From the NCBI GenBank assembly GCA_020832985.1, contig JAJHRE010000009.1, forward strand, positions 1 through 35,028: a stretch of DNA of 35,028 nucleotides. Direction: 5' to 3'. The stretch comes from Desulfurococcaceae archaeon. GTDB lineage: Archaea > Thermoproteota > Thermoprotei_A > Sulfolobales > NBVN01. Numbering within the stretch: the stretch's first letter is position 1; each line of letters opens with the position of its first letter. Below, in pieces: positions 1 to 35,028 of this stretch. Made by a program: the position numbers and the translations under genes. The notes under the pieces were generated by a model. The model was not told where the DNA came from, did no database searches, and worked only from the letters and a program-made list of their open reading frames with translations.

Positions 1-1
1 A

Positions 2-349
2 AGGAGATTCTCTGAGAAGATTGGTAGGGGTTACCTACCGACTTATGAAGTACTCTCACTTAAATCCATAGATATAGTCTCAACAGTATATACGAGGCGG
101 AAGGAACCGACAAAGTTATACGTAGATAACCTCTACGTCTATATAGACCCTGTTGAAGACCTCATAACAACATACTTAAGTGGCTGGAAGTATAGGGGTT
201 CTACAGAGGATAGAGATAAAGTTGTATGGCTTCTAATTACATGGCGTGATAAGTTAGATTGGGACTACCTAAACAGCATATGTGTTGAGAAGGGAGTGAT
301 GGATAAGCTTAAAGAGTTGATAGAGTTAATCTCAACATCACTAACTTAA
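2..349 (+). CDS. C-terminal part of a nucleotidyltransferase-like protein (5' end outside window)
   Basis: An open frame of 115 codons runs in from the left edge and stops at TAA 347-349; its start is outside the window. I recognise no signature with certainty. The stretch around residues 40-75 (LYVYIDPVEDLI, then a basic GSTEDRDK and hydrophobic WLLITW) resembles the C-terminal half of AbiEii/DUF6036-type nucleotidyltransferases, where a (V)x(I)xxPEDLI strand precedes an Arg/Lys-Asp 'KD' segment. The NTP-binding GS...D motif would lie upstream. The gene ends one base before the stop of the convergent PaREP1/HEPN gene. Nucleotidyltransferase and HEPN proteins are often toxin-antitoxin partners, but normally in one direction, so pairing is only a suggestion. 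Function uncertain; reading frame fairly certain. Confidence 0.55.
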   Translation, partial: RRFSEKIGRGYLPTYEVLSLKSIDIVSTVYTRRKEPTKLYVDNLYVYIDPVEDLITTYLSGWKYRGSTEDRDKVVWLLITWRDKLDWDYLNSICVEKGVMDKLKELIELISTSLT

Positions 350-838
350 TTACAAGTATTTCCTTAACATCTTAATGAATTCCTTAACATCCTCTAAAGC
401 GTAAATAACATCTCTAGACGGCATCCAACCTTCGTAAAAGTTTTGATGTAAGCTATTTACAGTCCTCCATAACCGTCTCAACTCTCTATTATTGAGTTTC
501 TCAGCTAATTCATCTATGTAAGTCCATAAATCCTTATGACTCCTTAACTCTCTACCCTCCTTAGCTGCTAATGCCTTAACTATCTGAGCTGCAGCACTCC
601 AACCCTTCTCAGAAGCCTGAACATAATCACCTCTAGCTAAGAACTCCTCAGCCTCAGCTAGGAACTTCTCAGAAAGTCTTAAATGAAACTCAACCATATC
701 GGTAGGGTCAATATCTATGTTAAACTCCTTAATAAGTAATTTAACTATAAATTCATCAGGACTCACATCCTCACTCCTAATAACCTCAGAGAGCTTCCTA
801 TATAACTCCTCAGTAAGGTATACAGTGATTACGGGCAT
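350..838 (-). CDS. PaREP1-family HEPN protein with ribbon-helix-helix-like N-terminus
   Basis: The 162-residue protein starts at ATG 838 and fits the archaeal PaREP1/PaREP8 family, a HEPN-superfamily helical domain abundant in Thermoproteota. Residues 1-39 (MPVITVYLTEELYRKL and following) look like a ribbon-helix-helix segment: a beta strand and two helices. Residues 48-162 are all-helical. R125-TVNSL-H131 fits the RX4-6H motif of HEPN ribonucleases. HEPN proteins commonly act as RNases in toxin-antitoxin or defence pairs; PaREP1 members are mostly uncharacterised. It is tail-to-tail with the partial nucleotidyltransferase-like gene (stops at 349 and 350), not in an operon with it. Whether R125/H131 form an active site here is inference. 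Confidence 0.7.
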   Translation of the reverse strand: MPVITVYLTEELYRKLSEVIRSEDVSPDEFIVKLLIKEFNIDIDPTDMVEFHLRLSEKFLAEAEEFLARGDYVQASEKGWSAAAQIVKALAAKEGRELRSHKDLWTYIDELAEKLNNRELRRLWRTVNSLHQNFYEGWMPSRDVIYALEDVKEFIKMLRKYL

Positions 839-905
839 TCAGTACCTATATACCACTTTAGTAAAAATAAACTTAATTCCTATAATTACTTCATTTAGTG
901 TATCT

Positions 906-1740
906 ATGCTTAATTACGTGTGGGTTATCCCTAACATCATTACTATATCTTCAATACCTGCTAGAGATGATGTTAATGATATCATATTAAATGTGTTATT
1001 GCTTTAGTTGAGGAGTTTAAATTTAATGAGTATATGTATGATCCTGAAGTTCTTAGGGGGAAGTGTTCAGGTCTACCACATACCTATACCTAATCTTGAA
1101 GCACCTAATTTAATAGTCTTACATGAGGTTGTAGACCTCATAAGTAGTTGTGAGAAGCCAGTACTAATCCACTGTTTCAGTGGTTGTGGTAAGAGTGGGC
1201 TGTAGTCACTCTTTACTTCATGACTATTGAAGGACTTAAATATGAGGAAGCCCTAACTAAGGCTAGGTCTATTAAGCCGTGTTTCGTTGAGAGTGAGTGG
1301 CAACATAGGATTTTAAGACTTTATGATAGGTTATTAAATGTAGTTCCTAGAACACTCCTATCTAAGGTTATTGAAGTCGATAGGGATTACGAATTCAGTA
1401 GAGAGGTTGGTCACGCATCTAAAGTCTTAGAACTGTCTATAGAGTTAGTTAGAGGGTTATAAAGTCATAACTTAATAGGTCTTGGAGTTGATGTTGAGGA
1501 GGCTTTATACGTAGCAACTATCCTACACGATATAGGTGTTGTAGTTGTTGTAGTTTGTTCTAAAGATACTCATAGAGAGTACTCCTACGAGGAGATTCTA
1601 AAACATAGTAAGGAATTAGATTGTATTTATAGGTGTGAGGAAGGTATTGATGTGAGGACTAAGAGAGAGCTAATGATGAGAAGGGATCGTTAGAAGAGGT
1701 CTTAAGGATCAGTATTAATGTGGAGGAAGCTTACGAATAA
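906..1740 (+). pseudogene. Decayed dual-specificity phosphatase fused to an HD domain
   Basis: Pieces of one protein are spread over the three forward frames. ATG 906 opens LNYVWVIPNIITISSIPARDD, a typical archaeal phosphatase N-terminus, which stops near 1007. The next piece (ALVEEFKF, YDPEVLRGKC) is in another frame from about 992. VYHIPIPNLEAP and the P-loop HCFSGCGKSG follow in a third frame, ending at TAG 1203. Adding one G to the GGG at 1197-1199 restores the frame into VVTLYFMTIEGLKYEEALTK. That frame carries an HD-like part (GHASKVLEL) up to a TAA at 1460-1462 and continues in frame to ATILHDIG before TAG 1691; a last piece (SLEEVLRISINVEEAYE) shifts frame again. The P-loop also has Lys where CX5R phosphatases need Arg. 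At least three frameshifts, an internal stop and a lost catalytic residue make this a pseudogene. Confidence 0.8.
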
Positions 1741-1792
1741 TCACTACTTTAAATCTTTAAGAACGTTATATGAGCTTTTAAATTAATTTAAT

Positions 1793-1801
1793 GTATTTAA
1801 T
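1793..1801 (+). promoter_or_regulatory. TATA box for the 1832 gene
   Basis: GTATTTAAT is centred 35 nt upstream of ATG 1832. This matches the short-leader spacing (35-38 nt) seen for other genes in this window. Confidence 0.45.
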
Positions 1802-1831
1802 TTACGTTACCCTACCTTACCTGGGGTTTGA

Positions 1832-1981
1832 ATGAGTAGGAAAGTCTTAATATCTGAGGATTTCCTAAAGAAACTCTTAAAATTATCTGGGTTTGAAGGT
1901 CGTAGGATAAAGCTTGGGAGGTGGGTTTTAAAGGGAGAGGTTGGTGAGGTTATTGGCCGTAAGAGTGAGGGTAAGAGTTAA
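1832..1981 (+). CDS. Small hypothetical protein (49 aa) overlapping the next gene
   Basis: ATG 1832 opens a 49-residue basic protein (MSRKVLISEDFLKKLLKL and on) ending at TAA 1979-1981. I do not recognise a family. The residues predict one amphipathic helix (about 8-18), then a short strand-rich part containing GRWVLKGEVGEVIG. A TATA-like box lies 35 nt upstream of the ATG, and GGGGTTTGA directly precedes it. The last 29 nt overlap the start of the next gene in a different frame, as in translationally coupled pairs. It could instead be a relic of a longer gene, since the decayed phosphatase lies just upstream. Confidence 0.5.
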   Translation: MSRKVLISEDFLKKLLKLSGFEGRRIKLGRWVLKGEVGEVIGRKSEGKS

Positions 1982-2369
1982 GTCTAGGAGTAGTGGTAAG
2001 AGTATCGTAGTTAGAGTTTTAGCTAATGGTGGTGCTGAGAGTCCTAGACCATGTATAGTAGTTAGTGAGGATATTGCAGAGTCGTTAGGACTTTGGCCAA
2101 CTAATAACTTTAAAGTTCATCAGGTTGAGGAAGCTTCATCAGTAGGTGAGGTGTATGTTATTGAAGGAGCTGTAGAGCTGGAATTACTTGGAGAACATGA
2201 TGAGTCTTTATCGAGGGTAGTAGCTGATTTAGTAGTTCAGAAAGGTCTTATAGAGTCTCTAATAACTGATATAACTATCGATGAGTTAGGTATTCAAGTA
2301 ATAAGTTTTAGTAAGGGTTTATGGAGGTTTAGGGATGACCCACCTGATAAGGTGAGGAGGTCTACATAA
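1953..2369 (+). CDS. Conserved archaeal protein, retropepsin-like fold suspected
   Basis: About 138 residues. It resembles a conserved archaeal family of unknown function that I recall having an N-(S/G)-G-(F/A)-E-(S/T) turn, then LGLWP, and a C-terminal GxWRxxDDPPxxxR. Here these read ANGGAESPRP, ESLGLWP and GLWRFRDDPPDKVRRS. The arrangement resembles clan AA aspartic proteases, but the usual DTG/DSG triad is replaced by NGG, so proteolytic activity is doubtful. I prefer TTG 1953 because GGTGAGG at 1943-1949 lies 3 nt upstream; TTG 1941 and GTG 1944 are alternatives. It overlaps the end of the 49-aa gene. Function unknown; the frame is confident. Confidence 0.65.
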   Translation: MAVRVRVRVKSRSSGKSIVVRVLANGGAESPRPCIVVSEDIAESLGLWPTNNFKVHQVEEASSVGEVYVIEGAVELELLGEHDESLSRVVADLVVQKGLIESLITDITIDELGIQVISFSKGLWRFRDDPPDKVRRST

Positions 2370-2378
2370 TTAATTAAG

Positions 2379-2386
2379 TTTATAAT
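2379..2386 (+). promoter_or_regulatory. TATA box, leaderless promoter of the 2408 gene
   Basis: TTTATAAT is centred 26 nt upstream of GTG 2408. This puts the expected transcription start at or next to the start codon; no SD is visible. Confidence 0.6.
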
Positions 2387-2407
2387 CCTTAACTACTCAC
2401 TCCTTCG

Positions 2408-3505
2408 GTGTTAGGTATAGGTGATGTAGTTTTCATAGGTTTAGGTAGGGTTGGGTTTAGGACTCTAAAGTTGTTTAAGGAGTTGGTTAGGGATGTATAC
2501 GTATATGTAGTTGATAGTAATCCTAATGTAGGTAACTTAATTAGTGGTTTAAGTGATGTTGAGTTCTACCTATATAAGCCTGAAGTAATTAATGAGTTAG
2601 TTAGGAAGGCTGACCTAGTAGTTACTGCATTACCTTCAAATACAGCATTCAACATAGTCAGTGATTTAGTTAGGAGGTGTGTTGATGTTGTTGATGTATC
2701 ATTCTTTAGTGAGGACCCATACATACTTGAAGATGTTGTTAAGGGGTGTAACTCTACATTCGTACCTGATGCTGGTTTCGCACCAGGTTATACAAACTTA
2801 GTTGTCGGTTACGGTATTAACCTATTAGGTAATGTAGATAGTGTTGAGGTGTTCGTCGGTGGTATACCTTCAAAACCTATACCACCTCTAGGCTACGTAA
2901 TTACTTGGAATCCCCTAGACTTAATAGAGGAGTATGTAAGACCTGCTAGAGTTGTAGAGGACTTCAAAATTAAGTTTGTAGACCCTCTAGAAACTATAGT
3001 TGATGTTGACTTAGGTGGTTTAGGGAGGTTTGAAGGTTTTGTAAGTGATGGTTTGAGAACCCTACTAAGGAATGTTAGGGTTAGGAATATGAGGGAAGTA
3101 ACTATTAGATGGTCTAACCACTTAAGTAAGATGAAGTTCTTAAGGGATATAGGGTTAATGAGTAAGGAGTTAATCAGAGTTGGTGATGTTGCCGTAAGAC
3201 CTGCTGAAGTACTTGCTAAGTTATTAGAGATGTACCTACCTAAGGAGGCTGAGGACATAGCTATAGCTTATGTTGTAGTGAGGGGTGGTAGGGAGTATTC
3301 AGAACTAGCTGTTTTGAGGGGGAGTCCTGAAGAACCAGCAACACCTACGTTTACAGCGTTAGTACATGCGTATACAGCTAAGTTAGTGTATGAGGGTAGG
3401 GTTGGGAGTGGTATTCAACCGCTTGAGAAGCTCGTAGAGTTTAAGGGTGGGTATGAGGATTACTTAAGGTCTAAGGGGGTTAGCATAACTTCTAGGTTGA
3501 GGTAA
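2408..3505 (+). CDS. Lysine 6-dehydrogenase / saccharopine-reductase-like oxidoreductase
   Basis: 365 residues in the saccharopine dehydrogenase-like family, closest in pattern to lysine 6-dehydrogenase. The N-terminal Rossmann domain begins VVFIGLGRVGFRTL (GxGxxG at residues 11-16) and ends its first strand-turn set with VVDSNP. The family block DAGFAPGYTNLVVGYG lies near residues 122-137 and is followed by VFVGGIPSKPIPPLGY, matching the LysDH APG...YGA and YVGGIP segments. It should oxidise or reduce an amino acid at the epsilon-amino or a related position with NAD(P); the substrate is not decided by sequence. GTG 2408 is 26 nt from a TATA box, so the mRNA is probably leaderless. It is convergent with an aminotransferase whose stop is 2 nt away, a pairing that fits amino-acid metabolism. 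Confidence 0.75.
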   Translation: MLGIGDVVFIGLGRVGFRTLKLFKELVRDVYVYVVDSNPNVGNLISGLSDVEFYLYKPEVINELVRKADLVVTALPSNTAFNIVSDLVRRCVDVVDVSFFSEDPYILEDVVKGCNSTFVPDAGFAPGYTNLVVGYGINLLGNVDSVEVFVGGIPSKPIPPLGYVITWNPLDLIEEYVRPARVVEDFKIKFVDPLETIVDVDLGGLGRFEGFVSDGLRTLLRNVRVRNMREVTIRWSNHLSKMKFLRDIGLMSKELIRVGDVAVRPAEVLAKLLEMYLPKEAEDIAIAYVVVRGGREYSELAVLRGSPEEPATPTFTALVHAYTAKLVYEGRVGSGIQPLEKLVEFKGGYEDYLRSKGVSITSRLR

Positions 3506-3506
3506 T

Positions 3507-4670
3507 TTATTTGAGGGTATCCTCAATAACCTCAACCACCTTACTAATACTTACGTCATAACCTAAGTCTTCTAAAGCTCTAGCTAACGCTGTATAAGCT
3601 ATTAGTAAGTGTGTTCTAGATGCTTGAACACCCATATGACCGACCCTAACTACAGTACCCTTCAACCTACCCCAACTACCTGCAAGCATAACACCATACT
3701 TCACCCAAGTCAACTCCCTCAACCTACCCTCATCAACACCTTTAGGGAGTATGAAGGCTGTTACAGTAGGTGATGAGTACTTAATATCTAGTGGGTATGG
3801 TTCTAAGTTAAGGGCTTGTAAAGCCCTCCAAGAAGCCTCCCTAACTAACTCATGCCTCCTAAACACATTATCTAAACCCTCCTCGAAAACCATCTTCAGG
3901 GATTCCTCCAACGCGTAAATCAGTACATCACTCATAGTGTGTGGGAACACTCCCTGACTATCCAACATATCACGCCATAACCTAAGGTTTAAGTAGTAAC
4001 CTCTATACCCAACCTCATCAATACGTTCCCAAGCAGTCTTACTAATACCTACTATCGTAAGCCCTGTAGGTACGTTTAAAACCTTCTGAGAACCACCGAT
4101 TATGATGTCAATACCTAAATCATCAAAACCTATAGGTACACCACCAATACTTGAGACTGCATCAACTATTAGTAATTTACTATGGTCTCTAACCACCTTA
4201 GAAATACTTGGTAAGTCGTTAAGTAGTGCTGACGGTGTATCACAATGTACTAGAGTTACAGCTACTACATCCTTATTCTTCTCTAAGACCCTATCAAGTT
4301 CTTGAACATCTACACTCCTCCTCCAATCATTAACACCTACGTAGATAGGTATACCGCCGTAAGACTTAACGAAGTCTCCGAAACCCTCACCGTAAACACC
4401 ATTAGCTACTACTACAACCTTATCACCTGGTTTAACAATATTAGCTATAGCTGCCTCAAGACCTAATATAGCCTCACCAACCATCACGTAGAGAGAACTC
4501 CTACGGATACCTATCAACACCTTCAACATCTCCCTAACGTTATTGTATGTCTTAAGGAACTCCGGGTCTAAGTCAGGGTTTGAAGTCTCCCTAAGTAATG
4601 AAGTCCTAACCCTGTAGGGTATTTCCGTAGGGCCTGGAGTCAGTACATACTTATCAGTGAATAACTTCAT
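3507..4670 (-). CDS. Class V aminotransferase (alanine-glyoxylate / serine-pyruvate type)
   Basis: 387 residues from ATG 4670. The frame is open further upstream, but the family N-terminus (YVLTPGPTEIP, residues 8-18) follows this Met directly and a TATA box sits 33 nt upstream. Fold type I PLP enzyme: D170 in LLIVDAVSS pairs with the pyridine nitrogen, and K196 in GGSQKVLNVPTGL is the Schiff-base lysine. GEAILGLEAAI (65-75) contacts the phosphate. Likely transamination between glyoxylate, pyruvate and small amino acids (Ala, Ser, Gly, Asp); archaeal members vary in substrate, so the exact pair is inference. Convergent with the lysine-dehydrogenase-like gene. Confidence 0.85.
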   Translation of the reverse strand: MKLFTDKYVLTPGPTEIPYRVRTSLLRETSNPDLDPEFLKTYNNVREMLKVLIGIRRSSLYVMVGEAILGLEAAIANIVKPGDKVVVVANGVYGEGFGDFVKSYGGIPIYVGVNDWRRSVDVQELDRVLEKNKDVVAVTLVHCDTPSALLNDLPSISKVVRDHSKLLIVDAVSSIGGVPIGFDDLGIDIIIGGSQKVLNVPTGLTIVGISKTAWERIDEVGYRGYYLNLRLWRDMLDSQGVFPHTMSDVLIYALEESLKMVFEEGLDNVFRRHELVREASWRALQALNLEPYPLDIKYSSPTVTAFILPKGVDEGRLRELTWVKYGVMLAGSWGRLKGTVVRVGHMGVQASRTHLLIAYTALARALEDLGYDVSISKVVEVIEDTLK

Positions 4671-4698
4671 ACACAACCCAATAATTAATACAGGAGTA

Positions 4699-4707
4699 CT
4701 TAAATAT
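4699..4707 (-). promoter_or_regulatory. TATA box of the aminotransferase gene
   Basis: On the minus strand ATATTTAAG is centred 33 nt upstream of ATG 4670. This predicts a leader of only a few bases and supports the internal Met as the start. Confidence 0.5.
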
Positions 4708-4835
4708 CCTATACTAACTTCTAACACCACCTACGAACTCAAAACATATTTAAGTCCTTTAAAGCTAGTTCTTATAGTGATGAAGGTTAGATTGTCTGAT
4801 AATTGATGAACGGTTTCGGGACTGATTAGTCGTTA

Positions 4836-4844
4836 CTTATATAT
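4836..4844 (+). promoter_or_regulatory. TATA box of the DUF134 gene
   Basis: CTTATATAT is centred 38 nt upstream of ATG 4878. It directly abuts the palindrome at 4845-4866. Confidence 0.6.
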
Positions 4845-4866
4845 CCGATTAACAATACTTAATCGG
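4845..4866 (+). promoter_or_regulatory. Perfect 8+6+8 palindrome, candidate operator
   Basis: The arms CCGATTAA (4845-4852) and TTAATCGG (4859-4866) are exact reverse complements separated by CAATAC. The site starts at the base after the TATA box and ends about where transcription should start. A dimeric repressor bound here would block pre-initiation complex assembly. Autoregulation by the HTH protein encoded next is a natural guess but not shown by sequence. Confidence 0.6.
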
Positions 4867-4877
4867 GTTTGAGGTTA

Positions 4878-5219
4878 ATGCCTAGGTGGATGCGTGGTCA
4901 CTGCCGCTGTAGGGGTAGGCCTCAAGTAGATATTAGGTGTGGGTTAAGTGTGGAGGAACTCATGTACATACCTGTTAAGACTGTAGTAGGTTTAGAACCT
5001 AGTAATTATGTTGAGATTTACGATTATGAGGTTGAAGCCCTTAAACTAGTACACCTAGACAACCTATCTACAGATGAAGCGGCTAGTAGGATGGGTATTT
5101 CAAAAACAACTTTCTGGCGTATACTTGAGTCATGTAGGGTAAAGCTTGCTGAGGCCTTAGTAAATAGTAGACCTATAAAACTTGTTTCAACCCCCAAACC
5201 TAGTAGTGGAGGTAGCTAA
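4878..5219 (+). CDS. DUF134/UPF0251 helix-turn-helix DNA-binding protein
   Basis: 113 residues from ATG 4878. The frame could start at TTG 4869, but family members begin MPRP and this reads MPRWMRG; GAGGT at 4871-4875 is a close SD. The family layout is present: a basic Cys/His-containing N-terminus (GHCRCRGRP), a central segment, the helix ending in EALKLVHLDNL, then a sigma-like HTH (STDEAASRMGISKTTFWRIL, about residues 66-85) and a helix with ESCRVKLAEALV. DUF134 proteins are predicted transcription regulators and often neighbour DUF5320 and NifX/NifB-type genes, as here. The promoter carries a perfect palindrome, and a different palindrome sits at the next promoter. Targets are inference. 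Confidence 0.85.
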   Translation: MPRWMRGHCRCRGRPQVDIRCGLSVEELMYIPVKTVVGLEPSNYVEIYDYEVEALKLVHLDNLSTDEAASRMGISKTTFWRILESCRVKLAEALVNSRPIKLVSTPKPSSGGS

Positions 5220-5226
5220 CGAAAAC

Positions 5227-5235
5227 TTTATAAAT
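5227..5235 (+). promoter_or_regulatory. TATA box of the DUF5320-NifX operon
   Basis: TTTATAAAT is centred 35 nt upstream of ATG 5266. The predicted leader of about 9 nt carries the SD AGGTGAT (5255-5261). Confidence 0.65.
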
Positions 5236-5236
5236 T

Positions 5237-5254
5237 TTTGAAACATATTTCAAA
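5237..5254 (+). promoter_or_regulatory. Perfect 7+4+7 palindrome, candidate operator
   Basis: TTTGAAA (5237-5243) and TTTCAAA (5248-5254) are exact reverse complements around CATA. The site fills the space between the TATA box and the expected transcription start, the same placement as the palindrome before the DUF134 gene but with a different sequence. It suggests repression of the two downstream genes. Confidence 0.55.
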
Positions 5255-5265
5255 TAGGTGATAAG

Positions 5266-5517
5266 ATGCCTAACTGGTGGGGTCCGTACCCAGGACATGG
5301 TCCGTGGAGACACCTACCACCATCTATGAGGCCTGGTTGGTGGTTCGGAGGTAGGGGTTGGTGTTGGTGGTGGACATACCCGATATACCGTCCATACCCA
5401 TGGATGAGTAAGGAGGATGAGGTTAAGTACTTAGAAGACCTGAAGAAATACATAACAGATACCGTATTGAAGGAGATAGATGCTAGGTTGAGAGAGCTTA
5501 GGGAAGGTAAGAGTTGA
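5266..5517 (+). CDS. Trp/Pro/Gly-rich DUF5320-like small protein
   Basis: 83 residues. Residues 1-46 are extremely rich in Trp, Pro, Gly and Arg (NWWGPYPGHGPWRHLPP, GWWFGGRGWCWWWTYP); residues 47-83 form a charged amphipathic, coiled-coil-like helix (KEDEVKYLEDLKKYI, EIDARLRELREG). This two-part layout matches DUF5320 proteins, small and uncharacterised, usually encoded beside NifX/NifB-type dinitrogenase-cofactor proteins. ATG 5266 follows the SD AGGTGAT at good spacing. The stop overlaps the upstream part of the NifX-like gene frame (TTGA at 5514-5517), so the two are probably coupled. No signal peptide or membrane span is clear. The role is unknown; metal-cofactor binding or scaffolding is inference from neighbours. 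Confidence 0.7.
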   Translation: MPNWWGPYPGHGPWRHLPPSMRPGWWFGGRGWCWWWTYPIYRPYPWMSKEDEVKYLEDLKKYITDTVLKEIDARLRELREGKS

Positions 5518-5522
5518 GGTCA

Positions 5523-5921
5523 ATGATCGTAGCAATCCCTACAGAAAGGGTTGGAGACTCACTACAGCTATCACTACACTTCGGTAGGGCACAGTACTTC
5601 ACATTCGTTGATGTGGGTAATAACAGTTATAAGGTGTTGGAGACTGTTGAAAACCCACATAGAACTCACGGGCATGGAGAACATGGAACACTCATAGAAC
5701 TCTTTAAATCACGTGGGGTTAACGCTGTAGTCGTAGGTGGTATAGGGCCTAGAGCACTTCAAGACCTTATAGAGGTAGGTATTAAGGTCTACTACGTACC
5801 TGAGGATAAGAGTCTAGAACTTAATGATGTAGTTAAGGCGTTAGTTAATGGTGAGTTAGAGGAGGTTTCAGAAAACTATACCATGTACAGACACCACGAA
5901 TGTGAACACCATAAACATTAA
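5523..5921 (+). CDS. NifX/NifB-type dinitrogenase iron-molybdenum cofactor-binding domain protein
   Basis: 132 residues from ATG 5523 (MIVAIPTERVGD). TTG 5514, which overlaps the preceding stop, is an alternative three codons longer. The small alpha/beta cofactor-binding domain is recognisable by SLHFGRAQYFTFVDV near residues 18-32 (family S-x-HFGRAxxF), GVNAVVVGGIGPRAL, and the strand IKVYYVPED. The C-terminus is His-rich (YRHHECEHHKH), which may bind metal. Relatives include small archaeal proteins of the MTH1175 type; most hosts lack nitrogenase, and no nif structural gene is here. Co-transcribed with the DUF5320 protein and downstream of the DUF134 regulator. Confidence 0.85.
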   Translation: MIVAIPTERVGDSLQLSLHFGRAQYFTFVDVGNNSYKVLETVENPHRTHGHGEHGTLIELFKSRGVNAVVVGGIGPRALQDLIEVGIKVYYVPEDKSLELNDVVKALVNGELEEVSENYTMYRHHECEHHKH

Positions 5922-5956
5922 CTAACTACTAACTCTGCTTAATACAACTTAATCTT

Positions 5957-5966
5957 AATTTTTAAG
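5957..5966 (+). promoter_or_regulatory. TATA-like box of the 5989 gene
   Basis: AATTTTTAAG is centred about 27 nt upstream of GTG 5989. This is consistent with leaderless transcription. Confidence 0.4.
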
Positions 5967-5988
5967 TAATGTTTTAATAGGGGTTAGT

Positions 5989-6342
5989 GTGGGCCACGTA
6001 TTCGTGAGGGTTAGGTTTAGGGGGAGGGACGTAATAGAGTTTGAGAAGGTATTAGTTGATACTGGTGTTTCATTTACTGTAATGCCTTTAGAAATAGCTG
6101 AGAAGTACTTTATTGAGACCCCATTCACAGTTGATTTAAGGTTAGGTGATGGTAAAGTTGTTAAGGCTAAGGTATTCGTAGCTGAGGGTGAGGTCGAAGG
6201 TAGGAGAGGTCCGTTAAGGATACTTGCTTTTGAGAGTGCTATACCTGTTATAGGTGTTGATACCCTCGAAACTTTAGGACTTAAGGTAGACCCCGTAAGT
6301 GGGAGGATTGAGAAGTCAGAATACTATATGTTATATGTTTAA
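5989..6342 (+). CDS. Clan AA (retropepsin-like) aspartic protease domain protein
   Basis: 117 residues starting at GTG 5989, a single retropepsin-like domain. VLVDTGVSFTVMPLEIAEKY (residues 22-41) holds the catalytic-type DTG (24-26) followed by the usual S-x-x-x-hydrophobic-P. The strand pattern continues with DLRLGDGKVVKAKVFVAEGEV and ends with VIGVDTLETLGLKVDP, the second psi-loop of such domains (usually GxDxLxxLGLxxD). One domain of this size would work as a homodimer. The DTG is intact, so activity is possible; substrate unknown. It is convergent with purB and overlaps its stop by 4 nt. No signal peptide. Confidence 0.8.
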   Translation: MGHVFVRVRFRGRDVIEFEKVLVDTGVSFTVMPLEIAEKYFIETPFTVDLRLGDGKVVKAKVFVAEGEVEGRRGPLRILAFESAIPVIGVDTLETLGLKVDPVSGRIEKSEYYMLYV

Positions 6343-7694
6343 GTACTTACACTCTTAATGACTTCCTCAGCATACTTTAAAGTCCTCTCAATCAATTCGT
6401 TATAGTTCCCTAAATACTTACTATAGTCTAGAGCTTCACGTACTTCATCAACACTTAAGTACTTAAGTACTTCAGGTTCATTAAGTACTACATCAATTAA
6501 CTCACTACCACTCCTTAAAGCCTTAGTAACTAATTCCCTAACGACTCTATGAGCTTCATACCTACTTAAGCCCTTATCAGTTAACTTAAGCATTAACGAC
6601 TCAGACATTATAGCTCCTTTACTTAACTTTAAATTCTTAATCATATTCTCTGGGTAGACCTTCAAATTACTTAAGACTTCGTTGAAGGTATCTAATATCT
6701 CATCTATCAACATGAACGTATGCGGTATTAACAACCTCTCAGCACTACTATTACTTAAGTCTCTCTCATGCCATAACACTATATCCTCAATCGCAGGTAC
6801 TACTAAACCTCTTAAAACCCTAGTAAGTCCTGAAATCTTCTCACACTCTACTGGGTTAGCCTTATGAGGCATGGTACTACTACCGACCCTACCCCCCACA
6901 CCCTCAGCTAACTCAAGTATTTCAGGCCTCATCAACTCCCTAACCTCAACACCGAACCTCTCAATCTGTGAGGCAAGTATAGCTATAACACTAACTAACT
7001 CAGCGAAGCCGTCCCTAGGGACTACCTGAGTAGTTATTTCATGAGGCCTTAAATTTAACTCCCTCATAACTACAGACTCAACACATAAGCCCTTACCCCT
7101 CCACCCAGCCATAGTACCTACAGCACCAGCCATCTTACCACGAACTACTCTAGACTCAACATCAACTAACCTCTCTAAACTCCTAGTAAGTTCATATACG
7201 TAATTAGCTAGTTTGAAACCTAGTGTTATAGGTAGTGCGTGCTGTCCGTGGGTCCTACCAACCATTATTAAATCCTTATACTCCCTAGTGAGTCTCATCA
7301 ACAACCTTATACTACTAACTAACTTCTTCTTAATCAAGCCTAAAGCATCCCTAACTAGTAAGCCCCATACAGTATCTATCACGTCATTACTAGTAGCTCC
7401 GTAATGTAAGAACCTACTAGCATCTCCGCAGCGATCAGTAAGTATTGAGAGTAACGCTACTACGTCATGGCCTAACACCTCCTCACGTTTATCGACTTCC
7501 TCAGGCCTTACAGTGATACTACCTACACACTTACTAAATGCTTCGTAGTAGCCCTTAGGTACTATACCGCACTCCTCAAGAGCCTTATACAGCCTTAACT
7601 CAACCTCAATCATCTTCTTAATTATATTTTCCCTAGAGAATATCACCCTCATATCGTTAGAACCATACCTGAACTCCAGAGGACATAAACTCAT
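6339..7694 (-). CDS. purB: Adenylosuccinate lyase
   Basis: 451 residues. It cleaves SAICAR to AICAR in IMP synthesis and adenylosuccinate to AMP. Fumarase/aspartase superfamily signatures are all present: HYGATSND (97-104), the GRTHGQHA block (146-153) with the catalytic His, and GSSTMPHKANP (271-281), the flexible-loop signature. Length is normal. The ATG overlaps the purP stop in an ATGA, so translation is coupled; this is the last gene of the purine operon. It serves both this operon and the AMP branch with purA at 20.7-21.7 kb. Confidence 0.95.
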   Translation of the reverse strand: MSLCPLEFRYGSNDMRVIFSRENIIKKMIEVELRLYKALEECGIVPKGYYEAFSKCVGSITVRPEEVDKREEVLGHDVVALLSILTDRCGDASRFLHYGATSNDVIDTVWGLLVRDALGLIKKKLVSSIRLLMRLTREYKDLIMVGRTHGQHALPITLGFKLANYVYELTRSLERLVDVESRVVRGKMAGAVGTMAGWRGKGLCVESVVMRELNLRPHEITTQVVPRDGFAELVSVIAILASQIERFGVEVRELMRPEILELAEGVGGRVGSSTMPHKANPVECEKISGLTRVLRGLVVPAIEDIVLWHERDLSNSSAERLLIPHTFMLIDEILDTFNEVLSNLKVYPENMIKNLKLSKGAIMSESLMLKLTDKGLSRYEAHRVVRELVTKALRSGSELIDVVLNEPEVLKYLSVDEVREALDYSKYLGNYNELIERTLKYAEEVIKSVST

Positions 7695-8779
7695 GTTAAC
7701 ACCCTATCTAAGCAACCTCCCTCAACACACCATCTAATCTCCATAGCGATCCTCCTACCCATACTTACAGGCCTCCCGAAGTAGAGCTTACTGTACTGAC
7801 TACCTACCCCCATATAGACGTTAGTCCCACCCCCGATCCTGAAGGCAACATCATACACAACAACATCTAATTCCGGGGTAACCATTAACTGTAATGTGAA
7901 TGGCCCTATAAGCCCTGGCGGTACGAGCCTATCGACAGCCTCTACAAACGCATCACCTATAGAGAATAACTTATTAAGTATACTCTCCCTAATAGTTGCT
8001 GGTTCATGACCGACCTCAACATACCTGACTGGGTAGTCAATACCTAACTGCTCCTTAGCAGGGATCCTGATAAAACCGTCTAAATTACTTTGAATCCTCC
8101 TATCAATACTTAATAACTCAACATCCTTACGTACAATACTACGGAAGTAGTTCACGTTGAAGTGTGCACCGATTACTAACTCCTCAATTGATGCGTTCTT
8201 TAAAGATACCTCATCAATTACACCCTTATCCATCAACTCCCTAACCTTCCTGTAGAAATCATCCCTATCACTAGCTATGAAGAAACCCCTCTCAACCCTC
8301 CTCCTAGCCTCAGGCATCTTAACTATGACTGGGACGTTTATGGAGTCAGGATCTTTAAACACCTTAGGCCTCCTAATACCTGCAGCATCGAGTAGTTTGT
8401 AGTAATTGTACTCACCAACCCTCTCCTCCCACTTAAGGAGGTACTTATTACCGAATACAGGTATCCTCAACCTCTCCTCAATATTCTTATAACCGACGTA
8501 TACTGAGAAACTCCTATTAGGTATTAATATGGTGTTGAGGTCCTTAAGCCTCCTCATAACGTCTTCATCAACAACATCAGCGAATTTCTTAAGTATTAAG
8601 ACTTCATCAACTACAGCTTTAAATCTTAGGTAGGGTAGTTCCCTCCCAGCCTCACATATAGCTACTGTCTTAAACCCCTCATCCTTAGCACCGTCGAATA
8701 CGTCTAGGGCTGAGTGACTAGCTATAGCACCTATATGGATATTCCTTAAGTCATAACTACGTAGTAATTCAGAACTCAA
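7691..8779 (-). CDS. purP: Formate-dependent FAICAR synthetase PurP
   Basis: 362 residues of the archaeal PurP family. It converts AICAR, formate and ATP to FAICAR, replacing the folate-dependent transformylase of PurH. The N-terminal block IGAIASHSALDVFDGAKDEG (residues 16-35) is the family's AICAR-binding start, followed by an ATP-grasp domain (PVIVKMPEARRRVERGFF) and the C-terminal RIGGGTNVYMG (314-324). TTG 8779 is the only fitting start; GGTGAT, inside the purM 3' end, is its SD. It overlaps purM by 11 nt. With PurT this makes both one-carbon steps of the pathway dependent on free formate. Confidence 0.93.
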   Translation of the reverse strand: MSSELLRSYDLRNIHIGAIASHSALDVFDGAKDEGFKTVAICEAGRELPYLRFKAVVDEVLILKKFADVVDEDVMRRLKDLNTILIPNRSFSVYVGYKNIEERLRIPVFGNKYLLKWEERVGEYNYYKLLDAAGIRRPKVFKDPDSINVPVIVKMPEARRRVERGFFIASDRDDFYRKVRELMDKGVIDEVSLKNASIEELVIGAHFNVNYFRSIVRKDVELLSIDRRIQSNLDGFIRIPAKEQLGIDYPVRYVEVGHEPATIRESILNKLFSIGDAFVEAVDRLVPPGLIGPFTLQLMVTPELDVVVYDVAFRIGGGTNVYMGVGSQYSKLYFGRPVSMGRRIAMEIRWCVEGGCLDRVLT

Positions 8780-9782
8780 CTACATCACCGTAGTAGGTCT
8801 TAACTATAACCTTACCTGAACCCCTCATAACGTAACCAACCTCTACAAAATCTACATTATGTTTAACAGCTAAATACTTAAAATCCTGTAAGTTCTCCTC
8901 AGGTAGTGTGACCACCATACCTACACCCATATTAAACACCCTATACATCTCCTCAACACTTACCCCACCTAAACTCATAATTATTTCGAATATCTTAGGT
9001 GGTTTAGGAGCGTTGATAAAGATGTTGAGGTCATTACTTAACACCCTCCTAACCTTCTTAAAACTACCACCTGTTATATGTGCGGCTGAGTTAATCAACT
9101 TACTACTGAATGCGTCAATTATCAACGGCCCGTAATTCCTAACAGGTTTTAAGACCTCATCAGATATCCTAACACCATCAACTACTACGTCATAACCTAC
9201 ACTACCCTCCAACACCTTCCTAACTAGGCTATAACCATTAGCATGTATACCATTACTTAGTAACCCCAGTACTACGTCCCCCTCCCTAGCCTTATTAACT
9301 ACGTCGAACTCCTTAACAGCTAGTACAGTACATACGACGTCTAAACCATACATTAAGTCTGGTAGGATGGCTGTCTCACCACCTAATAAAGCTAACTTAT
9401 TAGTTAGGGCTGCATCAACTATACCCTCCATAACCTCCTCGTAAGCCTTCTCATCAGGTCTACTCATAGCTATATAGTCAACTAGTGCTAATGGTCTACC
9501 ACCATCACATACAACATCGTTTACGTTAACCACTACTGAATCCCAACCTAAGACCCTATAACTACCTAACTTACTAGCGACTAACGCCTTAGTCCCAACA
9601 CCATCTACGTGGAGTATTAATTTAGTCTTATTAACTTCAACCCATGTTGAATACCCTCCAAGACCTCCATAACTAACACCTAAATACTCATTAACCCTAC
9701 GTATAATATCTAACACCTTACCATGCAACCCACTAACTACTTTCAAGTCAACACCAGCTTTAGAGTAAGTCCAACCACTCAT
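8769..9782 (-). CDS. purM: Phosphoribosylformylglycinamidine cyclo-ligase
   Basis: 337 residues from ATG 9782. A GTG three codons upstream is possible, but GAGGTGGT is placed 4 nt before this ATG, which decides it. It closes FGAM to AIR using ATP. The dinucleotide-like ATP/Mg motif HVDGVGTKAL (residues 58-67), the VNDVVCDGGRPL block, GGETAILPD and GIHANGYSL (LSNGIHANGYS) are the PurM family signatures; ITGGSFKKVRRVL corresponds to the ITGGG...RxxP region. The gene lies 10 nt after purT and overlaps purP. Normal length. Confidence 0.94.
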   Translation of the reverse strand: MSGWTYSKAGVDLKVVSGLHGKVLDIIRRVNEYLGVSYGGLGGYSTWVEVNKTKLILHVDGVGTKALVASKLGSYRVLGWDSVVVNVNDVVCDGGRPLALVDYIAMSRPDEKAYEEVMEGIVDAALTNKLALLGGETAILPDLMYGLDVVCTVLAVKEFDVVNKAREGDVVLGLLSNGIHANGYSLVRKVLEGSVGYDVVVDGVRISDEVLKPVRNYGPLIIDAFSSKLINSAAHITGGSFKKVRRVLSNDLNIFINAPKPPKIFEIIMSLGGVSVEEMYRVFNMGVGMVVTLPEENLQDFKYLAVKHNVDFVEVGYVMRGSGKVIVKTYYGDVVEF

Positions 9783-9792
9783 GAATACCACC

Positions 9793-11016
9793 TCAAGAAA
9801 TCACTAACTTATTTAAGACCTTCCTAAGCTTACCCCTAGCATCATAGACATCTACACCCCTAGCTAGTAAGACAGCCATACGTCTCCCACGGTAGGTGGA
9901 TGGCTTCCCGAAAATCCTTACATCAACACCTTCAACACTTAACACCTCATGAACTCCGTAGTACTTAGGCCCCCAAACACCGTCTAAGTCAGTATATACT
10001 GCGTAACTAGCACCAGCAGATATTAAGTTCACCTTAGGTATTGGGAGTCTTAAAGCCGCCCTCAAATGTATAGCGAACTCACTTAAGTCTTGAGTAACTA
10101 ACGTAACGAATCCTGTGTCGTGAGGTCTCGGAGCTACCTCACTAACTAATAACCTACCATCCTTAGTTAAGAATAACTCAACACCGTAGATTCCGTAACC
10201 CCCTAAAGCCTCAACGATCTTAACTGCGTACTCCCTACACTTCCTAAGTATATCCTCATCCCTAATCGACGGTTGCCAAGACTCTATATAGTGGAAATGA
10301 CCGTACCTCCAATGCTCTACAGGTTCTAAAGTACTTATGAATACCTCATTACTAGGTGTTACGTACCTGTAGGTTAGGACTGTAAACTCTGTTAGTAAGT
10401 CGACGAACTCCTCAACTATAACCCTCCTACTCAACCCCCTACCACTAACAACAGCATATCTATAAGCATTCCTTAACTCCCCCTCACTTAATGGAGTCCT
10501 TATAACTGTATGGCCATGACCACTACTACTCATCTCAGGCTTCACTATACATGGGTAGCCGACAACATCACATGCATTAATGAGTCCCTCCTCACTACTA
10601 ACTACGACATACTTAGTCGTCGGTAGTTCAAGCTTCTTAGACAGGAACTCCCTCAACTCAACCCTATTCATACACACCCTAACAGCCTCAGCATTAGGTG
10701 CTATGAAGTAACCTTCAGATTCTAACTCCTTAAGAGCTCCAGTATCTACAGCCTCAACCTCAGGAATCACTACGTCAGGTCTCTCCCTATACACGACCTC
10801 CTTAACAGCCCTACCGTCCAACATATTGATAACGTATTTCCTATGGGCTAAATGCATTGCAGGTGCGTTATCATACCTATCAACAGCTACTACCTCAAGA
10901 CCTAACTTATGTGCCTCAAGAGCTAACTCCTTACCTAACTCACCACTACCTAAGAGTAATACCTTAGTAGACTTACTACTTAGTGGGGTCCCGATAAACT
11001 CCCTAACTGTAGTCAT
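9793..11016 (-). CDS. purT: Formate-dependent phosphoribosylglycinamide formyltransferase PurT
   Basis: 407 residues. It converts GAR, formate and ATP to FGAR without folate. ATP-grasp family related to PurK. The N-terminal domain begins KVLLLGSGELGKELALEA (18-35), and PEVEAVDTGAL matches the PurT substrate block rather than PurK. The ATP-grasp part has YPCIVKPEMSSSGHGHTVIR, and the C-terminal EVAPRPHDTGFVT is the conserved PurT metal/phosphate region. ATG 11016 lies inside the 3' end of purD (14 nt overlap), with GGTG upstream. I considered PurK, but HDTGFVT and the GHGHT segment favour PurT. Confidence 0.93.
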   Translation of the reverse strand: MTTVREFIGTPLSSKSTKVLLLGSGELGKELALEAHKLGLEVVAVDRYDNAPAMHLAHRKYVINMLDGRAVKEVVYRERPDVVIPEVEAVDTGALKELESEGYFIAPNAEAVRVCMNRVELREFLSKKLELPTTKYVVVSSEEGLINACDVVGYPCIVKPEMSSSGHGHTVIRTPLSEGELRNAYRYAVVSGRGLSRRVIVEEFVDLLTEFTVLTYRYVTPSNEVFISTLEPVEHWRYGHFHYIESWQPSIRDEDILRKCREYAVKIVEALGGYGIYGVELFLTKDGRLLVSEVAPRPHDTGFVTLVTQDLSEFAIHLRAALRLPIPKVNLISAGASYAVYTDLDGVWGPKYYGVHEVLSVEGVDVRIFGKPSTYRGRRMAVLLARGVDVYDARGKLRKVLNKLVIS

Positions 11017-12481
11017 AAGTTATGACACCCTTACCAGGTATCCAATCAACCTTAATAGTTGAGAGTCCCTTACCCCTCCTATAAGTATATGCGTTCCTAA
11101 CTATATCAGCTGTCATAACCCTCCTCATAATTAAATCCTTAGTACCTATATCCCTACGGTAGAAGGTATCCCAACCATCTACACACTTAACGAACTCTAC
11201 ACACTTATTAACCCTCTTACTAACCTCATCAAAATCCTCACCAGCACATACTAACTCAACAATCCTCGAACCGGTAGTATACATAGAACCGTTGATTAAC
11301 TCAACACCTGCGTAGAGTACTTCACAACCGTAATTCCTGATCGACTTCTCATCAACTACTACTGGATGGCCCTTAGCAACCTTCCTATTATTTGGGTATC
11401 CACGAGGGCATACAGCCTTAACAACTGAGACTAAATCTTCACGTACCCTAAGCTTAACACTAGCTAACCTACCAGATACAGCCCTATCTATAACCTCGAG
11501 TAGGTCGGTATCTAACGTGTATATGTAGTTAGAGACTTCAGGGTCTCCGAACCTACTGTAGAACTCTATGACTGTAGGCCCTAGTAATGATGTTAACATC
11601 ATCTGACCGGATAGGACACCTACATACCTCTCCCCAACAACCTCCTGAAGAACCTTAAGCACCCTCTCAACGATATCGACACTCTCTCTGAACTCACCCT
11701 CATTAATGAATGGTAGGAGGTATCCAGGCCCTTGAATACTTCCCATACCGCCGGTCTCAGGACCTAAATCATTATCGAATGCGTGTGGGTGGTCTTGAAC
11801 TAGGGGTAATGGTAGTAATGTGTAGCCGTCAGTAATACACATGAGTGTGTACTCAACACCTTCAACCCTCTCCTCAACTAATAACTTATAATCTATATCT
11901 ACGTAGTGACTCATAACATCACTTATTAACTTCCTCGTATAGTCAACACGTACTCTAGACTTAACATCACTTAGATATGCTTGTAAGTCAGCAATTACTT
12001 TAACACCCTTACCACCAGCCTGCCTAGCAGGCTTAATCACTACATCACCAGCATTACCTACGTACTCTATAGCTTGGGAAACATCAGTGAATGCCTTATA
12101 AGCTAACCTACCTGGAATCCTATACCTCCACATAAGCTCCCTCATAAAGACCTTACTCTTCTCAATCTCAGCTAACTTACTAGAAGCTCCGAATACTGCA
12201 TAACCACAACCCCTCAACTCATCACTAACACCGTGGAATTGAGGTTCTTCAGGACCTATAACAACTACGTCAGGGGATACCTCATCAACCCTAACCTTAA
12301 CCTCCTTACGGTTTAGGATATCACATGTTATTAACTTACCACCACTACGTTCTGCAACCTTCTTAAGACCTGGGTTAACATGTGATGATATGACGTATAT
12401 CTTAGGCTCTAACGAACTCCTACTCAACATTAGAGCTATAGCGTTCTCCCTACCACCATCACCTACTACCACAACCTTCAA
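11003..12481 (-). CDS. purD: Phosphoribosylamine-glycine ligase
   Basis: 492 residues. It joins phosphoribosylamine and glycine to GAR with ATP. An N-terminal Rossmann-like part (VVVVGDGGRENAIALML) is followed by an ATP-grasp with DVVIKPARQAGGKGVKVI, LVEERVEGVEYTLMC, DHPHAFDNDLGPETGGMG and EFYSRFGDPEV. These match PurD, although the usual bacterial form is about 425 residues, so the archaeal version is longer, mainly in the C-terminal third. TTG 12481 overlaps the purF2 stop (TTGA) with GGGGTGGTC as SD, giving tight coupling. Confidence 0.94.
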   Translation of the reverse strand: MKVVVVGDGGRENAIALMLSRSSLEPKIYVISSHVNPGLKKVAERSGGKLITCDILNRKEVKVRVDEVSPDVVVIGPEEPQFHGVSDELRGCGYAVFGASSKLAEIEKSKVFMRELMWRYRIPGRLAYKAFTDVSQAIEYVGNAGDVVIKPARQAGGKGVKVIADLQAYLSDVKSRVRVDYTRKLISDVMSHYVDIDYKLLVEERVEGVEYTLMCITDGYTLLPLPLVQDHPHAFDNDLGPETGGMGSIQGPGYLLPFINEGEFRESVDIVERVLKVLQEVVGERYVGVLSGQMMLTSLLGPTVIEFYSRFGDPEVSNYIYTLDTDLLEVIDRAVSGRLASVKLRVREDLVSVVKAVCPRGYPNNRKVAKGHPVVVDEKSIRNYGCEVLYAGVELINGSMYTTGSRIVELVCAGEDFDEVSKRVNKCVEFVKCVDGWDTFYRRDIGTKDLIMRRVMTADIVRNAYTYRRGKGLSTIKVDWIPGKGVITYDYS

Positions 12482-13779
12482 CTACGACCACCCCTAACTA
12501 AACACCCACCTAAGAAACAACCAGTACATAAGTTCATCCCCGAACTACTGAATAATTTAGAGACTTCATCCACTGATAACCAAGTTATTGAATCTGCCTC
12601 AACATACTTAACAGCTAACTCATCACTTAAGTTAGCTGTTAATAACTCATCCTTAGGAGGTATCTCCTTACCGTAAGGACAGTTAGTGATGAGTTTAGGA
12701 CTACCTATGACTACGTGGACCTCCTTAACACCTAATTTATTCCTAAGTATCTGGATAACACTCTTAACTGTTAAACCCCTAACTAAGCTATCATCAACTA
12801 TAGCGACCCTCCTACCGCTGAACACATACCTAACAGGGTTTAACTTTAGTTGAATCCCTATTAACCTCTCTAGAGGGTCACCCTTAATCGCAGTCCTAAC
12901 CTTAACACCAGTTGATATAAACCCGTACTCTAAATCCTTACCTAACACCTTAGCAAAACCTAGAGCGTAGGGTATGGCTGTCTCAGGAACACCTACAACT
13001 ACGTCGACATCATACTCGAACCTCCTACCTAACTCCTCACCTAACGACTTCCTAATAGAGTATACGTCAATACCGTCAAGTACTGAGTCATGCCTAGCCA
13101 TGTATATATACTCAAACGTACAGATAGCGTGGTTAACAACACCGTCTGTAGGTACTTCACCAACTGTGACTAAGTCAGGGGATATGTATACGTACTCACC
13201 AGGCTTCACAGCACTCCTTAACTCACCACCTAAGATGTTAATAGGTACCGACTCAGTAGCGATTAACGCAAGATCGAAGCCATACCCACCTAGATGTAGT
13301 GGTGTTAACCCAGGTACTGACCTATAAGCTATAACCTCTGACTTATTATTTATGAGTAGTAATGAGTAAACACCTCTAACACCCTTAATGACCTCTACGA
13401 ATGCCTCCACTAACTTATAACCTAGGTTAACTAACTTAAGGAGCCTCCTACCGATATCAAGTACTGAACCATCTACATACCCATCTACCAGTAGTGAGAG
13501 TTCGTAACCGTTATCACTTAAGTAGGTATACTTCCCTTCAAGACGGTCTACCTGACTGTAAACACCTCCAATACCTACATACCCCTCAAGCAGGTCTAGT
13601 GAGTCCTTATTAAGTAGTAGGTGTGTGATATCACCTCCAACACTCTTTAAATTCCTACCATTACTTAACACTACTACGTAGTTATCACCTCTGTTATGAG
13701 ATGCTAGTAAGCCGTAATACATGAACTTACTAACATTCCATAACTCATCAAACGCTACTATACCTACTAAACCACCCAT
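12478..13779 (-). CDS. PurF paralog without glutaminase nucleophile
   Basis: 433 residues, clearly homologous to amidophosphoribosyltransferase over its whole length. The N-terminus MGGLVGIVAFD aligns with MCGIAAYYG of the neighbouring purF and has Val5 where the catalytic Cys must be. The HVRYSTTGEP glutamine-site block is replaced by GIGGVYSQVDRLEG. The phosphoribosyltransferase PRPP loop is kept (VAIVDDSLVRGLT), as are Cys residues at positions like the PurF 4Fe-4S ligands (AICTFEYIYMAR, TNCPYG, LCTGC). The NRYAGRSF flexible loop is lost. ATG 13779 has SD GAGGTGGTGAT. It lies between purF and purD. Probably a non-catalytic or regulatory partner subunit; use of ammonia is an alternative. 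An intact frame and placement in the operon argue against a pseudogene. Confidence 0.85.
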   Translation of the reverse strand: MGGLVGIVAFDELWNVSKFMYYGLLASHNRGDNYVVVLSNGRNLKSVGGDITHLLLNKDSLDLLEGYVGIGGVYSQVDRLEGKYTYLSDNGYELSLLVDGYVDGSVLDIGRRLLKLVNLGYKLVEAFVEVIKGVRGVYSLLLINNKSEVIAYRSVPGLTPLHLGGYGFDLALIATESVPINILGGELRSAVKPGEYVYISPDLVTVGEVPTDGVVNHAICTFEYIYMARHDSVLDGIDVYSIRKSLGEELGRRFEYDVDVVVGVPETAIPYALGFAKVLGKDLEYGFISTGVKVRTAIKGDPLERLIGIQLKLNPVRYVFSGRRVAIVDDSLVRGLTVKSVIQILRNKLGVKEVHVVIGSPKLITNCPYGKEIPPKDELLTANLSDELAVKYVEADSITWLSVDEVSKLFSSSGMNLCTGCFLGGCLVRGGRS

Positions 13780-13782
13780 AAA

Positions 13783-15150
13783 TCACCACCTCGAAAAGAC
13801 CTTCTCAAGGACCTCAACGTTAATATCCTTGAAGGGGTAAACACCTGTGTAGCAGGCTAGACATAACGACGGTAGCTTCACAGCCCAACGTAGACCTTCA
13901 ACAGTATTGTATAGTAGGCTATCAGCACCTAAGTACTTACTTATACTGTCTACGTCATCATACCTAGACGCTATTAACTCCCTCCTAGTTGGGAAGTCGA
14001 TACCCATAAAGCATGGGTACTTAACAGGTGGGCTAGCAACCCTAACATGTACTTCCTTAGCACCCCTACATTTAAGGATCTTGACAATCCTCTCCATAGT
14101 AGTACCCCTAATTAATGAATCATCTACTACAGCAACCCTCCTACCACACACTACAGACTTTATAACACCGTACTTAACATCTGATATGAAGTCACGTACA
14201 TCTGGAGTTGTTATGAAGCTCCGACCAGCATACCTATTCCTGATTAGACCCTCATCAAATAATACCTTACGTACGATGCTGTAGCCTAGAGCAGCACTCC
14301 TACCACTATCAGGTACTGGGATCACCACATCAACATCTACGTTATCCATACCCCCAACATACATCCCCATCCTCACCCTAGCCTCATGGACTTGAACACT
14401 GTTGAATACTGAGTCAGGTCTGGAGAAGTAAACGTATTCGAAGACGCATGGACTGAAAACACCTCTAACACCACTATCTACAACTTCTAATGACTTACCG
14501 TCGAAGGAGACTATAGTTCCAGGCCCTACCTCACTCCAAGAGTCAAACCCTAACACCTCAAGAGCTGAGGATTCTGAAGCAATTGCTAATACCTCACCAT
14601 TAAACGAATATGTTAAGGGTTTAAACCCCCAAGGATCTCTAGCTATTACTACCCTAGGCTCAGGAGTTAACACGACTAAACTATAGCTACCCCTAACCAA
14701 CGACGCTAAGTTCTTAACAGCCTCAACAACATCACCTAACTCCTCATAGAGTTTAAGGACTAACCTAGCCAGTACTTCAGCATCACTAGGTATGTAAGAA
14801 TTCAGGAATTCCTTAGATAAGTCACGGTAGTTAATTATGTTTCCGTTGAAAGCTAATGAAATACTCCTACCATTACTACTCAAGGTTATCGGTTGGGTAC
14901 CGACACCACTTCCGGGCTCACCAGTTGTTGAGTACCTAACATGCCCTATAGCTACTTGAGAATCTAATCTACTGACCTCGTTAGGGCTTATAGCTGTTAG
15001 GACGTAGCCAGGCCTGACTATGGTCTTTATAGAATTCTTAGAAAGTATTGATATACCTGCTGATTCCTGACCCCTATGCTGTAACTCAACTAATAATTTG
15101 TAAGTGTTTAGAGGTGCGTTAGGGCCGTAATAAGCTGCGATACCACACAT
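13783..15150 (-). CDS. purF: Amidophosphoribosyltransferase
   Basis: 455 residues from ATG 15150, chosen so that the catalytic Cys2 (MCGIAAYYG) becomes N-terminal after Met removal; longer starts would bury it. First step of purine synthesis: PRPP plus glutamine to phosphoribosylamine. The Ntn glutaminase domain has LQHRGQESAG, HVRYSTTGEP and AFNGNI. The PRTase domain has PVPDSGRSAALGY, NRYAGRSF and the PRPP loop VAVVDDSLIRGTT. Four Cys at 4Fe-4S ligand positions are present (PCVFEYVYFSRPDS, YPCFMGID, CLAC). The start is 6 nt after the purL stop. The adjacent paralog downstream lacks the glutaminase residues. Confidence 0.95.
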   Translation of the reverse strand: MCGIAAYYGPNAPLNTYKLLVELQHRGQESAGISILSKNSIKTIVRPGYVLTAISPNEVSRLDSQVAIGHVRYSTTGEPGSGVGTQPITLSSNGRSISLAFNGNIINYRDLSKEFLNSYIPSDAEVLARLVLKLYEELGDVVEAVKNLASLVRGSYSLVVLTPEPRVVIARDPWGFKPLTYSFNGEVLAIASESSALEVLGFDSWSEVGPGTIVSFDGKSLEVVDSGVRGVFSPCVFEYVYFSRPDSVFNSVQVHEARVRMGMYVGGMDNVDVDVVIPVPDSGRSAALGYSIVRKVLFDEGLIRNRYAGRSFITTPDVRDFISDVKYGVIKSVVCGRRVAVVDDSLIRGTTMERIVKILKCRGAKEVHVRVASPPVKYPCFMGIDFPTRRELIASRYDDVDSISKYLGADSLLYNTVEGLRWAVKLPSLCLACYTGVYPFKDINVEVLEKVFSRW

Positions 15151-15155
15151 GACCA

Positions 15156-17363
15156 TCAACTCATTAACTCATTAAGTGAGTTCTCATACACGTTAACCAA
15201 CTCATCAACCTTAAGCTTAGTAAGTACGTGTCCGTCATAACTAATGACTAACTCATCACCTACTACCCTACCGATAACACCTACATCAACACCGTACTTC
15301 CTAGCTAGGTCAACCACGACGTCTAAGACCTCACTACCAACCTCGACTAAGTACCTAGCCTGAGTTTCAGAGAATAGTAATTCCTCATACCTACTACAAC
15401 CTCTATTAGGAACCTTACTTAAGTCTACGACAACACCTTTCAAACCCTTAATACACATCTCAGCTATAGCTACTGCAACACCACCTACGTCAACGTCATG
15501 TACTGCCTTAGCATAACCTAAACCTACTAACTCACTGATGAATCCAGCGTTACGTAACTCACTTGAAGGTCTTGGGAGTGGTACCTCACCTAACTCAAGA
15601 CCTAAGTGAACCTGTAGGAATTCAGTAGCACCTAACTCAGGGTATGTAGTACCTACAATTAATATTAAGTCGTCATCCTCCTTCAAATCCAACGTAACGA
15701 CATTCCTGATATTAGCTATGGTACCGACACCAACTATAGTAGCTACAGGTTTTACAGGTGAGTTCATGCTTAAGTCTTCATTATAGAAACTTACCTTACC
15801 ACCAACAACTGGTAGTTTAAGTTCTTGAGCCATCCATGAAATACCTTTAACCATCTCAGTAAAGTACCAGTAATGGTCGGGTTTCTCAGGATTACCTGCG
15901 TTAACCTCATCAACTATAGCTATGGGTTTAGAACCAACACTCACTAAATTCCTATAGCATTCCGCAACTGCGTTAGCAGCACCTCTAAACGGGTTTATAT
16001 ACGTATACCTAGGATTACCATCACCTTTAACAGCTATCCCTAAACCATCACCAACCTCAACTAATCTTAAGACTGCTGCATCCCCGTACCCAGGCTTAAC
16101 AACAGTCCTAATACCTACTTCGTAATCATATTGACTGTAGATCCATTCCTTAGACGCTATATTAGGTGATCTTAACATCTTAAGCATGAGTTTACGTAAG
16201 TCCTTAACTTCAGGGATATCAGTAATCCTGACCTCAACATTAAGTTCGTTGAAGTGTTTAGGGACTACCGCATCCCTTAACCTGATACGTGGTTTAGCTA
16301 ACGCCTTAGCAGGTACCTCAGCTACTAAATCACCTCTATAGTAAACCTTAATAACACCACTCCTATCCAGACTCCCTACGACGCTGTACTGAATCCCATA
16401 CTTCTCTAGCAGTTCCTGCACTACTTTAAGGTCATCCCTACTAACCACTAATAACATCCTCTCTTGACTTTCAGAAACTAGGATTTCCTCAGGTCTTAAG
16501 TCATGTTCTCTAAGGTGTAGGTTATCTAAAACTATAGTAGCTCCTAAGCCGTAATCAGCTGTTAACTCAGATACTGCTGTAGCTAAGCCACCACCACCTA
16601 AATCCTTAATATACTTAACAACACCTAAGTCAGTTATATCGACTATGAAGTCTATGATTAACTTCTCAATTAATGGGTTACCTACCTGAACAGCTGATAT
16701 GTTGTTGAGGTAGTCTTCAGAACTATCTAGTGGTTTAGACGCGAATGAACTACCTAGTAAGCCATCCCTACCTGTAGTATTACCTATGATTACTATTAAG
16801 TCATTAGCTTCAGGTACCTTATTAACCAACTTACTGATCTCGACGACCCCTACACATGCAACATTAACTAACGGGTACCTATTGTAGGCCTTATCAAACC
16901 ATGTCATACCAGAGACTACAGGGACCCCTATCCTATTCCCGTAATCACTTATCCCCTTAACTACGTTCTTAATCAACCAATCAGCATGTTGGTCTGTAGG
17001 GTCACCTAAGAATAACATATCAAGTAGAGCTATTGGTCTAGCACCTAACGTCAGGATATCCCTCACAATACCTCCTACACCAGTTGCAGCACCGTTGTAA
17101 GGGTCTACAGCTGATGGGTGATTATGACTCTCCATCTTGAACACTACTGCGTAGTTGTTGAATATCTTAACCGCTGGTGCGTCCCTACCAGGACCGATTA
17201 TTACGTCCTCACCATCACTAGGTAGTAGCTTAAGGTAGTACCTACTACTCTTATATGAGCAGTGCTCACTCCACTGAGCTTCAAACATGTTTAACTCTGC
17301 TTTAGTAGGCTCCCTACCTAAAATCCCGCGAATCTCAACTAACTCATCATTACTTAAAGGCAT
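15156..17363 (-). CDS. purL: Phosphoribosylformylglycinamidine synthase subunit PurL
   Basis: 735 residues, the small-type PurL that works with PurS and PurQ to turn FGAR, glutamine and ATP into FGAM. It contains EAQWSEHCSYKSSRYY near the N-terminus (catalytic His region), FKMESHNHPSAVDPYNGAATG, GGGLATAVSE, VKGDGNPRYTYINPFRGA and a second PurM-like half ending with HDVDVGGVAVAIAEM. ATG 17363 overlaps the purQ stop as TAATG with GGTTGGT as SD; two upstream codons (TTG 17369) are an unneeded extension. Typical length. Confidence 0.95.
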   Translation of the reverse strand: MPLSNDELVEIRGILGREPTKAELNMFEAQWSEHCSYKSSRYYLKLLPSDGEDVIIGPGRDAPAVKIFNNYAVVFKMESHNHPSAVDPYNGAATGVGGIVRDILTLGARPIALLDMLFLGDPTDQHADWLIKNVVKGISDYGNRIGVPVVSGMTWFDKAYNRYPLVNVACVGVVEISKLVNKVPEANDLIVIIGNTTGRDGLLGSSFASKPLDSSEDYLNNISAVQVGNPLIEKLIIDFIVDITDLGVVKYIKDLGGGGLATAVSELTADYGLGATIVLDNLHLREHDLRPEEILVSESQERMLLVVSRDDLKVVQELLEKYGIQYSVVGSLDRSGVIKVYYRGDLVAEVPAKALAKPRIRLRDAVVPKHFNELNVEVRITDIPEVKDLRKLMLKMLRSPNIASKEWIYSQYDYEVGIRTVVKPGYGDAAVLRLVEVGDGLGIAVKGDGNPRYTYINPFRGAANAVAECYRNLVSVGSKPIAIVDEVNAGNPEKPDHYWYFTEMVKGISWMAQELKLPVVGGKVSFYNEDLSMNSPVKPVATIVGVGTIANIRNVVTLDLKEDDDLILIVGTTYPELGATEFLQVHLGLELGEVPLPRPSSELRNAGFISELVGLGYAKAVHDVDVGGVAVAIAEMCIKGLKGVVVDLSKVPNRGCSRYEELLFSETQARYLVEVGSEVLDVVVDLARKYGVDVGVIGRVVGDELVISYDGHVLTKLKVDELVNVYENSLNELMS

Positions 17364-18022
17364 TACCAACCAACCCTTAAACTCTCACCTATGCTAAGCC
17401 ATATGTGTAGACCCCCACATGAACGACCTCTAGGGACTAACTCAGACTCAGCAGCCCTCTCTGGATGAGGCATTAAACCTAAAACAATACCGTCATCTGA
17501 GGCTATACCTGCTATATCGTAAGCACTACCGTTAGGATTACCTACGTACTTAATTAACGGCTTCCCAGAAACTACATCCTCACTCTCTATGTAGTAACGT
17601 CCCTCACCATGAGCTATAGGCATATCAGTGGTTAAGCCTTCAGGTACTAGCTTAAGCCAAGGACCCCTTGGATTATAAAACCTAACCTTAACCCACCTAC
17701 ATATGAACCTACATGAGTTATTCTGAAGTAGAGTACCTGGTAATACCTCAGCCTCAGTAAGTATTTGAAAACCATTACATATACCTAGAACTGGTAATCC
17801 ATTACGTATACCCTCACGAATTTCATCTAAGACCTTACTCCTAGCGGCTATAGCTCCAGCCCTAAGCCAATCACCGTAACTAAAACCTCCAGGTATTACG
17901 ACAGCGTCCCAAGGACCTACCCTGAAATCCGTAAACCACACTGATGATGCCTCCAGCTTAGACACTCTACGCAACACCCACACAACATCTAAGTCACAGT
18001 TAGTTCCAGGGAACTTAATCAC
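17363..18022 (-). CDS. purQ: Phosphoribosylformylglycinamidine synthase, glutaminase subunit PurQ
   Basis: Class I glutamine amidotransferase supplying ammonia to PurL. From GTG 18022 the product is 219 residues: nucleophile C82 in VLGICNGFQ, and H186/E188 in LMPHPE. The substrate-side motif IPGGFSYGDWLRAGAIA is typical of PurQ. The family's first beta strand (usually xVAVIxFPGTNCD) is cut by this start to MIKFPGTNCD; the preceding in-frame codons do read RVAV. The only upstream candidates before a TGA are GTT 18028 and CTG 18037, so the true start may be non-canonical. It overlaps purL by 1 nt, and its first codon is 8 nt past the purS stop. Confidence 0.93.
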   Translation of the reverse strand: MIKFPGTNCDLDVVWVLRRVSKLEASSVWFTDFRVGPWDAVVIPGGFSYGDWLRAGAIAARSKVLDEIREGIRNGLPVLGICNGFQILTEAEVLPGTLLQNNSCRFICRWVKVRFYNPRGPWLKLVPEGLTTDMPIAHGEGRYYIESEDVVSGKPLIKYVGNPNGSAYDIAGIASDDGIVLGLMPHPERAAESELVPRGRSCGGLHIWLSIGESLRVGW

Positions 18023-18029
18023 TGCAACC

Positions 18030-18281
18030 CTAGGCAGATAACCTCACCTTAATATCGTGGACAACTGGGTTGTAGATCCTTAACTTATAGCATATATCCC
18101 TAACGTAGTTTAACGCTTCCTCAGGTGTTTGAGAATCAACTAAGAACTCTAGGTACTTACCAGACCTTACATCCTTAACGTTAGCATACCCCCTCCTACT
18201 TATCAATTCCTTATGGATTGTCTCTCCTTCAGGGTCCCTAACACTTCTCTTATTAGTTATTACGACCTCAACTACGTACAT
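18030..18281 (-). CDS. purS: Phosphoribosylformylglycinamidine synthase subunit PurS
   Basis: 83 residues, the normal size of PurS, which bridges PurL and PurQ in the FGAM synthase complex. The pattern fits: a first strand MYVVEVVITNKRSVRDPEG (the 'DPEG' turn is a family hallmark, followed by a helix) and the later strand-helix EFLVDSQTPEEALNYVRDIC. ATG 18281 lies 10 nt inside the purC 3' end. Confidence 0.94.
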   Translation of the reverse strand: MYVVEVVITNKRSVRDPEGETIHKELISRRGYANVKDVRSGKYLEFLVDSQTPEEALNYVRDICYKLRIYNPVVHDIKVRLSA

Positions 18282-19003
18282 CTAAAACCCACGTTAATAC
18301 CTAACCTACGTGCAAGTGTTGAGTATGCTATGATTAAATCCTCAACACTACCTCCCTTCCTAAAAACCTCCTTATCTAGGTGTCTCCCCTCAGCATCGAT
18401 AACCCTGATAGTATCACCACTAATCTCATCAGCAACTAATAACCTCCCATTAGCATCCCTCCCAAACTCTAACTTAAAGTCGACTAAGGTTAAACCATAC
18501 CTAACCAACTCACTACTTAAGACCTCATTAACACGTAGTGATACCTCATTAACAGTATTAAGCTCCTCCCCACTCATCAAACCAGTATTGAGTATATCCT
18601 CAGGAAGTATTAGAGGGTCATGTAGTTCATCACTCTTATAATGGTACTCAACAATAGGCTTACCCAACTTAGAAAGTGGTTTATAAAGCGGTAACCTCTT
18701 AATTAAACTACCGTAAGCATAATTACGTACTATAACCTCTACAGGAACCATCTTAAGCCTCCTAACAGTAAGTACCCTCCCACCATCATAACCTATGAAG
18801 TGAGTGTTAACACCTCTAGATTCAAGAAGTCTAAAGAAGAAAGCACTTAAAGCAGCATTCAACACACCCTTACCAGGAGCTTGAGAAACCTTAACACCAT
18901 CTAAAGCTGTAACAACATCCTTAAACTCCATCAACAACGTATTTTCATCTTTTACATAAACACGTTTAGCTTTCCCCTCATACAATAACTGACCACCGAG
19001 CAT
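18272..19003 (-). CDS. purC: SAICAR synthetase
   Basis: 243 residues. It ligates CAIR and aspartate to SAICAR with ATP. Family motifs: LLYEGKAKRVY at the N-terminus (residues 5-15, glycine-rich ATP loop), VPVEVIVRNYAYGS, LTLVDFKLEFGRD and ADEISGDTIRVID. Normal length. It is the first gene of the 12.7-kb purine operon; its ATG is 36 nt from a strong TATA box, with GTGATTTGA just upstream as a weak SD. Downstream genes overlap or nearly touch, so this promoter probably drives all eleven genes. Confidence 0.95.
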   Translation of the reverse strand: MLGGQLLYEGKAKRVYVKDENTLLMEFKDVVTALDGVKVSQAPGKGVLNAALSAFFFRLLESRGVNTHFIGYDGGRVLTVRRLKMVPVEVIVRNYAYGSLIKRLPLYKPLSKLGKPIVEYHYKSDELHDPLILPEDILNTGLMSGEELNTVNEVSLRVNEVLSSELVRYGLTLVDFKLEFGRDANGRLLVADEISGDTIRVIDAEGRHLDKEVFRKGGSVEDLIIAYSTLARRLGINVGFRCT

Positions 19004-19034
19004 TCAAATCACAAATTTACTTACTCAAGATATA

Positions 19035-19043
19035 CTTATAAAT
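19035..19043 (-). promoter_or_regulatory. TATA box of the purine operon
   Basis: ATTTATAAG on the minus strand is centred 36 nt upstream of the purC ATG. The same nonamer occurs at the same distance from the proposed ATT start of the sugar nucleotidyltransferase gene. The 257-nt gap to the next gene (19004-19260) is AT-rich; I found no RNA gene or second ORF in it. Confidence 0.7.
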
Positions 19044-19260
19044 TTAACTTTAGTTCAACCCTAACGTATATTAACATTATTATGTAGAATATTAATTCTT
19101 AAATAATTTTTACATAAATATGTTAACTTAACACCCTAGAAACTATGACTGATGCTATTATGGTGTAGAACTAATTTAATTGAAGATAATTACTGCTGAG
19201 GTCTGATGTAGAGTAAGTATTGGTGGAAATTAAGTTAGAGGTTGTTTGCTGTGTTTTTGA

Positions 19261-20655
19261 TTATATAATCCCTAATTTATGGAGTACTCCCCTACCTGCT
19301 AAGACTCCAGTAGCTGAGGCTACGTTAATACCTCTTGAGAGTCCTGCACCATCGCCTGCTACGAATATGTTCTCGATAGTTGTCTCTAAGAACCTATTAA
19401 CTACTGCTCTAACACTATAGTACTTTATCTCAGGTGCGTATATTAGTGTTTGGGATGAGGCTACACCAGGTATTATACTATCTAGTCTTTGAAGTCCTTC
19501 AATAATGTTTGTTAGTACTCTATAAGGTAATGCCATAGATATATCCCCAGGTGTTACGTCCTTAAGTGTTGGTCTTATAGAACTCCTGTTAATCCTATCC
19601 CAGGTACTCCTCCTACCAGCCTCTAAATCACTAAACCTCTGAATCAGTGGTTTACCACCGCCTAACTTCGTAGACAGCCTAGCTATACTCTTCCCGTAAT
19701 CTATAGTGTCTTCTAATGGGTTAGTCAACCTAACAGTAGAGAGTAATGCGAAGTTAGTGTTCCCGCTATGCCTATCACTATAGGACTCACCGTTAACACC
19801 TACTGTCCCGTCATCGTAGACCTCCTTCAGCACATAACCTCCGGGGTTGGTACAGAACGTCCTTACCTTATCATCGAATGCCTTAGTATACATCACTATC
19901 TTAGGATCCCTAACAACTCTAGTAACCTCATCCATAACTACTGACTGAACCTCAACCCTAACACCAACGTCTAGAGGTCCTGGGAGGACTGCAATACCTA
20001 ACTTCTTAGTGATGTTTGAGAACCACTCAGCCCCAGACCTACCAGTAGCTAATATCAAGTACCTACATACTAACTCACCATTACTTGTCTTGACTACGAA
20101 CCTACCACCACTACCTACTATGTCGTGGGCTTCAGTATTAGTCACTACCTTAATACCCCTACCCTCGAGGTATTTAGTGAAGTTCTCAATAACTTCTATA
20201 GCCCTCTCACTCCCTATATGACGTTGTTTTATTGGGATGAAGGTAGCTCCAGCCTTAATAGCCCTCTTCTCTAAAACCTCTACCATCTCAGGGTCAGGGG
20301 TATATAGCTTAGAACCACTACTGAACTTCACCACTACATCATCTACATACTTAATCAACTCCTCAGCAACTTCCCAACTACCTACTAACTCATGTAGCTC
20401 ACCACCTATATCAGGTCTTAAGTTTATTAGGAAGCTACTTAACGCACCAGCACCGCCGATACCGTTAAGTACTAAACATGGCTTACAATACATACACTTA
20501 CCAGTATGTATTAACGGGCACTTCCTCACCGTAGCTCTAGGACCTTTATCGATCAGGACAACTCTTAAGTCCTTACCACCCTTCTCAACTATTTCATAGG
20601 CTGAGAACAGCCCTGCAGGACCCCCACCAACTATCGCTACATCACATTCGATGAT
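19261..20655 (-). CDS. FAD-dependent dehydrogenase (COG2509-like), apparent ATC start
   Basis: 464 residues if started at ATC 20655. The FAD motif [18 protein letters not shown] (residues 5-22) is intact but lies upstream of the first canonical start, GTG 20529 (codon 43), and just after two in-frame TGA codons, so no ATG/GTG/TTG can start the full protein. The SD GGAGGTGAT ends 5 nt before the ATC. Further motifs: a Cys cluster [15 protein letters not shown] (C46, C54, C57, C60), [12 protein letters not shown], and C-terminal [18 protein letters not shown]. This matches COG2509 flavoproteins of unknown substrate. Co-transcribed with purA (start 7 nt past its stop). Alternative: an ATG at 20660 with one extra base (ATGAACT rather than ATGACT). 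Confidence 0.8.
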
Positions 20656-20661
20656 AGTTCA

Positions 20662-21699
20662 TCACCTCCTAAGAGATCCGAAGACATCCTTCCTACGGTC
20701 TACCATAGCCTCAACCTCCTCACCAGTACCTACTAGAGTCACAGGTACCTTAAGTACTTCCTCAACCTCCTCCACCCACTTCCTAGCCTCCCTAGGTAAC
20801 TTACCCCACTCCCTAACATTCTGTGCATCCCTAAACAATACATCAATCTTAGTTATAGCTACTTGAGTTGCTGAGTTTATAGTTACAGCCCTCCTAGCTA
20901 ACTCATAATTAAATGGTGCAGCCCTCCTAACCCTACCAGTTACTGAGGCCTTCTCAAGAAATCCGAACTTAACTATATCATCATAGCTTAACTCATTAGG
21001 TAGTGGGCCCTCACCAACCCTAGTTACGTACGACTTAAAAACTACTAAGACATCATCAACTTTCTTAGGACCTAACCCAACCTCACTTAAAACCCCTGAA
21101 GCTGATGTATCCCTACTCGTTACGTATGGGTAGGTACCGAAGTATAGGCTGAGGTATAATCCTTGAGTACCCTCTATCAAGACCTCCTCACCCCTATCAA
21201 CAGCCTCATTAACCTCTAAAGCAACGTCCCTCAAGTAATTCTTAAGTTCCCCATAATCTCTAGCTAACTTAAGCACCCTCCTAACCCTATCAGCCATAGC
21301 CGCACCAACACCTTGTTTAGTACTCCCAATTAAGCTCATAACCTCATCACCTCTCTCCCTCATGACATGCTCATCAGTTATAACTCCAGTGTTAAAGTCT
21401 ACGAACACCCTACCATCACATTCAGCCTCCCTAACCTCGTTAAAGAATACTGGGATGCTTATTAAAGCACCTGCAGGTATATAGAGCCTACATAACTTAT
21501 GGAGGAATGCTGAGGGTATACTCCTTAACTTCCAAGTCCTACCACGGTACGTAACTGTATGCCCAGCATTAATACTTCCAGTCCTAACAGCTACTGAAGG
21601 CTTAATACTTAAACCTAGATACGCAGCTACCTTACCCTTACCCTCATCACCGAAGAACCCACCAACTACTACTGTTACCGGCGTAATATCCCTCAACAT
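20662..21699 (-). CDS. purA: Adenylosuccinate synthetase (compact archaeal type)
   Basis: 345 residues from ATG 21699; the frame extends to GTG 21744 without conservation. It converts IMP, aspartate and GTP to adenylosuccinate, the first step of the AMP branch. The P-loop-like GGFFGDEGKGK (13-23), INAGHTV (43-49), TKQGVGAAMADRV and EGTQGLYLSLYFGTYPYVTS are PurA signatures. The length is that of archaeal PurA, about 80-100 residues shorter than bacterial enzymes. The start is not certain: a TATA-like TTTTAAATT at 21713-21721 is too close to this ATG for a standard leader. It diverges from a phosphoribosyltransferase gene and is followed by the FAD dehydrogenase. Confidence 0.92.
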   Translation of the reverse strand: MLRDITPVTVVVGGFFGDEGKGKVAAYLGLSIKPSVAVRTGSINAGHTVTYRGRTWKLRSIPSAFLHKLCRLYIPAGALISIPVFFNEVREAECDGRVFVDFNTGVITDEHVMRERGDEVMSLIGSTKQGVGAAMADRVRRVLKLARDYGELKNYLRDVALEVNEAVDRGEEVLIEGTQGLYLSLYFGTYPYVTSRDTSASGVLSEVGLGPKKVDDVLVVFKSYVTRVGEGPLPNELSYDDIVKFGFLEKASVTGRVRRAAPFNYELARRAVTINSATQVAITKIDVLFRDAQNVREWGKLPREARKWVEEVEEVLKVPVTLVGTGEEVEAMVDRRKDVFGSLRR

Positions 21700-21743
21700 G
21701 TAGGAATTACTGAATTTAAAACTAACGTACCCCTCAGTAATCA

Positions 21744-21752
21744 CTTATTAAG
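21744..21752 (+). promoter_or_regulatory. TATA box of the phosphoribosyltransferase gene
   Basis: CTTATTAAG is centred 37 nt upstream of GTG 21785. The predicted short leader contains GGTG 5 nt before the start. Confidence 0.5.
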
Positions 21753-21759
21753 GCCTTAA
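21748..21759. promoter_or_regulatory. 12-bp perfect palindrome between purA and a phosphoribosyltransferase
   Basis: TTAAGGCCTTAA lies in the 85-nt divergent intergenic region and overlaps the TATA-like CTTATTAAG of the plus-strand gene. The placement would let one factor control both purine genes. It may be chance, as AT-rich half-sites are common here. Confidence 0.4.
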
Positions 21760-21784
21760 CTAATGAGTATCGTAAGGTGTTAAA

Positions 21785-22375
21785 GTGGTTAGGTTCCTAA
21801 CCCTATCATGGAATGACATAATGAGTCTAACCATTAAATTATCCTTTAAGTTGATTGAGTCTAACTACCTACCAGATACCTTAGTAGGTATTTTAAGAGG
21901 TGGTTGGATAATCACTAGATTATTAAGTGATTTCTTAAGTATAGATTCTGTCGACGTCGTAGGTGTTAAATTCTATAAAGGTGTTGAGGAACGTCATGAG
22001 AAGCCTGTAGTAACACACCCACTAATATCTGATGTAAGTGGTAAGAAGGTGTTGATAGTTGATGACGTAGCTGATAGTGGTAGGACACTACAAACAGCTG
22101 TAGAGTTAGTACAGCTATACAACCCTAAAGAAGTTAGAACTGCATCATTATATGTGAAGCCTTGGTCAGTAATAGTACCTGACTACTACGTATCTAAGAC
22201 AGACGCCTGGATAGTATTTCCTTGGGAGTATGCTGAGACTTTAAGGAATTTAATGAGGTCTAGAGGGGTACTACCACGTAAGGATGAGTTACTACTAATA
22301 GCTGATGAGGTAGGTCTAAAGGGTTATGAATTTATAGATGACCTCGTAAGCCTCGTAATAACCAACATTAAATAA
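21785..22375 (+). CDS. Purine-type phosphoribosyltransferase (Hpt/XGPRT-like)
   Basis: 196 residues, type I phosphoribosyltransferase related to COG2236 xanthine/hypoxanthine-guanine enzymes. LPDTLVGILRGGWIITRLLSDF (29-50) carries the PPi loop RGG; VLIVDDVADSGRTLQTA (89-105) is the PRPP-binding loop with the two acidic residues. The C-terminal WIVFPWEYAETLRNL is the typical end that stacks on the base. It probably salvages hypoxanthine, guanine or xanthine to nucleotides, which fits its place next to purA; base specificity cannot be read from sequence. Confidence 0.82.
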   Translation: MVRFLTLSWNDIMSLTIKLSFKLIESNYLPDTLVGILRGGWIITRLLSDFLSIDSVDVVGVKFYKGVEERHEKPVVTHPLISDVSGKKVLIVDDVADSGRTLQTAVELVQLYNPKEVRTASLYVKPWSVIVPDYYVSKTDAWIVFPWEYAETLRNLMRSRGVLPRKDELLLIADEVGLKGYEFIDDLVSLVITNIK

Positions 22376-22386
22376 TCAAACCTAAG

Positions 22387-22394
22387 GTTTAAAT
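22387..22394 (+). promoter_or_regulatory. TATA box of the formate dehydrogenase operon
   Basis: GTTTAAAT is centred 36 nt upstream of TTG 22427. The leader holds GAGAGGTG, and the spacing favours TTG 22427 over TTG 22412. Confidence 0.55.
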
Positions 22395-22426
22395 GGGTGT
22401 AGTCTCTAGTATTGAGAGGTGTTAAC

Positions 22427-24472
22427 TTGAGTGAGAAACTCACACCAGTGATATGCCCTTACTGTGGAGTTGGTTGTGGGTTCTTCATAAAATCACGTAA
22501 CGGTAAGTACGTAGGTATTGAGTACAACTATGAACACCCAGTTAATAAAGGTAGTTTATGCCCTAAAGCTAACGACTTATCATTCCTTAACTCACCTGAT
22601 AGGCTTAGGAAACCTCTTAAGAAGACTGAGAATGGTTTTGTAGAGATTAGTTGGAGGGATGCTGTTAAGGAGGTTGCTAGTAGGATTAAGGAAGTCGTTA
22701 AGACCTACGGGCCTGACTCAGTAGCGTTCATGGCTAGTGCTAAATGTTTTAATGAGGAGAACTACCTACTACAGAAGTTAGCTAGGGTCTTAGGCACTAA
22801 TAACGTCGACCACTGTGCTAGGTTGTGTCACGCACCAACGTTAATAGGTATGGGTAGAGTTACTGGTGTAGGAGCTCTAACAGCTACTTTCGAGGACATA
22901 GGTAACTCTGAAGTAATAGTTATCTGGGGTTCTAACCCAGCTGAGACATACCCAGTCCTTATGGGTCAGTACATACTTAAGGCTAAGAGTAGGGGGGCTA
23001 AGGTAATAGTTGTAGGTCCTGTCAAGACCAGGACTGCGTGGTTCTCAGACATATTCGTCCCGATTAGACCGGGTACTGATATAGCTGTAGCTAACGCTAT
23101 GATGAACATAATCATTAGTGAAGGCCTATACGATAAGGAATTCGTTGAGAGACGTGTTGAAGGTTTTGATAAGTTGGTAGAGGTTGTTAGGAAGTATACA
23201 CCGGAATTAGCTGAGAGTATTAGTGGTGCTTCAGCATTCATTATAAGGCAGGCAGTATATACCATGGCCTCAAGTAGGAAGGGATCGCTCCTATGGTCTA
23301 TGGGGGTAACACAACATATCGTAGGTTATAGGAACGTACTTGCGTTAGCTACGTTAGCAGCACTACTCGGTTGGTACGGTAAGCCAGGTACATGTGTTGG
23401 TGGTTTAAGAGGTCAGAATAACGTCCAAGGAGCTTGTGATATGGGTGCGTTGGCTGAGTTCCTACCAGGTTATGTTAGAGTTACTGATGATGTCGGTAGG
23501 TCTAGGATAGCTAGTTTATGGGGTGTTAATGAGTTACCAAGTAATGTAGGGCTTACAGTCCCCTGTATATTCCGTGAGGCTGAGAGTGGTAAGATTAAAG
23601 CTATCTACGTAATGGGTGAGAATCCAGTAGTGAGTGAGCCTAATAGCACACACGTTATTGAGGGTTTAAAGAAGGTTGAGTTCTTAGTAGTTCAGGATAT
23701 ATTCCTGACTGAGACTGCTGAACATGCAGATATAATCTTACCAGCAGCTGCTTGGGCTGAGAAGGAGGGTAGCTTCACAAATAGTGAGAGGAGGGTTCAG
23801 TGGTCTTTTAAAGCTTTAGAACCTCCAGGTGAGGCTAGACCAGACCTACACATAATAGTCGACCTAGCTAAGGAGTTAGGCTTAGAGAGGTACTTCCCAT
23901 ACACAACCCCTGAGGAGGTATTACTAGAGATTAATAAGGTCATACCCTCCTACGCAGGAATAACACCTGATAGGTTGAAACGTACTTTAGGTGGTATCGT
24001 ATGGCCTTGCCCTACACCAGAACATAACGGTACTCAAGTACTCCACGTAGATAGGTTTAGAACACCTACAGGTAAGTTCATGATAATACCTGTAGAACAT
24101 CAACCACCGGCTGAGGTACCTGATGATGAGTACCCACTAATACTAACGACTCATAGGGTTGTAGGGATATACCATACTAACACAATGACTGGTAGGTCAG
24201 CATCTGTAAGTAAGCGTTGGCCTGAGGCTGAAGCCTTAATCAACCAGTCAACAGCTAGTAGGTACGGCTTAAAGAACGGTGATGTAGTGAAGGTCGTTAC
24301 TAGGAGGGGTGAGTACGTAGTGAAGGTCAGAATAAGTAATAGTGTGATCGACGGTGTCATCTCAGTACCGTGGCATTGGGGAGCTAATAAAGTAACTAAC
24401 GACGCTCTAGACCCTGAAGCAAGTACACCTGAAGCTAAGGTATGTGCGTGTAAGGTAGTGAGGTTGGGGTGA
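22427..24472 (+). CDS. fdhA: Formate dehydrogenase catalytic (Mo/W bis-MGD) subunit
   Basis: 681 residues from TTG 22427. Molybdopterin oxidoreductase of the FdhF type: an N-terminal 4Fe-4S set (C10, C13, C17, C45 in CPYCGVGC and GSLCPKAND), then NNVDHCARLCHAPT, where C134 is the metal ligand that is Sec in some enzymes (here TGT, so Cys). GGLRGQNNVQGACDMG, ADIILPAAAWAEKEGSFTNSERRVQ-type residues and the C-terminal MGD-binding domain with HTNTMTGRS follow. It interconverts formate and CO2. No Tat signal and no membrane subunit, so it is probably cytoplasmic. It overlaps nothing but lies 4 nt before its Fe-S subunit. Two of the purine enzymes upstream need formate. Confidence 0.88.
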   Translation: MSEKLTPVICPYCGVGCGFFIKSRNGKYVGIEYNYEHPVNKGSLCPKANDLSFLNSPDRLRKPLKKTENGFVEISWRDAVKEVASRIKEVVKTYGPDSVAFMASAKCFNEENYLLQKLARVLGTNNVDHCARLCHAPTLIGMGRVTGVGALTATFEDIGNSEVIVIWGSNPAETYPVLMGQYILKAKSRGAKVIVVGPVKTRTAWFSDIFVPIRPGTDIAVANAMMNIIISEGLYDKEFVERRVEGFDKLVEVVRKYTPELAESISGASAFIIRQAVYTMASSRKGSLLWSMGVTQHIVGYRNVLALATLAALLGWYGKPGTCVGGLRGQNNVQGACDMGALAEFLPGYVRVTDDVGRSRIASLWGVNELPSNVGLTVPCIFREAESGKIKAIYVMGENPVVSEPNSTHVIEGLKKVEFLVVQDIFLTETAEHADIILPAAAWAEKEGSFTNSERRVQWSFKALEPPGEARPDLHIIVDLAKELGLERYFPYTTPEEVLLEINKVIPSYAGITPDRLKRTLGGIVWPCPTPEHNGTQVLHVDRFRTPTGKFMIIPVEHQPPAEVPDDEYPLILTTHRVVGIYHTNTMTGRSASVSKRWPEAEALINQSTASRYGLKNGDVVKVVTRRGEYVVKVRISNSVIDGVISVPWHWGANKVTNDALDPEASTPEAKVCACKVVRLG

Positions 24473-24476
24473 CCTT

Positions 24477-24968
24477 ATGGTTAAGACCCTCTACGTAGAC
24501 CCTAAACTCTGTATACATTGTAAGGCTTGTGAAGTAGCTTGTGAGAGAGAACATGACGGTATAAACTTCGTAGAGGTCTACCTAGTTGAGGAGGTTGAGG
24601 CCTCAATACCTTACACATGCAGACATTGTGAGAACGCACCATGCGTAACTGTATGCCCTACTAAAGCACTGTATAAGAGTGATCGTGGGGTATTCGTAAA
24701 TTATGTGAGGTGTATCGGTTGTAAGCAGTGTATAGTTGCATGCCCCTTCGGAATACCTAAATTCCTAGATAAGTTTAAAGTTATAGTTAAGTGTGACTTA
24801 TGCAGGCATAGACTAGCTAAGAACCTACCACCAGCATGTGCTAGTACATGCCCTACAGGAGCTATAAGCTACGTAGAGGAAGTTGAGGTGACTAGGACTA
24901 AACGTGAGGCTGAGATAAGTAAGATTATAGAGTCTGTGAAGGCAGCGAAAACACTACTACGTACCTAA
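24477..24968 (+). CDS. Four-cluster ferredoxin-type Fe-S subunit of formate dehydrogenase
   Basis: 163 residues of the HycB/FdhB-like electron-transfer family. Sixteen Cys form four 4Fe-4S sites: CIHCKACEVAC, CRHCENAPCVTVCP, CIGCKQCIVACP and CDLCRHRLAKNLPPACASTC. A C-terminal charged helix follows. ATG 24477 has SD GGGGTGAC. It passes electrons between the catalytic subunit and a soluble carrier, most likely ferredoxin; the partner is inference. There is no transmembrane anchor, and the next gene downstream is not a redox protein. Confidence 0.9.
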   Translation: MVKTLYVDPKLCIHCKACEVACEREHDGINFVEVYLVEEVEASIPYTCRHCENAPCVTVCPTKALYKSDRGVFVNYVRCIGCKQCIVACPFGIPKFLDKFKVIVKCDLCRHRLAKNLPPACASTCPTGAISYVEEVEVTRTKREAEISKIIESVKAAKTLLRT

Positions 24969-24983
24969 CATCTTAACAGGTAA

Positions 24984-24992
24984 TTTTATAAT
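24984..24992 (+). promoter_or_regulatory. TATA box of a small Lys-rich ORF
   Basis: TTTTATAAT is centred 26 nt upstream of GTG 25014. This is the same leaderless spacing as at the 2408 gene. Confidence 0.45.
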
Positions 24993-25013
24993 TGAAAGTT
25001 AGGTAGTAATTAA

Positions 25014-25103
25014 GTGGTGGTTAGTACGTCAAAATGTAGTCGTGGTAAGGGGAAGAAGGAAGAGAAGGGTAAGAAGGAGGGTAAGGAAGGAAAGCAGTCT
25101 TAA
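25014..25103 (+). CDS. Putative 29-residue Lys/Gly-rich peptide
   Basis: GTG 25014 opens 29 codons ending at TAA 25101-25103. After a short hydrophobic start (VVVSTSKCSRG) the rest is almost only Lys, Gly and Glu (GKGKKEEKGKKEGKEGK). A TATA box at exactly leaderless distance and the intergenic position after the formate dehydrogenase operon support expression, but low-complexity AG-rich DNA can be open by chance. No family recognised; a nucleic-acid-binding tail peptide would be a guess. Confidence 0.4.
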   Translation: MVVSTSKCSRGKGKKEEKGKKEGKEGKQS

Positions 25104-25132
25104 ACCTAAAAACATAAGTTATTTTACTACCC

Positions 25133-25756
25133 CTAACCTCGTAACCTTCTAGACCTCAACCACACCTCATAACAGATCTTACGCCATAACCTATTAATTA
25201 CCTCAATATTATCTTGCTTAGTTAGGAATCTTAATCTAATGGTTATTGAGGGGACCTCTACATTACCTTGACTAGTTTTTATGAATAGTAGGTCGTCATC
25301 ATACCCGCATGTAATCCTCTCAACGACTTCTAAGACCTCACCTAATACCCCCGTATCTAAGGGGACCTCAAGATACCCGAAACTAGTGAGTATGTTCCTG
25401 ATCACATTGTTCTCCTCCCTAGTCGTTGCTAAGTAAATACCGACGTCAACACCTTCTAAAACCTCCTCAATAGATGCTATTAACGCCTTACCAATACCTA
25501 AACCCCTATACCTCCTATCAACAGCTACGTAGTAGATAACCCCTACCTTCTCAGGGCGGGTGTTAACGATGTAGTATATACCTACACCTACAGGTCTATC
25601 ATTTAATGATGCAATCAATACATTACATATACCTAACTCTATACATGAGTTAACATACCATATGTTATAACCCTCCATACTACTACTTATGACTTCATCC
25701 ACTACCCTAAGGTCTTTAAGCTCATCCCCAACTACCTCAACAACCTTAAGGATTAT
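25133..25756 (-). CDS. GNAT-family N-acetyltransferase, apparent ATA start
   Basis: GNAT acetyltransferase of 207 residues if started at ATA 25756, or 189 from GTG 25702. The acetyl-CoA loop RRYRGLGIGKA (motif A) is at 81-91 of the longer form, preceded by strand VGVIYYVAVD and followed by a beta-bulge strand VGIYLATTREENNVIRNILTSFGY. The frame between TAA 25771-25769 and GTG 25702 encodes ILKVVEVVGDELKDLRVV, which looks like the missing first helix and contains no ATG/GTG/TTG. GAGGT lies 4 nt before the ATA. Substrate unknown. It lies 29 nt downstream of the Cas4-like gene, probably in one operon. The long start is less secure than in the other three non-canonical cases. Confidence 0.72.
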   Translation of the reverse strand: MILKVVEVVGDELKDLRVVDEVISSSMEGYNIWYVNSCIELGICNVLIASLNDRPVGVGIYYIVNTRPEKVGVIYYVAVDRRYRGLGIGKALIASIEEVLEGVDVGIYLATTREENNVIRNILTSFGYLEVPLDTGVLGEVLEVVERITCGYDDDLLFIKTSQGNVEVPSITIRLRFLTKQDNIEVINRLWRKICYEVWLRSRRLRG

Positions 25757-25785
25757 CTCAACCTCTAGTTAAGTAGTGAACTTAA

Positions 25786-26409
25786 TCACTTACTACTCAC
25801 TACCTTCTTATAAGGACATAGTACAGAGTATGTACAGTAGTTACATTCCCATGAATACCTCGGGTATGTAGGACTTGATATCCTATCAACTACATCAGCT
25901 TCTGTAAGCCGGTCTAACACTGTGAATTGAGTGATCCTGTCAGGGGTTATGTAGATCAGTAATGAGTAGTTCAGATCCATTAACCAATTATATATCATCA
26001 CCTGCTCTAAATGCGGTTCGTGGGGTATGTTAAGGTCTGACCTAGAAGTCTTAATCTCAATCCCGACCCTACCCTCATCAGTACTTACTATCGCGTCAGC
26101 CCTACCCTTAATAACGACTTTATCACCTGTAGGTAGTACGACCTCCCTAGACGCCTCAACCTCAACACTTACATTACCTCCAAACCTCTCCTTAAGAACA
26201 CTCTGTAATCCCCTATGTATTAAATTACCGGATATTAACGTAGGTATGAAGACCTCCCTCATCCTCAACTCAGGGTATATGAGTTCGTAATTCCTCTTAA
26301 GTAAACACCTCACTAAGTCTGAAACCCAGTAAACGTTAGGCTCTCTAACATGTCTCTCATACTCATCCCTACTTAACTCATAGATCAGCTTAACTATATC
26401 TAAGCCCAA
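25786..26409 (-). CDS. Solitary Cas4/RecB-like nuclease with 4Fe-4S Cys set
   Basis: 207 residues, complete Cas4-type PD-(D/E)XK nuclease. H65 in GNLIHRGL (motif I), D105 in KGRADAIV (motif II), E118-x-K120 in GIEIKTS (motif III), then Q136-x3-Y140 in LEQVMIY. C35 with C189, C192 and C198 (WECNYCTYSVLCP) make the 4Fe-4S site of Cas4/AddB/Dna2 proteins. Cas4 trims DNA ends and helps choose CRISPR spacers, but I see no CRISPR array or other cas gene here, so a repair role is as likely. TTG 26409 is the only start after a double TAG; a TATA box lies 37 nt upstream. Confidence 0.85.
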   Translation of the reverse strand: MGLDIVKLIYELSRDEYERHVREPNVYWVSDLVRCLLKRNYELIYPELRMREVFIPTLISGNLIHRGLQSVLKERFGGNVSVEVEASREVVLPTGDKVVIKGRADAIVSTDEGRVGIEIKTSRSDLNIPHEPHLEQVMIYNWLMDLNYSLLIYITPDRITQFTVLDRLTEADVVDRISSPTYPRYSWECNYCTYSVLCPYKKVVSSK

Positions 26410-26441
26410 TACCTACTACCCACATCATAAGTAACTTAAAG

Positions 26442-26450
26442 TTAATTAAG
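26442..26450 (-). promoter_or_regulatory. TATA box of the Cas4-GNAT operon
   Basis: On the minus strand CTTAATTAA is centred 37 nt upstream of TTG 26409. Confidence 0.45.
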
Positions 26451-26496
26451 CTTGACTACTCAGGAGAAGAAAGTGTTAAATACATCCTAAACAGAT

Positions 26497-26505
26497 CTTA
26501 AACTA
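26497..26505 (+). promoter_or_regulatory. TATA-like box of the alpha-glucan phosphorylase gene
   Basis: CTTAAACTA is centred 30 nt upstream of ATG 26531. A GGTGAGG at 26513-26519 lies 11 nt before the ATG, longer than usual here, so the exact start is a little uncertain. Confidence 0.35.
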
Positions 26506-26530
26506 TAGCTTAGGTGAGGTTAGTAAGTAC

Positions 26531-28102
26531 ATGGCTTTAAGGCTGGTAGACCCTAATCACGAGTATATCGTAGTGAGTGTGACTCCTGACCTAGCCTTAG
26601 ACATAGGTTACACATATGCTGGAGGTTTAGGTGTTCTTGAGGGTGATAAGTTCTACGCAGCAGCAACTCTAGGTTTGAGGTACTTCACCTTCTGCTTATA
26701 CTACGATGAAGGTTACGTAGCTTACGACTTCGACAGTGATGACAACCCAATACCTAAGCCTCAAACACAGCCTGAAGATTTCATTAAGTCCTTAAGGAGT
26801 GAGGGGGAGTTCAAGATTAAGTTGAGAGGTGAGGACGTAAGTGTTGAGGCGTTAAGCTATACCTACAGGAGTGCTAAGGCAGTATTCTTTAAACCAGTAT
26901 CACCTCAATGGGCTTCACAACTCACTAAGAGACTCTATATTGAGGGGAGTGTAGAGGAGAAGTTCTATAAGTACACACTATTCGCTAAATCTGTTGCAGA
27001 GTATATTAGGGGGTATTTACCGGTATATGATATAGCGTTTATAGACCTTCAAGAAGCATATACTGCATTCCTCCCATTAATACTTAAAATACCTGGTAAG
27101 TATAGGTTAGTAATCCATACCGCAGGTATCTGGGGCCATCCAAGCTTCCCACGAAACCTAATACATTCTGAGTACGGGTATAGGTTAATACCTCCTGAGG
27201 TAGTCTTAACTGATGTAGGTCTAGCAGCTTCATCACAGGCATTCGCAGTCTCAGCAAAACACCTCGACATACTCCTAAAGATATTCCCACACTTTAGTGA
27301 GAAGTTATCCTACGTAACCAACGGTGTTAACATTGAGAGGTGGATGCACCCAACTTTGAAGGAGACTTACGAATCACATAAGTTAACTCTAGACTCCTTA
27401 CCAGTAATTAAGAAGAGGGTTAAGAAGGAGTTAGAGAGTTTCTTAAGGAGTTATAAGGATGTATCGTTAGAAGATAAAGTAGTTGTGTTCTGGGGTAGGA
27501 GGTTAGTTGAGTATAAGAGGCCTTGGTTCATCATCAGGCTAATTAATGAGTTAGATAGGAAGGATATAATCTACGTCTTAAGCGGTAAAGCACATCCTCA
27601 CGATGGTTACGGGTTAAGTATTATGAAGGAGTTTATGAAGTTACATAAGAAGAAGGAGAACGTCATCTACATACCTGAACACACTGTAGGTATAGCTAAG
27701 AAGGTCTTACAAGGAGTTGACCTACTACTCTCCACACCCTTCTCTGGTTGGGAAGCATGCGGTACTAGTTATATGAAGGCTGCAGTTAATGCAGTCCCAA
27801 CAATTACTTCTAGGGATGGAGGAGCTTTAGAATTCATAGTCCATGGAATTAACGGCTGGTTCTTCGGTGAGGATCTTAGGGAGCCTATAGACTACACAGG
27901 ACCTGAGGCTAGTAAGATAAATGAGGCTGAGTATCAGGAATTCAAAAACTTATTCCTGAAGGTTGTAGATATGATTAAGAGTAATCCTGAGGGGTACTTC
28001 AGAGTAGCTCTATCAGCTCTAAGGTCATTCATACCTAGAGTATCTATGATTAGGGTTTTAAGAGACTACTACCCACAATTAATTAAACTACCAACTATTT
28101 AG
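26531..28102 (+). CDS. glgP: Short alpha-glucan phosphorylase (GT35-like)
   Basis: 523 residues against about 800 for classical glycogen phosphorylase, but the active-site blocks are in order. GGLGVLEGD (31-39) is the glycine-rich phosphate loop; AASSQAFAVSAKH...YVTNGVN (232-266) is the mid-domain; WGRRLVEYKRP (321-331) matches HEYKR; SGKAHPHD (351-358) matches GKAxP; EACGTSYMKAAVNAVPTI (408-425) holds K416 at the PLP-lysine position and is followed by SRDGGALEF. It should phosphorolyse alpha-1,4-glucan to glucose-1-phosphate in the cytoplasm. Neighbours are all glucan genes. Its end overlaps the convergent GH57 gene by 15 nt. Confidence 0.82.
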   Translation: MALRLVDPNHEYIVVSVTPDLALDIGYTYAGGLGVLEGDKFYAAATLGLRYFTFCLYYDEGYVAYDFDSDDNPIPKPQTQPEDFIKSLRSEGEFKIKLRGEDVSVEALSYTYRSAKAVFFKPVSPQWASQLTKRLYIEGSVEEKFYKYTLFAKSVAEYIRGYLPVYDIAFIDLQEAYTAFLPLILKIPGKYRLVIHTAGIWGHPSFPRNLIHSEYGYRLIPPEVVLTDVGLAASSQAFAVSAKHLDILLKIFPHFSEKLSYVTNGVNIERWMHPTLKETYESHKLTLDSLPVIKKRVKKELESFLRSYKDVSLEDKVVVFWGRRLVEYKRPWFIIRLINELDRKDIIYVLSGKAHPHDGYGLSIMKEFMKLHKKKENVIYIPEHTVGIAKKVLQGVDLLLSTPFSGWEACGTSYMKAAVNAVPTITSRDGGALEFIVHGINGWFFGEDLREPIDYTGPEASKINEAEYQEFKNLFLKVVDMIKSNPEGYFRVALSALRSFIPRVSMIRVLRDYYPQLIKLPTI

Positions 28103-29302
28103 TAATCCTAACAGCCTTAACTCAAGGATTGTTAGGGCTGTGTTAAGTATACAGTAAGCGTTGGTTCTAGATCCGTAAGGTAGGAAGTACCTATGGACCT
28201 CACCGCTAGACTCACCTTTAGAGGATATGTAGTAGTAGTGGTCGCTAGTACTTAAACACCTCCAAACCTCAATTAAATCATTATCTAACTCGTTAATCAC
28301 GCCCCACAACGATTTATGCCTGTTGAAGACAGTTAACTGCTCCTCACACCCTAACCAAGCACTAAGGTCTTTCTCAACATCAGCCCAGCTAATAGTGTTT
28401 TCCGGGGGGACGTCGTAAACATCTACAGGTTTAAACAGCTTAACAGCTTCAGAAGCTGTTAATGCCTCAACACCGTTCTTAACCATAAACATCATCAAGT
28501 ATTTTAAGAAGTCTAGAATTCCTGACTCAACACTATGGTGTTCACCGAAGGTCTCATAATCCATAGCTAATACAACTAAATCACCTGGTGACCTCATAAT
28601 CCAGTCTAAGTACTTATCAGCGAAGAGTGGGTATTGATCCCATGACCTATTAGTAAACCTGAAGGCTACGTCATCACTTAACCTATAATTCCTTAAGAGT
28701 AGGTATGGGGTAGTCGTAGGTGGTGAGTATATGTGGTTAGGACTCCTACCCTTAAGAACCCTCTCAACACCTTCAGTGAATACTGCTTTAAACCCTAGAT
28801 CACCTACGATACTAGCTATGGTGTTGTTGTAGATCATCTCAGTATTTACGAAGGCTTTAGGGACTACCCCGAATAACTCCTTAATCAAGCCTACCTGAAG
28901 GTTCACCTGATTTATGAATTCTCTAGGGTCTTCATATACAGATGTTAGACTATGGTAGTAAGGCTCAACAACCACTTCAGCTAATTCAGAATTTATTAAA
29001 TCCTTAAACAACTCAATAACCTCAGGTACGTACTTCATAAGCTGTTCAAGGACTACCCCTGAGAAGCTAAAGTTAATCTTTACCGACCCTCTAACAGATT
29101 TTAAAGTCTCGATAAGTAGCTTAGTAGTAGGTATGTAACACCTACTACTCACCTTCTTAATAACTGTAGAGTTAAGTCCTTCATCAAATATTAAATCCTT
29201 TAACCCCCTACCACTAAACCCTCTGATCAGACCCCTCACTAAGTCAGTCTTCAGTCTATAGGGTTGATGTACTTCAAACAGTATGACTACGTACTTAACC
29301 AT
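28088..29302 (-). CDS. GH57-family alpha-glucan hydrolase or transferase
   Basis: 404 residues forming the GH57 (beta/alpha)7 barrel. FEVHQPY (9-15) is the first conserved region, EPYYHSL (113-119) the second, AFVNTEMIYN (150-159) carries the nucleophile candidate E155, and AMDYETFGEHH (246-256) carries the acid/base D248. Family activities include alpha-amylase, 4-alpha-glucanotransferase and branching enzyme; size and the FGEHH form suggest alpha-amylase-like, but I cannot decide. No signal peptide, so probably intracellular glycogen turnover. It lies 11 nt after the sugar nucleotidyltransferase gene on the same strand. Confidence 0.88.
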   Translation of the reverse strand: MVKYVVILFEVHQPYRLKTDLVRGLIRGFSGRGLKDLIFDEGLNSTVIKKVSSRCYIPTTKLLIETLKSVRGSVKINFSFSGVVLEQLMKYVPEVIELFKDLINSELAEVVVEPYYHSLTSVYEDPREFINQVNLQVGLIKELFGVVPKAFVNTEMIYNNTIASIVGDLGFKAVFTEGVERVLKGRSPNHIYSPPTTTPYLLLRNYRLSDDVAFRFTNRSWDQYPLFADKYLDWIMRSPGDLVVLAMDYETFGEHHSVESGILDFLKYLMMFMVKNGVEALTASEAVKLFKPVDVYDVPPENTISWADVEKDLSAWLGCEEQLTVFNRHKSLWGVINELDNDLIEVWRCLSTSDHYYYISSKGESSGEVHRYFLPYGSRTNAYCILNTALTILELRLLGLLNSW

Positions 29303-29313
29303 ATCAGACCCTA

Positions 29314-30564
29314 TTAGGAGATGAGGGAGTCCTTAATAGTTGATGAGCCCTTAACGACTTTATTAGGCCATACCTTAGAGTTAATAATACTTACATTATC
29401 ACCTACGACTACGTTATTACCTACTACGCTATTCTCAATAACTACGTTACTACCTACCCTTACATGCCTACCGACCACACTATTAACTACCCTACTCTTA
29501 CTACCTATGAAGCACCTATCCATAACTACGGAGTCCTCAATAACTACACCATCACTCACTATGGTGTAGTGGTCTATGACTGAGTTCGTTATCCTAACCT
29601 TACTACCTAGGAAGACATGCCTACCTAGTAATATATCACCTTCTAAGACTATGTCACCAGCTTCTAACCTATCTATTATCGACTTACGTAACATTCTAGA
29701 GAGTTGTGTCTTACCCATAAACCTAATACCGTAGTGTATGTGGTCTACCTCTAACTCCTCAGGGCTTAACACCTTAAGGAGGTAGAACACAGCCTCCTTA
29801 TACGATTCAGGAGTACCTATATCGAACCAGTACCCCCTATATACATACCCGTAAACACCGTAGCCACACTCTATCAACTTAGGTATTACATGCCTACCGA
29901 AATCCAACTCACCACGCTCAAGTAGTTTCCTACCTACGCCGTAGTTGAAGAAATCTCTAAACTGTGGTGATAGTAGGTATATACCGGTGTTTACCAGTCT
30001 TGAAGGTGCTTCCGACGGACTCGGCTTCTCAACAAACCTCTTAATCCTGTAATCACTACATAACTCAGCAACACCGTAATGTCTTAACCTCTCAACATCT
30101 TCTATCTCCTTCAGGACTATAGTCATGTATGAGTCCTTAACATTATGGTACATCCATAAATCACTTAAGTCTACGTCGAAGACTACATCACCTTGAACAA
30201 CGAGTACGTGCTCACGTATGTCGTAGTAATCCATTACGATCTTAACAGACTCTGCATTACCTCTAGACTCTATATTGGGTTGATACCTAATCCTAACCTC
30301 CTCACCCTTAAGCCCTAACCTATAAGTGATACGTTCACCACTACCTAGATGGTCGAACAACCCAGTATAATTTACGTAACCACTAACACCTAAGTAGAAC
30401 TCCCTAACACCCTGTTTAGCCAGTTTAAACACTATGAAATCTATTAAAGGCTTATTTAAGAATCTAACCATAGCTTTTGAAGTATCCACAGTTAACGGGT
30501 ATAACCTAGTGCCTAAACCCCCTATAGGTATAATAGCCTTAGAGGGTGGGTTTTTGACAGTAAT
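29314..30564 (-). CDS. Sugar-1-phosphate nucleotidyltransferase with LbH domain, apparent ATT start
   Basis: 416 residues if started at ATT 30564. The catalytic loop KAIIPIGGLGTRLYPLT (9-25) is essential for the family, yet no ATG/GTG/TTG occurs between the upstream TAA (30567-30565) and it; the first canonical start, GTG 30489, would delete the loop. ATT 30564 is preceded by GGGAT 3 nt upstream and a TATA box 35 nt upstream, the same geometry as purC. The Rossmann-like domain holds VVQGDVVFDVDLSDL and RFVEKPS; the C-terminal third is a left-handed beta helix of hexapeptides (VVIEDSVVMDRCFIGSK and on). Likely makes NDP-glucose for the neighbouring glycogen synthase; the exact nucleotide is unknown. 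In an operon with GH57. Confidence 0.82.
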   Translation of the reverse strand: MTVKNPPSKAIIPIGGLGTRLYPLTVDTSKAMVRFLNKPLIDFIVFKLAKQGVREFYLGVSGYVNYTGLFDHLGSGERITYRLGLKGEEVRIRYQPNIESRGNAESVKIVMDYYDIREHVLVVQGDVVFDVDLSDLWMYHNVKDSYMTIVLKEIEDVERLRHYGVAELCSDYRIKRFVEKPSPSEAPSRLVNTGIYLLSPQFRDFFNYGVGRKLLERGELDFGRHVIPKLIECGYGVYGYVYRGYWFDIGTPESYKEAVFYLLKVLSPEELEVDHIHYGIRFMGKTQLSRMLRKSIIDRLEAGDIVLEGDILLGRHVFLGSKVRITNSVIDHYTIVSDGVVIEDSVVMDRCFIGSKSRVVNSVVGRHVRVGSNVVIENSVVGNNVVVGDNVSIINSKVWPNKVVKGSSTIKDSLIS

Positions 30565-30594
30565 TTAATCCCTGGTAAATATATGTTGAAGGAA

Positions 30595-30603
30595 CTTATA
30601 AAT
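30595..30603 (-). promoter_or_regulatory. TATA box of the nucleotidyltransferase-GH57 operon
   Basis: ATTTATAAG on the minus strand, identical to the purC TATA box, is centred 35 nt upstream of ATT 30564. Confidence 0.6.
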
Positions 30604-30624
30604 ATTAATTCATTACGTTTAATA

Positions 30625-30632
30625 ATTAAATA
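30625..30632 (+). promoter_or_regulatory. TATA box of the glycogen synthase gene
   Basis: ATTAAATA is centred 27 nt upstream of GTG 30655. This implies a leaderless or nearly leaderless mRNA and supports that start over ATG 30583. Confidence 0.5.
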
Positions 30633-30654
30633 CTACTTACTTAACGGTGGGTTA

Positions 30655-32235
30655 GTGGTTAAGGTATGGTTACTTACGTTTGAATTAGATGGTTTTGCCA
30701 GGGTTGGGGGGTTAGGTAGGGCTGTAAGTATGTTTGCTAAAGCACTCTCTAGGAGGGGTTTAGAAGTCACTGTCTTCATACCTTCCCACGGTAGACACCT
30801 CTCAGAAGAGTATAGGAGGAGATGTAGTTTAAGGGTGGTTGAGGGATTCGTAGTTAGGGGGTTTAGGAGGGGTGTTGACGGGAATCTCTACCCTTACTTT
30901 ATAGGTGCTGAGGAGGGCTTCGTAGATGGTGTGAGGTTTGTTATGTTTAAGGGGTTGGATTACGAGACTGGTAGGTTTTTAGATTCGTGGAATATCTATG
31001 AGAACTTACCTGAGAAGGTATGCCTATATAGTAGAGCTTTAAGGCATTGGGCCGACTTCGTTAGTGAATTACCAGATATTATACATTCTAATGACTGGAC
31101 TTCAGGTCTAGCTGGAGTTCTACTCAGGATTTACTTAGAGAGTAGGGGTTATAGGGTACCGCATATACACTCCATACACCTACTCTCATCACCTTCATTT
31201 CCATGGCATTACGCATCTGAGGATTGGTGTGGACTCCTAAATACCCTTCATAAGGTATGGGTTGGTTACAGACATGAGTTACGTATGACTCAAGAAGTTT
31301 GGGACTCAGTACATGGTAACGTAGATGGCTTCATAATACTTGAGGCTGATGCAGTATCAAGTAATAGTTATGGTTATCTGAGGGAAGTACTGAGTAGGTT
31401 CGGTACGTGGTTAGAGCCGAAGACATGTGTTATTTATAACGTAACTGACTGGAGTGTTAGTGATGTTGAGGAGGTAGCTACTAAGTATGTTGGGAGTAGG
31501 TCTAGAGTAAATGTTAGGAGGTACGTAATCGACTTCTTCAACAGGTCTGGAGGTTTTAAACATGGTGAGTTACGTAACGTTGATAAGCTCATAGTAGCCT
31601 CAGGTAGGTTAACATGGCAGAAGGGGTTCGACCTACTCGTAAAGGCCTTAGACTACATAGACAATAGTATAGGCCTACTAATCAGCGGTATTAGTGTTGG
31701 TGATAAAGGGTTTGAAGAACTTATTAACAGGTTAGTTAGTGAGAGGTGGGGGAGGGTCTTAATAACCACATCATCAATCCCTGAAGACATACTTAAGTTA
31801 ATTATATACTCAGCAAACGTTTATGTAGTCCCGTCAAGGTATGAACCATTCGGTTTAGTATCTATTGAAGCTCAAGCACTAGGTACTCCAGTAGTAGCTT
31901 CTAACGTTGGTGGGTTACCTGAGACTATATTAGATATTAGGTATAGTGTTGAGGGTAGTGGGACTCTAGTATCTATAGATGATCTATGGGGTCTAGCAAG
32001 TACTGTAGAGTCTATAGTATTCGCTACTGAAGCTAGAGATACATCACGTCCTGAGCTAATATATAGGATTAAGGTTGATTGGATTAGAGACCTACTGTTA
32101 AGGAATCCATACCTAGACCTCAGGTTAAACGCTATTAGATGGGTAGATAAGAAGTTCAGGATTGATAATTTATCTGAGGCATTACTTAACTGTTATGAGA
32201 AGGCTAAGCTATACTCATACTACAGCACACTTTAA
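30655..32235 (+). CDS. glgA: Glycogen synthase (GT5-like)
   Basis: 526 residues from GTG 30655, chosen because the family N-terminus VKVWLLTFEL begins there and a promoter lies just upstream; the 24 upstream codons from ATG 30583 look non-coding. It extends alpha-1,4-glucan from ADP- or UDP-glucose. ARVGGLGRAVSMFAKAL is the KVGGLGDV-type nucleotide-sugar loop; DIIHSNDWTSGLAGVLL is the HxHDW block; ASGRLTWQKGFDLLVKAL and VPSRYEPFGLVSIEAQALG with TPVVASNVGGLPETI form the C-terminal GT-B site. Divergent from the sugar nucleotidyltransferase, which would supply its substrate; 11 nt upstream of the DUF2139 gene. Confidence 0.9.
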   Translation: MVKVWLLTFELDGFARVGGLGRAVSMFAKALSRRGLEVTVFIPSHGRHLSEEYRRRCSLRVVEGFVVRGFRRGVDGNLYPYFIGAEEGFVDGVRFVMFKGLDYETGRFLDSWNIYENLPEKVCLYSRALRHWADFVSELPDIIHSNDWTSGLAGVLLRIYLESRGYRVPHIHSIHLLSSPSFPWHYASEDWCGLLNTLHKVWVGYRHELRMTQEVWDSVHGNVDGFIILEADAVSSNSYGYLREVLSRFGTWLEPKTCVIYNVTDWSVSDVEEVATKYVGSRSRVNVRRYVIDFFNRSGGFKHGELRNVDKLIVASGRLTWQKGFDLLVKALDYIDNSIGLLISGISVGDKGFEELINRLVSERWGRVLITTSSIPEDILKLIIYSANVYVVPSRYEPFGLVSIEAQALGTPVVASNVGGLPETILDIRYSVEGSGTLVSIDDLWGLASTVESIVFATEARDTSRPELIYRIKVDWIRDLLLRNPYLDLRLNAIRWVDKKFRIDNLSEALLNCYEKAKLYSYYSTL

Positions 32236-32246
32236 TAGTGATTAGT

Positions 32247-33728
32247 ATGAGGTTACCTATCTATAAGTTTAAACCTGAGTCTGGGACTGAGTGGGGTTCT
32301 GGAGGTATTTTCGGTTTGAAATACCATATGGGGGTACTGTACTTCACATTATCATTTGATGCTAAGGCATACTTCTTCAGAGGTAGTGACTTCAGGAGGT
32401 ATGATTTCGATTTAGTAGGTCCTGAACCTAGGTCTGGAGGTGATACGTATAACGCTGTTGAGGCAGTAGATAATAAGATATTCTTCGGTGGGTGGGTCCA
32501 TACCCCAGTAAGGTATAAGGTCATGGATAAGTACTTAACCATAGACTTCTCCAACAAGTACTCACACATACACCAGTATGACGTATATGAGGATAAGGTG
32601 ACCCTACTATGGAGGGAAGGTGCTGGGTTAGAGAGTGAGTGGGTTGGTGAGGTATCATCAATTATCTACGACCCTCTAAATGATGGGCTACTGATTTCTA
32701 GAGCTGACGGTAGTAGATCCTTAGGTGTCTTCAGATTTAACTTGAGAGGGAGGAGGATGGAGTTATTAAGTGATAAACCAAGTCTTAAAGGCTCTATAAT
32801 AGGTGATTCAGCATGTTTCGACGTATCGTTAGGTATTAACGGTATCTACGGTATTCAATGTCTAGACTTAATAAGGAATTCATGGAGTTTTAGATGGTTT
32901 TCAGAGGATTTAAAGGATGTATCAGTTGATGGTGAAGGTGTTTTAAGACCTATATCAGTAGGTTCTATAGCTTCAGCCTACGGTAGGTTATTCATCTTCG
33001 TTAGAGGTGGTGTAGTTATTTGGGACCCATCACAAGAAGTAGGTAAGGACTTACACTTTGTAAGACTTTACGATTTCTGTAGGAAGGATTACGGACCCCT
33101 AAGGACTAACCACGTAGTAGTTGGTGGTGGTATAGTAATTCCTTTTAACGCATACCCACACGGTATCTTAAGGACTATTACTGACGACCTCAAACTAATT
33201 GCTAGGAATATCAATTACATACCTACGAGTAGTAACTTACTATACATAACACCACCTAATGTTAGAGTGTTAACGTCATTAGGTGCCCGTATAACATCTA
33301 TAGAACATATAGGTAGCGAGTTAGTGTTAGGTACTAACACCATGGCTAACTTAGGTGTTTATGATACAACACCATTCGATATCGGTGAAAGGGAATTACT
33401 ATTCCTAAACATAACTTCACTACTATCTTCAAACCCACAACCAACTACTGTGAAGGTATTAGGTAGTATAGTAGGTAATAATGCTTGGGGTGGGATACCA
33501 CTTAATAATTATAGGAAGGCAGTACTACATATAAGAGCTTCTAAAGATAACAAACTTAGAATTTATGAATATGATATAGGACTACCACCATCACTACATA
33601 GTGTTGATGTCGTCGATGTTAGGGTAGGTAAGAACTCTATAGACCTAAGCAACTACAACAACATAATCTCGTTTAAATTTGAAGTAGAAGACCGTGAAGC
33701 AGAGATATACTTAAACCTTAAAAATTAA
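32247..33728 (+). CDS. DUF2139 archaeal protein, beta-propeller-like
   Basis: 493 residues from ATG 32247 (GTG 32238 possible). I recognise the archaeal DUF2139 family: an N-terminal ESGTEWGSGGIFGLKYHMG block, ELVGPxPRSGGDTYNAVEAV-type segment (here VGPEPRSGGDTYNAVEAVDN), then KIFFGGWVHTP, FSNKYSHIHQYDVY and WVGEVSSIIYDPLNDGLLISRADG. The repeated short strands with small turns suggest a beta propeller of about six or seven blades. No function is known for the family. Position directly after glycogen synthase suggests a role in glucan metabolism; no signal peptide, catalytic motif or membrane span is evident. Confidence 0.82.
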   Translation: MRLPIYKFKPESGTEWGSGGIFGLKYHMGVLYFTLSFDAKAYFFRGSDFRRYDFDLVGPEPRSGGDTYNAVEAVDNKIFFGGWVHTPVRYKVMDKYLTIDFSNKYSHIHQYDVYEDKVTLLWREGAGLESEWVGEVSSIIYDPLNDGLLISRADGSRSLGVFRFNLRGRRMELLSDKPSLKGSIIGDSACFDVSLGINGIYGIQCLDLIRNSWSFRWFSEDLKDVSVDGEGVLRPISVGSIASAYGRLFIFVRGGVVIWDPSQEVGKDLHFVRLYDFCRKDYGPLRTNHVVVGGGIVIPFNAYPHGILRTITDDLKLIARNINYIPTSSNLLYITPPNVRVLTSLGARITSIEHIGSELVLGTNTMANLGVYDTTPFDIGERELLFLNITSLLSSNPQPTTVKVLGSIVGNNAWGGIPLNNYRKAVLHIRASKDNKLRIYEYDIGLPPSLHSVDVVDVRVGKNSIDLSNYNNIISFKFEVEDREAEIYLNLKN

Positions 33729-33788
33729 TTATCAACCACATCAAATCACCAAGTAGTTAGTTTAAGTATTCTAACAATTAGTAGTAAA

Positions 33789-33798
33789 ATTTAAATAA
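33789..33798 (+). promoter_or_regulatory. TATA box of the rubrerythrin gene
   Basis: ATTTAAATAA is centred 37 nt upstream of ATG 33830. The leader carries GGTGAT 3 nt before the ATG. Confidence 0.6.
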
Positions 33799-33829
33799 CC
33801 CATTACGAATAACTTAACTTGGTGATAAT

Positions 33830-34384
33830 ATGGTCAAACCTATGACTAAGGATGCTTTGCTATCAGCTTTTGGCGGTGAGTCAATGGCTCATATGAGGTA
33901 CTTAGTATTTGCTGATATTGCTGAGAATGATGGATTCCCAAACATTGCTAGGTTATTTAAAGCTATCGCTTATTCAGAGCAGGTACATGCGACTAATCAC
34001 TATAGAGCTTTGAGAGAGTATAATGAGGATGCTAAGGTAGTTGCAGGAGCTCCTATAGGTCCTGGTAATACTCTAAAGAATTTAGACTTAGCTATTAGGG
34101 GTGAGGAGTTTGAGATTACTGAGATGTACCCAGCATACTTAGAACTCGCTAAGTATCAAGGTGAGAAGGAAGCTGAGAGAAGCTTCAACTTTGCTTACCA
34201 AGCAGAGAGGATACATGCACAACTATATAGAGAGGCAAAGAGCTACGTAGAGAAAGGTCAGGACTGGCCTCTTAAGGGTAAGGTATGGGTATGTCCTGTC
34301 TGCGGGCATACCTACGTAGGTGATGAACCACCTGAGAAATGCCCTATATGTGGTATACCTAAGAATAAGTATGTAGGTTTCTAA
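33830..34384 (+). CDS. Rubrerythrin with C-terminal rubredoxin domain
   Basis: 184 residues. Residues 1-145 are a ferritin-like four-helix bundle with diiron ligands in GGESMAHMRY (E17), YSEQVHATNHY (E50, H53), the RGEEFEITEMYPAY region (E92-E98) and a last helix FNFAYQAERIHAQLY. Residues 150-184 are a rubredoxin-type site CPVCGHTY...CPICG (C155, C158, C171, C174). It reduces hydrogen peroxide in anaerobes and microaerophiles, taking electrons through the rubredoxin domain. Own promoter with GGTGAT SD. Its presence beside a 2-oxoacid:ferredoxin oxidoreductase gene fits an anaerobic metabolism. Confidence 0.93.
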   Translation: MVKPMTKDALLSAFGGESMAHMRYLVFADIAENDGFPNIARLFKAIAYSEQVHATNHYRALREYNEDAKVVAGAPIGPGNTLKNLDLAIRGEEFEITEMYPAYLELAKYQGEKEAERSFNFAYQAERIHAQLYREAKSYVEKGQDWPLKGKVWVCPVCGHTYVGDEPPEKCPICGIPKNKYVGF

Positions 34385-34710
34385 ACCGAGCTAGTTTTTA
34401 AATTCTTAAGTAAATATTCATTAGCTAATACGGTATTAGAGGTCTTTCTATACTAGAAGATGATTAAACTCCATCTTATCGATTTAATATGTAGATAAGT
34501 ACTATAGGTAATAACTCTAGCAACATTAGATGAGGTCATAGTAAGTATAGCATCAATAGTGTTAGAGCTACAGCTTAACCTGTTTTAGTAGTGAGTTAAG
34601 GGGGTCTTAATGAATTTAATGTTTACTTAAATTACTATTAGTAATTTAGTTTATGTAAGTAAAAACCATTATTTTTAATATTGATATGATTATGAAGATA
34701 TTAACCATAA
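34385..34710 (+). other. Intergenic region without a clear gene
   Basis: The region is strongly AT-rich. It begins with a T-run (GCTAGTTTTTAAATTC, near 34390-34405) that may end rubrerythrin transcription. A 25-codon open stretch at 34511-34588 (TLATLDEVIVSIASIVLE) has protein-like composition but no start, promoter or recognisable match; it may be the remnant of a lost gene. No tRNA-like fold or repeat array seen. Confidence 0.4.
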
Positions 34711-34719
34711 CTTAAAATT
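34711..34719 (+). promoter_or_regulatory. TATA box of the oxidoreductase gamma gene
   Basis: CTTAAAATT is centred 26 nt upstream of ATT 34741. This is the leaderless distance seen at 2408 and 25014, and it places the RNA 5' end at the proposed start codon. Confidence 0.5.
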
Positions 34720-34740
34720 TATTGTTGGTGGTTGTTATAG

Positions 34741-35028
34741 ATTGAGATTAGATGGCATGGTAGGGGTGGTCAGGGGGTCTGGACTGTTAGTAACCTTCTA
34801 GCTGAGGCTGCTATTAGGGAGGGGAAGTACGCACAGTCTTTCCCGACTTTCGGGCCTGAGAGGATGGGTGCTCCTATAGCTGCGTTTACTAGGATATCTG
34901 ATAGTGAGATCGAGATTCACTCAGATATTTACGAACCTGATGTTGTAGTGGTTTTAGATTCTACGTTGGTTGGTTATGAGGACTTCATAAGTGGTTTGAA
35001 GAGTGGTGGTGTTCTACTCATTAATTTT
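34741..35028 (+). CDS. porG: 2-oxoacid:ferredoxin oxidoreductase gamma subunit (3' end outside window), apparent ATT start
   Basis: 96 codons are visible before the window ends. The sequence [20 protein letters not shown] is the standard start of gamma subunits of pyruvate/ketoisovalerate oxidoreductases, followed by [17 protein letters not shown] and [13 protein letters not shown]. Family proteins begin M-(x)-E-I-R, so ATT 34741 sits where the initiator Met belongs. The codon just before is TAG (34738-34740), and the next in-frame ATG is at codon 42, inside the conserved domain. TATA spacing of 26 nt suggests a leaderless mRNA; GGTGGT upstream could be an SD with long spacing. The enzyme links 2-oxoacid oxidation to ferredoxin. 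Other subunits lie beyond the edge. Confidence 0.85.

Follow-up and report, generated by a model that had tools for sequence, protein, structure and literature searches.

How is translation begun in a conserved metabolic gene when the codon on which its relatives start has become a stop codon? The question is raised by the last gene of the window, by which we mean the whole 35,028-nucleotide stretch that was analysed, a contig of a draft genome (G000; 1.42 Mb in 107 contigs, 82% complete). The reading frame of this gene opens with TAG at 34738-34740 and ATT at 34741-34743, followed by GAG ATT AGA TGG CAT GGT AGG GGT GGT CAG. The initial annotation placed the stop codon directly before ATT GAG ATT AGA and the next Met 41 codons in, and both statements proved exact, since the first ATG, GTG or TTG in frame after ATT is an ATG at codon 42. 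The features at issue, as seen in the window and in related genomes that include G004, G005 and G013, are as follows.

34738..34740, forward strand: TAG where the family has its canonical Met codon, as placed by the profile offset (TAG in G000, G005 and G013, TCG in G004, ATG or GTG in several relatives)
34741..34743, forward strand: ATT, the proposed start codon, identical in the window, G004, G005 and G013, which share no in-frame NUG nearby
34741..35028, forward strand: porG coding sequence, pyruvate/2-oxoacid:ferredoxin oxidoreductase (POR) gamma subunit, supported by TIGR02175 and by third-position-dominated differences from three orthologs

The encoded protein is the gamma subunit of POR. 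The frame is open up to the contig end, which cuts the gene and leaves 96 codons, and the TIGR02175 PorC/KorC profile matches it at 7e-43, with 146.4 bits against a curated cut-off of 81.1 even though only 96 residues are available. Because the contig ends inside porG, the neighbourhood was read in G013 (SKYB66, locus L003), where frames matching the POR delta, alpha and beta subunits come after porG, so that the gene heads a normal POR operon with the order gamma-delta-alpha-beta. Profile positions 2-96 fall on residues 1-95 of the frame. Since the match begins at profile position 2, the Met codon of the family corresponds to the codon before ATT, which is TAG here, and ATT corresponds to the former second residue.

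A panel of orthologs drawn from the 60 nearest genomes, all of them drafts from organisms of one order, shows that this arrangement is shared. The start region reads GGTGGTTATTA TAG ATT GAG ATT in G005 and G013 and GGTGGTCGTTA TCG ATT GAG ATT in G004, so ATT GAG is kept in three related genomes at 75-81% protein identity while the preceding codon is TAG in two and TCG in one. The initial annotation had proposed that the ATG of relatives might fall on the ATT codon; instead, the ATG or GTG of relatives lies one codon earlier, on the TAG. Read by eye, each of the 26 other orthologs of the panel offers an ATG, GTG or TTG in frame no more than about six codons upstream, in several cases precisely where the window has its TAG, and the window, G004, G005 and G013 therefore form an exceptional clade, in all four members of which the conserved N-terminus is without any in-frame NUG. 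The old start codon was probably a TTG that became TAG in G000, G005 and G013 and TCG in G004, as TAG and TCG are each one substitution away from TTG and such an ancestor could have been lost in either way.

The segment that follows ATT is constrained as coding sequence from its first codons. Over codons 1-41, the differences at first, second and third codon positions number 1/2/15 between the window and G004, 2/1/13 between the window and G005, and 3/2/17 between the window and G013; this preponderance of third-position changes argues that the codons are translated from their beginning. The next in-frame NUG, at codon 42 in three of the four genomes and at codon 70 in G005, comes too late to serve as the start, because the conserved HGRGGQG segment would be lost.

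Upstream of the ATT, the four genomes share two further elements.

34727..34734, forward strand: Shine-Dalgarno-like GGTGGTTG, with 10 nt from GGTG to ATT, kept in four genomes and able to pair with the anti-Shine-Dalgarno sequence
34699..34704, forward strand: TATTAA, probable TATA box, its centre at -25 from GGTG, with equivalents in three orthologs
porG leader: GGUGGUUGUUAUAGAUUGAG

The Shine-Dalgarno-like element has the form GGTGGTYR and ends its GGTG 10 nt before ATT in all four genomes, GGTG itself beginning 14 nt before ATT. With the archaeal anti-Shine-Dalgarno sequence, GGTGGTTG could pair over eight contiguous positions, of which two would be G-U. To place the TATA-like element in context, 126 Shine-Dalgarno-led genes whose upstream region is free were surveyed in G000 and G005; TATA-like hexamers peaked at a modal distance of 25 nt upstream of GGTG, counted from its first G, and in the four porG genes the corresponding centres lie between -24 and -26 relative to GGTG. 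This spacing implies that many messages in G000 and G005 would begin right at the Shine-Dalgarno sequence. The porG transcript, too, probably begins near GGUGG, and it would then have a short leader with the Shine-Dalgarno element at its 5' end. In this lineage, the spacing from GGTG to ATG starts has its mode at 5-8 nt and a tail at 9-10 nt, which puts the 10-nt spacer of the porG AUU in the tail and outside the mode. The optimum spacing of 7 nt is that of the TAG or TCG codon, in keeping with a start that was lost from this position.

The reading that these observations, all of them comparative, favor, to which we assign a probability of about 0.63, is that porG translation initiates on AUU by means of the initiator Met-tRNA after Shine-Dalgarno pairing. 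By this account, the ancestral NUG start was lost by single substitutions and translation would now begin one codon on, at AUU, read as a near-cognate codon by the initiator Met-tRNA, so that Met would still be the first residue. A transcript starting near GGUGG would have the Shine-Dalgarno element at its very beginning, and this element would position the ribosome with AUU in its P site, 10 nt of spacer lying in between. The AUU start proposed in the initial annotation is thus retained as the best-supported reading, although the ATT is the former second residue and not the canonical start residue that it was taken to be. Three observations count against AUU initiation: the spacer exceeds the 5-8 nt mode, the initiation factor aIF1, which counters starts on non-AUG codons, is present in the family, and a mini-ORF that precedes ATT is also conserved and would be compatible with frameshifting and with re-initiation.

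34728..34745, forward strand: out-of-frame mini-ORF GTG GTT GTT ATA GAT TGA, overlapping ATT, by direct reading, its frame open in three orthologs

This mini-ORF is needed only by these two rival models. The first, a programmed +1 frameshift, is unlikely. It would have translation start at the GTG at 34728, read GTG GTT GTT ATA GAT and slip at TGA into GAG ATT AGA, giving MVVID-EIRW; none of the four genomes interrupts the mini-ORF, whose changes are synonymous or exchange Val and Ile, and a clear signature of the same kind is present at the release factor aRF1 genes of the same order. The P-site codon before the TGA is GAT, however, which fails to pair anew once the ribosome has slipped by +1, in contrast to the NTT codons found at the aRF1 sites. 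In addition, GGTG at such a distance from a TATA element is the Shine-Dalgarno sequence of most first genes rather than a start, and canonical relatives begin just before residue 2.

A mixed group of explanations that invoke artefacts or other kinds of decoding (sequencing error, amber suppression, a UAG start, a later ATG start or a dead gene) is less probable still and is largely refuted by conservation. In favor of this group, the draft genome to which the window belongs is only 82% complete, and the initial annotation had named a read correction to ATG as one alternative; the agreement of four separate assemblies excludes a sequencing error. Selection on codons 1-41 speaks against a dead gene as well as against a later start, which at codon 42 (or 70 in G005) would also remove HGRGGQG. 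Suppression of TAG from an upstream start, the other alternative named initially, was rejected, no tRNA with a CUA anticodon being found among the 19 (G000) and 39 (G005) tRNAs in the fetched, incomplete parts of these genomes. Use of UAG itself as the start was rejected on account of the TCG that stands there in G004.

Re-initiation, by which the mini-ORF would be translated to its TGA and ribosomes would then begin again at the AUU that overlaps this stop (AUUGA, comparable to the frequent AUGA overlaps), seems quite improbable: the four genomes all have the mini-ORF stop overlapping ATT, but the sequence ATT GAG by itself brings this overlap with it, and there is no independent sign of mini-ORF translation. 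Least probable is the leaderless AUU start of the initial annotation, which took a TATA box at 34711-34719 to set the RNA 5' end on ATT, since the TTAAAA there, about 27 nt upstream of ATT, lies at -12 from GGTG and is absent from the orthologs, whereas the shared TATA element suggests a 5' end close to GGTGG, with the Shine-Dalgarno element at the beginning of the message; a transcript beginning on ATT would leave that element outside.

The aRF1 genes merit description in their own right. In most genomes of the family, aRF1 has no NUG start in its coding frame; there is instead an ORF of three to four codons ending in NTT, a TAG or TGA followed by C or T, and then the aRF1 frame (loci L259 in G000, also L199:1753 onward; panels L259-L288 and L300-L328). 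Within the family the form is GTG nnn nnn ATT TAG C/T in about two dozen of 30 genomes. In other families it is ATG AGT CTT TGA C in three genomes (G040, G050 and G059), and also ATG AGT ATT TAG, ATG AGY TTT/CTT TAG C and similar sequences; some aRF1 genes have a plain in-frame start. It looks as if aRF1 genes across the order carry a +1 frameshift of the RF2 type. The site in the three genomes is the same as the bacterial prfB site CUU UGA C quoted in a 2012 paper, according to which archaeal class-I release factors are without prfB-type autoregulation (PMC3521657), and a text search of a 2021 review of archaeal recoding found no mention of aRF1.

The factor aIF1 destabilises initiation at non-AUG codons in S. 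solfataricus (PMC6237735; PMC8211752). Its loss was considered as the cause of a relaxed choice of start codons and rejected, as 27 of the 31 family genomes, among them every one of the 11 of high quality, contain aIF1 (SUI1/PF01253). With a factor that counters non-AUG initiation present, any relaxed selection has no obvious cause. One tRNA-Met was found in each of the fetched parts of G000 and G005; both have G1-C72 and are probably elongators, and the initiator tRNA gene was not recovered in these incomplete parts.

The porG gene is not alone in the family, as a few others are without NUG starts too. From some 0.65 Mb of G000 and 1.08 Mb of G005, 441 reciprocal-best gene pairs were compared. 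At Shine-Dalgarno spacings of 5-7 versus 11-13, there was a small excess of the near-cognate codons CTG (11 versus 3) and ACG (9 versus 4). The first ortholog lists contained many antisense ORFs and overlaps with upstream genes, and a strict filter left seven cases, too few for statistics.

The gene for NMN adenylyltransferase (L216:16976-17512, reverse strand; L234 in G005) runs in both genomes for 24-26 codons before it meets an in-frame NUG, and ACG stands at GGTG+7 in G000 and G005 where G004 has TTG and most others have ATG or GTG, with CTG also seen; conservation just upstream is partly due to an overlapping upstream gene. A FAD-dependent oxidoreductase gene (window 20650-20670, reverse strand) reads GGAGGTGATGA ACT ATC ATC GAA near 20658, with a strong Shine-Dalgarno sequence (GGAGGTGA) followed by TGA ACT ATC ATC GAA; its next NUG is about 38 codons on, and G005 has ATG at the aligned place. 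One G005 gene has ATA at GGTG+5, at the place of an ATG in G000. In purQ (window 18035-18043, reverse strand), CTG follows GGTGA where relatives have ATG or GTG: the codon is CTG in the window, G013, G004 and G006, ATT in G014, and ATG in G005, G019 and G023. This CTG start is uncertain because the CTG genomes have a GTG five codons in, and a zinc-ribbon/OB-fold gene, with ACG where G005 has ATG, is likewise less secure, having an ATG five codons in. A nucleotidyltransferase frame at window position 30564 (reverse strand), probably another of four cases counted in the initial annotation, opens with TAA ATT ACT GTC AAA and has no NUG near its conserved start.

All secure cases, which are small in number, involve single-mismatch relatives of AUG; ACG, AUC and AUA stand at Shine-Dalgarno distance, as CUG probably does. 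Together these few secure genes, counted within this family alone, suggest a family-wide tolerance of near-cognate starts. A stronger proposal, that this family of the order Sulfolobales uses AUU, AUC, AUA, ACG and CUG as a normal repertoire, with porG, NMN adenylyltransferase and purQ drifting between NUG and non-NUG starts and being mis-annotated by standard gene finders, is put forward tentatively, as somewhat more doubtful than probable. Archaeal gene finders usually assume ATG, GTG or TTG. If the conserved AUU and the other near-cognate starts are real, start sites would be mis-called in this lineage, where the control of start-codon choice by aIF1, aIF2 and the initiator tRNA could be put to a natural test. 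The case of porG suggests that a start codon can turn into a stop codon without the gene escaping selection.

To our knowledge, AUU starts have seldom been reported in archaea, and a literature search, with most subscription papers outside its scope, found none. Among the known systems that porG resembles, the PorC/KorC family of TIGR02175 shares its sequence and, in G013, the subunit order, whereas the porG start is displaced by one codon and the Met codon is replaced by TAG. The short-leader archaeal mRNAs led by a Shine-Dalgarno sequence have a TATA element about 25 nt before that sequence at the predicted 5' end of the message, as porG does, but porG differs in its non-NUG start and its 10-nt spacer. 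Bacterial RF2 (prfB), with a short ORF, a stop and a +1 continuation, is similar only to the rival frameshift model, and porG, with GAT before its TGA, is without the slippery NUU directly before the stop that the aRF1 genes of the order have. AUU start codons are known in bacteria (E. coli infC and pcnB) and in mitochondria, and porG would share with them the use of AUU as a near-cognate start; it differs in belonging to an archaeon, in recurring in four genomes, in heading a metabolic operon and in having an old start that is now UAG or UCG.
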